DNA of 64,000 nucleotides from Anaerolineae bacterium CG2_30_57_67 (GTDB lineage: Bacteria > Chloroflexota > Anaerolineae > Anaerolineales > Villigracilaceae), in assembly GCA_001872455.1 (NCBI GenBank), contig MNXJ01000057.1, forward strand, positions 1 to 64,000. The letters are read 5' to 3'. Below the pieces are notes generated by a model. That model was not told where the DNA came from. It did no database searches and saw nothing but the letters and a program-made list of their open reading frames with translations. Positions 1 to 64,000 of this stretch are shown piece after piece; the first letter of the stretch is position 1, and each line of letters opens with the position of its first letter. Made by a program: the position numbers and the translations under genes.

Positions 1-1
1 T

Positions 2-178
2 GCCGAACGATTGTTGCAAGCCTTTGACAACATCACCCTTTATCGGTTTGAAACAGAAAACCAGACGCAGTACGAAGTCGCACCGCTCTCGCCCCTGCAA
101 CGCCGCATCCTAAAGGCGCTGGGTATCCCAACATCGGTCTATGCCCCACCCGTTGCACCAATAATTGATACCGGGTGA
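2..178 (+). pseudogene. C-terminal end of a probable DDE transposase (cut by the window edge)
   Basis: An open frame enters from the left edge and ends at TGA 176-178, giving 58 residues. It reads through an 'LSPLQRRILKALGIP' segment followed by a Tyr and a Pro-rich end, which resembles the C-terminal tail of IS1634/IS4-type transposases. This is pattern recognition on a short tail only; the catalytic DDE residues lie outside the window. Whether the upstream part is intact cannot be seen, so the element may be complete or a remnant. Confidence 0.4.
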
Positions 179-480
179 AAAAAATAATCGAAAGATGAGT
201 CGAAAAGCGTTTGAAGCGTCATTGTCAGGTGCTAAATTGAGCAGCTACAACTTGCGAGGTTGCCTTCCTGCTGCAAAAGCTGGAAATTACGTCTACATGG
301 AGAGAAGAGAGTCAAAATAGCGGTGTTAAAGACCGATGGTACTCCACAAAAAGTTCCCTAAACTCAATGAATATCAGACAATAGGCTGGCGATTTATAAC
401 CAAGTGCTCCAAAAATTCAAAAAGCCCGAAGTAATGGCAATTTAGATGCGATTGCCCTGATTCGGTAGTGGAGTCATTCA
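179..480. other. Gap with no supported gene
   Basis: About 300 bases between the transposase tail and the gcv promoter. The only ATG frame of note (195-320, 41 codons) has no ribosome binding site and no recognisable sequence. I see no tRNA, terminator or clear terminal inverted repeat of the neighbouring transposon here. Confidence 0.5.
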
Positions 481-486
481 TATAAT
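481..486 (+). promoter_or_regulatory. Probable -10 box of the gcv operon
   Basis: A perfect TATAAT lies about 20 bases before the first stem of the glycine riboswitch. Transcription would start near 493, just upstream of P1. No convincing -35 hexamer is found at 16-18 bases; the best match at the right spacing is TGATTC (458-463). Confidence 0.5.
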
Positions 487-505
487 TGCAGTACAATTGC
501 ACAGC

Positions 506-707
506 CGCAGAGAAGAGATGAACGTGCAACAGTTAGAACTGTTATGCGTGAGCGCCGAAGGTGCAAACCCGCTCCCAGCCGGGACGGGCGAAACTCTCAG
601 GCAAAAGGACTCTGCGCTGATTCACTTCTGGAAAATGCCGCGCGTGCGGCTGCCGATGGGGCAAATCCCGCCAACGCGGGATAATCTCTCAGGCCAAATT
701 ACAGAGG
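506..707 (+). ncRNA. Tandem glycine riboswitch (two aptamers)
   Basis: Aptamer 1 spans 506-616, closed by CGCAGAG (506-512) pairing with CTCTGCG (610-616), with the conserved GCCGAAGG, ACTCTCAGG and GGAC blocks inside. Aptamer 2 spans 625-707, closed by CTTCTG (625-630) with CAGAGG (702-707), with GCCGATGGGGCAAA and TCTCTCAGG blocks. These are hallmark glycine-riboswitch segments. It sits directly before gcvH, the classical target. The short linker of eight bases between aptamers is typical of the cooperative tandem form. Confidence 0.95.
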
Positions 708-734
708 CGCACAATTGAATTTGTGCGCCCTTTT
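706..734 (+). terminator. Riboswitch expression-platform terminator
   Basis: GGCGCACAA (706-714) pairs perfectly with TTGTGCGCC (721-729), followed by CTTTT. The first two bases of the stem (706-707) are also the end of aptamer 2's closing helix (702-707). The two structures therefore compete, which suggests that glycine binding disfavours the terminator and turns gcvH-gcvPA-gcvPB on. The overlap is only two base pairs, so the strength of the competition is inferred. Confidence 0.8.
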
Positions 735-769
735 CGTTTCCACGTTATCCTAAAGAAGGAGAAAATTTT

Positions 770-1150
770 ATGTCTACTACCCCGTCCACCCTTAAATATG
801 CCAAGTCTGATGAGTGGTTCGATGCCGCCAGCGGCAAAGTTGGCCTGAGCGACTACGCCCAGGGGCAACTGTCCGACATTGTTTTTGTCGAAATCCTGGT
901 CAGCGCGGGCGACACCGTCAGCGCCGGGCAGGCCATCGCCTCGGTCGAATCGGTCAAGGCCGCCTCGGATGTGTACGCCCCCGTTTCCGGCAAAGTCGTC
1001 GCCGTCAATGAAGCCCTGGCCGAAGCGCCCGAATCCATCAACAGCGAGCCGTACGGCGCGGCCTGGTTCATCCAAATCGAAGGCGGCAATGGCGCTGCCC
1101 TGCTGGATGCGGCAGCCTATGACGCCGATTGCGCGGCCCGGGCGCATTAA
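770..1150 (+). CDS. gcvH: Glycine cleavage system H protein
   Basis: Lipoyl-carrying shuttle protein of the glycine cleavage complex; moves the aminomethyl group from the P protein to T and on to the L protein. The 126-residue length is normal. The lipoylation motif ESVKAASD is present with the acceptor lysine at K63, and the 'SEPYGAAWFIQIE' C-terminal block is typical. Start chosen at ATG 770 because AAGGAG lies about ten bases upstream. First gene of the operon, controlled by the glycine riboswitch. gcvT, which often leads this operon, is absent here and must lie elsewhere if the system is complete. Confidence 0.97.
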   Translation: MSTTPSTLKYAKSDEWFDAASGKVGLSDYAQGQLSDIVFVEILVSAGDTVSAGQAIASVESVKAASDVYAPVSGKVVAVNEALAEAPESINSEPYGAAWFIQIEGGNGAALLDAAAYDADCAARAH

Positions 1151-1156
1151 TTCGTT

Positions 1157-1280
1157 ATCCAGTTATCCAGTTAATCGGTTATCCAGTTATCCAGTTAATC
1201 AGTTTAACCGAACAACTGAACAACCGAACAATCGGACAACCGAACAACCGAACAACCGAACAATCGGACAACCGAAAACG
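1157..1280 (+). repeat. Octamer repeat array with switched orientation, gcvH-gcvPA gap
   Basis: The left half consists of copies of GTTATCCA/GTTAATCG; the right half of copies of CGAACAAC, TGAACAAC and CGGACAAC, which approximate the reverse complement of the left unit. About six units face one way and nine the other, so the RNA can fold into an imperfect hairpin. It fills nearly the whole gap and leaves gcvPA without a visible Shine-Dalgarno sequence. Confidence 0.85.
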
Positions 1281-1287
1281 TAAACTC

Positions 1288-2643
1288 ATGACCTATATCC
1301 CGATTTCTCCCGCTGAACGGGACGCGATGCTGGCAACGGTCGGCGCAAAAAGCCTGGACGCGCTTTTTGACGCTATTCCCGCCAGTGTGCGCTTCCCCAA
1401 ACTAGACCTGCCCCCGGCGCTGACCGAAATGGAAGCCGCCAGCCTGCTGGATGAACTCGCCAGCGCCAATGAAAGCGTGCGCGGCGACCTGGTTTCCTTC
1501 CTCGGCGCGGGCATGTACAACCACTACATCCCCGCCGTTGTTGACCACATTCTGCGGCGCGGCGAGTTTTACACCGCCTACACTCCCTACCAGCCGGAAA
1601 TTTCGCAGGGCACGCTGCAGGCCATTTTTGAATACCAAAGCCTGATGGCCGCCCTGACTGGCATGGACCTTTCCAACGCCAGCCACTACGATGGCGCAAC
1701 CGCTGCCGCCGAGGCCGTCAACATGGCCTTCGCCAACTTCCGCGGCAAACGCCGCAAGGTGGTGCTTTCGACCAGTATTCACCCGCAGTACCGCGAGGTG
1801 ATTCGCACTTACACCCAGGGAATTGACCTGACGCTGGTGGGCGACGACTCTGCCGCCGATTTGCAGGCCAGCCCAGCAGCGCTGATTCCGCTGATTGACG
1901 CGAACACCGCCCTGGTGATGGTGCAATACCCCGATTTCTTTGGCCGCGTCTTCGACTACACCCGGCTGATTGAGGCCGCGCACGCCCAGGGCGCTTTCGT
2001 CTGCGTCATCGCCAACCCGACGGCGCTGGCGCTCTTCAAGACGCCCGGCGCCATGGGTGCGGATATCGTCGTCGGCGAAGGCCAGCCGCTCGGCATTCCG
2101 ATGTGGTACGGCGGCCCCTCGCTGGGCTTCTTCACCACCAAAAAACAATACGTCCACAAAATGGCCGGACGTCTGGTCGGCGAAACCGTTGACACGCGCG
2201 GCCAAAAAGGCTATGTTCTCACTCTGACCGCCCGCGAGCAACACATCAAACGCGAAAAAGCCACCTCCAACATTTGCTCCAATCAGAGCTTGCTGGCGCT
2301 GGCTTCGGCGGTTTACCTTTCCGTCATCGGCAAGAGCGGCCTGAAGCAGGTGGCGAATCTCTGCTATCAGAAGGCGCACTACGCCGCCAGCGAGCTGAGC
2401 AAACTGCCCGGCGTGGGATTATGCTTCAGCCAGCCGTTCTTCCACGAATTTGCGCTTTGCCTGCCCAAGCCGGTGGCCGAAATCAACGCGCACCTGCTCG
2501 AACATGGCATTTTGGGCGGCTACGACCTGGGCCAGGATTACCCGTCTCTCAAAAATCACCTACTGGTGGCCGTGACCGAAATGAACACCAAAGACGAAAT
2601 TGACAGCCTGGTGGAAGTTTTGAAGGAGGCCCTCAATGATTGA
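1288..2643 (+). CDS. gcvPA: Glycine dehydrogenase (decarboxylating) subunit 1
   Basis: N-terminal half of the P protein, which decarboxylates glycine on PLP together with GcvPB. With ATG 1288 (MTYIPISPAERDAML) the protein has 451 residues, the usual length for GcvPA. An open frame extends upstream to 1129, but that part would translate the octamer repeat and overlap gcvH, so I reject it. The family blocks 'FLGAGMYNHYIPAVVDHI' and 'PYQPEISQGTLQ' are clear. No good ribosome binding site is seen. It overlaps gcvPB by eight bases, a sign of coupled translation. Confidence 0.96.
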   Translation: MTYIPISPAERDAMLATVGAKSLDALFDAIPASVRFPKLDLPPALTEMEAASLLDELASANESVRGDLVSFLGAGMYNHYIPAVVDHILRRGEFYTAYTPYQPEISQGTLQAIFEYQSLMAALTGMDLSNASHYDGATAAAEAVNMAFANFRGKRRKVVLSTSIHPQYREVIRTYTQGIDLTLVGDDSAADLQASPAALIPLIDANTALVMVQYPDFFGRVFDYTRLIEAAHAQGAFVCVIANPTALALFKTPGAMGADIVVGEGQPLGIPMWYGGPSLGFFTTKKQYVHKMAGRLVGETVDTRGQKGYVLTLTAREQHIKREKATSNICSNQSLLALASAVYLSVIGKSGLKQVANLCYQKAHYAASELSKLPGVGLCFSQPFFHEFALCLPKPVAEINAHLLEHGILGGYDLGQDYPSLKNHLLVAVTEMNTKDEIDSLVEVLKEALND

Positions 2644-4102
2644 GCCAACCATTTTTGAATTGTCTTCCCCGGGCCGCACCGGCGTGACCTTCCCCCAGGC
2701 GGATGTGCCCGCCTTCGACCTGCCGGAGGCTGACCTGCTGCGCGGCGACCTGCCCCTGCCCGAACTGGCTGAGGTGGATGTTGTCCGTCACTACATGGCG
2801 CTCTCGAAATATAACTACAGCGTGGATGGCGGTTTCTACCCGCTCGGCTCCTGCACCATGAAATACAACCCAAAAATCAACGAAGACACCTGCCGCCTGC
2901 CTGGCTTTTTGCACACCCATCCGCTGCAGCCCATCGAAACCGTGCAGGGCAACCTGGCGCTGATGTTCGAAATGCAGGAATGGCTGAAGGAAATCAGCGG
3001 ATTCGCGGCGGTCACGCTCCAACCTGCGGCTGGCGCGCACGGTGAATTTACCGGCGTGCTGATGATGCGCGCCTACCACCAGTCGCGCGGTGACGCCAAA
3101 CGGGTGAAAATGCTCATCCCCGATGCGGCGCATGGCACCAACCCGGCTTCCTCTGGCCTGGTCGGCTTCAGCGTTGTCACCATCCCCTCCGACGCGCGCG
3201 GCAACGTGGATTTGGACGCGCTCAAAGCGCAGTGTGACGACACCGTCGCCGGGATGATGCTGACCAACCCGAACACGCTCGGCCTGTTCGACGAACACAT
3301 CGAAAAAGTGATTGGTCTCGTTCACGGCTGCGGCGGCCTGATGTACGCCGACGGCGCGAACCTGAACGCCCTGCTCGGCATCGTCCGCCCCGGCGATTTG
3401 GGCTTCGACGTGATGCACTTCAACCTGCACAAAACCTTCGCCGTGCCGCATGGCGGCGGCGGCCCCGGCTCCGGCCCGGTCGGCGTGGCCGAAAAACTGG
3501 CCGATTTTCTGCCTACCCCGCTAGTTGGCATCATCGAAGAAGCCGACGACGAAAATCCGCCGCTCTACGGCTTTGTCACGCCCAAACACACCATCGGACG
3601 CATGAAAGCCTTTCACGGCCACTTTGGCGGCGGTGTGGTACGCGCCTATACCTACATCGCCATGCACGGCGGCGAAGGGTTGAAAGACATCTCACAGTAC
3701 GCGGTGCTGAACGCCAATTACCTCAAGGCGCGGCTGGAAAAAACCTACCGCGTGCCGTTTGACCGCACCTGCATGCACGAATTCGTCATGGAAGGCCGCT
3801 TCGAAGGCACCGACATCCGCGCCCTGGATATTGCCAAACGCCTGATGGATTACGACTTCCACCCGCCGACAAACTACTTCCCGCTGATTGTGCATGAGGC
3901 GCTGATGATTGAGCCGACCGAGACCGAAAACAAAGACACCCTCGACCGGTTTGCCGACACGCTGATTGCGATTGCCGAAGAAGCCAAAACCAACCCCGAA
4001 ATCATCAAAACCGCCCCGCACAGCACGCCCTTTGGGCGCATGGACGAGGTCAAAGCCGCCAAGGAATTGGTCTTGTGCTGCTGGCTGCCAGAAGAACAGT
4101 AG
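2636..4102 (+). CDS. gcvPB: Glycine dehydrogenase (decarboxylating) subunit 2
   Basis: C-terminal half of the P protein; carries PLP. The cofactor lysine is K266 in 'MHFNLHKTFAVPHGGGGP', and the 'YPLGSCTMKYNPK' block near residues 69-80 is diagnostic. The length of 488 residues is normal. The start overlaps the end of gcvPA by eight bases, with GGAGG inside the gcvPA coding sequence about eight bases before the ATG. Followed by a strong terminator. Confidence 0.97.
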   Translation: MIEPTIFELSSPGRTGVTFPQADVPAFDLPEADLLRGDLPLPELAEVDVVRHYMALSKYNYSVDGGFYPLGSCTMKYNPKINEDTCRLPGFLHTHPLQPIETVQGNLALMFEMQEWLKEISGFAAVTLQPAAGAHGEFTGVLMMRAYHQSRGDAKRVKMLIPDAAHGTNPASSGLVGFSVVTIPSDARGNVDLDALKAQCDDTVAGMMLTNPNTLGLFDEHIEKVIGLVHGCGGLMYADGANLNALLGIVRPGDLGFDVMHFNLHKTFAVPHGGGGPGSGPVGVAEKLADFLPTPLVGIIEEADDENPPLYGFVTPKHTIGRMKAFHGHFGGGVVRAYTYIAMHGGEGLKDISQYAVLNANYLKARLEKTYRVPFDRTCMHEFVMEGRFEGTDIRALDIAKRLMDYDFHPPTNYFPLIVHEALMIEPTETENKDTLDRFADTLIAIAEEAKTNPEIIKTAPHSTPFGRMDEVKAAKELVLCCWLPEEQ

Positions 4103-4128
4103 GCAGTAATCAGTTGTCAGTAAGCAGA

Positions 4129-4161
4129 AAGCATCGGAGGTGAAAGCCTTCGATGCTTTTT
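4129..4161 (+). terminator. Rho-independent terminator after gcvPB
   Basis: AAGCATCGGAGG (4129-4140) pairs with CCTTCGATGCTT (4147-4158) with one G-U wobble, six-base loop, then a T run. It is preceded at 4102-4124 by a short run of CAGTAATCAGTTGTCAG type that resembles the octamer repeats seen elsewhere. Confidence 0.9.
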
Positions 4162-4317
4162 GCTTGCCTGATGCCAACCCACGTTCCCTTTCGAAAGTAG
4201 GCAATTTCATGCGCCGATGTAATAAGGTTTCCGATCCCCCCGCCGAAAAAGACGAAAGAACAAATAAGTGAGCAGTTAAAAATTTTTGGCTAAAAAATAA
4301 CCAGATTAAATTACGGT

Positions 4318-4323
4318 TATAAT
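4318..4323 (+). promoter_or_regulatory. Probable -10 box for the SNF2 helicase gene
   Basis: TATAAT preceded by an AT-rich tract, 35 bases upstream of the chosen ATG at 4358. No clear -35 at the proper distance. Confidence 0.4.
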
Positions 4324-4357
4324 CAGATGCCAAAAAAAATTTATCAGGATGTGTGCC

Positions 4358-7300
4358 ATGTCATTTGCCGAAAAGAAAATTTTTGCCGAGTTATTGCAAT
4401 ATAACCGCTTTTATCAGTATGCTGGTTGGCAAATTGCCGATGCCGGAAAAATGTTGTTTGCACAAGACAAGGTAGAGGTGGTTGCTTACACCGATACAAG
4501 CCTGGAATGTCTGGTAAGCGACAAAACACCTGAAAAGTACAATGTCACGCTGAAGATGGAAAACAACCAGCTGCTCACCAAATGCACCTGCTCAAACGGT
4601 CAACAACTCCGCATTTGCAAGCACGTTGTCGCTGCCGCCATTACGGTTCAAAAAATTTTGAGCGCCGAAATCCAAAAATCGTGGGAAAACCATTTGCTGT
4701 TTACCCAAAATGCGCCACGCAAGCAACACGAAGCGCCCCAAAAAGTAGCCGACTACCTGCTGGCTTTTGCACTCTACGACAATTATGGTGGTTGGAAAAT
4801 TCAGCCGCTCACTGCGCCGGTTGCTCAAATTCCAATTTTGCAAAATAGATCATTGCCCGATTGGAGCAATCAGGAGCAAATGATTGAGTTTTTAGCAAAT
4901 ACACCCACCGCGCGTGCGCAATTTAAGGCTCATAGCCAACAAAATTTCAAGCCCGAAGCCTGCCTCAATGCGCCATCGCAAATTGTCAGCCTGGCACAAA
5001 TGATTGCAAAAATAAGCAGTAGCTCTACTTATTATGCCGATAGCAGCCAAACCGCCGCGCTCCCCGGCGTTTTGCAGATTCTGCGCGACGAAAATTTTCC
5101 GCTTTACGCGGGTCAAAACACCTACGGATCAGACATTTTCATCAGCCATAACCGCCCGCTGACCATCTCACGCGAAAGCGCCAGCGTCTTGCTTGATATC
5201 GAAAATAGCAAAGACGGCGGCCTGCGATTAAAATTTCATCTCCGCCTGGGCGATGCGCTATGGAAGGTGACAAAAAAGCCAGCTGTCGTCTCACAAAACC
5301 CACTCTGGTTGATGATTGACCAAACGCTCATTCCCGGCCAGGAAAACATGGACGTTGAGCAAGTTGAAAACATCAACAAGGCTTCTCGCATCCACATTCC
5401 CGCTGAAGAAAAAGATATTTTTCTTGAAAACTACCTGCCTGGCCTGGCTGCTCAATTTACGCTCACCGGTAGCGGCATCAACGTCCGCGAAATTACCGAA
5501 CAACCCCAACCGCGCTTGTATCTGGAAGAAAAAAACAGCATTCTGAATGTCTGGCTAAAATTTGGCTACGAGAAGTTCGAGGTACCATACGAATCACGCA
5601 TCCCCGAAACATCATCCACCTACGACGTGGAAACGGCCACCTTTACCCGTATTTTCCGCGCCGCCGATGTCGAAAAAGCCGCCTTCAGCCAGGTCAGTAA
5701 TTTTGGCTTAAAGCGTGTCACGGGTAGCGTTGGGTTGTTTAATCTCCGCGCCAAAGTGGACGTGATTGATTTTCTGATGCACTACGTTCCCAAGGCAGTC
5801 GCCGCTGGATTTGAAGTCTACGGCGAAGAAAATATCAAAAATGTACGCATCAACCGCCATCAGCCGACCATTTCGTTTAACATCTCATCCGGCATTGACT
5901 GGTTCGACCTGAACACCGTTATTCAATATGGCGACCTTCCCGTTGCGCTCAAAGACATGCGCCGGGCGCTTAAACGCCGCGAAAACTATATCAAACTGGG
6001 CGATGGCACGCTGGGCGAAGTGCCGCAAGAATGGCTGGACCGTTACAAACATTTATTTAACCTGGGCGAGGAAACCGAAGACGGCCTGCGCTTCTCCAAT
6101 CAGCAAGTTACCCTGCTCGACCAGTTGCTGGGCGAATCGGAACGCGTCAACTCGGACGATGAATTTAAGCGCCGCCGCGAGCGCTTGCGCGAATTTACCA
6201 GCATCACGCCTCAGTCGTTGCCGCAAAATCTGACGGCGGAACTGCGCCCGTATCAAAAAGCCGGTGTGGACTGGCTGCATTTTCTGCGCGAATATCAGTT
6301 CGGCGGCTGTCTGGCCGACGATATGGGGCTGGGAAAAACAGTGCAGGTACTGGCTTTTTTGCAAGCCATCAAAGAGAAGAACGAAGCCAACAAGGCTGCG
6401 CTGGTAGTGGTGCCGAAATCGCTGCTCACCAACTGGCAGCGCGAAATCGAAAAATTCACCCCCGGCCTGCGCGCATTGGAATATCACGGCTACGCCCGCG
6501 AGAAAGATACCAGCGTTTTTGACCAGTACGATCTGGTCATCACCACCTACGGAGTGGTCATCAAAGACATCGAACTCTTACGCGGTTATCGCTTCCACTA
6601 CGCCATTTTGGATGAGTCGCAAGCCATCAAAAATCCGGTTTCGCAATCGGCCAAGGCCTGCCGGCTGTTGCTGGCCGACCATCGCCTGGTGATGACCGGT
6701 ACGCCGGTTGAAAACTCCTCCTTTGAACTCTGGTCGCAATTCGCCTTTCTCAACCCTGGCCTGCTCGGCAATCTGGATTACTTCAAATCTGAAATCGGCG
6801 GCCCAATTGAACGCGACGCCAACGCGGATACCGCTCAGCTTTTACGCAAGATGGTCTACCCGTTTATTTTGCGCCGCACCAAGGAACAAGTCGCGCCCGA
6901 ATTGCCGCCGCGTACCGAGCGCGTCATCTACGGCGAGATGGAGCCTGCCCAGCGCAAGATTTACACGTACACTCGCGAGCGATACCGCCAGGCGCTACTG
7001 GGGCTGATTGACGGCGAGGGCGTCAATAACGCCCGCATGAAAATTCTGGAAGGCCTGCTGCGTCTGCGCCAAATCTGCATTCATCCCTTGTTGGTGGATA
7101 AAACCTATCGCGGCGAATCGGCTAAATTTGAGATGCTGCTCGAAAACATTGAGACCCTGCTCTCCGAAGGTCACAAGGCCCTGATATTTTCCCAGTTTGT
7201 CGAAACGCTCAAACTCCTGCGCGCTGAGTTGGACAGCCGCAACATTCATTACGCCTACCTTGACGGCCAGACCAATAACCGCCAGGAACAAGTGGACGCC

Positions 7301-7624
7301 TTCCAAAGCGATCAGGCTCTGCCGCTGTTCCTCATCAGCCTGAAAGCGGGCGGCGTCGGCCTGAACCTGACCGCCGCTGATTACGTCATCCACATTGACC
7401 CGTGGTGGAATCCCGCCGTGGAAATGCAGGCCAGTGACCGCGCTCACCGCATTGGACAGGATAAACCGGTTTTCGTCTACAAATACATATTGCGTGATTC
7501 GGTCGAAGAGAAGATTTTGCAGTTGCAGGAACGCAAGAAAAACCTGGTGGAACAACTCATCACCACTGACGGCAGTTTCTTCAAGAATATCACCGCCGAA
7601 GATGTCAAAGCGCTCTTCAGTTAG
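4358..7624 (+). CDS. SWIM zinc-finger SNF2-family helicase
   Basis: ATP-dependent DNA translocase of the bacterial SNF2/HepA-like class. From ATG 4358 it has 1088 residues; this start is preferred over ATG 4349 because AGGA (4346-4349) is eight bases upstream of it. An N-terminal SWIM zinc finger is seen as C76-x-C78 and C87-x-H89. Helicase motifs follow: Walker A DDMGLGKT with K660, the Walker B variant DESQ at 752-755, 'MTGTPVENS', and C-terminal motifs 'LISLKAGGVGLNLT' and 'RAHRIGQDKPV'. This architecture is common in bacteria and its substrate is unknown. Single-gene unit, followed by a palindromic element. Confidence 0.93.
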   Translation: MSFAEKKIFAELLQYNRFYQYAGWQIADAGKMLFAQDKVEVVAYTDTSLECLVSDKTPEKYNVTLKMENNQLLTKCTCSNGQQLRICKHVVAAAITVQKILSAEIQKSWENHLLFTQNAPRKQHEAPQKVADYLLAFALYDNYGGWKIQPLTAPVAQIPILQNRSLPDWSNQEQMIEFLANTPTARAQFKAHSQQNFKPEACLNAPSQIVSLAQMIAKISSSSTYYADSSQTAALPGVLQILRDENFPLYAGQNTYGSDIFISHNRPLTISRESASVLLDIENSKDGGLRLKFHLRLGDALWKVTKKPAVVSQNPLWLMIDQTLIPGQENMDVEQVENINKASRIHIPAEEKDIFLENYLPGLAAQFTLTGSGINVREITEQPQPRLYLEEKNSILNVWLKFGYEKFEVPYESRIPETSSTYDVETATFTRIFRAADVEKAAFSQVSNFGLKRVTGSVGLFNLRAKVDVIDFLMHYVPKAVAAGFEVYGEENIKNVRINRHQPTISFNISSGIDWFDLNTVIQYGDLPVALKDMRRALKRRENYIKLGDGTLGEVPQEWLDRYKHLFNLGEETEDGLRFSNQQVTLLDQLLGESERVNSDDEFKRRRERLREFTSITPQSLPQNLTAELRPYQKAGVDWLHFLREYQFGGCLADDMGLGKTVQVLAFLQAIKEKNEANKAALVVVPKSLLTNWQREIEKFTPGLRALEYHGYAREKDTSVFDQYDLVITTYGVVIKDIELLRGYRFHYAILDESQAIKNPVSQSAKACRLLLADHRLVMTGTPVENSSFELWSQFAFLNPGLLGNLDYFKSEIGGPIERDANADTAQLLRKMVYPFILRRTKEQVAPELPPRTERVIYGEMEPAQRKIYTYTRERYRQALLGLIDGEGVNNARMKILEGLLRLRQICIHPLLVDKTYRGESAKFEMLLENIETLLSEGHKALIFSQFVETLKLLRAELDSRNIHYAYLDGQTNNRQEQVDAFQSDQALPLFLISLKAGGVGLNLTAADYVIHIDPWWNPAVEMQASDRAHRIGQDKPVFVYKYILRDSVEEKILQLQERKKNLVEQLITTDGSFFKNITAEDVKALFS

Positions 7625-7627
7625 CGT

Positions 7628-7720
7628 CAATACTGTTTAGATAAGGAGTCCAAAGTCTCCAGACTTTGGCGCCAGCGTTGGGAGACGTTGGACTCCGAAA
7701 CTGCTAGCTAAACAGTATTG
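7628..7720. mobile_element. 93-bp palindromic element, family 1, copy 1
   Basis: Begins CAATACTGTTTAG and ends CTAAACAGTATTG, perfect 13-bp terminal inverted repeats, with a largely palindromic interior (GGAGTCCAA ... TTGGACTCC). Length 93 bp, identical to two other copies at 17221 and 44890; this copy is inverted relative to them. No coding capacity. It starts three bases after the stop codon of the helicase. Flanking ten-mers match at only six positions, so any target duplication has decayed. Confidence 0.85.
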
Positions 7721-7910
7721 CTTGTAGCGCGACATTCATGTCGCGGAGTTTGGGACACGGAGTTGACGGAGTCACACGGAGTTTGCTCTTGTAGCGTGAC
7801 ATTCATGCCGCGGAGTTTGGGACACGGAGTTGACGGAGTCACACGGAGTTTGCTCTTGTAGCGCGACATTCATGCCGCGGAGTTTGGACACGGAGTTAAC
7901 GGAGTGGACG
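7721..7910. repeat. 67-bp tandem repeat, about 2.8 copies
   Basis: Units start at 7721, 7788 and 7855, each beginning CTTGTAGCG(C/T)GACATTCATG and continuing with GGACACGGAGTTGACGGAG. The third unit diverges near its end. Each carries a GCGACATTCATG(T/C)CGC palindrome or its decayed form. No open frame is supported across it. Confidence 0.8.
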
Positions 7911-7960
7911 GATTTTTGAAATTCTCCGCGCAATCCGTCCGGCTCCGTGTCCCATTTTTT
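7893..7960 (+). terminator. Large hairpin upstream of the Rieske gene
   Basis: GGACACGGAG and GGACGGAT on the left pair with ATCCGTCC and CTCCGTGTCC on the right around an AT-rich loop, followed by six T. It uses the end of the 67-bp repeat as its left arm. It could terminate read-through from the helicase side. A TATACT at 7986-7991 may be the -10 of the next gene, but no -35 fits. Confidence 0.45.
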
Positions 7961-8016
7961 GGGGGTGTGTTACGGCGTGGCGCAGTATACTTGCGCCAAC
8001 ATTCACAAGGAGGAAT

Positions 8017-8994
8017 ATGATTCCCAATCAGTGGTATGCCATCCTCGAATCGGATGAAATCAAGCCCGGCAAAGTCATCGGCGTTACCCGCCTGGGTGAG
8101 AAAATGGTTGCCTGGCGCAACGCGCGCGGCGAATTGAGCCTGATGAGCGATCTGTGCCCGCATCGCGGCGTGGCGCTCAGCGCGGGAAAATTACAGGGCG
8201 AGTGCATTCAATGCCCGTTTCATGGTTTTGAATTTGACGCCAGCGGCAAATGTACGCTCATTCCGGCCAACGGGCGCGGCGCGGAAATCCCCAAGGCCAT
8301 GCAGGCCAAAGCCTATGTGGTGCGCGAAGCGCACGGGTTGGTCTATCTCTGGTGGGGCGAGCCGCGTGAAAGTTATCCGCCGCTGCCATTTTTCGAGGCG
8401 ATTGACGACGGCATGGTGTACGCCACGCTGCGCGACCCCTGGGCGACGCACTACAGCCGCGCCATTGAAAATCAGCTCGACGTGGTGCACCTGCCTTTTG
8501 TTCACCGCACCACCATCGGACGCGGCAACCGCACGCTGGTCAATGGGCCGCTGGTGCGCGTGGAGCATTTCTTCCCCGAAGATTCCCTGCTCAATATCTG
8601 GGTCTACAACGAAGTGGACAGCGGCCAAAAGCCAAAACGCGCCAGCGAACTGCCCGAACCGGCCCGTCACCCGTTTTTGCAATTTCGCTTTCCCAACGTT
8701 TGGCACAATTGGATTGCGGACGATACCCGCGTCTTTGTGGCTTTTGCGCCGATTGACGAAGAGAATACGCTCATGTACCTGCGCTTTTATCATCGCGTCG
8801 CCATCCCCGTTTTGCGGCAGATAACCGGCTGCTTTGGCTCGCTCGGCAATCTGGTGATTGAGCGCCAGGACAAGCCGATTGTGGAAACCCAGCGCCCGAA
8901 GGCCAGCCGCCTGGACGTTGGTGAAAAACTCATCCCTGGCGACGGGCCGATTATCACCTATCGCAAAATTCGCCAGGCGCTGCAATCGGCCTGA
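8017..8994 (+). CDS. Rieske [2Fe-2S] ring-hydroxylating-type oxygenase
   Basis: Oxygenase component of the Rieske non-haem iron type, 325 residues. The [2Fe-2S] ligands are C47 and H49 in CPHRG and C66 and H69 in CPFHG. The mononuclear iron site is in 'ENQLDVVHLPFVH', with D155, H158 and H163. The shape is closest to vanillate demethylase or pheophorbide-oxygenase-like proteins; the substrate cannot be told. No ferredoxin or reductase gene is adjacent. Start supported by AAGGAGG seven bases before the ATG. Convergent with the M16 protease gene, sharing a terminator. Confidence 0.88.
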   Translation: MIPNQWYAILESDEIKPGKVIGVTRLGEKMVAWRNARGELSLMSDLCPHRGVALSAGKLQGECIQCPFHGFEFDASGKCTLIPANGRGAEIPKAMQAKAYVVREAHGLVYLWWGEPRESYPPLPFFEAIDDGMVYATLRDPWATHYSRAIENQLDVVHLPFVHRTTIGRGNRTLVNGPLVRVEHFFPEDSLLNIWVYNEVDSGQKPKRASELPEPARHPFLQFRFPNVWHNWIADDTRVFVAFAPIDEENTLMYLRFYHRVAIPVLRQITGCFGSLGNLVIERQDKPIVETQRPKASRLDVGEKLIPGDGPIITYRKIRQALQSA

Positions 8995-8998
8995 ACAA

Positions 8999-9027
8999 AG
9001 AAACTCCCCGGCTGCCGGGGAGTTTCT
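8999..9027. terminator. Bidirectional terminator between convergent genes
   Basis: AGAAACTCCCCGG (8999-9011) and CCGGGGAGTTTCT (9015-9027) form a perfect 13-bp stem with a three-base loop, with A-rich and T-rich flanks. It serves the Rieske gene on plus and the M16C protease on minus. Confidence 0.92.
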
Positions 9028-9052
9028 TATTGGGAAAGGCGCGGCATCCGCG

Positions 9053-11953
9053 TTACAGCACTTTTTTCACTTTGAGAAAGCCCTGCTTTTCTTGGTTGGC
9101 TTTTTCAACGGCCTCGGCAGAACCCAGCACCACCACTTCCCCGTGGGCGGCGACTTGTTCCAGCGTTTCGGCAAAACGCTGGAAGTCTTTGACGCTGGTT
9201 GCCAGCACTTCGGCGCGGGTTTGCTGACGCATTTCGTCCGTGTAACCGGTCAGGTGATGCGCCATGCTCGTCCAGCCTTTGGCATCGGGCAGTTGATAGG
9301 CGTCAATTTCGCCAATCGTGCCGAGGATGGATTTGGTCAATTCGCTTTCGTTCAGGTCGAGGGCGCGCAAAAAGCCGGGGGTGGCGTCATAATTTGCCAG
9401 CGTGGGCAAAATGTTCGGGTCGCGGTAACTCAAGTAGGCGAAGGCGCCGCTGTTCGTGTCGAAGGTGCTGAATCCGCCATAGGCGCCGCCCTGCACACGC
9501 ACTTTTTCCCACAACCAGGTCGTGCCCAAATAGTTGCGGATGACGTGAATTGAGCCGTGCGGTTCGTAGCCGAGCGCGTACAAATTTGCGCCCTTGCCAA
9601 CGTAATTGACCTGCGCCGGAATGGTCAGGCCTTCGTTGTTTTGCGGCCTGGTTTTCCAGGGGAAGGGGCTGCCCGTCGAACCGGCAGAAGCCGGCAGACT
9701 GGCTAACAGCGCTTCCAGCGCCGGGGAAACTTTTTGGCGGGAGGCCTCATCCAGCGTGAGATTGACCACCATTCCGGCGCGGTTGATGACCAGGCGGCGC
9801 AGCGTTTCCAGTTTCGCCAGCACCGCATCCCAATCTTTTTCGATGTCGTCCGCCAGGCGGCGCAGGAAGAAGAGATTTTCCAACCCGCCGATTTGTTCGC
9901 CGACCCAGCCCGCCTCGCTGAAGCGCGCCGCAAGCCGCCCGCTGACCACGCCGTGCCCGCCGGGAATTAACCCGGCTTCGGCTTCGGCTTTTTCTTCCAT
10001 CACAATCTGGCGCAGACGCTCACGGTTGTCGAGATTGGCTGTCAGCAAAACGTCCTGCAAAATGGCGAGCAGTTCGCCCGCCTTGTCGAGAGTGGCCTTG
10101 CCGCGCAGGAAAAAGTAGAGCGCCGAGTCGCTGCTCTCGCGGATGGTGGAAATCAGCGCAGCGGAACGAATGCCGCCCGTATTTTTGCCAATGCGCTGAA
10201 TCAGGCTGACGTAATCCTGGCTTTGGGTGCCCATTTGTAGCAAAACGCGCCCAAAGAAGCCCAAAAACGGCAGCAATTCCGCCGGGACGGGGTGCAGGTC
10301 AAAGCCCAGGTCGAGGTAGAGAATGCCGTTGGTGGGCAGGTCATGGCTGAAGATGTGCGTGCCGCGTGAAGTTTCGATGGCGCACGGGATGGTTTTGATT
10401 TTCGGGTCAATATCCTGAAGCGTTAGCGCCGGGATGGTTGCCAGCGCTTCGGGGCTGTCGGGGGTTTCCTGACGTTTTTTGAGAGCGGCCACGTTGGCAA
10501 TCAGCGCGTCAATTTGGTGGCGGCTCAGGCCTGCTTTCACTTTTTCGAGCCGCGCGGCTTCGGCGTCTGCTTTGCGTTGGCCTTCTGCCGCGTCTGGCAG
10601 CAGGCGCAGGCTGGTGCGATGCGGGTTTTCGATGAAGTGGCGGCGAATCAAATTCTCAAAATAATGCGGCGCGCGCGCGGCGGTTTTGACCTTTTGCAGC
10701 GTAGCTTCAAAAGCCAACCCGTTGAATGGGTCGCCGTCGTACAGCCAGACATCCAGCGCGCCGAGCATCAGCGCCAGCCCGCGCGGGAAGCGCCCGGTAT
10801 TTTGCTCGCGCAGGTGAAATTCGATGGTGTTGAGCGATGCGGCGATGGTTTCCGGGTCAATGCCTTTTTCGGCCAGGTCTTTCAGCGTGGTGTGGATCAG
10901 CTGCTCCACTTTTTCGAGGTTGCCGTTTTCGACGCCCTTCATGCCAGCGGAGAAGTAGCCTTGCAGCAGGCCGTCCTGGTAGCCGCCGGTCACGTCTTCG
11001 CCCAGGCCGCTGTCCATCAGCGCCTTGCGCAGGGGCGAGGCCGAAGTTCCCAGCAGGATGTGCGCGAGCAGCGACAGGCTGAGGCTGGTCAGCGGGTCGC
11101 CGACGGCGGGCATCAGCCAGTTGAGGTTGAAGTAGGCTTTGGCGTCGGGCGTATCGCCGGAATCGTAGGCGTGAGTCACCTGCCGGGGGGCGTTCCACTG
11201 CGGCTGAAGCGGCAGCGCCGACTGGACATCTTTGCGCTCGAAGGCGTTCAGCCACTCGTCAAGCAGGCGCAGGCGTTCTGCTTCGGGGTCGTCGCCGTAG
11301 AAGTAGATGTAGGCGTTGGATGGGTGGTAATAGGTCTCGTGGAAGGCTTTGAAATCTGCGTAGGTCAGGGCGGGGATGACCGCCGGGTCGCCGCCGGAGT
11401 TGAGGCCGTAGGGCGTATCGGGGTAGAGCGATTGCTGTGAAAGTTCGCCGAGCAGGTCATCGGGTGAGGAGAGCGCGCCTTTCATCTCGTTGAAGACGAC
11501 GCCCTTGAAGGTCAGCGGCGCTTCGGGCGATTCGATTTCGTAGTGCCAGCCTTCCTGCTGCAGGGTTTCTGGCGTAATCAACGGGTAGAGCACGGCGTCG
11601 AGGTAGACATCAATCAGGTTGTAAAAATCTTTCAGGTTGGTGCTGGCTACCGGATAGCAGGTTTTATCGGGGTAGGTCATCGCGTTCAAGAAGGTGTTGA
11701 GCGAACTTTTCGCCAGTTCGATGAACGGTTCTTTGACGCGGTATTTGCGTGAGCCGCACAGCACGGAATGTTCCATGATGTGCGCCACGCCGTTGGAGGT
11801 GGCCGGCGGCGTGCGGAAAGTGATGCCAAACGATTTGTTTTCGTCGCCGTTGATTACCGATAAAAGCCGCGCGCCGGTTTTGTCGTGCCGGTACATGCGG
11901 GCGCTGGAGGCGATTTCGGGAATGGCGCGTTCTTCAAGCAAGGTGAAAGTCAT
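9053..11953 (-). CDS. M16C-family metalloprotease (presequence protease-like)
   Basis: Large inverzincin protease of the PreP/Cym1 type, which degrades short unstructured peptides inside a closed chamber. The start at ATG 11953 gives 966 residues; GGAG lies just upstream, whereas an in-frame ATG at 11995 overlaps the promoter. The inverted zinc motif HxxEH is H58-I-M-E61-H62, with E156 in 'GVVFNEMKGA' as third ligand. Two homologous halves are expected and the length fits. No signal peptide, so cytoplasmic. A -10 TATAAT on the minus strand lies at 11984-11989. Confidence 0.93.
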   Translation of the reverse strand: MTFTLLEERAIPEIASSARMYRHDKTGARLLSVINGDENKSFGITFRTPPATSNGVAHIMEHSVLCGSRKYRVKEPFIELAKSSLNTFLNAMTYPDKTCYPVASTNLKDFYNLIDVYLDAVLYPLITPETLQQEGWHYEIESPEAPLTFKGVVFNEMKGALSSPDDLLGELSQQSLYPDTPYGLNSGGDPAVIPALTYADFKAFHETYYHPSNAYIYFYGDDPEAERLRLLDEWLNAFERKDVQSALPLQPQWNAPRQVTHAYDSGDTPDAKAYFNLNWLMPAVGDPLTSLSLSLLAHILLGTSASPLRKALMDSGLGEDVTGGYQDGLLQGYFSAGMKGVENGNLEKVEQLIHTTLKDLAEKGIDPETIAASLNTIEFHLREQNTGRFPRGLALMLGALDVWLYDGDPFNGLAFEATLQKVKTAARAPHYFENLIRRHFIENPHRTSLRLLPDAAEGQRKADAEAARLEKVKAGLSRHQIDALIANVAALKKRQETPDSPEALATIPALTLQDIDPKIKTIPCAIETSRGTHIFSHDLPTNGILYLDLGFDLHPVPAELLPFLGFFGRVLLQMGTQSQDYVSLIQRIGKNTGGIRSAALISTIRESSDSALYFFLRGKATLDKAGELLAILQDVLLTANLDNRERLRQIVMEEKAEAEAGLIPGGHGVVSGRLAARFSEAGWVGEQIGGLENLFFLRRLADDIEKDWDAVLAKLETLRRLVINRAGMVVNLTLDEASRQKVSPALEALLASLPASAGSTGSPFPWKTRPQNNEGLTIPAQVNYVGKGANLYALGYEPHGSIHVIRNYLGTTWLWEKVRVQGGAYGGFSTFDTNSGAFAYLSYRDPNILPTLANYDATPGFLRALDLNESELTKSILGTIGEIDAYQLPDAKGWTSMAHHLTGYTDEMRQQTRAEVLATSVKDFQRFAETLEQVAAHGEVVVLGSAEAVEKANQEKQGFLKVKKVL

Positions 11954-11983
11954 GGGGTTCTCCGTTTGAAATGGGGTGGCAGA

Positions 11984-11989
11984 ATTATA
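11984..11989 (-). promoter_or_regulatory. Probable -10 box of the M16C protease gene
   Basis: TATAAT on the minus strand, about 30 bases before the start codon at 11953, in the 50-base gap after the upstream membrane protein gene. No recognisable -35. Confidence 0.45.
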
Positions 11990-12003
11990 CGCCACGCGGC
12001 GGG

Positions 12004-13620
12004 CTACGGTTCGGGGCGGATGAAAAACCAGGCGGCGCGATTGACGCCCCAGGCGCCCGGAACGTTGACAGCGCCGGCAGCGCGCAGCGTATCCTGCAGG
12101 CCGGAATGGTTGCCGGGCGAGACGACCACGTCCCAGGCGATTTCGTCCAGTTGGGGCACGGGATACAGGATATTCAGTTCAATCTCTACCGCGCTGTCGT
12201 AAATCGAAAATTGGTTGGGGCACAGGCGGGCGATTTCGCGGTCAAAGGCGCGAATCCAGTTATTTGCCATCAGCAGCCCGGCGCATTTGATGGGCGTGCC
12301 GGAGCCGTAGATTACCACGATGTCGGTTTCTGGCACATGGCGCGACTGCGCCAGTTTGGTGACCACCAGCGAGCGCGCCAGCGCGGCGTCGCGCTGGACG
12401 AAGGCTTTTTTTGCCTGAATGTTGAGCGCGCCCGGCAGAGCTGCGGCGGCCGCAATCAGCGCCAGCAGAGCCAGCGTCCGCCGCAGCAGGCCAAAATTTC
12501 CCGGCGCGGATTCGAGTATCTTGAAGAGCAGGAAAAGCAGCACCGGCAGCACAGCAGTCAGCGCCAGCATGTAACGCAGTTTTAGATACAGTTTGCTCAG
12601 CACCACCAACAGCATGGCGATTTGCGCCAGCAGACCAGTCAGCATGGCCTGGTCGGCGGGGGAAATTTTCCACGCGGATTTGCGTTGAAGAAGAAGTATC
12701 GCCGCCAGCAGTGTCAGCCCGGCCAGCAGATAGGCCATCAGCGCCGGGACGCTGGTCGCCCAAAACGCCAGGCTTTGCGGAATCATTTCCAGTGTGTAAA
12801 AACCGCTCGCGCCGCTACCGTAGACGCCGGTATTGCTCAAAATGCGCGTGAACCAGCTGGCGAAGCGCGGAATTTCGTGGGTAATGGGGGCCAGCATGGC
12901 CGCAATGCCGAGCAGGCCGCCGCCCACAAACCAGGCGGTGTCGCCGCTGGCGCGGCGGGTTGTTCGCCCCAGCCGCCGCGAAAAAATGAACGTGGTCAGC
13001 GTCCCCGCCGCCAACCAGCCGAGGAAGTACATTTGCGTCATGCCCAGCGTCCCGGCGGTGAAGCCCAAAAACGCCAATTTTTTCCAGTCTAGCGGCAGGT
13101 TGGGGCGTAGTGCGCGGTAAAGCCCAATCAGCCAGAGCGCGCCAAAGGGGTAGTTGAACGAGTTATGTGACCAAAACGTCAGCGATTCGTAACTTTGCGG
13201 GTGCAGGCCAAAAAACATCAGGCTGAGCGCCAGCGCCAGCAGGGTTTTGTCTTTTTTCAGGCTGTCGCGCACAGTTTGGTAAAACAGAATGGCCGTCAGG
13301 CTGTTGATGGCGAGCAGAAAAACATTCGCCATGAAGAAAAAAGTTTCCGGGCGGGCGATGTGATAGGCGATAAAACTTTCCCGGCTTTTAAAAAAGGGCA
13401 GGGTCAGCGCCAGCAGCAGCGAGCCAATCAGGTGAACCGGCGTGCCGGGGTGGTCAACGTAGACGTAGGTTTTTCCGGCGAAAACCGCCAGCGAGTCGAG
13501 AAAATACCAGGCGCCTGGGTCGGGCGGAAACCAGTAGCTGGAATTCAGCGTCCAATAGCCCCAGTAAATCAAAATGGGGGCCAGCAAAAGCGCGTAGGGA
13601 ATTTTTTTGATGAGGGTCAT
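12004..13620 (-). CDS. GT-C-like polytopic membrane protein, paralogue 1
   Basis: About 538 residues with roughly 10-12 hydrophobic segments. The first loop carries 'PDPGAWYFLDSLAVF' and 'YVDHPGTPVHLIGS', resembling the D...DHPP first loop of PMT/ArnT-type (GT39/GT83) glycosyltransferases that use polyprenyl-phosphate sugars. The soluble C-terminal end has 'GSGTPIKCAGLLMANNW'. Start chosen at ATG 13620, which overlaps the previous gene by ATGA; the open frame extends upstream to 13842 but that part is antisense shadow of the neighbour. Donor and acceptor are unknown. One of three tandem paralogues. Confidence 0.7.
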   Translation of the reverse strand: MTLIKKIPYALLLAPILIYWGYWTLNSSYWFPPDPGAWYFLDSLAVFAGKTYVYVDHPGTPVHLIGSLLLALTLPFFKSRESFIAYHIARPETFFFMANVFLLAINSLTAILFYQTVRDSLKKDKTLLALALSLMFFGLHPQSYESLTFWSHNSFNYPFGALWLIGLYRALRPNLPLDWKKLAFLGFTAGTLGMTQMYFLGWLAAGTLTTFIFSRRLGRTTRRASGDTAWFVGGGLLGIAAMLAPITHEIPRFASWFTRILSNTGVYGSGASGFYTLEMIPQSLAFWATSVPALMAYLLAGLTLLAAILLLQRKSAWKISPADQAMLTGLLAQIAMLLVVLSKLYLKLRYMLALTAVLPVLLFLLFKILESAPGNFGLLRRTLALLALIAAAAALPGALNIQAKKAFVQRDAALARSLVVTKLAQSRHVPETDIVVIYGSGTPIKCAGLLMANNWIRAFDREIARLCPNQFSIYDSAVEIELNILYPVPQLDEIAWDVVVSPGNHSGLQDTLRAAGAVNVPGAWGVNRAAWFFIRPEP

Positions 13621-15236
13621 TTTTGGCTGCCGGGGCGGATGAAAAACCATTTGCTGCGATTGATTCCCCAGCGGCTGGGAATATTTTCCGCGCCGACAGA
13701 TTGCAGATAGGCTGGCAGTGGTGAGCCGTTGCCGGGCCAGATGACCATGTCCCAGGGAATTTCTTCGATGGCGGCGACGGGGTAGGGGGTGTTCAGGCGC
13801 ACGTCGAAGGCGAAGTCGTACAGCGCGTATTGGTTGGGGCACAACGCACCAATTTCCCGGTCGAAGGCGTGTATCCAGTTATTGGCCAGCAAAAGTCCGG
13901 CGCATTTGAGCGGTGTGCCAAAGGCGTAGACAATCACCAGGCTGGTTTCTGGCACATTTTTGCGCTGCGCCAGCGTAGCGACGGCCAGCGAGCGGGCGTG
14001 GGCGGCGTCGCTTTCGATGGCGGCTCTTTTGTTCAAGTCGAGTAGTTCCCGCGACACGGAAAAGCCGGTCGCCAAAAGAATGCCCAGGGCCAGGCCGCGC
14101 GTCAGCCAGGCGCTGGATGCGCCGCTTTGTTCCTTCCATTTGAGCGCCAGTAAAAACAAGATGGGCAGAATCGCCGCCAGCGCCAGCGTATAGCGCACGC
14201 GATAGAACATTTTGCTCAGCGCCAGCAGCAGCAGCGCGGTTTGAATCAGCAGTCCGTAGAGCATGGCGGAATCTGGTGGCGTGAGCGGTGGCTGGCGGCG
14301 GCGGTTGGTCAGCAAAATCAGCGCCAGCGATAGCGCCAAAAGGACGAGTGGGATGTTTTGCGCCCAAAAAGTCAGGCTGGCAGGAATCAGCGCCAGCGAG
14401 TAAAAACTCTGCTGGCCGCTGCCGTAGAGTCCGTCACTGCCCAGCAAGCGCGTCAGCCAGTTCGACAGGCGCGGCAGGGCGCTGAAAACTGGCAGCAGCA
14501 TGGCGCCGATTCCGAGCAGCGCGCCAGCCAGAAACAGGGCGGAGGCTTTCAGCGTCTGCCCCGGCGATTTCCCCGTTTGCCAGGCCAGGCTGAAAATGGT
14601 GACGAAGCCTCCCGCGAGCCAGGCCAGCAGGTACAGTTGAGTCATTGCCAGCGCCCCGGCGGCGGCCCCCAGTAGGAAAATTTTTCTACCGCCCGGCAAT
14701 CCGTTTTGAACGGCGCGATAAAGCCAGACCAGCCAGAGCGTGCCGAAAATAAAATTGAAGGAATTGTGCGACCAGTAGGTGAGCGAATTAAATCCCTGCG
14801 GGTGCAGGGCAAAATACATCCAGGCCAGGGCGATGGCGGTTGGTTTTGGGTCAATTTTCAGGGCCGTGAGGGCGGTTTGGTAGAGCGCCAGCAGGGTGAA
14901 AATGGTCATCGCCAGCAGAAAAAAATTGGTCAGAAAGAAGAAAATCTCTGGCCGAAAAATAAAAAATTGGAGGAAATCTGCGCGGTTGGCGAAGAATGGG
15001 GAGGCCAGCCCCAGCAGCAGCGAGCCAATCAGGTGAAGCGGCGTGCCGGGGTGGTCAACGTATTGGTAGGGTTTTCCGGCAAAAACGGCCAGCGAATCGA
15101 GAAAATACCAGGCGGCCGGGTCGCTGTTAAACCAGTAGCTGGGGCGAGATGCCCAAAAAAGCCAGACGAGTAGCGCGGGAGACAACACGAGGGCGTAAAG
15201 ATAATTCTGTTTTATCCAGGCGAAAACCTTTGACAT
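13617..15236 (-). CDS. GT-C-like polytopic membrane protein, paralogue 2
   Basis: 539 residues, same architecture as its neighbours: first-loop 'NSDPAAWYFLDSLAVF' and 'YVDHPGTPLHLIGS', many transmembrane segments, and a C-terminal segment with 'GTPLKCAGLLLANNW' and 'NRSKWFFIRP'. Overlaps the downstream paralogue by four bases (ATGA) and lies nine bases after the upstream one, so the three form an operon transcribed from about 16900. Function as a polyprenol-dependent glycosyltransferase is inferred from the loop motif only. Confidence 0.7.
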   Translation of the reverse strand: MSKVFAWIKQNYLYALVLSPALLVWLFWASRPSYWFNSDPAAWYFLDSLAVFAGKPYQYVDHPGTPLHLIGSLLLGLASPFFANRADFLQFFIFRPEIFFFLTNFFLLAMTIFTLLALYQTALTALKIDPKPTAIALAWMYFALHPQGFNSLTYWSHNSFNFIFGTLWLVWLYRAVQNGLPGGRKIFLLGAAAGALAMTQLYLLAWLAGGFVTIFSLAWQTGKSPGQTLKASALFLAGALLGIGAMLLPVFSALPRLSNWLTRLLGSDGLYGSGQQSFYSLALIPASLTFWAQNIPLVLLALSLALILLTNRRRQPPLTPPDSAMLYGLLIQTALLLLALSKMFYRVRYTLALAAILPILFLLALKWKEQSGASSAWLTRGLALGILLATGFSVSRELLDLNKRAAIESDAAHARSLAVATLAQRKNVPETSLVIVYAFGTPLKCAGLLLANNWIHAFDREIGALCPNQYALYDFAFDVRLNTPYPVAAIEEIPWDMVIWPGNGSPLPAYLQSVGAENIPSRWGINRSKWFFIRPGSQK

Positions 15237-15245
15237 TGTTTGGCC

Positions 15246-16892
15246 CTATGGATATTCAGCGCGCATAAAAAACCATTTTGAACGGTTGTTCCATGAATTG
15301 GGGATGTTTTTTGCTCCGGTTGCCAGGAGATATTGGGGTACTCTTGAACCGTTGCCCGGCCAGACAACCAGGTCCCAGGGAATATCTTTTAGGACGGTTA
15401 CTTCGTGGGGAGTCGAATAGTTAAATTCAATGTTGATGTTGAAATCGTAAATGGCATATTGATTGGGACAAATCTTGGCTATTTCTGCGCCAAATTTTTG
15501 TAGCCAGTTGTCAGCCATGAGCAACCCGGCGCATTTCATGGGCGTGCCGGACGAATAGACAACGACAATCGCGCTTTCGTCCACTTTTTTGAGTTTTGCC
15601 AGGTTGTCAATTGTTTGAGACCGCGCAACCGCCGCCTGGTATTCGACCAGTGAACTTTTTTGCTGAATTTGCATTTTTTCTGGCAGAGTCCAAACCGCCG
15701 CAAGCAGAAGTGTGGCGTATAGCGCGTAATGTCCCCAGGTTTTTCCCCATTTTGTTTTTTCCAATAAGGCCAGCGCCAGAAACAGTAACACAGGCGCGAC
15801 GGCTGCGATGGAAAGGCTGTGGCGCAATCTTGTAACCATTTTGCTGAGCCCTGCCATGAGAATGGCGGTTTGTAAAAACAGTCCCACGGTCATCGCAAAT
15901 AGACTGGGGGAAATTTTGATGGCATTTTTACGGATGATAAAGCCGAGCGCAAGAATGACTATCCAAACGCCGACCAAGAGAATCAATAGCAGGGGAATGG
16001 TTGTCCACCAGTAGTGCAGGCTGATTGGAATGAGTTCCAGCGAGTAGATGCCTTTTTCACCCGTGCCATACAATCCCTGATGCGTCAGATTCCTTGAAAA
16101 CCAGTTTACAAAGCGGGGAATTTCCTTATAAATGGGAATGAGCATACTGATAATTCCCCAGGCGCCTCCAAAGGTGAACCAAAGTGCATCTTTGCCAGCT
16201 TCCAGACGCGATTTTCCCAGTCGCAAGGCGAATATCCATAGGGTGACGATGCCGCTTATTAGCCAGGTCGCAAAATAAAATTGGGCAACCGTCAAAATAC
16301 CAGCCGCAAGGCCGAGCAAGAAAACCTTGGATTTACTCAACGTCCGATCTTTTCGTATCTCCAGAAATAACCAAAGCAACCATAAGGTACCAAAAGCAAA
16401 ATTAAGAGAGTTTTGTGACCAAAAGGCAATTGAGTGGTAGCTGTAAATATGAAAGCCAAAATAGGCCCAACTGAGCGCTATGCCCGCCAGCATTCGGGCG
16501 TGTTTAAGTGTGGTGGAGACTGCATGATAAAAAACGATGGCAGTGATGCCGTTCATGACCGCCAAGAACGTATGCGCCATGAAAAAGAATATCTCTGGCC
16601 GTCGCAGATGAAAGGCGATAAATTCTGTTGACGTATTAAAAAATGGGTAGGTTAAAGCCAGAAGGAACGAACCTATCAAATGCAGCGGCGTCCCAGGATG
16701 GTCTACATAGGTATAAGATTGTCCCTTGAAAGCTGAAAGGGAATCCAAAAAATACCAGGTTCCGGGGTCAGATTGAAACCAGTAAGATGGATTGGCGGCC
16801 CAGTTTAGATAATAGGCAAGGATGGGGAGAATGACCAAAACATATCCCAAATGTTTTTTGGGAAAAGTGGTAAATGTTTGAAGAAAGCGCAT
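15246..16892 (-). CDS. GT-C-like polytopic membrane protein, paralogue 3
   Basis: 548 residues; first of three tandem paralogues. It shows 'QSDPGTWYFLDSLSAF', 'YVDHPGTPLHLIGS' in the first loop and 'SSGTPMKCAGLLMADNW' near the C-terminus. This copy is visibly more AT-rich than the other two and is the most diverged, so the three are not a very recent duplication. The shared C-terminal motif suggests a conserved soluble domain of unknown role. Possible role: cell-surface glycan or lipid glycosylation. Confidence 0.7.
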   Translation of the reverse strand: MRFLQTFTTFPKKHLGYVLVILPILAYYLNWAANPSYWFQSDPGTWYFLDSLSAFKGQSYTYVDHPGTPLHLIGSFLLALTYPFFNTSTEFIAFHLRRPEIFFFMAHTFLAVMNGITAIVFYHAVSTTLKHARMLAGIALSWAYFGFHIYSYHSIAFWSQNSLNFAFGTLWLLWLFLEIRKDRTLSKSKVFLLGLAAGILTVAQFYFATWLISGIVTLWIFALRLGKSRLEAGKDALWFTFGGAWGIISMLIPIYKEIPRFVNWFSRNLTHQGLYGTGEKGIYSLELIPISLHYWWTTIPLLLILLVGVWIVILALGFIIRKNAIKISPSLFAMTVGLFLQTAILMAGLSKMVTRLRHSLSIAAVAPVLLFLALALLEKTKWGKTWGHYALYATLLLAAVWTLPEKMQIQQKSSLVEYQAAVARSQTIDNLAKLKKVDESAIVVVYSSGTPMKCAGLLMADNWLQKFGAEIAKICPNQYAIYDFNINIEFNYSTPHEVTVLKDIPWDLVVWPGNGSRVPQYLLATGAKNIPNSWNNRSKWFFMRAEYP

Positions 16893-16959
16893 TTTATCTC
16901 AGCCTGATGGGGTTTAGACTTCATTTTTTCTGCCAACTGGTTTGGGTGAGAGAAGACGG

Positions 16960-17021
16960 TAATGGGCTCAAAGCGTGATAATCTTGTTTTTTACCAAAAC
17001 AGATTTCACAGGAGCCCATTA
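16960..17021. repeat. Short inverted-repeat element
   Basis: TAATGGGCTC (16960-16969) and GAGCCCATTA (17012-17021) are perfect 10-bp inverted repeats around a 42-base AT-rich interior. It may be the joined ends of a deleted insertion sequence or a hairpin; only one copy is in this window. Confidence 0.5.
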
Positions 17022-17076
17022 ACACGGCAAATCATACCATGCTACAGCCGCAATCTGGCGGGGGACAACTTCTAAC

Positions 17077-17209
17077 GTGTGCACGCAAAGGTTGTCAGAG
17101 CGGAGCGGGTGGAGCGCAAAATCTTCGCGAAGCGCCCTGCAAAGGGCCTGGTTTTGCACGAAAGTCGGAAGATTTTCGACTCCATCCCTGACATGATTTG
17201 CGTGGATAC
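17077..17209. mobile_element. 133-bp palindromic element with 9-bp target duplication
   Basis: The left end GTGTGCACGCAAAGGTTGTCAG is imperfectly inverted at the right end (CTGAC ... TTTGCGTGGATAC), and an inner pair CAAAATCTTCG / CGGAAGATTTTCG is also inverted. The element is flanked by the direct repeat ACTTCTAAC at 17068-17076 and 17210-17218. No coding capacity. It ends 11 bases before a family 1 element. Confidence 0.6.
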
Positions 17210-17220
17210 ACTTCTAACTG

Positions 17221-17313
17221 CAATACTGTTTAGTTAGCGTTGTCGAAGTCCAACGTCTCCCGACTTTGGTGCCAACGTCGGGAGACGTTGGACTCCTTAT
17301 CTAAACAGTATTG
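17221..17313. mobile_element. 93-bp palindromic element, family 1, copy 2
   Basis: Same termini as the copies at 7628 and 44890 (CAATACTGTTTAG / CTAAACAGTATTG) and same length. The interior reads CCAACGTCTCCCGAC ... GTCGGGAGACGTTGG, so the whole element can fold into one hairpin. No target duplication is visible. Confidence 0.88.
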
Positions 17314-17559
17314 GCTTTCGCCCCGCGATATAAGATGTGGGTAGTTGCCATTGGAGACGGGATTGTTTCAATGCCGCTTTCGCGGTATTATGAAACTGCT
17401 GGTTATGAAAAATACCCATGCTTACAATTGCCTATTCGCTGAAGATTTGGCGAAATTACGAATTTCCAAACCAACACATGTAAGGCTTGCCTCCCGAAGC
17501 GCCGTGCTTGGGTCGCTCTGTAGCGTGATAGCAAAAGGCAAACTGAGAGGACATTCAAA

Positions 17560-18405
17560 ATGGGCACAAATAAATCGCTTAACCCTCGACCGTACTGGCA
17601 TGTAGACGCCAAGTGGCTCACTGGCATTCTACTTTTGTTCCTTTTGAACATTACCTTTTTGATATTTATCTTGATGCAAGTTACTGCTCCAGAGCGAGGC
17701 ATTGCTCTCCTGACAGTGACTCTGGCGAGTTCTTATAGCGCCGAAAGCGGAGGTATGGACGTTTCTGGTGATATAGAAATTATACGCCAGAAAATTGCAG
17801 AATCCCCAAACGGAGAGTGGTAGCCCATTCCGGGGATGCAGATTGTTGTTCGGGCAGAGGATATTGCCGGAAAGACCCCCAGCGAAGCGCGCTTGTGGTT
17901 TTTTCAGCAGTGGGCTGAACCTCTCTATTGTGCCGGGCCGCAAGGGCTGGCAAGTCTCATCACCGGCCCTGAAATGCAAAAAGGCTTGGAAGGAGGCGTT
18001 GGCCCGCTAGGCTTCATCAGCGCAGACACGCACGGCAAACTTCAGAGAATATTCGCTGCGTTCGGGCTGGTATCACTTTTCTTTCTCGGTTTGCTTATCT
18101 TTTTCAGATACCGCTTCGGGCGCTTGGGCAGCCCCGGATGTGTCATTTTCTTGGCTGCAATTTCAGGGTTTGTCTTTCTGAGCGGAGTGCGTGGCTGGAT
18201 CGAACAATCCGCTCAGCGCCCAGTGCCAGTTGGTGAAGAAACTTATATCACACGGTATACACAATTGGCCGTAGATGTTTTGCCAGATATTGTGCAAAGT
18301 GCTCTGCAAATTTACCAGTTCCTGGTTTTTCTCGGATTGGGTCTGATATTGGCCGCATTGATAGGTATTGTTTTTATCCGAGAACGGAAAAATAAAGAGT
18401 CTTAA
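17560..18405 (+). pseudogene. Membrane-protein gene interrupted by one in-frame TAG
   Basis: Two open frames, 17560-17823 (87 residues, one transmembrane segment near residues 21-40) and 17836-18405 (189 residues, three hydrophobic segments), lie in the same frame separated only by TAG 17821-17823 and four sense codons. Read together they make a 281-residue membrane protein with a periplasmic-looking loop. I do not recognise the family. A point mutation to a stop is the simplest reading; sequencing error, or translation restart at ATG 17836, are alternatives. The AT content is higher than in the neighbours. Confidence 0.6.
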
Positions 18406-18534
18406 TTTCCTGTTCAATGCCGGAATTTTTGTGAGCGCTAATAGCACCTTTTATCAGAACGAGATGCCATCGGGTATAAATGTACTCCGCTTTGGATAAG
18501 AAAATCAAGCAGCGAGAAGAACAGGCGTGCGGAG

Positions 18535-19554
18535 TTAACCGTCGTGCGTCGGGCTGGATTCTTGGCTGTTGTCTTCGTCGCCCGAATCAGGGTATGGCGT
18601 TGATTCAGGAACGTCCTCGGTTGATTTGCGTTTGTCTTTTTCTGCGTCGTGATGTGTTGATGCGAGTGGCAGAATTACTTCGGCTTCGAATGTCTCGCCT
18701 TCGGAGACTGTTTCGTTCTGATATTCTGTCTCGCTCCCGGCGTGAATTTCGTCTTTGGAAGCATCCTGGCTGGGCTCGGGCGTAGTCACAAGCGTTGGGG
18801 TTGCGGTAATGTCTTCGCGCGGGCTCGTGGTGGGGGTGACGCTTGGCAGGGCAAGCAGGCGAATCTGGTCGGCCTTGAGCACGCCGCCGTTCTCGGTGTC
18901 GCCTTTGATTTCGACCAGCGCGCCAACGACAATGCCGGGGTCAATCTGGCTTTCAGGTTCGATCAGAATTTGCACTCCGTCTACTGTCCAAACATTGCCG
19001 GTTTGTTGTTCCACGGTAGCCTGGAAGTAGACGTGTTCGGTGCGGCCAGTGTCGAAAAGGTGGTGAATTTCATCTAGGCGTTCTTTTTCAAATTGTTGAG
19101 AAAGGTGTTCGTGTTCATGCGGGTCGAAGATAAAAGCCAGCTGCACATCCTCCCAGCCGCGTTTGACCGGATAGAGGTGGTCGCCGGGCAGGGCGCTGGA
19201 GGATGCGGATACCAGCCCGGTACCTCCGGTGAGCATGAAGGCAATCACAGCCAGCGCGCTGAAGGCCAGGCGGAAGGAGTGCCCGGCGTTGTTTTTGCGT
19301 TTCCAGAAGGGCAGGGCGGCGGCTTTTTGTTCGCGCATTTCGGCGGCGGCTTGTAGCAGGCGCGCTTTTCCGCGGCGCTGAACGTTGGCGGGGGGTGTGT
19401 TCACGGCGACGGCGCGCGCCTGGGCTGCGGTTTCCAGCACAGGGCGTAGTTCATCACTCAGCGCAGGAAAGAGATTCAGGCAGGTTTCAAGATCTGCGCC
19501 GCTGTCGAGCGCAGTCAGGCAGGTTTCGAGGACGTCGTACAAGTTTTTGCTCAT
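18535..19554 (-). CDS. Membrane-anchored DUF5667/DUF5666-type partner of the ECF sigma factor
   Basis: 339 residues. The N-terminus is soluble ('CLTALDSGADLETCLNLFPAL'), followed by one transmembrane segment about residues 95-118, then a 'LPGDHLYPVKRGWEDVQLAF' block typical of DUF5667, a DUF5666-like beta domain, and a Thr/Pro/Glu-rich acidic tail. The gene overlaps the sigma gene by ATGA, so it is translationally coupled to it. The arrangement suggests an anti-sigma factor with an extracytoplasmic sensor domain. No zinc-binding anti-sigma motif (HxxxCxxC) is seen, so the inhibitory role is inferred from context. Confidence 0.7.
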   Translation of the reverse strand: MSKNLYDVLETCLTALDSGADLETCLNLFPALSDELRPVLETAAQARAVAVNTPPANVQRRGKARLLQAAAEMREQKAAALPFWKRKNNAGHSFRLAFSALAVIAFMLTGGTGLVSASSSALPGDHLYPVKRGWEDVQLAFIFDPHEHEHLSQQFEKERLDEIHHLFDTGRTEHVYFQATVEQQTGNVWTVDGVQILIEPESQIDPGIVVGALVEIKGDTENGGVLKADQIRLLALPSVTPTTSPREDITATPTLVTTPEPSQDASKDEIHAGSETEYQNETVSEGETFEAEVILPLASTHHDAEKDKRKSTEDVPESTPYPDSGDEDNSQESSPTHDG

Positions 19555-20162
19555 GGTATTTCAACCATCTGGCGATTGAGCGCCGCCAGGGCGCGAAATT
19601 GAAGTTGTTTGATGGCGTTGACGTTTTTCTTGAGCGCCTGGGCTGTTTCTTCGAGAGAGAATCCCTGACCAAAGCGGAGCGCGATAACGTTTTGTTGCTC
19701 CACGGTGAGTGTTTGCAGGGCGGCTTTGATGTGGATTTCGCGCTCTCTTTGTTCCACGTCACGCAGGGGATTTTCCTGCGGGTCAGGATGGTCGTCGCTT
19801 AGGGCTTCGGTGGGACGCCGATAAATTTTCCGCAAATGGTCGGTGATGACGTGGGATGCGGTGCTGAGTAACCAGGCGCGCAGGTTGCTGTTGGGTCCTC
19901 GTCCGTTGCGTGTTGCTTCCAGCAGGCGTACAAAAACGTCGCTGGCGATGTCTTCTGCCAGTATCTCATCGTTTAGACGATAGCACACGAAGCGGAAGAC
20001 TTCCGGAAAATAGCGGTCGTAAATAGCGCCGGTGGCCTGCGAATCAAAATTGCGCAGGCCATTGATCTCGTCTTGAGATGGGACGGTGGCGGAAATGGGC
20101 ATTGAGAGCAAAGCGCGGGAAAGGGTTAGTTGGTTGTTCATCCCGACATGCCAAGTATACAA
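19551..20162 (-). CDS. ECF-type RNA polymerase sigma factor
   Basis: 203 residues from the first ATG; ATG 20141 (MNNQLTLSR) is an equally possible start, since neither has a strong ribosome binding site. Region 2 is seen in 'YDRYFPEVFRFVCYRLND' and 'AEDIASDVFVRLLEAT', region 4 in 'LTVEQQNVIALRFGQGFS' and 'ETAQALKKNVNAIKQLQFRA'. Directs RNA polymerase to a regulon that cannot be identified here. Co-transcribed with the membrane partner downstream. Confidence 0.93.
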   Translation of the reverse strand: MYTWHVGMNNQLTLSRALLSMPISATVPSQDEINGLRNFDSQATGAIYDRYFPEVFRFVCYRLNDEILAEDIASDVFVRLLEATRNGRGPNSNLRAWLLSTASHVITDHLRKIYRRPTEALSDDHPDPQENPLRDVEQREREIHIKAALQTLTVEQQNVIALRFGQGFSLEETAQALKKNVNAIKQLQFRALAALNRQMVEIP

Positions 20163-20179
20163 CAGTTTGAAAGTAAGCC

Positions 20180-20206
20180 AGTCTCCCCAGATTTTTCGGG
20201 GAGACT
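20180..20206 (-). terminator. Hairpin between the lipoprotein gene and the sigma gene
   Basis: AGTCTCCCC (20180-20188) and GGGGAGACT (20198-20206) form a perfect 9-bp stem. Its T-run is weak on the minus strand, so it may be an attenuator or incomplete terminator ahead of the sigma operon. Confidence 0.6.
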
Positions 20207-20225
20207 GTGGGAGGGGAGAGATGGT

Positions 20226-20972
20226 TTAGTCGTCGCCGCCGCCATCGTCGTCGCCGCCATCGTCGTCATTACCATTACCATTACCAGTTCCGGTTCCGGT
20301 ACCTGTTCCTGTACCTGTTCCAGCGCCTGTTCCAGTGCCAGTACTGACGCCAGCGCTTACGATGGTTACTTGATTGATGGTGACGGTTCCATCGGCATTG
20401 AGGATGTAGAGAATGGTGTCGCCTATTTGAATCGGGCTCGGGAGTGTGGCGATGTTGGCAATGACATAGGTCTGACCGCCGAGGGTGATAATGCTGTTAT
20501 TGATGGCTTCGACAATGGCGGTGAGTTCCTGCGCGGTGGGGAGCGGGGCGGGTGTTTCAGAAGCGCTGGGGGTGGCAAGTGGCCCGACTGTGGCGGTTGC
20601 TTCGGGGGTGATGAGCGCGTCAACACTGGCAGGAATGGCGGCTACCGGCGCTTGGGACGGGTCGCTCGCAATCTCCACTTTTTGCGCCTGAATTTGCCCA
20701 TCGGCCAGAACGGTGGCGCGTACCTGAACGAATTGACCGACCTGGAAGTTCTGCACGCCGCCGCTGGATGCTACACTGAAAGTCTGCCCGGCGACGGTCA
20801 TCTGGTCGCCGTTGATGGCTTCAATCGTACCGGCGAAGGCGACATCGGCGCTGTGAGGGTTGCTTGCAGATGTTTGTGGTTGAGTTGTCGCGGCTGGGGC
20901 TGCGCCGCAGGCTGAGAGCAAGAGCGCGGTCAAAATTAGCATAAAAAACAGGAAAGAACGGTTGGATTTCAT
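20226..20972 (-). CDS. Lipoprotein with DUF5666-like domains and a Gly-Thr/Asp tail
   Basis: 248 residues from ATG 20972, which follows GGAGG; an alternative TTG four codons upstream lacks a binding site. The signal peptide ends in a lipobox 'LLLSACG', so it is probably a surface lipoprotein. Two beta-rich segments ('VAFAGTIEAINGDQMTVAGQ' and 'TAIVEAINNSIITLGGQ') resemble DUF5666. The C-terminus is a (GT)n stretch encoded by near-perfect hexamers, then an Asp/Gly tail. It precedes the sigma operon on the same strand and shares the DUF5666 theme with the sigma partner. Confidence 0.75.
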   Translation of the reverse strand: MKSNRSFLFFMLILTALLLSACGAAPAATTQPQTSASNPHSADVAFAGTIEAINGDQMTVAGQTFSVASSGGVQNFQVGQFVQVRATVLADGQIQAQKVEIASDPSQAPVAAIPASVDALITPEATATVGPLATPSASETPAPLPTAQELTAIVEAINNSIITLGGQTYVIANIATLPSPIQIGDTILYILNADGTVTINQVTIVSAGVSTGTGTGAGTGTGTGTGTGTGNGNGNDDDGGDDDGGGDD

Positions 20973-21054
20973 GGGCCTCCACAAAAAAAATACTGGATGA
21001 ATTACATCTTCTGTGTCGTGGAAGCATTGAAAAAGTTACGCGGCACGCGCGCTG

Positions 21055-22173
21055 TTACCGTTTTGCCTCTGCATACACCCGCTGAAATTCGGCCAGATAT
21101 TGCGCGGCCAGGTTTGGGTCGAAAAATATCAGCAGGTTTTCGTCATTGCGCTTTTCGGCGCTCATGCTGAAGTTGTAGGAGCCCAAAATGACGATTTGTT
21201 CGTCAATGATAAAGACTTTATGGTGCATCAGGCCGATGTTGCCGTCGGCGTAGACATCCATGCGCGCCTGTGTAAACGGGTCAAATTCGGTGCTGCCCTG
21301 GTTGGATTTGATTTGTTCTTCTTCCATCACCCCGGCCACCGTGACTCCGTTGCGCGCCTTGTCAATTAAAATAGCGCCCAACTCGTTGGCGGTAAAGGAA
21401 TAGGCCATGAAGTAGATGCTGGAAGTGGCCGCCCGCAAAAGTTCGGCGATGCGGCGGGCGGGTTTGTCATCGGGCGAGAAAAGCGTTTCCACGCTGATTC
21501 CGTCCACCGTCACCACCGGGTTGGGCGTCGCTGCCAGCGCATCGGGGCCGAACAGGTCGCGCACGTACATTTCTTCAAATTCGGTGGTGTAATTTTCGGC
21601 AATTTTGGTCGAGCGAACGCGGATGAGGTTGTTGTTGTCGTCATACGTCCCGGAAGTCGTCAAATTCATCGAGCCGGTCCAAACTTCGGCGCGGTCAATG
21701 ATGACAAACTTGTCGTGCATCAAGCCTTCGCGCCGATCGCCAATGATTTGGATGCCATCTGCTACCAGAGAATTGGGGATGTCGCGGTCCATGTTGTCGC
21801 TTTCCATCACCACGCGCACTTGTACCCCGCGTCGTTGAGCGCGTGTCAGCGCGTCGCGGATGCTTTTCAGGCTCAAACTGTACACGGCCATATCCAGCGA
21901 AAGCCGCGCTTTGTCCATCGCCGCCACCAGTGGAATATCCGGGCCGCCTTCCTGCATTTGCGCTGCGCGGTTGAATGGGTCGGTAAAGTAGACCTCGTAA
22001 AATGGTCCGGCGTAGGCGAAGCCAACATCAATCGCCAGCGGGCCGCCGGGCAGGGATGCGGCGGTAGTCGGCGGCACAGCCGTCACCACGCCCGGCAAAT
22101 CCGCCGGAGCGCCGCAAGCCAGAGATGCCAGCACCAGGGCGGCCAGCGCGGAAAAAATGGAACGTTTAAGCAT
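21055..22173 (-). CDS. Phospholipase D-like lipoprotein with two HKD motifs
   Basis: 372 residues from ATG 22173, which has AAAGGAC upstream; the frame extends further to 22200. A lipoprotein signal ends in 'LASLACG'. Two PLD domains carry HxK motifs: 'MHDKFVIIDRAEVWTGSMNLT'-like (first) and 'MHHKVFIIDEQIVILGSYNFS'-like (second), each followed by the expected Asn/Ser-rich strand. Such exported PLD proteins can be nucleases (Nuc-like) or phosphodiesterases; substrate unknown. Divergent from murJ. Confidence 0.88.
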   Translation of the reverse strand: MLKRSIFSALAALVLASLACGAPADLPGVVTAVPPTTAASLPGGPLAIDVGFAYAGPFYEVYFTDPFNRAAQMQEGGPDIPLVAAMDKARLSLDMAVYSLSLKSIRDALTRAQRRGVQVRVVMESDNMDRDIPNSLVADGIQIIGDRREGLMHDKFVIIDRAEVWTGSMNLTTSGTYDDNNNLIRVRSTKIAENYTTEFEEMYVRDLFGPDALAATPNPVVTVDGISVETLFSPDDKPARRIAELLRAATSSIYFMAYSFTANELGAILIDKARNGVTVAGVMEEEQIKSNQGSTEFDPFTQARMDVYADGNIGLMHHKVFIIDEQIVILGSYNFSMSAEKRNDENLLIFFDPNLAAQYLAEFQRVYAEAKR

Positions 22174-22232
22174 GTTTTTGTCCTTTCGGTTGAAGCGCAA
22201 ATTATAGCACGGGTGTTCTTATTCGCCTGCGG

Positions 22233-22238
22233 TATAAT
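22233..22238 (+). promoter_or_regulatory. -10 box of murJ, possibly giving a leaderless mRNA
   Basis: TATAAT ends eight bases before the GTG start at 22247, so transcription would begin at or next to the start codon. No Shine-Dalgarno sequence precedes the GTG. No good -35. Confidence 0.45.
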
Positions 22239-22246
22239 CCTGCCCC

Positions 22247-23809
22247 GTGAAGCCAACATTGCCCCGCCCAAGCCTGTTTCGCGCCGCCGGAACCGTTGCC
22301 GTGGCGCTGATTATCGGCCAACTGACCGGCCTCGTCAGCCGCATTCTGGTCGCGCGCGCTTTCGGCACCAGCCCCGACCTCGACGCTTTTTACGCCGCCA
22401 ACCGCGTCGCCGAGACGCTTTTTCTCATCGTCGGCGGCGGCGCGCTCGGCTCCTCGTTCATTCCGACTTTTACGGCGTTCCTCGTGCGGGGCGATGAAGA
22501 ATCGGCCTGGAAACTGGCCTCCGGCGCGGCGACGCTGCTCACGCTCGCCCTCAGCCTGTTGGCGGCGCTGGCGGCCTGGTTCGCCCCGCAGATTGTGCGC
22601 TACGCCCTCGCTCCCGGTCTTTTTTACAACTTTCATCTGTACCAACTTACCATTCAACTGGTGCGCATTCAACTGCTGACGGCGGTTCTTTTTGGCCTGG
22701 GCGGGCTGACGGTGGGAATTTTGAACGCCAAACATATTTTTCTGACGCCCGCGCTGATGCCCGCCGTGTACCAGCTGGGCTGGATTTTTGGCATTCTGAT
22801 TTTGTCGCCCGCCTTGGGAATTTACGGTCTGGCCTGGGGCGTGGTGCTCGGCGCGGCGCTTTACCTGCTGCTGCAACTGCCCGCGCTGATGAAGTTACGC
22901 GGCAAATATACTTTTTCGCTCGGCCTGAGCAACCCCGCCGTGCGCGAAGTGATGCGCCTGATGGGGCCGCGCCTGTTCGGCGTTGCCATCGTCCAACTCA
23001 ATTTTTGGGTCAATATCTGGCTGGCCTCGCAGATGACGGCGGGCAGCGTCAGCGCTCTCACTTACGGTTTTATGCTGATGGTCATGGCGCAGGCCGTCAT
23101 CGCCCAATCCACCGCCACCGCCGCCATGCCGACGCTTTCGGCCCAGTATGCGCTCGGCCAGTTTGACGAAATCCGTCAAACGCTGGCGGGAACCTTGCGC
23201 GGCGTGCTGCTGCTCGCTTTTCCGGCCATGCTGGGTCTGATGTTGCTCAGCAAACCGGTGGTTGCCATGCTTTTCCAGCGCGGTTCTTTCACCGCCGCCT
23301 CCACCGCAATGGTCGCCTGGGCGCTGATTTGGTACGCCAGCGGCCTGCTCGGCCACGCGGTGCTGGAAATTCTCGCCCGCGCGTTTTACGCTTTTCACGA
23401 CACAAAAACGCCCGTCCTGGTCGGCGCGGGCGCGATGACGCTCAACGTTCTCTTCTCATTTTTCTTTTCGCGTCTATTCACCCAAAATGGCTGGATGCCG
23501 CTCGGCGGCCTGGCGCTCGCCAACAGCCTGGCGACTCTGCTCGAAGCGTTGCTGCTGCTGACGCTGATGAACCGCCGTCTGCCGGGCGGCCTGCCGCGCT
23601 CTGAAATTTTCTCCGCTTTTGGGCAGGCCGCGCTGGCCGCGTTGGTGATGAGCCTCTGCTTGCTGCTCTGGAATAGGCTTTCCGGCGCCTTCAGTCCTTG
23701 GCTGGTTGGTCTGGGCGGCGTCGCCCTGGGCGGAATGATGTATGCGCTGGTTCTTGCGTTGCAAAAGCCGCCTGAACTGCAAAAACTTGTCCGCCGCTTT
23801 CGCTGCTGA
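22247..23809 (+). CDS. murJ: MurJ/MviN-type lipid II flippase
   Basis: 520 residues with about 14 hydrophobic segments. The N-terminal 'GQLTGLVSRILVARAFGTSPDLDAFYAANRV' region and 'GGGALGSSFIPTF' are typical of MurJ, which flips lipid II across the membrane for peptidoglycan synthesis; related flippases serve O-antigen-type glycans. Starts with GTG 22247. Single-gene unit, divergent from the PLD lipoprotein and convergent with the next block. Confidence 0.9.
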   Translation: MKPTLPRPSLFRAAGTVAVALIIGQLTGLVSRILVARAFGTSPDLDAFYAANRVAETLFLIVGGGALGSSFIPTFTAFLVRGDEESAWKLASGAATLLTLALSLLAALAAWFAPQIVRYALAPGLFYNFHLYQLTIQLVRIQLLTAVLFGLGGLTVGILNAKHIFLTPALMPAVYQLGWIFGILILSPALGIYGLAWGVVLGAALYLLLQLPALMKLRGKYTFSLGLSNPAVREVMRLMGPRLFGVAIVQLNFWVNIWLASQMTAGSVSALTYGFMLMVMAQAVIAQSTATAAMPTLSAQYALGQFDEIRQTLAGTLRGVLLLAFPAMLGLMLLSKPVVAMLFQRGSFTAASTAMVAWALIWYASGLLGHAVLEILARAFYAFHDTKTPVLVGAGAMTLNVLFSFFFSRLFTQNGWMPLGGLALANSLATLLEALLLLTLMNRRLPGGLPRSEIFSAFGQAALAALVMSLCLLLWNRLSGAFSPWLVGLGGVALGGMMYALVLALQKPPELQKLVRRFRC

Positions 23810-23837
23810 CCGCGACTTCAATGTCGCGCTACAAACA

Positions 23838-23872
23838 AAAAAAGACGACCGCTCTGGCCGCCTTTTTTTGTA
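23838..23872. terminator. Bidirectional terminator after murJ
   Basis: A run of seven A, a G/C-rich imperfect stem with loop GCTCT, and a run of seven T. It lies between convergent genes. Just before it, at 23811-23825, is a GCGACTTCAATGTCGC palindrome of the kind found in the dispersed repeats. Confidence 0.7.
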
Positions 23873-23897
23873 CTGCTCACCACTCACTGATTGCTGA

Positions 23898-24155
23898 TTA
23901 CTTCTTCTTTCCGCCGCCGAACAAATCGCCCAGCAGGGTTGCCGCGTCGCTGGCGTCAATTTTGCCGTCCGCCAGCACATCACCCACCGCGCCAAAAACA
24001 TCGGCGCCAGTGCCGTTCAATAATCCATCCACTTGCGCGGCCATGGCCGGGGGCAGTTTCGCTTTGATGAAATCCACCACCACCATTACCGCCATTTTTG
24101 CCTGTTCTTTGGGCAGGCCCGTCTTTTTGGAAACCAGCGTAACTAATTCATCCAT
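23898..24155 (-). CDS. Small helical protein of unknown function
   Basis: 85 residues, soluble. The sequence 'MDELVTLVSKKTGLPKEQAK' followed by 'AVMVVVDFIKAKLPP' resembles small DUF2267/DUF2780-like helical proteins, without a firm match. The C-terminus ends in Gly-Gly-Gly-Lys-Lys-Lys. AAAGGAG-type binding site before the ATG. It lies 26 bases downstream of the PAP2-like gene, last of the operon pepF-xseA-xseB-PAP2-this. Confidence 0.65.
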   Translation of the reverse strand: MDELVTLVSKKTGLPKEQAKMAVMVVVDFIKAKLPPAMAAQVDGLLNGTGADVFGAVGDVLADGKIDASDAATLLGDLFGGGKKK

Positions 24156-24181
24156 TTTCGTTTCTCCTTTTTGAAATAAGT

Positions 24182-24634
24182 TTATCCGCCGAACCGCCAG
24201 GAGGCGATGCCAACGAGAATTCCCAGCACAATGCCGCCCGCCACTTCCAGCGGCGTGTGACCCAGCACTTCGCGCAGTTGTTTATCCGAAACCGGGTGTC
24301 CCGAAAGCAGTTCCTCGAACAAAATATTAATCGCCTCGGCGTGCCGACCGGCTTCGCGCCGTACCCCGGCGGCGTCATAAATCACAATCATCGTCATCGC
24401 CACCGCCAGCGCAAACGCCGCCGAATCAAACCCGAGCGACAGGCCGGTGCCCATGGTCGTTCCCACCATCAGCGCCGAATGCGAAGAGGGCATTCCGCCG
24501 GCGCTCAACAGCGGCGCCCACGACCATTTGTGATGCTGCAAAAAATACAGTGGCAGTTTTATCGTTTGAGCAATCGCCCAGGCAATCAGGCCTACTTCCA
24601 ACGGGCGGTTGTGCAAAATAGCCCAAAAATCCAT
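24182..24634 (-). CDS. Divergent PAP2-family (DUF212, YuiD-like) membrane protein
   Basis: 150 residues with four hydrophobic segments. 'GGMPSSHSALMVG' and 'YDAAGVRREAGRHAEAIN' are the signature of the DUF212/YuiD family, a divergent branch of acid phosphatase/vanadium haloperoxidase-like proteins. Start taken at ATG 24634, one base after the xseB stop (TGAAATG); a TTG further upstream would overlap xseB. Substrate unknown. Confidence 0.85.
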   Translation of the reverse strand: MDFWAILHNRPLEVGLIAWAIAQTIKLPLYFLQHHKWSWAPLLSAGGMPSSHSALMVGTTMGTGLSLGFDSAAFALAVAMTMIVIYDAAGVRREAGRHAEAINILFEELLSGHPVSDKQLREVLGHTPLEVAGGIVLGILVGIASWRFGG

Positions 24635-24635
24635 T

Positions 24636-24869
24636 TCATGCCTCTTCTTCAAACGGAATTAAATCCTGCCCGCTGACCAGCTTTACTTTCAGTTCCGCCG
24701 CTTCCAGCAGCGCCGCGCAGCGCATTGCCAGCGCCTGACCGCGCTCATACAAAGCAAGCGATTCATCCAGCGGGCGGCTTTCCTCTTCCAGCGCGGCCAC
24801 AATTTCTTCCAGTTCGGCAAACGCCTGTTCGTAGGTTAAGTTTTCAATTTTTTTGGGGGATTGGGACAT
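24636..24869 (-). CDS. xseB: Exodeoxyribonuclease VII small subunit
   Basis: 77 residues from ATG 24869, preceded by AAAGGTGG; an upstream in-frame GTG overlaps xseA. Family block 'LTYEQAFAELEEIVAALEEE' and 'LDESLALYERGQALAMRC' is clear. Forms exonuclease VII with XseA, degrading single-stranded DNA. Adjacent to xseA, separated by one base after its stop. Confidence 0.94.
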   Translation of the reverse strand: MSQSPKKIENLTYEQAFAELEEIVAALEEESRPLDESLALYERGQALAMRCAALLEAAELKVKLVSGQDLIPFEEEA

Positions 24870-24870
24870 C

Positions 24871-26100
24871 TCAGCCACCTTTGCCGGGTTCTTCCACCCG
24901 GGCTTTGAATTGCCCCTCGGCCACGCGCACGACGAGCAGTGACCCTGCCGGGGCTTGTTGCGTTGAACTGATAATTTTTCCCTGGCTGTCGGTGACGACG
25001 GCGTAGCCGCGCCGCAAAATCATCAGCGGGTTGAGCGACGCCAGCCGCTGATGCGTTCCGCGCAGGGACGTTTTTTCCAACTGCAGGCGCTGAACAATTG
25101 CGCGCGCCGCGCGCCGCTGAGCGTCATCCAGCCGCTGACGGGCGATTGCCAGCTGTCGGCGTGGTGAGGCAAACCCCAGCCGCGCTCTTCGTCCGCTCAG
25201 TGCCAGCTTTTCGGCTTGCAGGCGCGCCGCCAGCGCCGCGGGAAGCGCCTGGCGCGCCTCATCCAGTACTTTTGCCAGGCCATCGGTGGTGATGTCCGAG
25301 GCCAGTTCGGCGGCGGCGGTGGGGGTAGGCGCGCGCAAATCGGCGGCGAAATCGGCCAGGCTGAAGTCGGTTTCGTGCCCCACGCCGCAAATAATCGGGG
25401 CGGGCGAAGCGGCGATGGCGCGCACGACGCGCTCGTCGTTGAAGGCCCACAAATCTTCCAGCGAGCCGCCGCCGCGCGCCACGAGAATCACTTCCGGCTT
25501 GTGGCGGTTGAGCGCCCGCAGCGCGGCGACAATTTCCAGCGGGGCGGCTTCGCCCTGCACGGCGCAGCCCGCCAAAATCACCTGCGCCAGCGGCTGACGG
25601 CGGCGCAGGGTGTGCAGCATATCGCGCAGCGCCGCGCCTGTCAGCGAGGTGACGATGCCGATGCGCTGCGGGAAAACGGGGATTTGGCGTTTGCGCGCCG
25701 GGTCGAAGAGGCCTTCTTCTTCCAGTGCGGCTTTCAGGCGCAGAAATTCGGCGTATAAATCGCCTTCGCCGGTCGGGCGCAGGGTGTCCACATACAATTG
25801 ATATTGTCCGCCGGGTTCGTAAACGCCGATTTTGCCGTGCGCTTCCACCGAAAGTCCGTCGCGCAGTGGCAAACTGCGCAGGCGCAGCGCGTCACCTTTC
25901 CAGATGACGCACTTCAGCGCCGCGCCGCTGTCCTTCAGGGTGAAGTAGATGTGGCCGGAGGCTGGGCGCGCCAGGTTGGAGATTTCGCCACGTACCCAGG
26001 CGTCTTGCAGGGCGGGGTCATCTTCCAGCAGGCGGCGCAGTCGGCGGGTGAGTTCCGTCACCGACCAGGTTTGAGGCGCGAAGAGCGGAAGTTGGGGCAT
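24871..26100 (-). CDS. xseA: Exodeoxyribonuclease VII large subunit
   Basis: 409 residues. N-terminal OB fold ('SVTELTRRLRRLLEDDP', 'WVRGEISNLARPASGHIYFTLKD' region) followed by the catalytic domain with 'GIVTSLTGAALRDML', 'ARGGGSLEDLWAFNDE' and 'GVGHETDFSLADFAADLRAP', then a helical coiled region. Standard length. Starts five bases after the pepF stop, so the two genes are co-transcribed. Confidence 0.96.
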   Translation of the reverse strand: MPQLPLFAPQTWSVTELTRRLRRLLEDDPALQDAWVRGEISNLARPASGHIYFTLKDSGAALKCVIWKGDALRLRSLPLRDGLSVEAHGKIGVYEPGGQYQLYVDTLRPTGEGDLYAEFLRLKAALEEEGLFDPARKRQIPVFPQRIGIVTSLTGAALRDMLHTLRRRQPLAQVILAGCAVQGEAAPLEIVAALRALNRHKPEVILVARGGGSLEDLWAFNDERVVRAIAASPAPIICGVGHETDFSLADFAADLRAPTPTAAAELASDITTDGLAKVLDEARQALPAALAARLQAEKLALSGRRARLGFASPRRQLAIARQRLDDAQRRAARAIVQRLQLEKTSLRGTHQRLASLNPLMILRRGYAVVTDSQGKIISSTQQAPAGSLLVVRVAEGQFKARVEEPGKGG

Positions 26101-26105
26101 GAGGG

Positions 26106-27902
26106 TTAGGCGGCCAGCGCTTCGTAGCGCTCGATTTTCTTTTCGATGATTTTCAGGCTGTCGCGCCAGAATTTTTTGGTGCGGATGTCAATGCCGAAGC
26201 GGGCGGCCAGTTCGGCGGCGCTGGCCTGGCCGGTGGCGGCCAGCAGTTGTTTGTAGTCGGCCACAAAGGCTTCGCCGCGTTGCTGGTAGATGGCGTACAG
26301 CCCGGTGGCGAAAAGCAGGCCGAAGGCGTAGGGATAGTTGTAGAAGGAAAGTCCGGCGTAGTAATAATGCGGTTTCCACGTCCACATGTAGGGCTGGTAC
26401 GAATCCAGTTCGCCATAGGTGGCTTTTTGAGCGTGTTCCATGATGTCGCACAGTTCGTCGGGGCTCAGTTCGCTTTTTTCGCGGCGCTCGAAGACTTCTT
26501 TTTCAAACAGGTAGCGCGAGTAAATATCCACGATGACCTGCGAATCGCCGGTGAGCATGGTTTCGAGGATGGCGAATTCTTCCTGCGGGTCGCTGACTTG
26601 TTTGAGCATGGCCTGCATGACGATGGTTTCGCACATGATGGAGGCCGTTTCTGCCAGGGTCATCGGTGTTTCCTGTTGAATTTCGGTTTTCCCGGCCTGA
26701 TAGGCGCAATAGTTGTGGAAGCCGTGCCCTAGTTCGTGCGCCACAGTGCTGACTTGGTCGAGTGAGCCGTCGAAGTTGCACAGCACGCGGCTTTCTTTGA
26801 CCGCTGGAACGCCCATGCAGAAGGCGCCGCCGCGCTTGCCTTCGCGCTGTTCGGCGTCAATCCAGTTTTTGTCGAAGGCGGTTTGGGCGAAAGCGGCCAG
26901 TTCGGGTGAAAACTTGCCAAAGTTTTCAAGGATGAAGGCGCGCGCGTCGTCCCAGGTGTAGGTTTTTTCCACATTGCCAACCGGGGCGAAAAGGTCCCAC
27001 CAGGCCAGTTTTTCTTTGCCCAAAATTTTGGCTTTGGCATTGAAGTAGCGCTGAAAGACGGGGAACGAGTCGCGCATGGCGGCCAGCATGGCTTCCAGTG
27101 TGGCGCGGTCAATGCGCGCCATGTCAACCGAGGCGTGCACGGCGTCTTCGCGTCCGCGGCGGCTGTTGAGGGTGTTGACCGCGCCCTTGACGCCGTTCAT
27201 GCAGGCGGCCAGGGTTTCGCGCACGCTGTCCCAGGCCTTGTTTTCGGCCTCGTAGGCGCGGCGGCGGGTGTCGGCGTCGGGGTGTGAGCGCAGATTAATC
27301 AGGGCGGGCATGGGCATTTTTTGCAGTTTCCCGTCCAGTTCAAATTCTACGGTCATTTGCGAGGTGATGGTGCCCTGCAATTTGTTCCAGCCGCTGACGC
27401 CGCTCAGGCTGAGTTCGGCTGCCAGGCTTTCTTCAGATTCGCTCATCAGATATCTTGCCTGTTCGGCGTATTCCTTGAGGTTGAAGGCGTGCGCCTGGGC
27501 GGTTTCGTTCAGTGGGAGAATCGTCTCCAGCGCTGGTTGCAGCGTGCCGACCCAGGCCTGAAACTGAGTGGAGAGATTTTGCAGGCGAACCATCACCTGC
27601 TGGAATTCGGACATTTTCTTCATCGCCAGAACGTTGTGCGAATCGGTGGTGACAAAGGATTGGATGTACGCGCCGATGGTGCCAGCCAGGGTGGAGAGTT
27701 GATTCATGCGCTGAACGGCTTCGCCCAGCAGCGTGGCGACTTCCGCGGCGGGGGCGGCGGGCCCGGTTCCGTTGATTTTTTCACGCTGAAAATTTTCCAG
27801 CTCGGCAATTTGCGTTTTGACGGCGGTAATTGCGGCTTCAAATTCGGGCGATTCTAGGGAAGGGAAAACGTTGCTCAAGTCCCAGCGGGGAGGGGTGGTC
27901 AT
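26106..27902 (-). CDS. pepF: M3-family oligoendopeptidase F-like
   Basis: 598 residues, cytoplasmic zinc peptidase acting on oligopeptides. The zinc motif HExxH is in 'VAHELGHGFHNY', with the downstream glutamate in 'TLAETASIM'. The family block 'GVPAVKESRVLCNFDGSL' is present. First of a five-gene block with xseA and xseB, the order being unrelated in function. ATG 27902 follows AAAGGAGCC. Confidence 0.93.
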   Translation of the reverse strand: MTTPPRWDLSNVFPSLESPEFEAAITAVKTQIAELENFQREKINGTGPAAPAAEVATLLGEAVQRMNQLSTLAGTIGAYIQSFVTTDSHNVLAMKKMSEFQQVMVRLQNLSTQFQAWVGTLQPALETILPLNETAQAHAFNLKEYAEQARYLMSESEESLAAELSLSGVSGWNKLQGTITSQMTVEFELDGKLQKMPMPALINLRSHPDADTRRRAYEAENKAWDSVRETLAACMNGVKGAVNTLNSRRGREDAVHASVDMARIDRATLEAMLAAMRDSFPVFQRYFNAKAKILGKEKLAWWDLFAPVGNVEKTYTWDDARAFILENFGKFSPELAAFAQTAFDKNWIDAEQREGKRGGAFCMGVPAVKESRVLCNFDGSLDQVSTVAHELGHGFHNYCAYQAGKTEIQQETPMTLAETASIMCETIVMQAMLKQVSDPQEEFAILETMLTGDSQVIVDIYSRYLFEKEVFERREKSELSPDELCDIMEHAQKATYGELDSYQPYMWTWKPHYYYAGLSFYNYPYAFGLLFATGLYAIYQQRGEAFVADYKQLLAATGQASAAELAARFGIDIRTKKFWRDSLKIIEKKIERYEALAA

Positions 27903-27971
27903 AAGGTTTGGCTCCTTTGTGATCTGACAGGATAATTGGGATGTGCTGGATGGGAGATTACCTGGTGTGGT

Positions 27972-28187
27972 CTAAAGCGCCCAGGAAAGCATCAGCCCGA
28001 AGATGGCGAGCAAAAGCCCCAGGTGCAGAAATAAGTTGGCGCGGACGAGGTAATTATCGGCGGGCAGCAGGCTGGCAAGAATCAGGTTAACCACAATCAG
28101 CGCCAGCCCGGCCAGTGGCAACAGTCCTTTGCGATGGGCAAAAAACTCTGAGGCTGAGTCGAGTAGCTTAGAAATCCACTGTGTCAT
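27972..28187 (-). CDS. Small two-helix membrane protein
   Basis: 71 residues with two hydrophobic segments (about 23-42 and 50-70) and a short N-terminal amphipathic part. No family recognised. It overlaps the end of hflX by 20 bases, and GGAG lies about ten bases before its ATG inside hflX, which supports it being real and translated together with hflX. Confidence 0.65.
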   Translation of the reverse strand: MTQWISKLLDSASEFFAHRKGLLPLAGLALIVVNLILASLLPADNYLVRANLFLHLGLLLAIFGLMLSWAL

Positions 28188-29520
28188 CTACAATCTCCTC
28201 TTCTTCCGGCACGGCGCTTGGTTTGGATTTTTCGAATTCGCGCAGTTGGGCCACCAGCCGTCCGGGGACGCGCCCCTGAATTTGGACGCCGCCGCGCCCG
28301 TGTTCGATGCGCTCGACCTGGCCGCTTTCGTGTATCAACGAAATAAGTTGCCCTTGCTGATAGGGCAGCCAGAGATTGATGGGCACATAGGTTTCGTAGA
28401 GTTCCTGGCGCATCAGCGTCAGCAGTTCGGGCAGGCCGATGCCTTTGGTGGCTGAAAGCGCGATGGAATGCGGAAATTGTGTGGCGATTTCGGCGGCCTG
28501 TTGTGGGTCTGCCAGCCGGTCAACTTTGTTGAGGGCGGTGATTGCCGGGATGTGGGTGGCGCCGATTTCTTCCAGCGTTTTTTGCACCGATTGAAATTGC
28601 GCCATGGCATTCGGGTGCGAAATATCCACCACATGCAGCAGCAAGTCGGCTTCGGAGATTTCTTCCAGCGTGGCGCGGAAGGCGGCCACCAGGGTGGTGG
28701 GCAGTTTTTGGATGAAGCCGACGGTGTCGGTCAGCAACATGCCGTAGCCGCCGGGCAGTTCGACGCGGCGGGTGGTGGGGTCGAGCGTGGCGAAGAGTTG
28801 GTTGGCGGCGTAGACATCCGCCTTGGTGATGCGGTTGAGTAGGGTGGATTTTCCGGCGTTGGTGTAGCCGACTAGGGCGACGGTGGGGATTTTGTTGCGT
28901 TTGCGTTGGGCGCGGTAACGCATGCGATGGGCGCGCACTTTTTCCAACTCTTGTTTGAGATGGGCAATTTTTTGTCGAATTTCGCGGCGGTCAATTTCCA
29001 GCTGGGTTTCGCCAGGGCCGCGCAGGCCGACGCCGCCGGCGCGGCCACCCGCCTGGCGCGCCAGGTGCGTCCACTGACCGGTCAGTCGCGGCAGGAAATA
29101 TTCGTACTGCGCCAGTTGAACCTGCAGAATGCCTTCAGCGGTGCGCGCGTGCTGGGCGAAGATGTCCAGAATCAGGGCGGTGCGGTCGAGAACGCGCACG
29201 GGCGCCAGCAGCCGCTCCAGTTCGCGTTGATGGCGCGGGCTGAGTTCGCTGTCGAACAGCACAACTTGCGCCAGCGTTTCCTCGGCCAGGGCTTTGATTT
29301 CTTCCACTTTGCCGGAGCCGATGAAGGTTTCGGCGTTTGGGCGGTCGAGTTTTTGGGTGGTTTCGCCGCAGACATCCAGCCCGGCGGTGTCGGCCAGCAG
29401 GGTTAATTCGGCAAGCGAATCTTCCAGCGTGAGCAGATTTTTACTCTGGTACACTTCAACGCCAACTAAAAAAGCCCGCTCACGCGGCGGGTTGGTTGGT
29501 TCGGGGGTTCTTTTTGACAT
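28168..29520 (-). CDS. hflX: Ribosome-associated GTPase HflX
   Basis: 450 residues. N-terminal HflX domain with 'QVVLFDSELSPRHQRELE' and the glycine-rich 'GGVGLRGPGETQLEIDRR' linker, then the G domain: P-loop GYTNAGKST with K224, 'DTVGFIQKLPT' (G3), 'TALNKVDRL' (G4). HflX splits stalled or hibernating ribosomes. Upstream of a small membrane protein. Confidence 0.96.
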   Translation of the reverse strand: MSKRTPEPTNPPRERAFLVGVEVYQSKNLLTLEDSLAELTLLADTAGLDVCGETTQKLDRPNAETFIGSGKVEEIKALAEETLAQVVLFDSELSPRHQRELERLLAPVRVLDRTALILDIFAQHARTAEGILQVQLAQYEYFLPRLTGQWTHLARQAGGRAGGVGLRGPGETQLEIDRREIRQKIAHLKQELEKVRAHRMRYRAQRKRNKIPTVALVGYTNAGKSTLLNRITKADVYAANQLFATLDPTTRRVELPGGYGMLLTDTVGFIQKLPTTLVAAFRATLEEISEADLLLHVVDISHPNAMAQFQSVQKTLEEIGATHIPAITALNKVDRLADPQQAAEIATQFPHSIALSATKGIGLPELLTLMRQELYETYVPINLWLPYQQGQLISLIHESGQVERIEHGRGGVQIQGRVPGRLVAQLREFEKSKPSAVPEEEEIVDDTVDF

Positions 29521-29573
29521 AGGTTTTCAGCGTTTTGGGGTCAAATAGCATTGGGAAGCGAAATGCCCGTGGA

Positions 29574-30821
29574 TTAGGGCGCTTGCGGGTAGTTTTCTGG
29601 TGGCTTTTCTGGCAGTTGGGCTACGCCAAATAGTTTTGCCAGTCTTGGGTCACTGGGTTGGGTGCGCAGTGGTAAAAGTACATGGAATGTTGAGCCGGGA
29701 CAGGCTGCTTCATTATAACCTTCCGATTCAACCCACAGCGTGCCGCCGTGGGATTCGATGATGCCTTTGGAAATTGGCAATCCCAGCCCCGGGCCGCCAC
29801 CTTTGAATTTGGTCTTGCCGCTGGAGTGCAGAGAAGCGTCGCCCAACTGACCAAATTTTTCAAAGATGACATCCTGATTCTCCGGGGCGATGCCGATGCC
29901 GGTGTCGCTGACGGTGATTTCAATGAAGCCGGGCAGGGTGCGTCCGTCCACCGTGATGGAACCGCCGTCGGGCGTGTATTTGATGGCGTTGCTGATGAGA
30001 TTTTTAAGCGCCTGGTAAATGCGTTCCGGATCGGCAAAGAGCAATTCTTCACTGCCGGGAAAGTTGCGAATCTCAACTTTTTGTTTGCGGCTGGCGATTG
30101 AATCTTTGAAATCGGCTTTGAGCAGGTTGAGAATGCGATTGAGCCAGACGGGTTGAAAATTGAGCGCCATCAGGTTATTGTCAATCAACGATACGTCAAT
30201 CATATCGTCTACAATTTCACGCAGGCGGCGAATGCCGTTGTGAACGCCCTGCGCCAGCATGTGTAATTGGTCGTTTTCGCGCGGGAGCAGGTCGCCAATC
30301 ATGGCGGTGTACCCTTCGATAAGCGTGAGCGGCGTTTTGAGCTCATGCGCGGCTACGGCGATGAAGTTTGATTTGCTTTTATCGAGCCGTTCTAATTTGG
30401 TCTTTAGCGTGAGTAATTCGTTGGAAACGTAATTGACGCGGCTTTCGCTTTCGTAACTGGCGACTTTTTCGATGGCGTGCAGGTAGAGCGGCATCAGCCC
30501 ACTCATCAATTCAAGCGCCTCGCCTTCGGGCAGGTTTTCTCGGGCGGTATCCAATGAGTGGATGACGATTTTGTTGAGTAGTTCGGCGACGTTGCGTTCA
30601 CCTTCCTGCAAATCGGTTTGCGTGCGCGCTGTAGACCACTCGAAGAGAATCGAATCCAGCCATGATGGGTCACCGGAAACCAGCGCCTGCTCTAGCAGTT
30701 CAAAAAAGCGATTGAGCTGTGACTGAAAATTTTCGCGCACGCCCAGCCCGCGTGCCAGGCTGTTGGCCACGCGCATTTGTAATGGCTGACGAATCTTGGC
30801 AAGTGTTTCTTGCGCACTCAT
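29574..30821 (-). CDS. Cytoplasmic sensor histidine kinase
   Basis: 415 residues without transmembrane segments. The N-terminal 150 residues are helical and unassigned, followed by HisKA with phospho-acceptor H159 in 'AVAAHELKTPLTL', N box 'LISNAIKYTPDGG', 'DTGIGIAPENQDVIFEKFG' and the G2 box 'GPGLGLPISKGIIESHGG'. No response regulator gene is adjacent, so its partner is unknown. A soluble kinase of this form probably senses a cytoplasmic signal or a partner protein. Confidence 0.88.
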   Translation of the reverse strand: MSAQETLAKIRQPLQMRVANSLARGLGVRENFQSQLNRFFELLEQALVSGDPSWLDSILFEWSTARTQTDLQEGERNVAELLNKIVIHSLDTARENLPEGEALELMSGLMPLYLHAIEKVASYESESRVNYVSNELLTLKTKLERLDKSKSNFIAVAAHELKTPLTLIEGYTAMIGDLLPRENDQLHMLAQGVHNGIRRLREIVDDMIDVSLIDNNLMALNFQPVWLNRILNLLKADFKDSIASRKQKVEIRNFPGSEELLFADPERIYQALKNLISNAIKYTPDGGSITVDGRTLPGFIEITVSDTGIGIAPENQDVIFEKFGQLGDASLHSSGKTKFKGGGPGLGLPISKGIIESHGGTLWVESEGYNEAACPGSTFHVLLPLRTQPSDPRLAKLFGVAQLPEKPPENYPQAP

Positions 30822-30880
30822 GGCTATAGTTTAGCGTAGGTTAACCATTTTGGCAAATCGGACGCGTTTCAGTTTTGTAA

Positions 30881-31765
30881 TTATGGGTTTTCTAAAATCC
30901 ACTGCAAGAGCACGTCGCCTACCGCTTGCAGGCTGTGCGCCGAGACTTTGTCGGGCGTATCGGCCAGGGTGTGCCAGTAGGGATAATCCAGGTCAATGAG
31001 GTCTACGGCGGGCAGGCTTTTTTCGAGGAAGGGGACATGGTCATCAATTACCCGGTAGCGGGGCTGCGGGATAAAAAGCGATTCGTAGCCCAGGCGTTTG
31101 GCCGTCGCCCAAATTGAGGCGGTCAGCGCCGTGTCAGAGTTGCGTTCCTGATAAATATTCAGGTCGGCGTCGCCAATCATGTCGAGCAAAATCACCGCGC
31201 GCGGGCGATACGCCATCTGAGCGGCGAATTCTCTCGAGCCGAGAATCCAGTCCCAGCCAGGCAGGTTGCCCTGGTCTTCGGCATCCACTAGCAGTAGGGC
31301 GACGGGCGCTTCAGCGGGGAGAACCCGCGCCAGTTCTAGCAGCACCGCCGCGCCCGAAGCGCCGTCGTTGGCGCCAGGCACCGGCAGGGCGTGATTGCCT
31401 GGATTGGGGTCGTTGTCGGCGGCCATGCGGCTGTCGTAGTGCGCCACCAACAGAATTTCGGGCTGCCTGTCGCTGCGATTGGCTGTGATGTTGACGAAAT
31501 CATGTCCCATGCTGACGCCGGGCAAGGCCAAAACCGCCCAACCCGCGGCGGTTAATTCTTCGGTGAAGTAGGCTCGCGCGCGGGCGCTGGCCGGGCTGCC
31601 GGGAATGCGCGCGCCGAAATTGACCTGGGTGACCACATCTGCATGGGCGCGCGTTCCATCGAAGCGGGGAGCGCTTGGGGATGGACGCAAAAACCACCAA
31701 GCGGCGAACGCCGTCAGCGCCAGCGCGTCGAAAATCATCAGCCGGTGGATGATGTGTTTTTTCAT
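30881..31765 (-). CDS. Membrane-anchored M28 peptidase, glutaminyl cyclase-like
   Basis: 294 residues from ATG 31765; the frame is open far upstream (to 31981) but that part is the repeat-rich promoter region. One transmembrane anchor near residues 7-25, then the M28 fold: 'LLVAHYDSR', 'PGANDGASGAAVLLELAR', 'VDAEDQGNLPGWDW' and 'DDHVPFLEKSLPAVDLIDLD' with 'YWHTLADTPD'. The last blocks resemble glutaminyl-peptide cyclotransferases more than aminopeptidases. The active site faces outside. No clear ribosome binding site. Confidence 0.78.
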   Translation of the reverse strand: MKKHIIHRLMIFDALALTAFAAWWFLRPSPSAPRFDGTRAHADVVTQVNFGARIPGSPASARARAYFTEELTAAGWAVLALPGVSMGHDFVNITANRSDRQPEILLVAHYDSRMAADNDPNPGNHALPVPGANDGASGAAVLLELARVLPAEAPVALLLVDAEDQGNLPGWDWILGSREFAAQMAYRPRAVILLDMIGDADLNIYQERNSDTALTASIWATAKRLGYESLFIPQPRYRVIDDHVPFLEKSLPAVDLIDLDYPYWHTLADTPDKVSAHSLQAVGDVLLQWILENP

Positions 31766-31830
31766 GCCGCGTTGTCCATTTTTTGCCAGTTTTGGGCCAT
31801 GGGAATCTCCTTTGTATTTAACGGGATTAC

Positions 31831-31925
31831 TGGTGATTATCCACCAGTTTCCAATTTTCATCCTGTGGACAAAAGCGACATTCATGTCGTTTCGCAAGGT
31901 GGAGCAAAGATGTGGGTAATCACCA
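31831..31925. mobile_element. Palindromic element, family 2, copy A (95 bp)
   Basis: Left end TGGTGATTATCCA, right end TGGGTAATCACCA, with the inner hairpin GCGACATTCATGTCG. Between the divergent M28 peptidase and pur operon, 66 bases before the peptidase start. No coding capacity. Confidence 0.85.
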
Positions 31926-32016
31926 ATGAGATTATACTTGCGGAGCGGGTTACAAAAGCATAAAATTGGGTGACTGTTCATGCAAAAGGATTAGCAGAAT
32001 ATTTTCGCAGAGACAC

Positions 32017-32111
32017 TGGCGATTACCCAAAAGTCGCCAATTTTCGCCCTGTGGGCAAAAGCGACATTTATGTCGCTTTTGCAGGGGAAGCAAGGATGTG
32101 GGTAATCACCA
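32017..32111. mobile_element. Palindromic element, family 2, copy B (95 bp)
   Basis: Left end TGGCGATTACCCA, right end TGGGTAATCACCA; the inner stem GCAAAAGCGACAT / ATGTCGCTTTTGC is a perfect 13-bp hairpin. It ends 12 bases before the -35 box of the pur operon. Confidence 0.9.
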
Positions 32112-32122
32112 GAGAGGTAGTG

Positions 32123-32151
32123 TTGACTAGACAAATTTAGCAGGGTAAAAT
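32123..32151 (+). promoter_or_regulatory. Promoter of the pur operon
   Basis: TTGACT (32123-32128), exactly 17 bases, then TAAAAT (32146-32151), a good sigma-70-type promoter. The transcript would start near 32158, leaving a leader of about 24 bases, too short for a purine riboswitch. The duplicated upstream copy keeps TAAAAT (31961-31966) but its -35 is TTGCGG. Confidence 0.75.
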
Positions 32152-32181
32152 TGGGCTGACTTTTGCTCAAAGGTGAAAAGC

Positions 32182-35112
32182 ATGACCATTTATCGTTTTG
32201 TTGTCTCTTTCAAGTATCCCGACCCGCGCTCTGCGGGCTTTTTGTCGGACGCCCGGGCGCTGGGGTTCCATGACCTGAAAAGGCTGGAATGTCAGGATTT
32301 GTATTTTATTGAGGGCCAACTCTCGCAGGAAGAAATGCAGCAGTTGGCTCTCAAACTTTTAAGCGACCCGGTGACGCAGGAGGTTTCAAGTTCTACGTTT
32401 CAAATTTCAGGTTCGGCGGCGCAGGTGGTGGAAGCCGCCTACCGCCCTGGCGTGACCGACCCGGTGGCGGCGGAAATCGTCCGCGCGGCGCATGAACTGG
32501 GCTTCAAGGGCGTTCAGCGTGCGGCGACGGGTCTGCGCTTCCTGCTGCATTGGGAAACCGGAGAACCGGAGAACTGGGAAACCGGACAACCGGAGAACCG
32601 TCCTTCCAGTTTCCCGGTGGAGCGGCTGGCAAAACAACTGCTCGCCAATAACGTCATCCAACATTGGGCGCTGGGCGAAATCGCGCCGTCCTTCCCCGAA
32701 GAAGCCGCATCGAGCGGCGAGGTGGAAATCATCCCCCTCCGTTCCTTATCCGCTGATGAACTTTTGTCCGTTTCATCCACCCGCCGCGCCGCGCTGGATT
32801 TGGCCGAAATGCAGGCCATTCAGGGCTACTTCCGCAGTGAAGGCCGAGACCCGACCGATATTGAATTCGAGATGTTCGCCCAAACCTGGAGCGAGCATTG
32901 CGTGCATAAGACCTTCAAGGCGCGGGTGGAAGTAGAAACGTATACAGGTAAACAAGGAGACAAGGAATCTGATCGTGGTACTTGTGTACCTGTTTCCCTG
33001 TCTACAATTGACTCTCTCATCAAGACCTACCTCAAAGCCGCCACCGATAAAATCGCCGCGCCGTGGGTGATTTCGGCGTTTGTGGACAATGCCGGGATAC
33101 TTGACTTTGACGACGAATTCGAGATTTCCTTCAAGGCCGAGACGCACAATCACCCGTCCGCGATTGAGCCGTTTGGCGGCGCGAACACCGGTGTCGGCGG
33201 AGTGATTCGCGACATTCTCGGCGTCAGCGCCAAACCCATCGCCAACACCGATGTGCTCTGCTTCGGCCCGCAAAATCTCAATCCCGATGACCTGCCGGAT
33301 GGCGTGTTGCATCCGCGCCGCATTCAGAGCGGGGTGGTGGCGGGTGTGCAGGATTATGGCAACAAAATCGGTATTCCGACCGTCAACGGCGCGATTTTGT
33401 ACGATGAAGGTTACACCGCCAACCCGCTGGTTTTTTGCGGTTGTGTCGGAATTGCGCCAAAAGGGAAACATCACAAAAATCCCCGCCTCGGCGACAGAAT
33501 CATCGTGCTCGGCGGGCGCACCGGGCGCGACGGCCTGCGCGGCGCGACCTTCTCCTCCATGACGATGGACGCTCAGACCGGCGAAGTTTCTGGCGCTTCG
33601 GTGCAAATCGGCGACCCGATTACCGAAAAGGGGCTGATTGACGTCATCACCCGCGCCCGCGATTTGGGGCTGTACACCGACATCACCGACTGCGGCGCGG
33701 GCGGGCTGTCCTCCGCCGTGGGCGAGATGACCTCCGTCAGCGGCGGCGACGTGGATTTGACGCGCGTCCCGCTCAAATATCCCGGCCTGGTGCCCTGGGA
33801 AATCTGGCTTTCCGAAGCGCAGGAACGCATGGTGCTGGCCGTTCCGCCCCAAAACCTGCCCGCCTTGCAGAAATTGTGCGACACCTTCGCCACTGAGCTG
33901 ACCGACATCGGTGCATTTACCGCTGACGGAAAAATCATCATCCGTTATGATGGCAGAACGGTTCTCGAACTGGACAACGAATTTTTGCACGAGGGCATTC
34001 CGCAGCGGCAACTCAAGGCTGTTATCCCGTTATCCAGTTCTTCAGTTCAACCGGTCGAACCGGAGAACCGGACAACTGGTCAACCGGAAAACCGAACAAC
34101 CGGTCAACCGGAAAACCCGCTCACTGAAAAACTGCTCAATCTTCTCTCCCATCCCAACACCGCTAGCAAAGCCGCCACCATCCGCATTTACGACCATGAA
34201 GTGCAGGGCGGAACCGTCGTCAAACCGCTGACCGGCGTCGAAGCAGACGCCCCCTCTGATGCCACCGTTCTCAAGCCGATTGGCACGCGCGGCGCGCGCG
34301 GAATTGTGCTCTCCAACGGCATCAACCCCGAATACGGCAAGCGCGACGCTTACCGCATGGCCTGGGCGGTGATGGACGAAGCCATCCGCAACGCCGTCGC
34401 CGTCGGCGCTGACCCCGACCGCATCGCCGTCCTCGACAACTTCTGCTGGGGCGACCCGCTGCGCCCCGAAACGCTCGGCACGCTGATCGAAGCCTGCCGC
34501 GGCTGTCACGACGCCGCCCTGTTTTACGGCACGCCCTTCATCAGCGGCAAAGATTCGCTCAACAACGAATACATCGGCAACGACGGCCAGCGCCACGCCA
34601 TCCCACCCACCCTGCTCATTTCCGCGCTCGGCATCATTGACGACGTGAACACCGCCATCACGATGGATTTGAAAAAAACCGGCAATGCGCTTTATCTTCT
34701 GGGCAGTCAGCAGTTGGCAGTAATCCGCGACTCGTCTGTGCCTGAAGTGCCGAAAACGGCTCCAGCCGTTTACCGCGCCCTGCATCAGGCCATCCAAAGC
34801 GGGCTGGTGCGTTCCTGCCATGATTTGAGCGAAGGCGGGCTGGCAGTGGCGGCGGCGGAGATGTGCATCGGAGGCCGCCTTGGCCTGATTCTTGACGAAT
34901 CCATCCCCGCTGAAGCCTGTTTCGCCGAGACGAACGGCTGTTTACTAGCCGAAATTTCTCCCGCCGCTGAAGCCGAATTTAAAAAACTCTTCGCCGCCCT
35001 GCCGCTGACGAAAATCGGCCACGTCATCGCCGAACCTGTCCTAAAAATCGCTGGCGAAGGAATCCCCGTCACCGACCTTGTTCAAGCATTCACGGGAGCG
35101 GGGGGGGAGTAG
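32182..35112 (+). CDS. purL: Phosphoribosylformylglycinamidine synthase, PurS-PurL type, with repeat inserts
   Basis: FGAM synthase, 976 residues from ATG 32182 (AAAGGTG just upstream; the GTG at 32173 is less likely). Residues 1-75 and about 80-170 look like two PurS-like modules, followed by the PurL catalytic part ('AQTWSEHCVHKTFKA', 'KAETHNHPSAIEPFGGANTG', 'DCGAGGLSSAVGEM', 'CHDLSEGGLAVA'). The ammonia comes from PurQ, next gene. Three segments are translated repeats: GEPEN/GQPEN octamer products at 32553-32600, a hairpin insert at 32938-33003, and two copies of an eight-residue RTTGQPEN unit at 34023-34120. They interrupt linkers without breaking the frame. First gene of the operon. Confidence 0.95.
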   Translation: MTIYRFVVSFKYPDPRSAGFLSDARALGFHDLKRLECQDLYFIEGQLSQEEMQQLALKLLSDPVTQEVSSSTFQISGSAAQVVEAAYRPGVTDPVAAEIVRAAHELGFKGVQRAATGLRFLLHWETGEPENWETGQPENRPSSFPVERLAKQLLANNVIQHWALGEIAPSFPEEAASSGEVEIIPLRSLSADELLSVSSTRRAALDLAEMQAIQGYFRSEGRDPTDIEFEMFAQTWSEHCVHKTFKARVEVETYTGKQGDKESDRGTCVPVSLSTIDSLIKTYLKAATDKIAAPWVISAFVDNAGILDFDDEFEISFKAETHNHPSAIEPFGGANTGVGGVIRDILGVSAKPIANTDVLCFGPQNLNPDDLPDGVLHPRRIQSGVVAGVQDYGNKIGIPTVNGAILYDEGYTANPLVFCGCVGIAPKGKHHKNPRLGDRIIVLGGRTGRDGLRGATFSSMTMDAQTGEVSGASVQIGDPITEKGLIDVITRARDLGLYTDITDCGAGGLSSAVGEMTSVSGGDVDLTRVPLKYPGLVPWEIWLSEAQERMVLAVPPQNLPALQKLCDTFATELTDIGAFTADGKIIIRYDGRTVLELDNEFLHEGIPQRQLKAVIPLSSSSVQPVEPENRTTGQPENRTTGQPENPLTEKLLNLLSHPNTASKAATIRIYDHEVQGGTVVKPLTGVEADAPSDATVLKPIGTRGARGIVLSNGINPEYGKRDAYRMAWAVMDEAIRNAVAVGADPDRIAVLDNFCWGDPLRPETLGTLIEACRGCHDAALFYGTPFISGKDSLNNEYIGNDGQRHAIPPTLLISALGIIDDVNTAITMDLKKTGNALYLLGSQQLAVIRDSSVPEVPKTAPAVYRALHQAIQSGLVRSCHDLSEGGLAVAAAEMCIGGRLGLILDESIPAEACFAETNGCLLAEISPAAEAEFKKLFAALPLTKIGHVIAEPVLKIAGEGIPVTDLVQAFTGAGGE
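32553..32600 (+). repeat. In-frame octamer array in purL (six units)
   Basis: Six adjacent octamers: GGAAACCG, GAGAACCG, GAGAACTG, GGAAACCG, GACAACCG, GAGAACCG. 48 bases, hence 16 codons with no frame change. A partial inverted unit (CAGTTTCCCGGTG) follows at about 32609. Confidence 0.85.
32938..33003 (+). repeat. In-frame inverted repeat insert in purL
   Basis: CAGGTAAACAAGGAGACAAGG on the left faces CTTGTGTACCTGTTTCCCTG on the right, the same octamer type as in the intergenic arrays at 35113 and 37135. It encodes a polar stretch beginning TYTGKQGDKESDRG. Confidence 0.7.
34023..34120 (+). repeat. In-frame octamer array in purL, second cluster
   Basis: A short left arm (GTTATCCAGTTCTTCAGTTC) is followed by CCGGAGAA, CCGGACAA, CTGGTCAA, CCGGAAAA, CCGAACAA units. 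Three octamers equal eight codons, giving the repeated peptide unit RTTGQPEN. Confidence 0.85.
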
Positions 35113-35235
35113 ACAGGTAGACACGTAGACACGTAGACACGGAAACCCGTTTACCCGTTTACCTGTCTACCTGTTTACTTGTTTACTCGTTTACCTGCCT
35201 CCCCACCTCCTGCCACCTGACACCTGACACATCAA
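35113..35235 (+). repeat. Octamer array with switched orientation, purL-purQ gap
   Basis: Left arm units GTAGACAC/GTAGACAG; right arm units GTTTACCC, GTTTACCT, GTCTACCT, GTTTACTT. It ends in a CCACCTGACACCTGACAC stretch. The arms are inverted, so the whole gap can form a hairpin. No Shine-Dalgarno is left before purQ. Confidence 0.85.
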
Positions 35236-35237
35236 AC

Positions 35238-36026
35238 ATGAAACCTTCCGCACTGATTTTACAAGCCCGCGGCACGAACCGCGACCTAGACGTGGCCGAA
35301 GCCCTGACTTTGGCCGGCGCCGAACCGGTCTTTGCACCGCTGAACGAACTGCGCGCCGGGAAAAAACGTTTTTCCGATTATCAACTGCTCATTCTCCCTG
35401 GCGGATTTTCCTACGCCGACGCGCTCGGCGCGGGCAAACTGCTGGCGCTCGACCTGAACTCCTACTTTGCCGAAGAAATCGCCGCTTTTGTGGCTGCTGG
35501 CAAACCGGTCATCGGTATTTGCAACGGTTTTCAGGCGCTGGTTAAGTCGGGAATTTTGCCGGGTAGCACCGGGAAAGTGGAAGACGGCAAATCTTTGGTC
35601 ACATTAACTTTTAATGAACAGGGTCATTTCGAATGTCGCTGGGTAAATCTTGCCCCGATTTCGCAAAAATGTCTGTGGACACAGGCGCTGGACGAGAACA
35701 TTCTCTGTCCCATCGCTCACGGTGAAGGTAATTTTCAAGCGAACAGCGAATTGCGTATAACGGCGCTGACTCTCAGCGACCAAATCGCCTTGACCTATGT
35801 TTTGCCGGATGGCGCTCCTGCCCGTGGCGATTATCCCGCCAATCCCAACGGTTCAGCGCTGGATATTGCCGGAATTTGCAACCCGGCGGGCAACGTTCTG
35901 GGTCTGATGCCGCACCCGGAAAATCATATTCACCCCTGGCAGCATCCCCGTCACACGCGCGGCGAAATTGGCGGCAGCGGGCTGGCGTTGTTCCAAAACG
36001 GCGTTCAATATGTTTTGCGGGGTTGA
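35238..36026 (+). CDS. purQ: Phosphoribosylformylglycinamidine synthase, glutaminase subunit
   Basis: 262 residues. Class I glutamine amidotransferase fold with oxyanion block 'LILPGGFSYADALGAG', nucleophile C95 in 'VIGICNGFQAL' and catalytic His/Glu in 'GLMPHPENH'. Supplies ammonia to PurL. At 262 residues it is the longer type found with PurS-containing complexes. Preceded by a repeat-filled gap with no clear ribosome binding site. Confidence 0.96.
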   Translation: MKPSALILQARGTNRDLDVAEALTLAGAEPVFAPLNELRAGKKRFSDYQLLILPGGFSYADALGAGKLLALDLNSYFAEEIAAFVAAGKPVIGICNGFQALVKSGILPGSTGKVEDGKSLVTLTFNEQGHFECRWVNLAPISQKCLWTQALDENILCPIAHGEGNFQANSELRITALTLSDQIALTYVLPDGAPARGDYPANPNGSALDIAGICNPAGNVLGLMPHPENHIHPWQHPRHTRGEIGGSGLALFQNGVQYVLRG

Positions 36027-36165
36027 GAGTTGTTCAGCTATCCAGCTTTCCAGTTATCCAGTTTTCCGGTTGAAACTGAATAACCGCTTAACCAAACAAC
36101 CGGATAACCGTCCAACCGGAGCACTGGATAACCGTTGAACCGGATAACCATCTACCCCAACCACG
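36027..36165 (+). repeat. Octamer array with switched orientation, purQ-purC gap
   Basis: Left arm of CTATCCAG, CTTTCCAG, TTATCCAG, TTTTCCGG type units, right arm of CTGAATAACCG, AACCGGATAACCG type units, approximately inverted. Several units carry one-base length changes. GAGG at about 36164 is the ribosome binding site of purC. Confidence 0.85.
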
Positions 36166-36174
36166 AGGTTTTTT

Positions 36175-37134
36175 ATGATTTCACGTCAAAAATTACTCGA
36201 ACTGCTCCCTCTCGCCTGTGGCGAAACCGATTTGCCCCTGCCCGGCAAGCAAAGCGGAAAAGTGCGTGAGTGGTATCCGCTTTCGGGCGGCAGACGGCTC
36301 ATCGTCACCACTGACCGGCTTTCAGCCTTCGACCGGATTCTCGCCAAAGTACCATACAAAGGTCAGGTGCTGAATCAACTCTCGGCCTGGTGGTTTGAGC
36401 AGACGCGCGACATTCTTCCCAACCACCTGCTTTCCATCCCCGACCCGAATGCCGCCATCGTCACCGAAGTCGTCCCCATCCCGGTCGAGGTGATTGTGCG
36501 CGGCTTCATCAGCGGCGTGACTTCCACCGCATTGTGGTATCGCTACAATCTGGGCGAGCGCGAAATTTACGGCTATCGCTTCCCCGAGGGACTGCGGAAA
36601 AATCAGGCGTTGCCCGAACCGATCATTACGCCGACGACGAAAGGCGGCGCGAGCGGCCACGACGAGCGCCTGACTTGCGCCGAAGTGGTTTCGACCGGTC
36701 TGCTGGAGGCTGACGCCTGGCAACAGGTGCAGGCCGCCGCGCTGGCGATTTTCAAACGCGGACAGGATTTGGCACGCAAATCTGGCCTGATTTTGGTGGA
36801 CACCAAGTACGAATTCGGCATTGCCCCGGATGGCCGAATTTTGCTGATAGACGAAGTCCACACCCCCGATTCATCCCGCTTCTGGAAAGCGGACAGTTAC
36901 GAGGCGCATGTGGTGGCGGGCGAGGAGCCGGAAAACTTCGACAAGGAATTTGTGCGCCTGGCCTACGCCGAAAAGGGCTACCGCGGTGAGGGCGAAATTC
37001 CGCCCATGCCGGATGAATTGTGGGCGGCGGCTGCCGAACGCTACATCACCATTTACGAAATGCTGACCGGGCAGGAGTTCGTGCCGGGGAAGTATCCGGT
37101 CGAAGAGCGGCTGGCGCGGGCAGCAAACTGGTAA
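36175..37134 (+). CDS. purC: SAICAR synthetase
   Basis: Phosphoribosylaminoimidazole-succinocarboxamide synthase, 319 residues, the longer form. Blocks 'GKQSGKVREWY', 'VTTDRLSAFDRIL', 'EVIVRGFISGVTSTALW', 'PIITPTTKGGASGHDE' and 'LIDEVHTPDSSRFW' are diagnostic. Joins aspartate to CAIR. Lies directly before a PAICS-like purE, so the pair mirrors the fused animal enzyme, in order PurC-PurE. Confidence 0.96.
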   Translation: MISRQKLLELLPLACGETDLPLPGKQSGKVREWYPLSGGRRLIVTTDRLSAFDRILAKVPYKGQVLNQLSAWWFEQTRDILPNHLLSIPDPNAAIVTEVVPIPVEVIVRGFISGVTSTALWYRYNLGEREIYGYRFPEGLRKNQALPEPIITPTTKGGASGHDERLTCAEVVSTGLLEADAWQQVQAAALAIFKRGQDLARKSGLILVDTKYEFGIAPDGRILLIDEVHTPDSSRFWKADSYEAHVVAGEEPENFDKEFVRLAYAEKGYRGEGEIPPMPDELWAAAAERYITIYEMLTGQEFVPGKYPVEERLARAANW

Positions 37135-37195
37135 ACTGGACAACCGGTAAACAGGTAAACCGGTAAACAAGTAAACAGGTAAACAGGAAAACGAA
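37135..37195 (+). repeat. Octamer array, purC-purE gap
   Basis: About eight units of GGTAAACA/GGTAAACC/GGACAACC/AGTAAACA in one orientation. Fills the whole gap between the stop of purC and the start of purE. Confidence 0.85.
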
Positions 37196-37196
37196 C

Positions 37197-37682
37197 ATGA
37201 ACATGAACCCTTTGGTCATTATTTTGATGGGCAGCAAAGCGGATTGGGAGCATTGCCAAAAAATTGCGGCGGCCTGCCAGCAGTTTGGCCTGGAAACCGC
37301 GCTGCGGATTGGCTCGGCGCACAAGACGGCGGCGCACACGCTGAAAATTTTGCGTCAGTACGAGGCCGACCCGCGCCCGAAGGTTTACATCACGGTCGCC
37401 GGGCGCAGCAACGCGCTGAGCGGATTTACGGATGGCACGGTCAGCGCGCCAGTGATTGCCTGCCCGCCGCCATCCGATTCATTTGGTGGCGCGGATATTT
37501 ACTCGTCGCTGCGGATGCCCTCGGGCGTGGCCCCGGCGCTGGTGCTGGAGCCGCTCAACGCGGCGCTGTTGGCGGCGAAAATTTTCGGCCTGCAAAATGC
37601 CGACGTGCGCGAATCTGTGCTCCGCTTCCAGAGAAATCAGGCGGAGAAAATTTTGAAGGATGATGAAGAAATTGGAAATTAG
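37197..37682 (+). CDS. purE: AIR carboxylase, class II (PAICS-like) PurE
   Basis: 161 residues (ATG 37197; ATG 37203 also possible). Blocks 'ILMGSKADWEHCQKIAAAC', 'SAHKTAAHTLKIL', 'VAGRSNALSGFTDG', 'CPPPSDSFGGADIYSSLRMP' and 'AAKIFGL' match the carboxylase domain of animal PAICS much better than bacterial class I PurE (SAHRTP, GGAAHLPGM). Class II enzymes carboxylate AIR directly with CO2 and need no PurK, and no purK is in this operon. The class call is from remembered sequence and should be checked by alignment. Confidence 0.88.
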   Translation: MNMNPLVIILMGSKADWEHCQKIAAACQQFGLETALRIGSAHKTAAHTLKILRQYEADPRPKVYITVAGRSNALSGFTDGTVSAPVIACPPPSDSFGGADIYSSLRMPSGVAPALVLEPLNAALLAAKIFGLQNADVRESVLRFQRNQAEKILKDDEEIGN

Positions 37683-37688
37683 GAATTT

Positions 37689-39176
37689 ATGGACTTTTTG
37701 AGCGAATCTCCCCGTGAAGAATGCGGCATCATTGGCGTGTTTGCGCCCAACGAAGACGTGGCGCGCATGACGTTTTTTGGGTTGTTTGCGCTGCAGCACC
37801 GCGGGCAGGAAGCCGCCGGAATCGCCGTGGCCGACGGGCAGACGCTTTCGCTGTATAAAAATGTGGGGTTGGTGACGCAGGTTTTTCGCCCGTCCACGCT
37901 GGATGAACTGAAGGGGCATTACGCCATCGGTCACACGCGCTATTCGACGACCGGCTCTTCGCAAATTCGCAACGCGCAGCCGTTTATGATAGAGACAATG
38001 AACGGTCCGCTGGCGCTGGCGCATAACGGCAACCTGGTCAACTCGGCGGCGCTACGCGAAACGCTGCTACGGCAGGGCGTGGGATTTTCGTCGTCGTCGG
38101 ACAGCGAAGTGATGACGATGATGCTGGCGCGCGATTCGGGTGCGAGTTGGGAAGAACGCATCAAAGCGGCCATGCAGAAATGGGTGGGAGCCTACTCGCT
38201 GACGATTTTGACGCGCGACTGCGTGTATGCAGTGCGCGACCCATGGGGATTCCGCCCGCTGAGTGTGGGACCGCTGCCGGGCGGCGGATACGCTGTCGCT
38301 TCGGAGACGGGCGCCTTGCGGACGTTGGGCTGTGAAGCCATCCGTGATGTGCAGCCGGGCGAAATTGTGACGCTTTCGGCCAATGCGCTGACGGTGACGC
38401 AGGCGCTGGCTCCGATAAAACCCTCGGCGAAGTGTGTCTTTGAGTTCATCTATTTTGCCCGCCCCGACCAGACTTGGGACGGAGTCAACGTCCACGCCGT
38501 GAGGCAGAAGTTGGGCGAGGAACTGGCGCGCGAATTTGTCAGCGGGTGGGGCAGCGGATTGGGCAACGGATGGCCTGCGGCGGAACGGACAAACGGATAT
38601 GAAACGGATGCGCAGATGGCGGATGTGGTCATTCCGGTGCCGGATTCGTCCACCCCGGCGGCGATTGGGTTTGCGCGGGCGAGCGGTATCCCATACAACG
38701 ATGGCTTTGTCAAAAATCGTTATGTGGGGCGGACGTTCATTGAGCCGACCGATTCGCTGCGCAAGCGCGGTGTGGCGCTGAAATTCAATGTCATCAGCGA
38801 AAATGTGCTGAATAAGCGCGTGGTGGTGATTGACGATAGTATCGTGCGCGGCAACACGACCGGGCCGCTCGTCCGTTTGCTGCGGCAGGCGGGCGCCAAA
38901 GAAGTGCACATGTGCATCACCTGCCCGCCGATTGCGCATCCGTGTTTTATGGGCGTGGACATGGGAACGTACGCCGATTTGATTGCGCATCAGCGCACGG
39001 TGGAGCAAATTCGCAAAAAAGTGGGCGCGGATTCGCTCACTTTTCTTTCGCTGGAGGGGATGATGCGTGCTGTCGGTCAGGCGGATGGATTCTGTCAGGC
39101 GTGTTTTACGGGGAAATACCCCGTGCCGGTGGATTTGTTGAGCGTGAAGACCGGCTTCGAGCGAGGCGCAAAATGA
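37689..39176 (+). CDS. purF: Amidophosphoribosyltransferase, Fe-S type with propeptide
   Basis: First committed enzyme of the pathway, 495 residues. An 11-residue propeptide precedes nucleophile C12 in 'REECGIIGVF'. The four cysteines for the [4Fe-4S] cluster of the Bacillus-type enzyme are seen: in 'AKCVFEFIYF', 'IAHPCFMGVD' and 'GFCQACFTG'. PRPP loop 'VVVIDDSIVRGNTTG'. Residues about 288-312 ('SGWGSGLGNGWPAAERTNGY') are an insert encoded by a repeat of CGGATG/CGGAAC type (38550-38625). Seven bases after purE, with TAGGA as ribosome binding site. Confidence 0.96.
   Translation: MDFLSESPREECGIIGVFAPNEDVARMTFFGLFALQHRGQEAAGIAVADGQTLSLYKNVGLVTQVFRPSTLDELKGHYAIGHTRYSTTGSSQIRNAQPFMIETMNGPLALAHNGNLVNSAALRETLLRQGVGFSSSSDSEVMTMMLARDSGASWEERIKAAMQKWVGAYSLTILTRDCVYAVRDPWGFRPLSVGPLPGGGYAVASETGALRTLGCEAIRDVQPGEIVTLSANALTVTQALAPIKPSAKCVFEFIYFARPDQTWDGVNVHAVRQKLGEELAREFVSGWGSGLGNGWPAAERTNGYETDAQMADVVIPVPDSSTPAAIGFARASGIPYNDGFVKNRYVGRTFIEPTDSLRKRGVALKFNVISENVLNKRVVVIDDSIVRGNTTGPLVRLLRQAGAKEVHMCITCPPIAHPCFMGVDMGTYADLIAHQRTVEQIRKKVGADSLTFLSLEGMMRAVGQADGFCQACFTGKYPVPVDLLSVKTGFERGAK
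38550..38625 (+). repeat. In-frame degenerate repeat in purF
   Basis: Repeated AGCGGATTGGGC, AACGGATGGCC, GCGGAACGGAC, AAACGGATATG units, similar in content to the 37-bp repeat after purD. It encodes the Gly/Asn-rich insert of PurF and keeps the frame. Confidence 0.6.
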
Positions 39177-39192
39177 CAAAAGGAGGCGCAGG

Positions 39193-40536
39193 ATGAAGAT
39201 TCTTATCATTGGTTCTGGCGGGCGGGAACACGCGATGGCCTGGAAGGTGGCGCAGTCGCCCAGGTTGACGAAGTTGTACATCGCGCCCGGCAACCCGGGC
39301 ACAGCGCAGTGTGGCGAAAATGTGGCCTTGAATGTTCATGACCACGCGGCGGTCATCCGCTTTTGCCGGGAAAAACAAATTAATTTGGTGATAGTCGGCC
39401 CCGAAGCGCCGCTGGCGGATGGAATCGCGGATGCGCTGACCGGGGCCGGAATCCGCTGTTTTGGGCCGAGCCAGGCCGCAGCGCAGATTGAGTCCTCCAA
39501 AGCGTTTGCCAAAAACTTCATGGCGCGCCACCAAGTTCCAACGGCGCGCTTCGCCACATTCAGACGATTATCCGATGCGCTGGCGTATCTGGGGCAGGTG
39601 GAGTATCCGCTTGTGATTAAAGCCTCCGGCCTGGCGGCGGGCAAGGGCGTGATTTTGCCGGAAACAAAAGCCGAGGCCGAATCCGTTCTGCGGGAGATGC
39701 TCGAAGGCGGCGCGTTTGGCGCAGCGGGCAGCGAGGTGGTCATCGAAGAGCGGCTGACGGGCGTGGAAGTTTCGCTGATGGCGTTTACCGATGGAAAAAC
39801 GGTTGCCCCGATGCTGGCGGCGCAAGACCATAAACGGATTTTTGACGATGACCAGGGGCCGAATACCGGCGGCATGGGCGCGTATGCTCCCGCACCGATT
39901 TTGACCGCGGAACTGATGGATGAAGCCTTCGAAAGCGTGCTGAAACCGGCGGTGAGCGGCCTGTGGCTGGAAGGGAATCCGTTTGTCGGCGTGCTCTACG
40001 CCGGGCTGATGCTCACCCCGGACGGCCTGCGCGTGCTGGAGTTCAACTGTCGCTTTGGCGACCCGGAGACTCAGGCGGTATTGCCGCTGCTGGCAACGGA
40101 TTTGGTGGAAATTGCCAAAGCCTGCGTGGATGGAAAATTGGTTGAAACAGAAATCCGCTGGAAAGCGGGGGCGGCAGTCAGCGTGGTGCTGTCAGCGAAG
40201 GGCTACCCGGAAAAGACGCAGACCGGGCAGTTGATCTCAATTGGTGTCTTGCCCGAAAGCGCCGTCTGTTTCCACGCCGGGACGAAGGCCAACGCTGATG
40301 GCCGGTTGGTTACTTCCGGCGGGCGGGTTTTGGGCGTGACTGCCTGGGCGCAGACTCTGCCAATGGCGGTAGAATCGGCCTACGCGGCGGTGGGCCAAAT
40401 TCAATTTGACGGGATGCAATATCGCAAGGATATTGCCCGGCAGGCGTTATTCACGGATTTGAAAGCGGATGGCTGTGCGAAACGGAAAAGCGGATTTGAA
40501 AGCGGATGGCTACGCAAAGCGGAAAAGCGGATTTGA
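39193..40536 (+). CDS. purD: Phosphoribosylamine-glycine ligase with repeat-encoded tail
   Basis: GAR synthetase, ATP-grasp enzyme, 447 residues. 'IGSGGREHAMAWKVAQSP', 'IKASGLAAGKGVILP', 'NTGGMGAYAPAP' and 'LEFNCRFGDPETQAVLPLL' are clear. The normal end is around 'DIARQALFTDLK'; the last 25 or so residues (ADGCAKRKSGFESGWLRKAEKRI) are translated from the 37-bp tandem repeat that follows, and the stop lies in the third unit. AAAGGAGG precedes the ATG. Confidence 0.95.
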   Translation: MKILIIGSGGREHAMAWKVAQSPRLTKLYIAPGNPGTAQCGENVALNVHDHAAVIRFCREKQINLVIVGPEAPLADGIADALTGAGIRCFGPSQAAAQIESSKAFAKNFMARHQVPTARFATFRRLSDALAYLGQVEYPLVIKASGLAAGKGVILPETKAEAESVLREMLEGGAFGAAGSEVVIEERLTGVEVSLMAFTDGKTVAPMLAAQDHKRIFDDDQGPNTGGMGAYAPAPILTAELMDEAFESVLKPAVSGLWLEGNPFVGVLYAGLMLTPDGLRVLEFNCRFGDPETQAVLPLLATDLVEIAKACVDGKLVETEIRWKAGAAVSVVLSAKGYPEKTQTGQLISIGVLPESAVCFHAGTKANADGRLVTSGGRVLGVTAWAQTLPMAVESAYAAVGQIQFDGMQYRKDIARQALFTDLKADGCAKRKSGFESGWLRKAEKRI

Positions 40537-40563
40537 AAGTGGATGGCTGCGCAAAGCGGAAAA
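40453..40563 (+). repeat. 37-bp tandem repeat, three units, purD end and gap
   Basis: Units at 40453-40489, 40490-40526 and 40527-40563, each (A/G)CGGATTTGAAAGCGGATGG then CTGCGCAAAGCGGAAAA, nearly identical. Further decayed units continue to about 40612. The core GCGGATGGCTGCGCAAAGCG recurs inverted at 41223-41245, beyond the GxxExxY domain. Confidence 0.9.
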
Positions 40564-40631
40564 GCGCATGATGCGGAATACGGTGCGAGAGGACTGCGCG
40601 AAACGGAAAAACGGATGATTTTGGAGACTCT

Positions 40632-42263
40632 ATGACAAATACCCCCGGATTTGTGAAAACGAACTTTGATGATTTGACTTTCCTGGTCAATGGCCTTGCC
40701 ATGCGTACTCACAACGAATTAAAGCCGGGCCACAAAGAAATTTTTTATCAGCGCCGCCTGGCGGAATTGTGCCAACAGGAGGGCCTGGAAGTTGAAGTTG
40801 AGAAAAAAGTTGAAGTTTGGGTGGACGAGTCTTTGATTGGTTATCTCTATTTGGATTTGTGGGTGCAAGGTTGCTTGGTGCTCGAATGCAAGGCGTTTTC
40901 TCACCTGTTGACGATGGACGAAGTCGGCCAGGTGCTGACCTACTTGACCGCAACCAGCTCGCCGATTGGAATGTTGTACAACTTTGGCCGCTCGCGCTTG
41001 GAGCAGAAACGGCTTTTTAAGCCGCAAATTGTTTCAGACTGGCAAAAACATCTTTACCGGGTCATTCACAAGGCGCCGGGAATGAATCTGCCGCCCCTGC
41101 CACCCGCCAATTCTGATACTCCGGCGCGGAAATCCAGTGTTCCGCCGATTCGCTTTCGCGTGGCGGAAGGACGGCCTTTTTGTGTGGATATTCCGTCACC
41201 GGGCATGGCGGCCATCCGTTTGTCTGCTTCGCGTCAGCCATCCGCTCCCGATTCCGCCTACGCCGATTCCGGCGTTTCGATTGACGCTGGCAACCGCGCT
41301 GTAGAGTTGATGAAATTCGCCGTCCGTTCCACGTACACGCCCGCTGTTTTGGCCGGAATTGGTTCTTTCGGCGGGCTGCTCGATGCCTCGGCGCTGAAAA
41401 TCATGCAAAACCCGGTGCTAGTCGCCTCCACCGATGGCGTTGGCACCAAAGTCAAACTGGCGGCGCAACTGGGGCGCTATCGCGGCGTCGGGCAGGATAT
41501 TGTCAATCACTGCATTGACGATATTTTGGTTCAGGGTGCGCGTCCGTTGTTTTTTATGGATTATTTCGCCACCGCTCAACTGATTCCCGAACACACCGCC
41601 GAAATTGTGACCGGTATCGCCGAGGCGTGCCGGGCGGCGGGCATGGTTCTGCTCGGCGGCGAGACGGCGGAGATGCCGGGCGTCTATCAGCCGGGCGAAT
41701 TCGATGTTGCCGGGACGATTGTCGGTGTGCTGGAGCGGGAGCGGATTCTGCCGCGCACCGCCGAACTGCGGGCGGGGGATGCGCTGATTGGTCTGCGCTC
41801 CAGCGGTCCGCACACCAACGGCTTTTCGCTCATCCGCAAGGTTTTCGCCGACTCTGACCTGGAGACGGTTTTTCCGGAATGGGGTGTTTCCCTCGCCGAT
41901 GCGCTGCTCGCGCCGCATCGTTCTTATCTTAATATTTTGCAATCTGCCATCCGTGATCCGCATTTGAAGGCGTTGGCGCATCTCACCGGCGGCGGATTTA
42001 TCGAAAATATTCCACGCATTTTGCCGGAAACTCTCGATGCACGGGTTCATCTCGGCTCGTGGCCGCTTCCGCCGCTCTGGACGTTGATTCAGCAAAAGGG
42101 CGGCATCGCCACGGACGAAATGTACCGCGTCTTCAACATGGGCATCGGCATGGTGGCGGTGGTGGATAAAAACTTCGCCGCCGAATTTCAGCAACTCATC
42201 CCCGAACCGACCTTTATCATCGGCGAACTTGTCTCCGGCGCGGGCAAAACCCTGCTGGTATAA
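40632..42263 (+). CDS. purM: GxxExxY (PDDEXK-like) domain fused to AIR synthetase
   Basis: 543 residues in one open frame. Residues 1-140 are a GxxExxY domain: the naming motif is G33-H-K-E36-I-F-Y39, and the nuclease-like core is D75 ... E85-C-K87 (PDDEXK_3 type). Residues 141-207 are a low-complexity linker partly encoded by repeats. Residues 208-543 are complete PurM ('YADSGVSIDAGNRAVELMK', 'STDGVGTKVKLA', 'GGETAEMPGVYQPGEFD', 'LTGGGFIENIPRILP'). ATG 40632 has GGAG six bases upstream. An internal ATG at 41205 could start PurM alone but has no ribosome binding site. A functional link between the domains is unproven; the first may be an inserted cassette. Confidence 0.9.
   Translation: MTNTPGFVKTNFDDLTFLVNGLAMRTHNELKPGHKEIFYQRRLAELCQQEGLEVEVEKKVEVWVDESLIGYLYLDLWVQGCLVLECKAFSHLLTMDEVGQVLTYLTATSSPIGMLYNFGRSRLEQKRLFKPQIVSDWQKHLYRVIHKAPGMNLPPLPPANSDTPARKSSVPPIRFRVAEGRPFCVDIPSPGMAAIRLSASRQPSAPDSAYADSGVSIDAGNRAVELMKFAVRSTYTPAVLAGIGSFGGLLDASALKIMQNPVLVASTDGVGTKVKLAAQLGRYRGVGQDIVNHCIDDILVQGARPLFFMDYFATAQLIPEHTAEIVTGIAEACRAAGMVLLGGETAEMPGVYQPGEFDVAGTIVGVLERERILPRTAELRAGDALIGLRSSGPHTNGFSLIRKVFADSDLETVFPEWGVSLADALLAPHRSYLNILQSAIRDPHLKALAHLTGGGFIENIPRILPETLDARVHLGSWPLPPLWTLIQQKGGIATDEMYRVFNMGIGMVAVVDKNFAAEFQQLIPEPTFIIGELVSGAGKTLLV
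41223..41245 (+). repeat. Inverted copy of the purD-end repeat
   Basis: TCTGCTTCGCGTCAGCCATCCGC is the near reverse complement of GCGGATGGCTGCGCAAAGCGGA at 40503 and other units of the 37-bp repeat. With 40453-40563 it brackets the GxxExxY coding part. Confidence 0.7.
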
Positions 42264-42285
42264 ACCATCCAAAATCGGAAATCCT

Positions 42286-43458
42286 ATGAGTTCTCTCCCT
42301 TTGCGCTACGGCGCCAACCCCAACCAATCTCCCGCCCGCGTCTTCATGCGCGGCGAAGCCGATTTGCCGCTGACCGTGCTCAGCGGCGCGCCCGGCTACA
42401 TCAACCTGCTCGATGCGCTTAATTCCTGGCAATTGGTCAGCGAGTTGAAAGTCGCGCTCGGCCTGCCCGCCGCGGCCTCCTTCAAACACGTCAGTCCGGC
42501 GGGGGCGGCAGTTGCCACGCCGCTTTCGGCGACACTGCGCAAAATCTACTTTGTGGACGACCTGGAACTCTCGCCGCTCGCCAGCGCCTACGCTCGCGCG
42601 CGCGGCGCTGACCGCCTGTGTTCCTTTGGCGATTGGATTGCGCTCTCCGACACGGTGGATGTTTCCACCGCCCGCCTCATCAGCCGCGAAGTCTCCGATG
42701 GCGTGATTGCTCCCGCCTACGCGCCGGAAGCGCTGGAACTGCTCAAGAAAAAGAAACAGGGCAAATACACCATCCTGCAAATGGACGCCGCCTATCAGCC
42801 TGCCGCCAGCGAAACCCGCGAGGTTTTTGGCGTCAGCCTGGAACAGCGCCGCAACGAGCGCCTCGTCACCCCCGCCGATTTCGCCAACCTGGTTACCGCC
42901 AACAAAAACCTGCCAGCAGGCGCCCTGCGCGACCTGACCGTCGCCTGGATTACGCTCAAATACACCCAATCCAACTCCGTCTGTTTTGTCAAAGACGGGC
43001 AGACGATTGGCGTTGGCGCGGGGCAGCAATCGCGCGTGCATTGCGTGCGCCTGGCCGGAGCCAAAGCCGATTTGTGGCGGCTGCGACAGCATCCGGCGGT
43101 ATTGAATTTGCCCTTTCGCCCGGAGATTCGCCGCCCGGAGCGTGACAACGCCATTGACCAATTCCTGCGCGAGGATGTGACCCCCGCCGAAAAAGAATCC
43201 TGGCCGGAAATTTTCACTGCCACCCCGCAGCAACTCACGGCTGACGAAAAGCGCGCCTGGCTCGCCCAACTGAGCGATGTTTCGCTTGGCTCGGACGCTT
43301 TCTTCCCCTTTTCTGACAGCATTCACCGCGCCGCCGTTTCTGGCGTGAAATACGTTTTCGAGGCGGGCGGCTCGGCGCGCGACGCGGACGTTATCGCCGC
43401 CGCCGACCACTATCAGATGACGATGGCTTTCACCGGCGTGCGCCTGTTCCATCACTAA
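42286..43458 (+). CDS. purH: AICAR transformylase, stand-alone PurH C-terminal domain
   Basis: 390 residues from ATG 42286; the open frame starts earlier at 42229 but overlaps purM. The sequence corresponds to the formyltransferase half of PurH: 'LRYGANPNQSPARVF', 'FKHVSPAGAAVA', 'SDTVDVSTARLISREVSDGV', 'NSVCFVKDGQTIGVGAGQQSRV', 'SDAFFPFSDSI' and 'FTGVRLFHH'. It lacks the IMP cyclohydrolase half, which is a separate gene at 44291. Converts AICAR to FAICAR with 10-formyl-THF. Confidence 0.93.
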   Translation: MSSLPLRYGANPNQSPARVFMRGEADLPLTVLSGAPGYINLLDALNSWQLVSELKVALGLPAAASFKHVSPAGAAVATPLSATLRKIYFVDDLELSPLASAYARARGADRLCSFGDWIALSDTVDVSTARLISREVSDGVIAPAYAPEALELLKKKKQGKYTILQMDAAYQPAASETREVFGVSLEQRRNERLVTPADFANLVTANKNLPAGALRDLTVAWITLKYTQSNSVCFVKDGQTIGVGAGQQSRVHCVRLAGAKADLWRLRQHPAVLNLPFRPEIRRPERDNAIDQFLREDVTPAEKESWPEIFTATPQQLTADEKRAWLAQLSDVSLGSDAFFPFSDSIHRAAVSGVKYVFEAGGSARDADVIAAADHYQMTMAFTGVRLFHH

Positions 43459-43464
43459 AATCAT

Positions 43465-43662
43465 GTTATCCAGTTATCCGGTTGCCCAGTTGTCCAGTTG
43501 TCCAGTTGTCCAGTTGTCCAGTTGTCCGGTTGTCCGGTTGTCCAGTTGTTCGGTTGTCCAGTTGTTCGGTTGTCCAGTTGTCCAGCTGTTCGGTTGTCCA
43601 GTTGTCCAGTTGTTCGGTTGTCCGGTTCTCTGAATTTGTCTAACTGGAAAACCGGTAAACGA
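43465..43662 (+). repeat. Long octamer array, purH(C)-purN gap
   Basis: About 21 consecutive octamers (43465-43632), mostly GTTGTCCA, with GTTGTCCG, GTTGTTCG, GTTATCCA variants, then an inverted short arm (AACTGGAAAACCGGTAAAC). This is the longest and cleanest array in the window, and fills the gap before purN. Confidence 0.95.
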
Positions 43663-44298
43663 ATGAATCACATGAAACGATTGGTTGTCCTCATCTCCGG
43701 CAACGGCTCCAACCTGCAAGCCATTCTCGACGCCTGCGCTTCGGGCGAAATTCCAGCCTCGGTGGCCGCCGTCATCTCGAATAAACCTGACGTCTATGGC
43801 CTCGTCCGCGCCCGGCAGGCTGGCGTGCTGGCGGTGGCCTTCTCGAAATCGGACGGCGAACCCCGCGCCGCGTATGACGCCCGCCTCGCCGATTACGTCG
43901 CCACCTTTCAGCCCGATTACATCGTTCTGGCCGGTTGGATGCGCCTGCTAACTTCCAACTTTTTATCCCGGTTTCCCGGTCGCGTCATCAACCTGCACCC
44001 CGCCCTGCCGGGAACTTTCCCCGGCACGCACGCCATCGAACGCGCCTACGCATCTTTTCAGCGCGGTGAAATTGACCATACCGGCATTATGGTTCATCTC
44101 GTCCCCGACGAAGGCGTGGATGACGGCCCCGTGCTGGCGACGCAGGTCGTTCCTTTTCAGCCTAGTGAAGCGTTGGCGCAATTTGAAGCCCGCGTTCACG
44201 CCGCCGAGCATCGTCTCTTGGTGGAGACGATGCGGGCGCTTGTAGTGGGTCGTGTTTCTAATTTTCAATCCCCTAATTCTCGGAGTCCCCATGCCTAA
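43663..44298 (+). CDS. purN: Phosphoribosylglycinamide formyltransferase
   Basis: 211 residues from ATG 43663 (ATG 43672 also possible). 'LISGNGSNLQAILDAC' (GAR-binding), catalytic Asn and His in 'VINLHPALPG', and the Asp in 'VPDEGVDDGPVL' are present. Uses 10-formyl-THF. The upstream open frame (43498) would translate the octamer array and is rejected. Overlaps the next gene by eight bases. Confidence 0.95.
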   Translation: MNHMKRLVVLISGNGSNLQAILDACASGEIPASVAAVISNKPDVYGLVRARQAGVLAVAFSKSDGEPRAAYDARLADYVATFQPDYIVLAGWMRLLTSNFLSRFPGRVINLHPALPGTFPGTHAIERAYASFQRGEIDHTGIMVHLVPDEGVDDGPVLATQVVPFQPSEALAQFEARVHAAEHRLLVETMRALVVGRVSNFQSPNSRSPHA

Positions 44299-44872
44299 AG
44301 CCATTCTTTCTGTTTACAATAAAACTGGAATTGTTGAATTTGCCCAAGGTCTCGCCGCGCTTGGGTGGGAGTTACTTGCCTCGGGCGGCACGGCTAAATT
44401 GCTGCGTCAGAACGGTTTGCTTGTCACCGATGTAGCGGCGTACACGCATTCGCCAGAAATTTTGGGCGGGCGGGTCAAAACGTTACATCCGGCCATTCAT
44501 GGCGGTTTGCTGGCGCGTCCCACCGAATCTGACCATGCCGAGTTGCTGGCCCTCGGCTGGGATTTTATAAACCTGGTGGCCGTCAATCTTTACCCGTTTG
44601 AAGCCACACTTGCCAGGCTGGATGTTTCGTATGATGAATTGATTGAAAACATTGACATCGGTGGAGTGACATTGATTCGCGCGGCGGCCAAAAATCACGC
44701 GCGGGTGACGCTGGTGTGTGATCCCGCTGATTACGATTCGGTTTTGACGGCATTGCGTTCCGGGACGGTTACCGTCTCGAAGCGGAAAGAACTGGCGCTG
44801 AAAGGTTTCCGTCAAACGGCGCATTACGATACTCTGATTGCCGTGTCGCTGGCGGAACGGTCTACAAAGTGA
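44291..44872 (+). CDS. purH: IMP cyclohydrolase, stand-alone PurH N-terminal domain
   Basis: 193 residues from ATG 44291. The MGS-like fold is seen in 'AILSVYNKTGIVEFAQGL', 'ASGGTAKLL', 'EILGGRVKTLHPAIHGGLL' and 'NIDIGGVTLIRAAAKNHARV'. It closes the ring of FAICAR to IMP. In most bacteria it is the N-terminal half of bifunctional PurH; here it is separate and comes after its C-terminal half with purN between. Starts inside the end of purN. Last gene of the operon. Confidence 0.93.
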   Translation: MPKAILSVYNKTGIVEFAQGLAALGWELLASGGTAKLLRQNGLLVTDVAAYTHSPEILGGRVKTLHPAIHGGLLARPTESDHAELLALGWDFINLVAVNLYPFEATLARLDVSYDELIENIDIGGVTLIRAAAKNHARVTLVCDPADYDSVLTALRSGTVTVSKRKELALKGFRQTAHYDTLIAVSLAERSTK

Positions 44873-44889
44873 CAACTGACATTTAGGGT

Positions 44890-44982
44890 CAATACTGTTT
44901 AGTCAGCGTTGTCGGAGCCCAACGTCTCCCGACGTTGGCGCCAAAGTCGGGAGACGTTGGACTCCTTATCTAAACAGTATTG
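44890..44982. mobile_element. 93-bp palindromic element, family 1, copy 3, with 10-bp target duplication
   Basis: Termini CAATACTGTTTAG / CTAAACAGTATTG as in the other copies. Flanked by the perfect direct repeat CATTTAGGGT at 44880-44889 and 44983-44992, strong evidence that it was inserted by transposition. It sits between the convergent ends of the pur operon and the solute-binding protein gene, whose TAA stop lies in the right duplication, and may now act as terminator. Confidence 0.93.
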
Positions 44983-44985
44983 CAT

Positions 44986-46200
44986 TTAGGGTGTGACTGT
45001 AGCTTCGGGAATTATTTTGCCAATGGCCTGATTCCATCGCGCCAGAAAGGCTTCGCGCACGCCGGGCTGGACGATGGCCGGGTCGAGATAAAAATAGATG
45101 ATGTTTTCTGCGCCGACTTCCTGCCCGACGCGGTCAATGTGCAGGGTGGTTACGTCATATACATCGGGGCGGTAAGGGGTCAGACCGCCTTGCGCCAGCG
45201 CCATCTGGCCTTCTTGCGAGAGAACAAAATCTACCAGCAGTTTGGCGCTGTTGGCGCTCTCGCCGCCCTGAGTAATTGCCATGTTTTCGACTAGAATGGG
45301 TTGCCCGTCTTTGATGTAAGACCAATCCAGGTTGGGATGTTCTTGCAGGTGGGGAAAAACATCACTGGCTGGCAAAAAGTAGCCGACGGCGGCCTGCCCC
45401 TCGCCGACGGCCAGTAGCAACTCGTCGGATGATGTGTACAAGACAGGGAAAGTTGCGCCGATTTGGCGTAGCATAGTCCAGGCCGCATTGCCTGAAAAGG
45501 TGGCATAAAACCAGTTGCTGACGAATCCTACGGCGTTGGCTTCGGCGTCGAGCGTTAGAATGCGACCGCGGTAGGTGGTGGGGTTGAGCGCGGCGATCTG
45601 GCTCATACTGCTGATGCGCTCGCGTACCTGAGTTTTGTTGTAGACGATGAGCAATGGATCGCTGGCAAGCGCATAAATTCCGATGGCGCTTCGCGCCCAG
45701 GTGGGGAGATAGACACCTTCTTGCGATTGGTAGGTGATGAGTTGACCCTCGCCAATGATTTTTTGCCAGGCGCCGGTGTCGGCAGAGATAAGCAGATCGG
45801 CGGTTTTTTGGCCGATGGCAAGATCCTCGGTGTAGCGTTGAAAAACGCCGCTATCGTCACTTTCGACAACAGAGACGGTAATCCAGGGATAGTGCTCTTT
45901 AAAAACGCTTAACAGTGAATGTAATTTTTGTTCGCTGATGGCAGAGTAGAGCGTGAGCACTTCTTCCTTTTGCGAGGCAATGATGATATCACCGTAAAAA
46001 GTGGAATAATAGGCGGGAATGTAGTAGCGTTCCAGCGTGGATGGCGTGGCGGTTGGTTGGAGCAGGGGCGTGGCCGGCACGAGCGCCTGCGAGGTGGGCG
46101 GAGAAACAGGCAGCGGCGTGTTGCTGTTTTCTGTTTGACAGGCAGACAGACTGATAAGGATGAGCGCAAATAGATGAATCAAAATACGAAATTTGGTCAT
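44986..46200 (-). CDS. Extracellular solute-binding lipoprotein
   Basis: 404 residues from ATG 46200. Lipoprotein signal with lipobox 'LISLSACQ', then a Pro/Thr linker and a family 1-type periplasmic binding fold ('VLTLYSAISEQKLHSLLSVF', 'TADLLISADTGAWQKI', 'LASDPLLIVYNKTQ'), similar to Fe(III)-type binding proteins. No permease or ATPase genes follow. It is divergent from a large sensor kinase, so it may present a ligand to that kinase; this is inferred from position. A minus-strand TATAAT lies at 46234-46239. Confidence 0.8.
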   Translation of the reverse strand: MTKFRILIHLFALILISLSACQTENSNTPLPVSPPTSQALVPATPLLQPTATPSTLERYYIPAYYSTFYGDIIIASQKEEVLTLYSAISEQKLHSLLSVFKEHYPWITVSVVESDDSGVFQRYTEDLAIGQKTADLLISADTGAWQKIIGEGQLITYQSQEGVYLPTWARSAIGIYALASDPLLIVYNKTQVRERISSMSQIAALNPTTYRGRILTLDAEANAVGFVSNWFYATFSGNAAWTMLRQIGATFPVLYTSSDELLLAVGEGQAAVGYFLPASDVFPHLQEHPNLDWSYIKDGQPILVENMAITQGGESANSAKLLVDFVLSQEGQMALAQGGLTPYRPDVYDVTTLHIDRVGQEVGAENIIYFYLDPAIVQPGVREAFLARWNQAIGKIIPEATVTP

Positions 46201-46233
46201 GGGATGCTCCAGACGCGGGTGAAGGTTGAGCGT

Positions 46234-46239
46234 ATTATA
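46234..46239 (-). promoter_or_regulatory. Probable -10 box of the solute-binding protein gene
   Basis: TATAAT on the minus strand, 34 bases before the start codon, in the 162-base gap between divergent genes. TATGAT at 46339-46344 on the plus strand may serve the kinase gene. Neither has a clear -35. Confidence 0.4.
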
Positions 46240-46362
46240 TCCTTTGCGCTGGCTTTGAGATGTTACGGGCCGAAGAGCATCCCTGAACATGACAAGAGCG
46301 AGAATGTTAAGAAGCCTCGGAACGTTTTTGAATAATGATATGATTAGCGCGATTTTCATCCC

Positions 46363-49300
46363 ATGAAAAAATTTTCTTCTTCCATAGCACTACGACTAAC
46401 GGTATGGTTTTTGTTACTCTCGCTATTGCCCCTGGTGGTAATGGCGGTTTTTGTTCGGCATAACGTGGCGGATGCGTTTGATGCTATTGCGCTACAGACA
46501 CGTCTTGAACAGGCGCAAACAAATGCGTCGGTGTTGGCGCGCCTGGCAGACGACCCGGTCCGCGTCAGAAAGTACGTGCAAGCCAGCCAGCCGCAAAACG
46601 GAATACATTTTATAGTGGACGAAAACACGCTGATCGTGGCGCATCCCAGCCAGGAAATGGTTGGCGCTTCGGTGCGCACGCGCTACGGTGAAGCGGTGCT
46701 GACGCAAATCATGACCAGCGACTCGGGCAGTGTTGCTGACTGGCCTCATCAGCGGGTGATCGGCTACGCTCATGTCGCTGGTTCTGAATGGGTGGACGTG
46801 GTGGAAGTTTCGGCTTCCGCGCTGGCGGGCACGCTGGCGGTGTTGACTCGCGTTTCATCTTTGCAATTAACCTTCAGCCTGATTGCCGTTTCGCTGGCGG
46901 GTGGCGCGGTCATCTGGGTGATTATTGGTGCACCTTTGCGCAAACTTACCCGCGCCGCCGCCGCGTTGGGGCTGGGCGAGTCTCACGCACATCTCAATGC
47001 TAATGAAATGAAAGACGAATTAAGCGTTCTCGCCAGAACTATCAACGGCACAGATGAGCAAATTCACGGCCTGGTGCAGGGGCTGGAAGTACAAGTGGCC
47101 GAACTGGGCCAGGCTTACACGTCGTTGCGCCAGAGTGAAGAGCGATTTCGCGCCATTTTCGACGCGGTTAATGATGCTATTCTGGTACTTGGTGTTCGCA
47201 CTGGCGCAATCATTGAAGCAAATCCAAAATTTCTGGAAATGTTTGAGTACCAGCATGATGAAATTTCCCGTTTACTGGTCATGGATCTGGGCGCGGGCGG
47301 GTTGCCGTACACTCGCCGCGCCGCGCTGAAGGCTCTACGAAGCGTGAGTCGTCATGGCCCGCAGGTTTTTGAGTGGCGCGCCCGCAGCAAAAATGGGCGT
47401 GAGTTTTGGGTGGAGGTTAACCTGCGGTTGGCAACTCTTGACGGGCAGGAGCGCATGCTTCTTACCCTGCGCAACATCGATCAGCGCCGCCGCGCCGAAC
47501 AAATACAGGCCGCCACGTTTCGCATCGCGCAAGCTGGGCTTTCCACGGGAACATTGTACGAATATTTCGTATTGGTACATGAAATTTTGGCGCAGGTCTT
47601 GCCCGCCAAAAACTTTATGGCCGCTTTTCTTGACACCACTCGTAATGCCTTGGCATTTCCCTATCATTTTGATGAGCGCGCATCCTGGCCTGCGGCGCAT
47701 AGCGTCGGCGATGCGGGCCTGGTTGCTCACGTTTTACGGGCTGGTGAGCCAATGTTACTCACGCCCGAATCAATAGCGCAGTTGGGGCTGAAAGACACCT
47801 TGCCTTGTGTAGATTGGCTGGCCGCTCCGCTAAAAACTACGCGCGGCGTGTTGGGCGTTTTGGCGATTCGAAACTACGACCTCGCGCACCGCCTGACAAA
47901 AGTGGACCAGGAGACCTTTGCCTTTCTGACGGCGCAAATTGCCACATCGGTGGAACGCAAACTGGCCGAAGACGCGCTGCGCCAGGCTGAAACACGCTGG
48001 CGCACGTTGATGGAAAGCGCCCCGCAACTGATTATGACCATCAACCGGCAGGGGGTTGCGCTCTTTGTCAACCATTCCGTTGATGGATTGACCGTTTCGC
48101 AACAGGCGGGCGCGACGATTGAAGAATTGCTCCCCGGCGCAACTGCAGAAGAAAAACGCGCATGCCTGGCACAAGTTTTTTCCGACCGAAAATCCATTGC
48201 CTTTGAATTTGACACCTTTTCCAATGACGCGAAGCGGCGCTGGTTCTCTTGCACCCTCACCCCGGTCATTGACCGAGGCTGGGTGGAACTGGCAATCTTC
48301 AACGCCACCGAAATCACCAGCCTCAAAGAAGCCGAATTAGCTCTGCGTGTTTCGGAAGAAATGTACCGATCGATTGTTGAACAACTCACCGATGGCTTTG
48401 CCTTGCTCGATGCGTCCGGCCAAATTCTGGAATGGAACCGCGCCATGGAAGAAATGACAGGAATATTACGAAAAGACATCTTGTCAAAACCCGCCTGGAA
48501 AATTCAGGCTATTCTCGCCCCCGACTCTAATTTAGAAGATGTAGACACTCATTACCTGGCATTAATTCATAAAGTGTTGGACGATGAAACCGGGCAATAT
48601 GTCCATGCTCCCGTTCAATCCACCATCCGCAACCTGCGTGGTGAAGAACTTTATATTCAGCAAATTATCTTTCCCATTCGCACCGAAACCAGCGCCCGGC
48701 TGGGCTCACTTTTTCGCAATGTCACCCAGCAAAAATTGGCGGAAGACCAAATTCGTCAGATGAACGCAGAACTTGAGCAGCGCGTATTTTCGCGCACCGC
48801 TGAATTGGAATCGGCCAACAGCGAACTTGAGTCTTTCTCCTACTCAATCTCGCACGACCTGCGCGCTCCGTTGCGTGCCATAGATGGTTTTGCGCGCCTG
48901 TTGTCGGACGAACTTGGCGCCAGTCCGGCGGGAGAATCTGCGCGCTTTATCGAAGTCATTCGCCAGAACGCCCGGCAGATGGGTAATTTGATTGACGACT
49001 TGCTGGCTTTCTCGCGCTTTAGCAGACAGCCGCTCAACAAACAACCGGTGGACTGTGCCGCGCTTATTCAACGGGCAATAGAAATTCTTGAGCCAGAGCA
49101 GTGCGGCCACCCCGTAGAAATTTCCATGCTATCCAATTTACCCAACTGTGACGGCGACCCGACGCTCCTGTTTCAGGTGTGGGTCAACCTGCTTTCCAAT
49201 GCCATCAAATTCAGCCGAAACAGTCATCCGGCCTGTATCCAAATAGGCAACGAAATTCGCCAGGGTGAGGTTGTCTACTTTGTGCGTGATAACGGCGTCG

Positions 49301-49488
49301 GCTTTGATATGCGCTACGCCGACAAACTCTTTGGCGTCTTTCAGCGCTTGCATCGCGCCGAAGAATTTGAAGGTACCGGTGTTGGGCTAGCCATCGTCCA
49401 CCGCATCGTTCGCAGACACGGCGGCAATGCCTGGGCCGAATCTCATCTGGGGCAGGGTACTACTTTCTACTTTTCTCTGCCGCAATAA
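46363..49488 (+). CDS. Multi-domain sensor histidine kinase (sensor-HAMP-PAS-GAF-PAS-PAS-HisKA-HATPase)
   Basis: 1041 residues. Transmembrane helix at about 9-29, an extracytoplasmic sensor region to about 160, a second helix near 166-190, HAMP-like stretch, then PAS ('RFRAIFDAVNDAILVLG'), GAF-like (about 380-525), PAS ('RWRTLMESAPQLIMTI'), PAS ('MYRSIVEQLTDGFALLD'), coiled coil, and a kinase core with the phospho-acceptor in 'SYSISHDLRAPLRAIDGF', N box 'NLLSNAIKFSRN' and 'GTGVGLAIVHRIVRRHGG'. Bacteriophytochrome-like kinase core. The two response-regulator genes follow on the same strand. Confidence 0.9.
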   Translation: MKKFSSSIALRLTVWFLLLSLLPLVVMAVFVRHNVADAFDAIALQTRLEQAQTNASVLARLADDPVRVRKYVQASQPQNGIHFIVDENTLIVAHPSQEMVGASVRTRYGEAVLTQIMTSDSGSVADWPHQRVIGYAHVAGSEWVDVVEVSASALAGTLAVLTRVSSLQLTFSLIAVSLAGGAVIWVIIGAPLRKLTRAAAALGLGESHAHLNANEMKDELSVLARTINGTDEQIHGLVQGLEVQVAELGQAYTSLRQSEERFRAIFDAVNDAILVLGVRTGAIIEANPKFLEMFEYQHDEISRLLVMDLGAGGLPYTRRAALKALRSVSRHGPQVFEWRARSKNGREFWVEVNLRLATLDGQERMLLTLRNIDQRRRAEQIQAATFRIAQAGLSTGTLYEYFVLVHEILAQVLPAKNFMAAFLDTTRNALAFPYHFDERASWPAAHSVGDAGLVAHVLRAGEPMLLTPESIAQLGLKDTLPCVDWLAAPLKTTRGVLGVLAIRNYDLAHRLTKVDQETFAFLTAQIATSVERKLAEDALRQAETRWRTLMESAPQLIMTINRQGVALFVNHSVDGLTVSQQAGATIEELLPGATAEEKRACLAQVFSDRKSIAFEFDTFSNDAKRRWFSCTLTPVIDRGWVELAIFNATEITSLKEAELALRVSEEMYRSIVEQLTDGFALLDASGQILEWNRAMEEMTGILRKDILSKPAWKIQAILAPDSNLEDVDTHYLALIHKVLDDETGQYVHAPVQSTIRNLRGEELYIQQIIFPIRTETSARLGSLFRNVTQQKLAEDQIRQMNAELEQRVFSRTAELESANSELESFSYSISHDLRAPLRAIDGFARLLSDELGASPAGESARFIEVIRQNARQMGNLIDDLLAFSRFSRQPLNKQPVDCAALIQRAIEILEPEQCGHPVEISMLSNLPNCDGDPTLLFQVWVNLLSNAIKFSRNSHPACIQIGNEIRQGEVVYFVRDNGVGFDMRYADKLFGVFQRLHRAEEFEGTGVGLAIVHRIVRRHGGNAWAESHLGQGTTFYFSLPQ

Positions 49489-49609
49489 CTTTGGCGCATG
49501 GCTGAATCTTGGAATATCAATTTGGCTTTACAGTAGCGCAAACTTGAGTTTTTGCTACACAATGTTCCCGCCGCTGGTATACTAAAACAACGTTCAGGAT
49601 GTGTGAAAC

Positions 49610-50047
49610 ATGCCGCAACCCCCCGTTGAAATTTTACTTGTGGAAGATAACCCCAATGACGCGGAACTTTCCATGTATGCATTGCGAAAGTTCAAAATTG
49701 CCAATTCGGTTCATCACGCTCGCGATGGCGCCGAAGCGCTTGAATATTTGTTTGGCAAAGCAGGGGAAAATTCGACTGTCCAGGCGCCGCGTCTAATTTT
49801 GCTCGACCTGAAACTTCCCAAGGTCAACGGGCTGGAGGTGCTCCGGCGGCTTAAGTCAAACCCTGTGACCCGCTCTGTGCCGGTTGTTGTGCTTACTTCC
49901 TCGCGCGAAGAGCGCGATATTGTCGAGACCTACAACCTGGGAGTCAATAGCTACATTGTCAAACCCATAGATTTTGAACAGTTCACCGCCGCTGTCCGCG
50001 ATGTTGGCCTTTACTGGCTATTACTCAACCAGTCACCCGTTTATTAA
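49610..50047 (+). CDS. CheY-like response regulator (Rcp1 type)
   Basis: 145 residues, a lone receiver domain. 'ILLVEDNPNDAELSMYALRK' and the phospho-acceptor Asp in 'LILLDLKLPKVNG', then 'VVVLTSSREERDI' and 'SYIVKPIDFEQF'. The extended receiver form pairs with bacteriophytochrome-like kinases such as the one upstream, 121 bases away. No output domain. A TATACT at 49578-49583 could be a -10 of its own. Confidence 0.9.
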   Translation: MPQPPVEILLVEDNPNDAELSMYALRKFKIANSVHHARDGAEALEYLFGKAGENSTVQAPRLILLDLKLPKVNGLEVLRRLKSNPVTRSVPVVVLTSSREERDIVETYNLGVNSYIVKPIDFEQFTAAVRDVGLYWLLLNQSPVY

Positions 50048-50058
50048 ATGGGGAAAAA

Positions 50059-51483
50059 ATGCCCGGCTCATTACAGGTACTCTTTTTGGAAGATAGACCC
50101 GCCGACGCCGACCTGGTTTTGTATGAATTAAAACGCGCCGGCTACCAAATCAGCCACCAACGAGTAGATACTCGCGTTGATTATCTCGCGGCCATTCAAG
50201 AATCCCCCGACCTGATTCTCGCTGATTACAATCTGCCCCAATTTACCGCTTTGCAGGCGCTGCGTTTGTTGCAAGAAAGCGGGTTGGACATTCCCTTCAT
50301 CGTTCTCACCGGAAGCATCAGCGAGGAAGCCGCCGTCGAAACGATGAAACAAGGCGCGGCGGATTACCTGCTCAAAGACCGCCTCAGCCGCCTCGGCCAG
50401 GCCATCGAACGCGCCCTGCACGAAAAAACTTTGCGTGACGAAAAACGCCGCTCTGAATTGGCGCTGCGGCTTTCGGAAGAAAAATTTTCCAAAGCCTTCC
50501 GCATTTCTCCCGATGCCATTAGCATTCAGCGTTTTGCCGATAACGAAATCATCGAAATCAATCAGGGCTTTACGCACCTGACCCAGTTTGCGCCCGAAGA
50601 AGTTATCGGAAAAAACAACCTGACCTTCAGCCTGTGGGAACATCCCGACGAAGCCAAGCGCTTTCAGGAAGCCTTGCAATCTCAGGGGCAGGTTGAAAAC
50701 ATGGAAGGCGTTTTTAAAAAAAGTGATGCTTCGCTTTGGATTGGCTTGCTCTCTGCCAGACTGATTGAAGTCAGCAACGAAACTTACGCCATCTCCATCA
50801 TCCGCGATATCACCGAACGCAAACGCGCTGAGCTCGAACTTCAGCGCGCTCATCATGACCTGACAGAAGCCTATGAGGCCACCATCGAAGGCTGGTCGCG
50901 CGTCCTCGACCTGCGCGATAAAGAAACCGAAGGCCACACCCAGCGCGTTACCGAAATGACCGTCCGCCTGGCGCGCGCCCTTGGCGTCACCGAAGACGAA
51001 ATTGTTCATCTACGGCGCGGCGCACTGCTCCATGACATCGGAAAAATGGCAATTCCCGACCATATTCTGCAAAAACCCGGCCCGCTCGACGAAGACGAGT
51101 GGAAGGAAATGCGCCGTCACCCCGAATACGCCTACCAGATGATTTACCCCATCATCTACCTGCGCCCGGCCCTCGACATTCCCTATTGTCATCACGAACA
51201 CTGGGATGGTTCCGGTTATCCGCGCGGCCTCAGCCGCGAACAAATTCCCATCGCCGCACGCATCTTTGCTATCGTGGATGTTTGGGATGCTCTGCTTTCC
51301 AATCGCCCCTATCGCAAAGGTTGCACCGAAGAATCGGTGCTGGAGTACGTCAAAAAGCACGCCGGTTTATATTTTGACCCCAGCCTGGTGGCTTCCTTTC
51401 TCGAACTTTTTCAGGCTGGTGTTTTTAATGACACCCAAATTTACCGTATGACGCGCGCACAGGCAAGCACCACCTCGCCATGA
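50059..51483 (+). CDS. Receiver-PAS-HD-GYP protein (probable c-di-GMP phosphodiesterase)
   Basis: 474 residues. Receiver domain with acceptor Asp in 'PDLILADYNLPQFTALQ', a PAS domain (about 148-265), then HD-GYP with 'GHTQRVTEMTVRLAR', 'ALLHDIGKMAIPDHIL', 'HHEHWDGSGYPRGLS' and 'VDVWDALLSNRPYRKG'. HD-GYP domains hydrolyse cyclic di-GMP. Eleven bases after the Rcp1-type regulator, so both are probably outputs of the upstream kinase. Confidence 0.92.
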   Translation: MPGSLQVLFLEDRPADADLVLYELKRAGYQISHQRVDTRVDYLAAIQESPDLILADYNLPQFTALQALRLLQESGLDIPFIVLTGSISEEAAVETMKQGAADYLLKDRLSRLGQAIERALHEKTLRDEKRRSELALRLSEEKFSKAFRISPDAISIQRFADNEIIEINQGFTHLTQFAPEEVIGKNNLTFSLWEHPDEAKRFQEALQSQGQVENMEGVFKKSDASLWIGLLSARLIEVSNETYAISIIRDITERKRAELELQRAHHDLTEAYEATIEGWSRVLDLRDKETEGHTQRVTEMTVRLARALGVTEDEIVHLRRGALLHDIGKMAIPDHILQKPGPLDEDEWKEMRRHPEYAYQMIYPIIYLRPALDIPYCHHEHWDGSGYPRGLSREQIPIAARIFAIVDVWDALLSNRPYRKGCTEESVLEYVKKHAGLYFDPSLVASFLELFQAGVFNDTQIYRMTRAQASTTSP

Positions 51484-52520
51484 CCGGAAATCGCATTGCT
51501 TTTGGAATTCTGTTCTCGGCGTTTGCGCTGGTTGTGCTGGCGTTTTGTGGATTAATGATTCTCGGCCTCTTCTGGCTGAATCGCCCCGTTACGAACCCGC
51601 TCCCCACCCTGACGCTGTCCCCGCGCACGTCAAACCCGCCGACCCCCGGCCTGCCCGCCGCCTCGACGGGTTTTCCTTCCCTGACGCCAACGCCTGCCGG
51701 CCCTGGAAAAATTGTCTACGTCTGCCAGATTTTCAAGACCAGCGCCAACGACCAAATCTGTCTGATGAACGCTGACGGTTCCAATCGGCGCCGCCTGACC
51801 AGCGACGACTCCGCCAAACATTACTACCCATCGTTCGCTCCCGACGGTCAGAGCATTGTTTTTTCCTCCAACCTTTCGGGGCAGGGGCAATACGATCTTT
51901 ACGAGATGGATTTGCTTGGCAACATTCGCCGCCTGACTGCCGGAATCGGCATTCTGACCGCACCCGAAATTTCGCCTGACGGTCAGCAAATCGCCTTCAC
52001 CCGCGGCGATGGCGTTGCCGCCACCGATGTGTGGCTGATGAAGCGCGATGGCTCTGACCCGCATCTGCTCTACAAGAATGGCTGGGACCCGTCCTGGTCG
52101 CCAGATGGCGGGCGCGTCCTGTTCGCCTCGCCGGTGACGGGCTACGGCATTCAGCTTGCCAGCGTGCGTCTGGATGGGAGCGACTTTCAGCGTCTTACCA
52201 ACCTGCCCAACCTGCGTGGGCGCAACGACTGGTCTGCCGATGGCCTGTGGCTGATTACTTATTCCGGCCAGCCCTGGCAGCGTGAGTTGTTTCTGATGAA
52301 CGCCGATGGCGCCAATCCGCATCAGATAACGCCCGCAGGCGGCAACAGCCAGGGGCCTTCTTTTTCCCCCGACTCACAATTTGTCACTTTTACCGCCTAT
52401 TTTGACCGCTATGGCGATGTCAACGGCTGTGAAATCTATACGTTGCGGCTGGACGGGTCGCAACTAACCCGCCTAACCGATAACGATTACTGTGACTGGC
52501 AACCGCGTTGGGGGCCGTGA
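51480..52520 (+). CDS. Membrane-anchored TolB-like PD40 beta-propeller protein
   Basis: 346 residues. One N-terminal transmembrane segment (about 9-31), a Pro/Thr-rich spacer, then repeated PD40 blades such as 'SFAPDGQSIVFSSNLSGQG', 'EISPDGQQIAFTRGDG', 'SWSPDGGRVLFASP' and 'SFSPDSQFVTFTAYF', each near an 'LMNADGSN'-type loop. Propeller outside the membrane; binding partner unknown. Overlaps the HD-GYP gene by ATGA. Confidence 0.85.
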   Translation: MTGNRIAFGILFSAFALVVLAFCGLMILGLFWLNRPVTNPLPTLTLSPRTSNPPTPGLPAASTGFPSLTPTPAGPGKIVYVCQIFKTSANDQICLMNADGSNRRRLTSDDSAKHYYPSFAPDGQSIVFSSNLSGQGQYDLYEMDLLGNIRRLTAGIGILTAPEISPDGQQIAFTRGDGVAATDVWLMKRDGSDPHLLYKNGWDPSWSPDGGRVLFASPVTGYGIQLASVRLDGSDFQRLTNLPNLRGRNDWSADGLWLITYSGQPWQRELFLMNADGANPHQITPAGGNSQGPSFSPDSQFVTFTAYFDRYGDVNGCEIYTLRLDGSQLTRLTDNDYCDWQPRWGP

Positions 52521-52553
52521 TTTGGATGTAAAATAATGCAGGTTACGAGCCTC

Positions 52554-52672
52554 GGCGATTACCCATCTTGGCTTTGCCTTGCACGGCGACATAAATGTCG
52601 CGGTACATAGGGCGATATTTATGTCGCTTTTTGACTGCGGCACAATTTGGCGGCTTCTGGGCAATCACCAGG
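52554..52672. mobile_element. Palindromic element, family 2, copy C
   Basis: Ends CGGCGATTACCCA and TGGGCAATCACCA; oriented opposite to copies A and B. It contains two GCGACAT...ATGTCGC-type palindromes (near 52587 and 52611). Flanked by CGAGCCT (52547-52553) and CGAGCCG (52673-52679), a 7-bp duplication with one mismatch. Located just upstream of hutH. Confidence 0.8.
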
Positions 52673-52742
52673 CGAGCCGTAGTGCTGGTTTGACTATACA
52701 AGCCAAACGTTTACCGCACATATTTTTCCCAAGGAGAATTTC

Positions 52743-54266
52743 ATGCCCATTATTCTGGATGGTTCCACCCTGACCATCGAAAAACTGGTCGCCATTGCCC
52801 GTCATGGCGAGCAGGTGCAGCTTGCTCCCGCCGCGCTTGAACGCATCAAGGTTTGCCGCGCCATGCTCGAACAAAAGCTGACCGCCCACGAAATTATGTA
52901 TGGCACCAACACCGGCATTGGCGAGTTTTCTGAACATTTGCTCAGCGATGACGAAGTGCGTGAATTTCAAAAATATCTCATCTACAATCATGCCGCCGGT
53001 ATCGGCGACCCGGCGCCCATTGAGCACGTTCGCGCCGCGCTGGCTGGCCGTATCAATGTTCACGCGCACGGCAATTCAGGCTGCCGCCCAGAAATTACGC
53101 TGACGATGGTTGCCATGCTCAACAAAGGCGTCACGCCGGTTGTTTGCGCCAAAGGCTCCGTTGGCGCATCTGGTGACCTGGCGCCGATGGCGCAAGCCGC
53201 GCTCTTGCTGATGGGTGAAGGCGAAGCCTGGTTTAACGGTGAGCGCCTGCCCGGCAGGCTTGCCATGGAAAAAGCGGGCATCCCCATCCCCGGATTGCAA
53301 GCGCGCGATGGCCTGGCCGCCATCAACGGTTCGAACCTGCTGACGGCCATCAGCGCCATCAATTTGTATGACATGGAACGCTTGTTGCATCAGGCTGAAA
53401 TTGCCGCCGCTATGTCCATCGAAGCCCTGCTCGGCAACCTCAAGCCGTATAACACGCAATTGCACGAACTGCGCGGCTTCAAAGGCGCCATCGCCTCCGC
53501 CGCCAACATTCGTAAACTGGTCGAAGGCTCCGACCTGGCTTCGGGTAAGATGAAAACCAAGGTGCAGGATGCCTACTCGATGCGTTCCACCCCGCAGGTG
53601 ATTGGCGCGGCGCGCGACGCCATCGCCTACGCCCGCTCACAGGTAGAAATTGAACTTAACGGCGTTGGCGATAATCCCATCTTCATCCCTACGCAAAATC
53701 TCACGCTGACAGGCGCCAATTTTCAGGGGTCGCCGGTAGCCCTGCCGATGGATATGGCGGGCGCGGCCATCACCATGATTTGCGTCCTGGCGGAACGGCG
53801 TCTCAATCGCCTGACCAATCCGGCTTTGAGCGGCGGTTTGCCCGCTTTCCTCGCTCACAAACCCGGCTTTTATAGCGGGCTGATGCTCAGCCAGTACACC
53901 GCCGACCATTTGATTGTCGAGCAAAGAATTCTCTCTGCCCCGGCCAGTATTCAATCCATCCCTGCCGCCGCCGACCAGGAAGATTTTGTTTCGATGGGCA
54001 TGAACACCGCCTTGAAAAATACCCAGATTTTGGATAACGCCTATGGTGTCATTGGTATCGAATTGATGGCCGCCGCCCAAGCATTGGACTTCCGCGAATT
54101 TACCCCTGGCAAAGGCGTTTCCAAAGCCCACGAAGTCATCCGCCGCCACGTTGCCCATTTGGAAGTAGACCGCCCGCTTTACAACGACCACAACACCATG
54201 AAGGCGCTGGTGAAATCCGGTGAAATTTTGAGCGAAGTGGAACAAGTCGTCGGCGCACTCGGCTAA
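52743..54266 (+). CDS. hutH: Histidine ammonia-lyase
   Basis: 507 residues. The MIO cofactor triad A142-S143-G144 lies in 'GSVGASGDLAPM'; Y53 is in 'YGTNTGIGEF'; H83 in 'YNHAAGIGDP' is at the position conserved in histidine-specific enzymes; 'ADQEDFVSMG' near 420 also fits. Releases ammonia from histidine to give urocanate. Other aromatic ammonia-lyases share the fold, so specificity is likely but not certain. No hutU or hutI nearby. Start has AAGGAG eight bases upstream. Confidence 0.88.
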   Translation: MPIILDGSTLTIEKLVAIARHGEQVQLAPAALERIKVCRAMLEQKLTAHEIMYGTNTGIGEFSEHLLSDDEVREFQKYLIYNHAAGIGDPAPIEHVRAALAGRINVHAHGNSGCRPEITLTMVAMLNKGVTPVVCAKGSVGASGDLAPMAQAALLLMGEGEAWFNGERLPGRLAMEKAGIPIPGLQARDGLAAINGSNLLTAISAINLYDMERLLHQAEIAAAMSIEALLGNLKPYNTQLHELRGFKGAIASAANIRKLVEGSDLASGKMKTKVQDAYSMRSTPQVIGAARDAIAYARSQVEIELNGVGDNPIFIPTQNLTLTGANFQGSPVALPMDMAGAAITMICVLAERRLNRLTNPALSGGLPAFLAHKPGFYSGLMLSQYTADHLIVEQRILSAPASIQSIPAAADQEDFVSMGMNTALKNTQILDNAYGVIGIELMAAAQALDFREFTPGKGVSKAHEVIRRHVAHLEVDRPLYNDHNTMKALVKSGEILSEVEQVVGALG

Positions 54267-54292
54267 ACTGCTTGCAGTGTTAGGATACCAAC

Positions 54293-55111
54293 ATGCCCGA
54301 CCCGATTTCCAGCCTGTCGAACCCACTGATCAAACAGGCGCGTGCCTTGCGCCAGCGAAAAGCCCGCGATGAAAGCGGGCTTTTTCTGGTGGAGGGGATT
54401 CTGCATGTTGGCGAGGCCGCGCAGGCAGGCTGGCCGTTGGAAATGGTTCTCTACGCGCCCGAGTTGCTGACCAGCGATTTTGCTCGCGCGCTGCTGGCGC
54501 GTTTGCAGGCGGACGGAATACGCTGTCAACCAGTTACGCCCCAGGCCTTTGAGTCGTTCGCCGAAAAGGAAAATCCTCAGGGCCTGGCCGCTATTGCCCG
54601 GCAAAAGCGACTCGCTCTGGATGCGTTTCTTGTGCGGCCAATCGGTTTTGTGGTGGCGCTGGTTGCGCCGCAAGACCCTGGCAACGTGGGCACAATTCTG
54701 CGGACGCTGGACGCGACCGGCGGTGAGGCGCTTTTTCTGCTGGAAAATGGTGTGGACGTTTATCACCCCTCGGTGGTACGCGCCAGCATGGGCGCGATTT
54801 TCTGGAAGCCGATTATCCAGGCTTCCTTTGACGATTTTATCTGTTGGACCAACGAACGGGGGCTGCGGCGGGTGGCAACTTCGGCGCGCGGCGGGCTGGA
54901 TTATCGCGCTCTCAGGGCGGACACGCGCCCGACTGCGCTGGTGTTTGGTTCGGAGCAAAAAGGGCTTTCCGCGGCGCACTTAGCGGCTTGCCCGGAACGG
55001 GTGGCGCTTCCCATGCTTGGGCGGGCGACTTCGCTCAATTTGGCGGTGGCCGCCGGGGTGTTGATGTACGCGCTGGCTGGCGCTGGGGTACAGAATCAAA
55101 AGCCAGAGTAA
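54293..55111 (+). CDS. SpoU-family RNA 2'-O-methyltransferase
   Basis: 272 residues. N-terminal substrate-binding domain ('NPLIKQARALRQRKARDES', 'FLVEGI'), then the knotted SPOUT domain with 'APQDPGNVGTILRTLDATG', 'VFGSEQKGLS' and 'PMLGRATSLNLAVAAGVLMY'. Probably methylates a ribose in rRNA (TrmH/RlmB-like); the exact site is not predictable. Follows hutH by 26 bases. Confidence 0.92.
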   Translation: MPDPISSLSNPLIKQARALRQRKARDESGLFLVEGILHVGEAAQAGWPLEMVLYAPELLTSDFARALLARLQADGIRCQPVTPQAFESFAEKENPQGLAAIARQKRLALDAFLVRPIGFVVALVAPQDPGNVGTILRTLDATGGEALFLLENGVDVYHPSVVRASMGAIFWKPIIQASFDDFICWTNERGLRRVATSARGGLDYRALRADTRPTALVFGSEQKGLSAAHLAACPERVALPMLGRATSLNLAVAAGVLMYALAGAGVQNQKPE

Positions 55112-55144
55112 ACCCCGATTTTTTTATCGTTGAGTGTTCTGGCG

Positions 55145-55372
55145 CTAGAATTCTTCTTCATCAGCCCAGGGGTCCTCGCTATCTTCCTCGGTATCATCTT
55201 CTTCCCATTCTTCCAGCTCTTCTTCATCTTCCCATTCTTCTTCCACGGCGGCAGCGTCGCTGGGAGAGTAGGTGGCGCAACCGGTATCGGGGTCAATTTC
55301 CACCGCGGCGGCAGAGCAGTAGCCTTCGTCTAAAAAGACGCAATCAGAATAGTGGCAGCGGATACGGGGCAT
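55145..55372 (-). CDS. Small Cys-motif protein with acidic tail (DUF1540-like)
   Basis: 75 residues. The first half has four cysteines in C-x4-C-x7-C-x12-C spacing ('RCHYSDCVFLDEGYC', then 'TGCATYSP'), resembling the metal-binding DUF1540 fold; the second half is almost wholly Glu/Asp with a few Trp. No signal peptide. Lies nine bases downstream of the VKOR-like gene and is probably co-transcribed with it. Confidence 0.7.
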   Translation of the reverse strand: MPRIRCHYSDCVFLDEGYCSAAAVEIDPDTGCATYSPSDAAAVEEEWEDEEELEEWEEDDTEEDSEDPWADEEEF

Positions 55373-55381
55373 TGTTTCCTC

Positions 55382-55807
55382 CTAGTTTTCGTTGCGAATG
55401 AAGCGGGTAAAGGTGAAAATAAAAGCGACGCTGATGGCGATGGCCGAAGCGACGCAGAACGGGCAAAGGGCTTTGATGACGTAGATTTCGAGATAGGTCA
55501 GGTAGGCGCTGTATAGTACGCCGGTGACGCTCATGCCCATGGCAAGCATGTTGCCGTATTTGTGCAGAAGCGGGTGTTTTTGCTCGAACCACAAGACCAG
55601 CGCTATGGCGGCATAGCCAATCAGCCCAATGATTCCCAGCGGAATGCCGTAGATTTCAGAGTATTTGCTGGCGTTGACCACCGAACAGCCGCCGTTGCCG
55701 AGGCACATGGCGGCGTTGTCGGTCAGTTTGAAGATGGTCATGTAGATTGAAATAGCAATGCCAGCCAGCGCGGCAAAAATTGCTCCCCAGTAGAGTTTTT
55801 TATCCAT
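55382..55807 (-). CDS. Vitamin K epoxide reductase (VKOR) family protein
   Basis: 141 residues from ATG 55807, preceded by GGAG. Four to five transmembrane segments, loop cysteines C35 and C41, and the CPFC active-site pair C115/C118 in 'LCPFCVASA'. VKOR homologues reoxidise thiol oxidases and support disulfide bond formation in exported proteins. No fused or adjacent thioredoxin domain. Family 2 element copy D lies upstream. Confidence 0.9.
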   Translation of the reverse strand: MDKKLYWGAIFAALAGIAISIYMTIFKLTDNAAMCLGNGGCSVVNASKYSEIYGIPLGIIGLIGYAAIALVLWFEQKHPLLHKYGNMLAMGMSVTGVLYSAYLTYLEIYVIKALCPFCVASAIAISVAFIFTFTRFIRNEN

Positions 55808-55922
55808 TGATTCTCCGGTTGCCATATTTGGGTGTCAGCATCTTTTTTGCGCGTGCGCACCCTTTTTCTCGGGCGCGTGCGATTTTACCCTATTTTCCCC
55901 CGTCGGAACAAGAGACTTTTAC

Positions 55923-56069
55923 TGGCGATTACCCACTGTACCGGAACTTTCCGTTTTTACCCTGCATCTTTATAAAGTTCCGGCACTAGCCGCCAATTTT
56001 CGTCCTGCGGACAAAAGCGACATTTATGTCGCTTTGCAGAGTGGAGCAAAGGTGTGAGCAATCACCAGG
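55923..56069. mobile_element. Palindromic element, family 2, copy D (147 bp), with 7-bp target duplication
   Basis: Starts TGGCGATTACCCA, ends GAGCAATCACCAGG; contains AAAAGCGACATTTATGTCGC as in copy B. It is longer because of an inserted hairpin (CCGGAACTTT ... AAAGTTCCGG, about 55942-55988). Flanked by CTTTTAC at 55916-55922 and 56070-56076. Confidence 0.85.
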
Positions 56070-56089
56070 CTTTTACCTTTTACCCCTCG

Positions 56090-58339
56090 TCAGCCCCCGC
56101 GCAGACGTTGGGCTTCCATCACGTTGGAAACAGCCTCGATGCGGCTGAGAATGCGCGAAAGATGTTCAATGCTTTTGACTTCTATGGTCAGGTGAAATTC
56201 GGCGACATCTGCGCTCGGGCTGTCTTGGTCTACATGGACGGCGAAGTTGGTGATGTTGGCGCCCTCGGTATCGAGCAATTTGGAAATGTCGCTGGTCAGC
56301 CCCTGACGGTCGAAGGCGTAGATGCGAATGGGAACCGGGTAACGATTTTCGTGGTCGCCCCAGCTAACTTTGACCAAGCGTTCTTTTTCTTTGACGGAAG
56401 CGCGTAAAATGTTGGGGCAATCTTGCCGGTGGATGCTTGCGCCGCGTCCGCGAGTGATGTAGCCGATGATTGGGTCGCCGGGGGCCGGGTTGCAACATTT
56501 TGCTAATGGAGTCAGTAACCCGCGCAGGCCGCGGACAGCGACGGTTTGCCCAGATGTGTCTATTCCGCTGGGACGTGATGTTTCGATGCTGTCGGGGGTA
56601 TCGAGAGTTTGTTCACCGATAACGCTGACGACGCGGCTAATGTTGAGGTCACCACAGCCGAGAGCGACGAACAGGTCGTCGGTATTGCGATATTCGAATT
56701 GACGGGCGAGTGTTTCCTGATTGATTTCGCCCAGGCCGAGACGGCGAAGCTCGCGCTCCAACATTTGTCGGCCCTGATTCTGGTTTTGCTCGTAGTCTTG
56801 TTTTTTGAACCAGGCGCGAATTTTGGCGCGGGCGCGTTGGGTTTTGACCAGCCCGAGGTTGGGGTTGAGCCAGTCGCGGCTGGGGCCGCCCTGCTTGGTG
56901 GTTAGAATGACAACGTTTTGTCCGGTTTTTAGGGCGTAGTCGAGTGAGACGAGTTTGCCATCCACTTTTGCGCCGCGGCAACGGTGGCCGATATCGGTGT
57001 GGACGTGGTAGGCGAAATCTATGGGGGTCGAGCCGCTTGGCAGGTCAATTGCATCACCCTTTGGCGTGAAGGCGTAAACGCGTTCTTTGAACACGTCCGA
57101 TTTCATCGACTCGAGAAATTCTTGCGCGTCGCTAACGTCTTCCTTCCACTCCATCATCGAGCGCAGCCGCAAAATATGCTGTTCGTATTTGGCGTCGCGT
57201 GACGAGCCTTCTTTGTAACGCCAATGAGCGGCGATGCCGTATTCCGCATCCTGGTGCATTTCTGGGGTGCGAATTTGCACTTCCAGCGGTTTGCCGTCTT
57301 CGTACATGACGGCGGTGTGGAGCGATTGGTAAAAGTTGTCTTTTGGGGCGGCGATGTAATCGTCAAATTCGTTTGGGATGGGCCGCCAGCGGGTGTGGAT
57401 GATTCCCAGTGCGGCGTAGCAGGCCGGGACATCGGGCACAATCAGGCGCACTCCGCGAATGTCTTTGACATCATCAAATGTCTTCCCTTTTTGTTCCATT
57501 TTTTTATAGATGGAGTAGATGTGTTTCGGGCGTCCCTTAACTTCAGCCTGAACTCCCACATCAGAAAGTGCGGTTTGCAAGGTTTGTACAATCTGACTGA
57601 TTTGTTCTTCGCGCACAGAGCGGCGCTCGGCGATTCGTTCGGCAATTTCTTTATATTTTTCGGGGTTGACGTAGCGAAAGGCCAGGTCTTCCAATTCCCA
57701 CTTGACTTGCCAGATGCCCAAACGATTTGCAAGCTGGGCGTAAATATCGAGAGTCTCTTGCGCGATGCGCTTTTGTTTTTCGAGTTTGGTATAGCCCAGC
57801 GTGCGCATATTGTGCAACCGATCGGCCAGTTTGATGAGGACGACGCGCACATCGTCGTTCATTGCCAGGATGGTCTTGCGGATGGTTTCGTTGGAAAGTT
57901 GGCGCTTGTGTTTGGAAATCTGTTCGGGCGTTAGAGTTTCTTCTTCGGGTTCATCCTCGTCGCTCATGCGGTCGGTGCGTGAGACGCGCGGTAGGCTGTC
58001 TAACTTGGTCACGCCGTTGACTAATTTGGCAACTTCCTCGCCAAATTGTTTGCTTAAATCGTCCAGCGTCAGGGGCGTATCTTCAACGGTATCATGCAGC
58101 AGCCCGGCAATGACAACTTCGGGCTGCATTAGCATTTCAGACAAAATGTTGGCGACTGCGACGCAATGGGTAATGTAGGCTTCCCCCGAAGCGCGTTTTT
58201 GTCCGGCGTGGGCTACTGCCGCCACATCGTAGGCGCGGATGACGTTTTCGCGGTCGAAGGTGGTGTAGGAGCCTGGCAGGTGTTCCAGTAAATAATCAAT
58301 GTTGATGGATTGTGGAGCGTTTTTCATAATGCAATCCAT
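56090..58339 (-). CDS. rel: Bifunctional (p)ppGpp synthetase/hydrolase
   Basis: 749 residues (ATG 58327 is an alternative start; neither has a clear ribosome binding site). HD hydrolase domain with H82-D83 in 'AGLLHDTVEDTPLT', synthetase domain with 'YSIYKKMEQKGKTFDDVKD' and 'EFDDYIAAPKDNFYQSLHT', then TGS ('YAFTPKGDAIDLPSGSTP'), a zinc-finger-type region with 'LAKCCNPAPGDPIIGY', and C-terminal ACT. Controls the stringent response. Both catalytic motifs look intact. Ten bases downstream of the sigma-54 activator. Confidence 0.96.
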   Translation of the reverse strand: MDCIMKNAPQSINIDYLLEHLPGSYTTFDRENVIRAYDVAAVAHAGQKRASGEAYITHCVAVANILSEMLMQPEVVIAGLLHDTVEDTPLTLDDLSKQFGEEVAKLVNGVTKLDSLPRVSRTDRMSDEDEPEEETLTPEQISKHKRQLSNETIRKTILAMNDDVRVVLIKLADRLHNMRTLGYTKLEKQKRIAQETLDIYAQLANRLGIWQVKWELEDLAFRYVNPEKYKEIAERIAERRSVREEQISQIVQTLQTALSDVGVQAEVKGRPKHIYSIYKKMEQKGKTFDDVKDIRGVRLIVPDVPACYAALGIIHTRWRPIPNEFDDYIAAPKDNFYQSLHTAVMYEDGKPLEVQIRTPEMHQDAEYGIAAHWRYKEGSSRDAKYEQHILRLRSMMEWKEDVSDAQEFLESMKSDVFKERVYAFTPKGDAIDLPSGSTPIDFAYHVHTDIGHRCRGAKVDGKLVSLDYALKTGQNVVILTTKQGGPSRDWLNPNLGLVKTQRARAKIRAWFKKQDYEQNQNQGRQMLERELRRLGLGEINQETLARQFEYRNTDDLFVALGCGDLNISRVVSVIGEQTLDTPDSIETSRPSGIDTSGQTVAVRGLRGLLTPLAKCCNPAPGDPIIGYITRGRGASIHRQDCPNILRASVKEKERLVKVSWGDHENRYPVPIRIYAFDRQGLTSDISKLLDTEGANITNFAVHVDQDSPSADVAEFHLTIEVKSIEHLSRILSRIEAVSNVMEAQRLRGG

Positions 58340-58348
58340 TCTATCGTA

Positions 58349-59533
58349 TTAGTTTGTCGAATCGCCCCATTTTTGGATATCTGCGGGCAGGTGCGGTACG
58401 TCAATGGCGGGGTCGTCGCAGAAGAGCATGGCGCGCTCCATGGCGTTGCGTAATTCGCGCACGTTGCCCGGCCAGTTGTAGGCGTGCAACATTTCAACCG
58501 CGCGCGGGGTGATATCTTGAATGTTGAAGCCCATGCGGGCGTTGTTTTGGCGCACAAAAAAACCGGCTAATTCCAAAATATCCGTTTTGCGCTCGCGCAA
58601 GGGCGGGATGTGTACATCCACTACTTTTAGCCGGTAATACAAATCTTCGCGGAAGAGGCCTTCGGCAATCAGATGTGCGAGCGGGCGGTTGGATGCCGCC
58701 AGTACTTGTACGTCCACCTTAATCATGTGCGTGCCGCCTACGCGGCGGAAGGCGCGTTCTTCCAGCACCCGCAAGAGTTTGGCTTGGATATCCAGCGGCA
58801 TCGAAGCGATTTCGTCCAGGAACAAAATGCCGCCGTCGGCTACTTCCAACAAGCCGGTTTTGCGCTTGTCGGCGCCGGTAAACGCTCCGGCTTCGTAGCC
58901 GAATAGCTCTGATTCGAGCATGGTCGGCTGAATGGCAGCGCAGTTGACGGCGATGAAGGGCTTTTCGGCGCGCGGACCGCCATCATGGATGAAGTGCGCT
59001 AGCACTTCTTTGCCGGTACCGGTTTCGCCGGTAATCAGCACCGAAACGGAGGCGCGCGCGGCGCGTCCGGCCTGGTCGAGCAGGGTTTTCATTGTTGTGC
59101 TGGAGCCGGTCACAAAATCCTGGCCGCGCCGCTGGGCGTTGCGCAAGTGCGCCAATTCGCGGCGCATAGTCACGACTTCCAGCGCGCGTGTCAGCGATTC
59201 TTCCAGCCGCGTCAGTTGAATTGGCTTTTGCAAAAAGTCGTGTGCGCCATTTTTCATGGCATCTACCGCCATGTCAATGTCGCCATAAGCGGTAACGAGA
59301 ATGATGGGCGGGTGCGCTTCCAACCGGGCCGATTCTTCCAGCAGGCTGGGGCCATAGCCATCTGGTAATTGCACGTCGAGCAGAACAACATCCGCTTCGC
59401 CGCGCTGCAGGCAGGCGCGCGCCTCTGCCAGGGTTGCCGCGCCGAGTACATCGTATCCTTTGGAAGTCAAAAACCGGGTCAAAATCAGGCGAGCATTTTC
59501 CTCATCGTCTACTACGAGAATGGTTGCGCTCAT
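58349..59533 (-). CDS. NtrC-type sigma-54 activator lacking a DNA-binding domain
   Basis: 394 residues. Receiver domain with D53 in 'VVLLDVQLPDGY', then a complete AAA+ domain: Walker A GETGTGKE (169-176), the sigma-54 contact loop GAFTGA (216-221), Walker B 'ILFLDE' (236-241) and 'NWPGNVREL'. The protein stops soon after the AAA+ domain, with no Fis-type helix-turn-helix, where most family members have about 60 more residues. Such activators (FlgR of Helicobacter, CtcC of Chlamydia) work without DNA binding. Two bases after its kinase gene, in an operon with rpoN. Confidence 0.93.
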   Translation of the reverse strand: MSATILVVDDEENARLILTRFLTSKGYDVLGAATLAEARACLQRGEADVVLLDVQLPDGYGPSLLEESARLEAHPPIILVTAYGDIDMAVDAMKNGAHDFLQKPIQLTRLEESLTRALEVVTMRRELAHLRNAQRRGQDFVTGSSTTMKTLLDQAGRAARASVSVLITGETGTGKEVLAHFIHDGGPRAEKPFIAVNCAAIQPTMLESELFGYEAGAFTGADKRKTGLLEVADGGILFLDEIASMPLDIQAKLLRVLEERAFRRVGGTHMIKVDVQVLAASNRPLAHLIAEGLFREDLYYRLKVVDVHIPPLRERKTDILELAGFFVRQNNARMGFNIQDITPRAVEMLHAYNWPGNVRELRNAMERAMLFCDDPAIDVPHLPADIQKWGDSTN

Positions 59534-59534
59534 G

Positions 59535-61499
59535 TTAATTTTTCCTTTCTGAAAATGCGGGCAAAAACACTTTGAAAATTGTGCCGCCAGGGAAACTTTC
59601 CACTTGAATACTGCCTTTATGCGCCAAAATGATGCGTTGAGTAATAGCCAGCCCCAGCCCTGTGCCTTGAGCGCTGGTGGTGAAGAAGGGCTGAAAGATT
59701 TTTTCGCGCAATTCGGCGGGAATGCCCGGCCCGGTGTCGGAGACGCTGACTCTTAGCTGCGGCGGTCCGGCTGTTTCGTCGGCTTTTTCTACCCGCACGG
59801 CGAGCGCGCCGCCCTCCTGCCGCATGGCGTTGATGGCGTTGCTGACCAGGTTGGTGAAAACCTGCTCCAACGCGCGCGCATCGGCCAGCACCGGGGGAAT
59901 GTTTTCTTCCACCTTGAAAATTAGCTCAACATTTGCCCGCGCCATGCGCGGACGCCAACGTTCCAGCAAGACGGCCAATGTTTGCTTCAGGTTGGTAGGA
60001 ACGATTTTGTACTCCATCGGTTTGGCAAATGCCAGCACCGATTCCATCAGGTGCGTCAGGCGGCCACAGTCGGTTTGCAGGCGTTCCACCAGATCGCGGC
60101 CTGGGTCGTCGGCGGGTAGTTGCATTTCCATCAGTTGCAGGCCGGTGGAAATGTTGTTGACCGGGTTGCGGACTTCGTGGGCAAAGATGGCGGTAATTTC
60201 GCCCAGCAGGGCGCGCTGTTCCAACTGTTGTGTGCGCGCGCGAATTTCTTCATGTTCGCTCATGTCGCGTACCAATACGACGATGTTGATTAACTCGCGC
60301 CCTACTTTGACGGGTAGAAGTTGCAAATGCGCCGGAAAAACCTGCCCGGAGCGGCGATGCAGGCGCGCGTTGCCCAGGTCGGGTGAGGCGACTCCCTCCA
60401 GCGCCATGCGCAGCCCGGCGGGGAGATTATCCAGCCCGATGATGACGTTGTCTACGGGGACGCCGATTACTTCCGCGCTGGTGTAGCCAAAAATCAACTC
60501 GGCGGCGGGGTTCATATCCAGCACCCGTAACGACGGATGCAACAAAAAAATGCCATCGCGCGTGTTTTCGGCAATTGCATCCTGAATTGCCAGTGCGCGC
60601 TGTGAGTCTTTGACCGAGCGGTTGAGCGTGTTGATGGCGAGGTAGTGCTGAAGGGTGGCGGCGATGTGCGCGGCCAGAATGCTCAGCGTTTCAATCAGTT
60701 GGCGGGCGTTGGTTGGCGGCAAATCGGCGGCGACCAGCAGCCCCAGGCGGTTTCCGTTTATTTCAATGGGCGCGGAGACGATGGAGGCCAGGTCGTTTGT
60801 GCGCGCGGCTTGTTGCAACTCGGTCACGGCGTGTTGCCCGGAAAGCCATAGCGATGGGGTATAGGTGGCGGCAGGCTTCTCCAGCGCCAGAAACGCTGGC
60901 AGCTTGTCGCCATCCGTTCCCAGTGTTAGCACTCGCGCCAGCCGCAAGAGTTGAATATCAGCGCGGTACATGCCCAGCGTTTGTGCGCCGAGCAGGTTTT
61001 TGCCAATTTCCAGTGCGGTGTAAAGGGCGCTATCCAGGTCGGGTTGGTTGGTCAATTCAGCCAGATGCTCCAGCGCATCCAGCCACTGGTCTTCGCGGCG
61101 CATCTGCGCCGCGCGCCAGCGATGCACTTCCAGTGGCACCAGTTGAATTAACAGCCACTGACCGGGTTTGTCCAGCCAGGTGACAGAAACCCACATCGCT
61201 AGCGTTTTTTTGCCCGGTAATAAGAAACGTGTTTCGCGTTCTTCGCCCGAAGACCAGCCCGCTTCCAACTCTGGCAAGAGCGTGGCTGCGTTGGGGATGT
61301 CATCTTCCAGCGGCGAGAAACCCGTCATCTCAAAAAAGCCACGATTGGCAAATGCCAGTTGCCCGCTGGCGCGGTCTATCACGATGGTGGCGTCGCTGAT
61401 GGCGTTCAGCAACGCTGAAAACTGGCCTGAAGCGGGCAGCGCGCCCTGCCAGGAAGGAAGCGGCGCAAGAATATAGCTGGAAAGTGGCGAAGTTGTCAT
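59535..61499 (-). CDS. Soluble sensor histidine kinase (PAS-GAF-PAS-HisKA-HATPase), NtrB-like
   Basis: 654 residues from ATG 61499, which overlaps the rpoN stop by ATGA; the upstream open frame to 61607 is rejected. PAS near 24-130, GAF-like region about 140-310, a PAS with 'NTRDGIFLLHPSLRVLDMN', kinase core with phospho-acceptor in 'ITAIFAHEVRNPVNNIS', N box 'LVSNAINAMRQEGG', 'GTGLGLAITQRIILAHKG'. No transmembrane segment. Cognate kinase of the downstream activator by position. Confidence 0.92.
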   Translation of the reverse strand: MTTSPLSSYILAPLPSWQGALPASGQFSALLNAISDATIVIDRASGQLAFANRGFFEMTGFSPLEDDIPNAATLLPELEAGWSSGEERETRFLLPGKKTLAMWVSVTWLDKPGQWLLIQLVPLEVHRWRAAQMRREDQWLDALEHLAELTNQPDLDSALYTALEIGKNLLGAQTLGMYRADIQLLRLARVLTLGTDGDKLPAFLALEKPAATYTPSLWLSGQHAVTELQQAARTNDLASIVSAPIEINGNRLGLLVAADLPPTNARQLIETLSILAAHIAATLQHYLAINTLNRSVKDSQRALAIQDAIAENTRDGIFLLHPSLRVLDMNPAAELIFGYTSAEVIGVPVDNVIIGLDNLPAGLRMALEGVASPDLGNARLHRRSGQVFPAHLQLLPVKVGRELINIVVLVRDMSEHEEIRARTQQLEQRALLGEITAIFAHEVRNPVNNISTGLQLMEMQLPADDPGRDLVERLQTDCGRLTHLMESVLAFAKPMEYKIVPTNLKQTLAVLLERWRPRMARANVELIFKVEENIPPVLADARALEQVFTNLVSNAINAMRQEGGALAVRVEKADETAGPPQLRVSVSDTGPGIPAELREKIFQPFFTTSAQGTGLGLAITQRIILAHKGSIQVESFPGGTIFKVFLPAFSERKN

Positions 61500-62887
61500 G
61501 CGGCTCGCTCCTGCGCCAGACGTTGGCGCGCCGGGGGAATGTGTTCCAACTCGCGGTATTTGGCGACTGTGCGGCGGGCGACGGCAAATCCCATGCGCTG
61601 AAGGCATCGCGCCAGCTCGTCATCGTTGAGCGGGCGGTTTTCAGCACTCACCAGCCTGCGTAATGCCGCGCGAATGTTGCGATTGCGCTCGAAAAAACGT
61701 GCCAGCGGGACGATTTTCCCGCCTGGTAACTGCACCGTTTTCGAGGCCACTGCCCGCGAGATGGTTGATTCGTGCAGGCATAAATCTTCGGCCAACTGCG
61801 CGCGGGTCAGCGGTTGCAAATAGGCATCACCGCGCAAAATAAATTCGCGCTGCAGAGCGGCGATGCGCGTCATCATCATCTCCAGCGCGCTGGCGCGTTG
61901 GTGCAAGGCTTTCACCAGCAGGCTGGCCTGTTCCAGCGCATCACGCCAGGGTTCGGAGTCTTGCGTGTTGTTTTGTTGGCGTAATTGCGGTTTGATGCGC
62001 AAAATGCCGTTGAAGGGTTGTGCGATTTCGACCACAAGCGGCGCTTCGGGGCGCTCATCCAGCGGGCGGATGATGACATCTGGGGTACGGTAGCCCGTTT
62101 CCGGCTGTGGATTTCCCGGCCAGAAGGCGCGCGCCGGATACGGGGTCAGATTCGCGGCGATGAAGCGCTCCGCCTCCCGCAGGGAATCTTCTGTCAGTCC
62201 GGTCAGGGCCGCCAGTTCTGAAAATTTTTGGCGGCTGAAGAGTTCAAACTGCCCCAGGCAAGCGCGCGCCGCGGCGGGGATTTCCCTTTCGAGCGAGTCG
62301 AGCTGCGTTTGCAGCGCCTCGCGCGCGGCGAGGCTGGCGCATCCGACAGGTTGCACTTGCTGAATCTGACGGCGCACCGCCTCGACTTGCGCCAAGGCGA
62401 CGTGAAAATAAGCCGCAATTTCAGCGGGCGCGGTAGGGTGAAGCAGGCCGTCGTCATCCAGCCCGGCCAGCAGGTGCGCGGCGATGGGACGGTCGGCGCG
62501 CGCCAGTTCGGGGGCAATCTGGCGCAGCAGGTAAACAGCCAGGCTGGTGGTCTCGGCGCTTTCGGCTTCGACGGGTTCGGCATAGGGGTCGCCGCTGCGG
62601 ACGCGGCGCGTGTCAGAAAATTGGCTGGAGGGGGCTGTGAAAACAATCACGCTGGCATTCTCGTGCCGGGCGCAAAGCGGGCAAAGACCAGGGCGCAAAG
62701 TGGCGCAGTGGCAGGCCGGGCAGCGTGGCGATTTTGTCAGTTCGAGGGCGGGGTTATCAGCCAGGGCGCGTTGCACGGTTTGGCGCAATTCGGCGGCGTT
62801 GAGCGTCAGCAGGTTCATGCTCTGCGTCAGTTGGGCGGTGATGAGCGGTTTATGGGTGAGAATTTGGCGTTGCGCGCTGGTAAACAT
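61496..62887 (-). CDS. rpoN: RNA polymerase sigma-54 factor with Cys-rich insert
   Basis: 463 residues. Region I ('LTQSMNLLTLNAAELRQTVQ', 'ALADNPALEL') binds polymerase; core-binding and helix-turn-helix parts follow ('AQLAEDLCLHESTISRAVAS'); the RpoN box ARRTVAKYRE is at 437-446. Directly after region I there is a Cys-rich stretch with C56, C59, C61, C69, C72 and H75, spaced like a small zinc ribbon, which standard RpoN proteins lack. First gene of rpoN-kinase-activator-rel. Confidence 0.93.
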   Translation of the reverse strand: MFTSAQRQILTHKPLITAQLTQSMNLLTLNAAELRQTVQRALADNPALELTKSPRCPACHCATLRPGLCPLCARHENASVIVFTAPSSQFSDTRRVRSGDPYAEPVEAESAETTSLAVYLLRQIAPELARADRPIAAHLLAGLDDDGLLHPTAPAEIAAYFHVALAQVEAVRRQIQQVQPVGCASLAAREALQTQLDSLEREIPAAARACLGQFELFSRQKFSELAALTGLTEDSLREAERFIAANLTPYPARAFWPGNPQPETGYRTPDVIIRPLDERPEAPLVVEIAQPFNGILRIKPQLRQQNNTQDSEPWRDALEQASLLVKALHQRASALEMMMTRIAALQREFILRGDAYLQPLTRAQLAEDLCLHESTISRAVASKTVQLPGGKIVPLARFFERNRNIRAALRRLVSAENRPLNDDELARCLQRMGFAVARRTVAKYRELEHIPPARQRLAQERAA

Positions 62888-62968
62888 CGTGTAACCACAA
62901 CCTTTCTGAAATTATACCTTATTTTGCAGGTACTTCAGGCTAAAGGTTGCAAGTTTTATGCCAAAAAA

Positions 62969-64000
62969 CTATTCGCCCACTCCAACTTTAATTTCCAGCC
63001 AGGCAATTCCTGCCAGCCCAAGCAGGCAGATGAAAATAAATAACCCGCTTGCGGCGGGCGGCGGCAGAAAAATGGCGAGAAAAGCCAGGTTGCTGAGGAG
63101 AAAGGCGACCAGTTGCAGGCAAAGCACTGCCTGTCCCGCCGAAAATCCGGCGCGTACCAGGCGGTGATAGGTGTGTCCCAAGTCGGCGTGAAAGATGGGT
63201 TTTCCACGCCGCAGGCGCGAAAGGGTGACCAGCGTGGTATCGAAGATGGGGACGCCGACCAGCAAAACGGGAACAAACCAGGTGGAACCTTGCGGCGCGT
63301 CAAGTGGATCGTACAAGATGCCGATGGCGGCCAGCAAAAAACCCAGCGTTTGTGCGCCAGAATCGCCTAAAAAAGAACGGGCGGGGGTGATATTGATGGC
63401 ATACAGGCTGACGCTGATGCCAAGAACGATGGCGCTGAGTAACGCAATCGAAGTTTGTCCGGACGCCAGGGAGAAGATGGTGCAAAAGCCGGAGGCAATC
63501 GCCGCCAGGCCGGAGGCCAGCCCGTCCATGCTGTCGGTCAGGTTGAAGGCGTTGATGACGCCCACCAGCCAGAAGAGTGTCACCGCAGCGTTGAGCCAGA
63601 CCGTCAGGGTCGGGTTGCTTTGTAGCAGCAGCGCGTCAAAAAAATGGACGGAGATATTTCCCCACAGCAAAAGCAGGCTTGCCAGGGTTTGTCCGGCGAA
63701 TTTTTGTGTGGCAGAAAAGCCGTACTGATCATCCAGCAGGCCAAATAAGAAAACGATTGACGCGGCCACAACAAGCAAAATGGTTTCACGCTGCCATAGG
63801 CCAAACAGAGTAATGAGAAGGGGCAGGCTGACCATTAAAATTAAGCCCCCAGCCAGGGGCGTGGGGACGGCATGTTGTTTGTGCGGAGAAGAACCGGGAA
63901 TATCAATCAGACCCAGGCGGCGCGTTAGCGCAATGGCGAACGGGCTGATGAGCAGGTTGAACAGGATGCTGACAGGAATGGCAGCGGCAATCAGAGTCAA
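62969..64000 (-). CDS. WecA/MraY-family phospho-sugar transferase (start at or beyond window edge)
   Basis: At least 343 residues with about ten transmembrane segments. Family motifs: 'LFGLLDDQYG', 'INAFNLTDSMDGLASGL', 'FLGDSGAQTLGFLLAA' and the histidine-rich loop 'HADLGHTYHRL'. Attaches a sugar-1-phosphate to polyprenyl phosphate at the membrane; WecA/TagO-like rather than MraY by the loop. The first in-window codon that could start it is TTG at 64000, so the gene may begin outside the window. Confidence 0.88.
   Translation of the reverse strand: MTLIAAAIPVSILFNLLISPFAIALTRRLGLIDIPGSSPHKQHAVPTPLAGGLILMVSLPLLITLFGLWQRETILLVVAASIVFLFGLLDDQYGFSATQKFAGQTLASLLLLWGNISVHFFDALLLQSNPTLTVWLNAAVTLFWLVGVINAFNLTDSMDGLASGLAAIASGFCTIFSLASGQTSIALLSAIVLGISVSLYAINITPARSFLGDSGAQTLGFLLAAIGILYDPLDAPQGSTWFVPVLLVGVPIFDTTLVTLSRLRRGKPIFHADLGHTYHRLVRAGFSAGQAVLCLQLVAFLLSNLAFLAIFLPPPAASGLFIFICLLGLAGIAWLEIKVGVGE

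Follow-up and report, generated by a model that had tools for sequence, protein, structure and literature searches.

A Palindromic IS4-Type MITE with a REP-Doublet Core in an Anaerolineae Genome

Results and Discussion

The 93-bp palindromic repeat that occurs three times in the DNA analyzed here is, with high confidence, a non-autonomous MITE of the IS4 family built around a host-type REP-doublet palindrome, in a system in which terminal shells and cores have been combined in various ways. The DNA is a 64,000-nucleotide stretch from Anaerolineae bacterium CG2_30_57_67 (contig MNXJ01000057.1, positions 1 to 64,000), referred to below as the window. Support for this assignment comes from the copies and their ends, the target duplications and the preferred target, an orthologous locus that lacks the element, and full-length insertion sequences (ISs) with the same type of ends in other members of the class Anaerolineae. 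A previous reading of the sequence alone had described a gene-less MITE moved by a transposase coded elsewhere, and the duplications, the full-length ISs, and the empty locus all support that description. IS4 MITEs are a known kind of element; in the literature searched we found no description of the variant with an interchangeable REP-doublet core, nor any account of MITEs from Anaerolineae or of hybrids between MITEs and REPs.

Copies in the window

The features of the window are as follows.

44880..44889, plus strand: left 10-bp target duplication of copy 3, CATTTAGGGT
44890..44982, plus strand: 93-bp MITE copy 3, flanked by two convergent genes
44890..44907, plus strand: IS4-type end of copy 3, CAATACTGTTTAGTCAGC
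44914..44965, plus strand: core of copy 3, a REP doublet whose two adjacent hairpins have loops, TCCC and GGGA, that complement each other
44965..44982, minus strand: IS4-type end of copy 3, reading CAATACTGTTTAGATAAG on that strand
44983..44992, plus strand: right 10-bp target duplication of copy 3, CATTTAGGGT
7628..7720, minus strand: MITE copy 1, inverted with respect to copy 3, core at 7645-7696, without a clean duplication
17221..17313, plus strand: MITE copy 2, core at 17245-17296, without a clean duplication
17077..17211, no strand assigned: shell of a second kind, GTGTGCACGCAAAGGTTGTCAG ... CTGACATGATTTGCGTGGATACAC, enclosing a related REP-type core and adjoining copy 2

The sequence-only reading had placed three 93-bp copies at 7628-7720, 17221-17313, and 44890-44982, bounded by identical 13-bp inverted termini; these coordinates and lengths are exact, and the terminus CAATACTGTTTAG is present at all three copies. 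When up to two mismatches are allowed, the window contains six matches to the terminus, all of them at the three elements, where 0.45 would be expected by chance; none of 100 shuffles of the window reached six. The perfect 10-bp target duplication attributed to copy 3 was also recovered, on both sides of the element, and a clean duplication is absent from copies 1 and 2 (4 and 7 mismatches of 10, respectively). The convergent genes that flank copy 3 encode an AICARFT/IMPCHase-type N-terminal part and an extracellular solute-binding protein. Copy 1 begins 4 bp past the stop codon of an SNF2-type helicase gene, and tandem 67-bp units starting CTTGTAGCGCGACATTCATGTCGCGG occupy positions 7721-7905, immediately after it.

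Predicted minimum free energies of the window copies range from -45 to -57 kcal/mol, with z-scores of -8.8 to -11.4 relative to shuffled sequence. The earlier description of a near-perfect palindrome is thus borne out by the strong folding but not from end to end, as about 11 bases on one side remain unpaired between the termini and the core.

It had also been suggested that copies 1 and 3 may supply terminators. Both do closely follow gene ends, the hairpins are very stable, and a rough ORF-based sorting assigns 5 of 26 loci to spaces between convergent genes; however, the same sorting assigns 13 to spaces between same-direction genes and 4 to spaces between divergent genes. The sequence 3′ of the copy 3 stem is CATTTAGGGT, which lacks the T-run that would accompany the stem-loop of a rho-independent terminator, and no terminator-like match was found at this copy. 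An Rfam search at copy 3 also returned no match. As mobility alone explains the dispersal, we consider it unlikely that transcription termination or the formation of mRNA 3′-end hairpins is the main reason why the copies are kept; individual copies may act as terminators, though neither a U-tract nor genomic placement supports this.

Copies across the genome and choice of target

The genome from which the window derives is an incomplete 3.0-Mb draft in 87 contigs. It contains 32 exact matches to the terminus and about 30 element-like loci (copies or remnants), including three 71-bp versions in which one core hairpin is missing (L030-L032) and five loci with a single end or damaged ends only (L019, L023-L026). 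The sequence-only reading had proposed looking for further copies with 10-bp duplications, and such copies are present: the duplication is perfect in 9 of 22 distinct two-ended copies and has at most two mismatches in 18 of the 22, against a chance rate of 4e-4 per copy. Across these 22 copies the duplicated target is centered on TA, usually within YTAR. Six of them are near another REP-like palindrome, of the CGACATnnATGTCG type, although the 64-kb window holds only about 7 occurrences of it; at four loci (L003, L006, L012, and L022) this palindrome starts 8-9 bp beyond the right side of the element. No match to the MITE was identified in plasmids, phages, or viral contigs.

Loci L003, L006, and L032 share longer flanks. 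A search for a paralogous empty site in the larger repeat around them recovered no uninterrupted copy with up to three mismatches allowed; these insertions may therefore be copies of one event rather than independent. This larger repeat (CTGATGTTACGCAGCAAGAACCCTGTGGCGC ... GACAGGCTTTAGCAC) hosts MITE copies at L003, L006, L018, and L032 (and L021).

Empty sites in relatives had been named as a further check. The congeneric genome G003 retains the same convergent gene pair that flanks copy 3, with no element between the two genes; this comparison was usable in G003 only, the downstream genes of G001 and G004 not being syntenic. No full element was recovered from the four relatives of the genus that were searched, and a search with exact ends found none in the other scanned members of the family. 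Among 396 genomes scanned, the exact 16-bp end pattern occurs in six, the window's genome included, which belong to several families, and a two-ended pattern search matches named Anaerolineae and Thermoflexales MAGs. The same ends are accompanied by 10-bp duplications in other Anaerolineae; the consensus of the CAATACTGTTTAGTCAGC-type end in other hosts is CAATACTGTTTAGTTAGC.

Full-length relatives and the helper transposase

Members of the IS4 subgroup measure 1400-1650 bp, have ends of the form -AATR--------WTW, and generate duplications of 10-13 bp (PMC2266710). The sequence CAATACTGTTTAGWTA agrees with this consensus at every listed position, and full-length IS4-family ISs of 1421-1488 bp, with an IS4-type transposase and near-identical ends, occur in other Anaerolineae, in keeping with the earlier remark that a 10-bp duplication fits an IS4-like transposase. 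One of these (L087, in genome G261) is 1483 bp long, with both ends present and an intact 469-aa transposase that scores above the cut-off for Nterm_IS4 (PF13006), DDE_Tnp_1 (PF01609), and the NCBIfam IS4 model NF033592; its flanks show no duplication. Searches with the L087 protein as query led to three further ISs, each with a perfect 10-bp duplication: L178 (1488 bp, AGCCTAAAAC), L181 (1422 bp, GGGCTAGGGC), and L182 (1421 bp, GCCCTAAGCC). The end type and the CTA-centered target of these three are the same as those of the MITE. The MITE ends recur with 1-2 differences in the 13-mer in L087, L176, L178, L181, and L182, and the MITE and L176 align over 19-20 bp at 94-95% identity. By eye, the YREK motif of L087 (region YHERWEIEITIDELD) and L089 retains the Y, R, and E, and the K position reads as D. 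Additional traces of such elements appear in G261, where three contigs break off about 139 bp inside an element beginning with a MITE-type end, and in G133, where a MITE-type end lies upstream of the start of an IS4-type transposase gene.

A full-length IS with the same ends, which the sequence-only reading had proposed to look for, is thus found in other Anaerolineae but not in the window's genome. In this incomplete draft, neither PF13006 nor the L087 protein has a match, and none of the exact terminus matches falls at a contig edge, where it would point to a collapsed IS. The copies are thus probably orphans, their helper being absent today from the genome as assembled. The single DDE_Tnp_1 match in this genome was rejected as a helper: it is a fragment with stops, and has no CAATACTG ends within three mismatches.

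From these sequence comparisons we infer mobilization in trans by an IS4-subgroup transposase. Two IS ends of about 18 bp (CAATACTGTTTAGATAAG and CAATACTGTTTAGTTAGC) would be bound by a DDE transposase of this subgroup supplied in trans, and insertion at a 10-bp staggered cut centered on YTAR would yield the 10-bp duplications; the foot of the CGACATnnATGTCG-type REP-like palindrome recurs among the targets.

The REP-doublet core and its other settings

The element consists of an IS end of about 18 bp, a REP-doublet palindrome, and a second IS end of about 18 bp. The core has the form GGAG-CCAACGTC-TCCC-GACGTTGG followed by CCAAAGTC-GGGA-GACTTTGG-ACTCC; each half folds singly, and the two adjacent hairpins together make up the long palindrome. 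Beyond chance-level short words, similarity between the MITE and the ISs is restricted to the terminal 18-20 bp, and the middle of the MITE does not seem to be IS-derived. The core palindrome family is found outside the element at 43 loci of the window's genome, with 98 half-site matches in total, compared with 0 for a reversed-pattern control, and core-like matches also occur in the congeneric genomes G001 and G004, for which the search yielded no full element. That the core is a member of a REP-like repeat family separate from the IS ends had been missed by the sequence-only reading. Two free doublets of the GGAG/ACTCC type (L036 and L037, contigs C26 and C23) lie in near-identical flanks, possibly inside an ORF.

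The same ends surround other cores in other hosts: GTAG...CTAC-type doublets in G061 and G133, a GCGAGGACGCGG doublet also in G133, GGGAGCC doublets in G061 and G113, and a AGACCTTCGAGGTTTT doublet in G188. The G188 core has 96 half-site matches, several of which, on inspection, lie clearly outside MITE-type ends. Independence of the core was shown in the window's genome and in G188, and for the GGGAGCC type of G061 by one locus; no free copies of the GTAG-type cores of G061 and G133 were found in about 190 kb sampled. Conversely, related cores occur in other shells. In the window's genome, a second shell with termini GTGTGCACGCAAATCATGTCAGGG surrounds a related core (L117, L044, and window positions 17077-17211), and in the window TTCTAAC stands on both sides of it (17070-17076 and 17212-17218). 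The GGGAGCC core of G061 also sits in a TATCTTCTCAA shell with flanks CATTGCTGG, and the AGACC core of G188 in one whose inverted repeats, about 11-15 bp long, are imperfect. Few loci represent these second shells, and the duplications around them are less secure. Unrelated cores within the same ends, together with the same or a related core within second shells, indicate several combinations of shells and cores; to judge from these sequences, the combinations differ across hosts. In another Anaerolineae MAG (L056, MNXK01000210.1), two MITEs (3113-3204 and 3293-3393) separated by about 90 bp have the same ends but differ in their cores, one of which is of the window's GGAGT type.

The free cores could instead be decayed copies of the MITE that have lost their ends, in which case no core would have been exchanged between shells. 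The loci with one end or damaged ends (L019, L023-L026) are what such decay would leave. However, most of the free cores inspected belong to other subfamilies, with CGAAAGTC or GCAAAATC stems, and bear no trace of ends; core-like matches are present in G001 and G004, where searches recovered no full element; and in other hosts unrelated cores are bounded by these ends, while one and the same core is also bounded by different ones. Decay is accordingly an improbable source of the free cores.

A rival reading, in which a Y1 (RAYT) transposase disperses the entire palindrome as a REP/REPIN or BIME-type repeat that includes the CAATACTG ends, is very improbable. The REP-doublet architecture of the core and the Y1 transposase genes in 9 of 10 genomes examined would fit it, but the 10-bp duplications and IS4-type ends are common to full-length DDE ISs. 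The sole Y1_Tnp protein found in the window's genome was weighed as a candidate RAYT but set aside; it is 554 aa long, has its Y1 domain at the C-terminus, and is present in single copy. This protein (L127, contig C44, 238-1902), with its IS200/Y1-type transposase domain at the C-terminus, reads as lacking the usual histidine motif; one such long Y1-domain protein occurs in each of five genus members searched, and it may be a domesticated transposase.

Returning to the IS4-family MITE with a REP-doublet core, our working guess is that the core would have entered by insertion into, or replacement of, a dispensable middle, followed by amplification by the IS transposase. More tentatively, and with rather less than even confidence, REP doublets may repeatedly enter MITE middles as a modular system, with several shells in one host and several cores in one shell, perhaps because an extruded hairpin aids synapsis of ends about 90 bp apart or because the REP machinery inserts preferentially into MITEs. 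If this modular reading is true, DDE transposases spread REP sequences; the data suggest a possible route through which ordinary DDE transposases could spread REP-type repeats. If a hairpin core does help very short elements to transpose, this would bear on why so many bacterial MITEs are near-perfect palindromes. The findings also provide an Anaerolineae MITE family with a recognizable parent-type IS, a target rule, and a duplication length.

Comparison with known systems

As in the IS4 subgroup (PMC2266710), the MITE has ends that fit -AATR--------WTW, 10-bp duplications, and full-length relatives of 1421-1488 bp; unlike the ISs of that subgroup, the MITE itself is gene-less, and in L087 the YREK motif appears to have D in place of K. 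It resembles the bacterial MITEs Nezha, RUP, NEMIS, and MITEAba12 (PMC3733652, PMC6382973) in being short and gene-less, with terminal inverted repeats, duplications, and a known parent-type IS, but differs from them in its middle, a REP doublet that varies among hosts and is also found outside the element. With REPINs and BIMEs (PMC3116915, PMC3733652) it shares two inverted hairpins, a foot tag (GGAG here; GTAG in other hosts), and dispersal through the genome; however, the doublets described here also occur inside IS ends with 10-bp duplications, and the window's genome yielded no typical RAYT. REP elements are the targets of ISRm22, an IS of the IS4 family (PMC1525189). The MITE is like ISRm22 in inserting at REP-type palindromes (the six of 22 two-ended copies close to a CGACATnnATGTCG-type palindrome) and unlike it in that targeting is partial and a REP-like unit is also present within the element. 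The known insertion of an IS4-family element into REP targets agrees with the preference of the MITE for palindrome feet.
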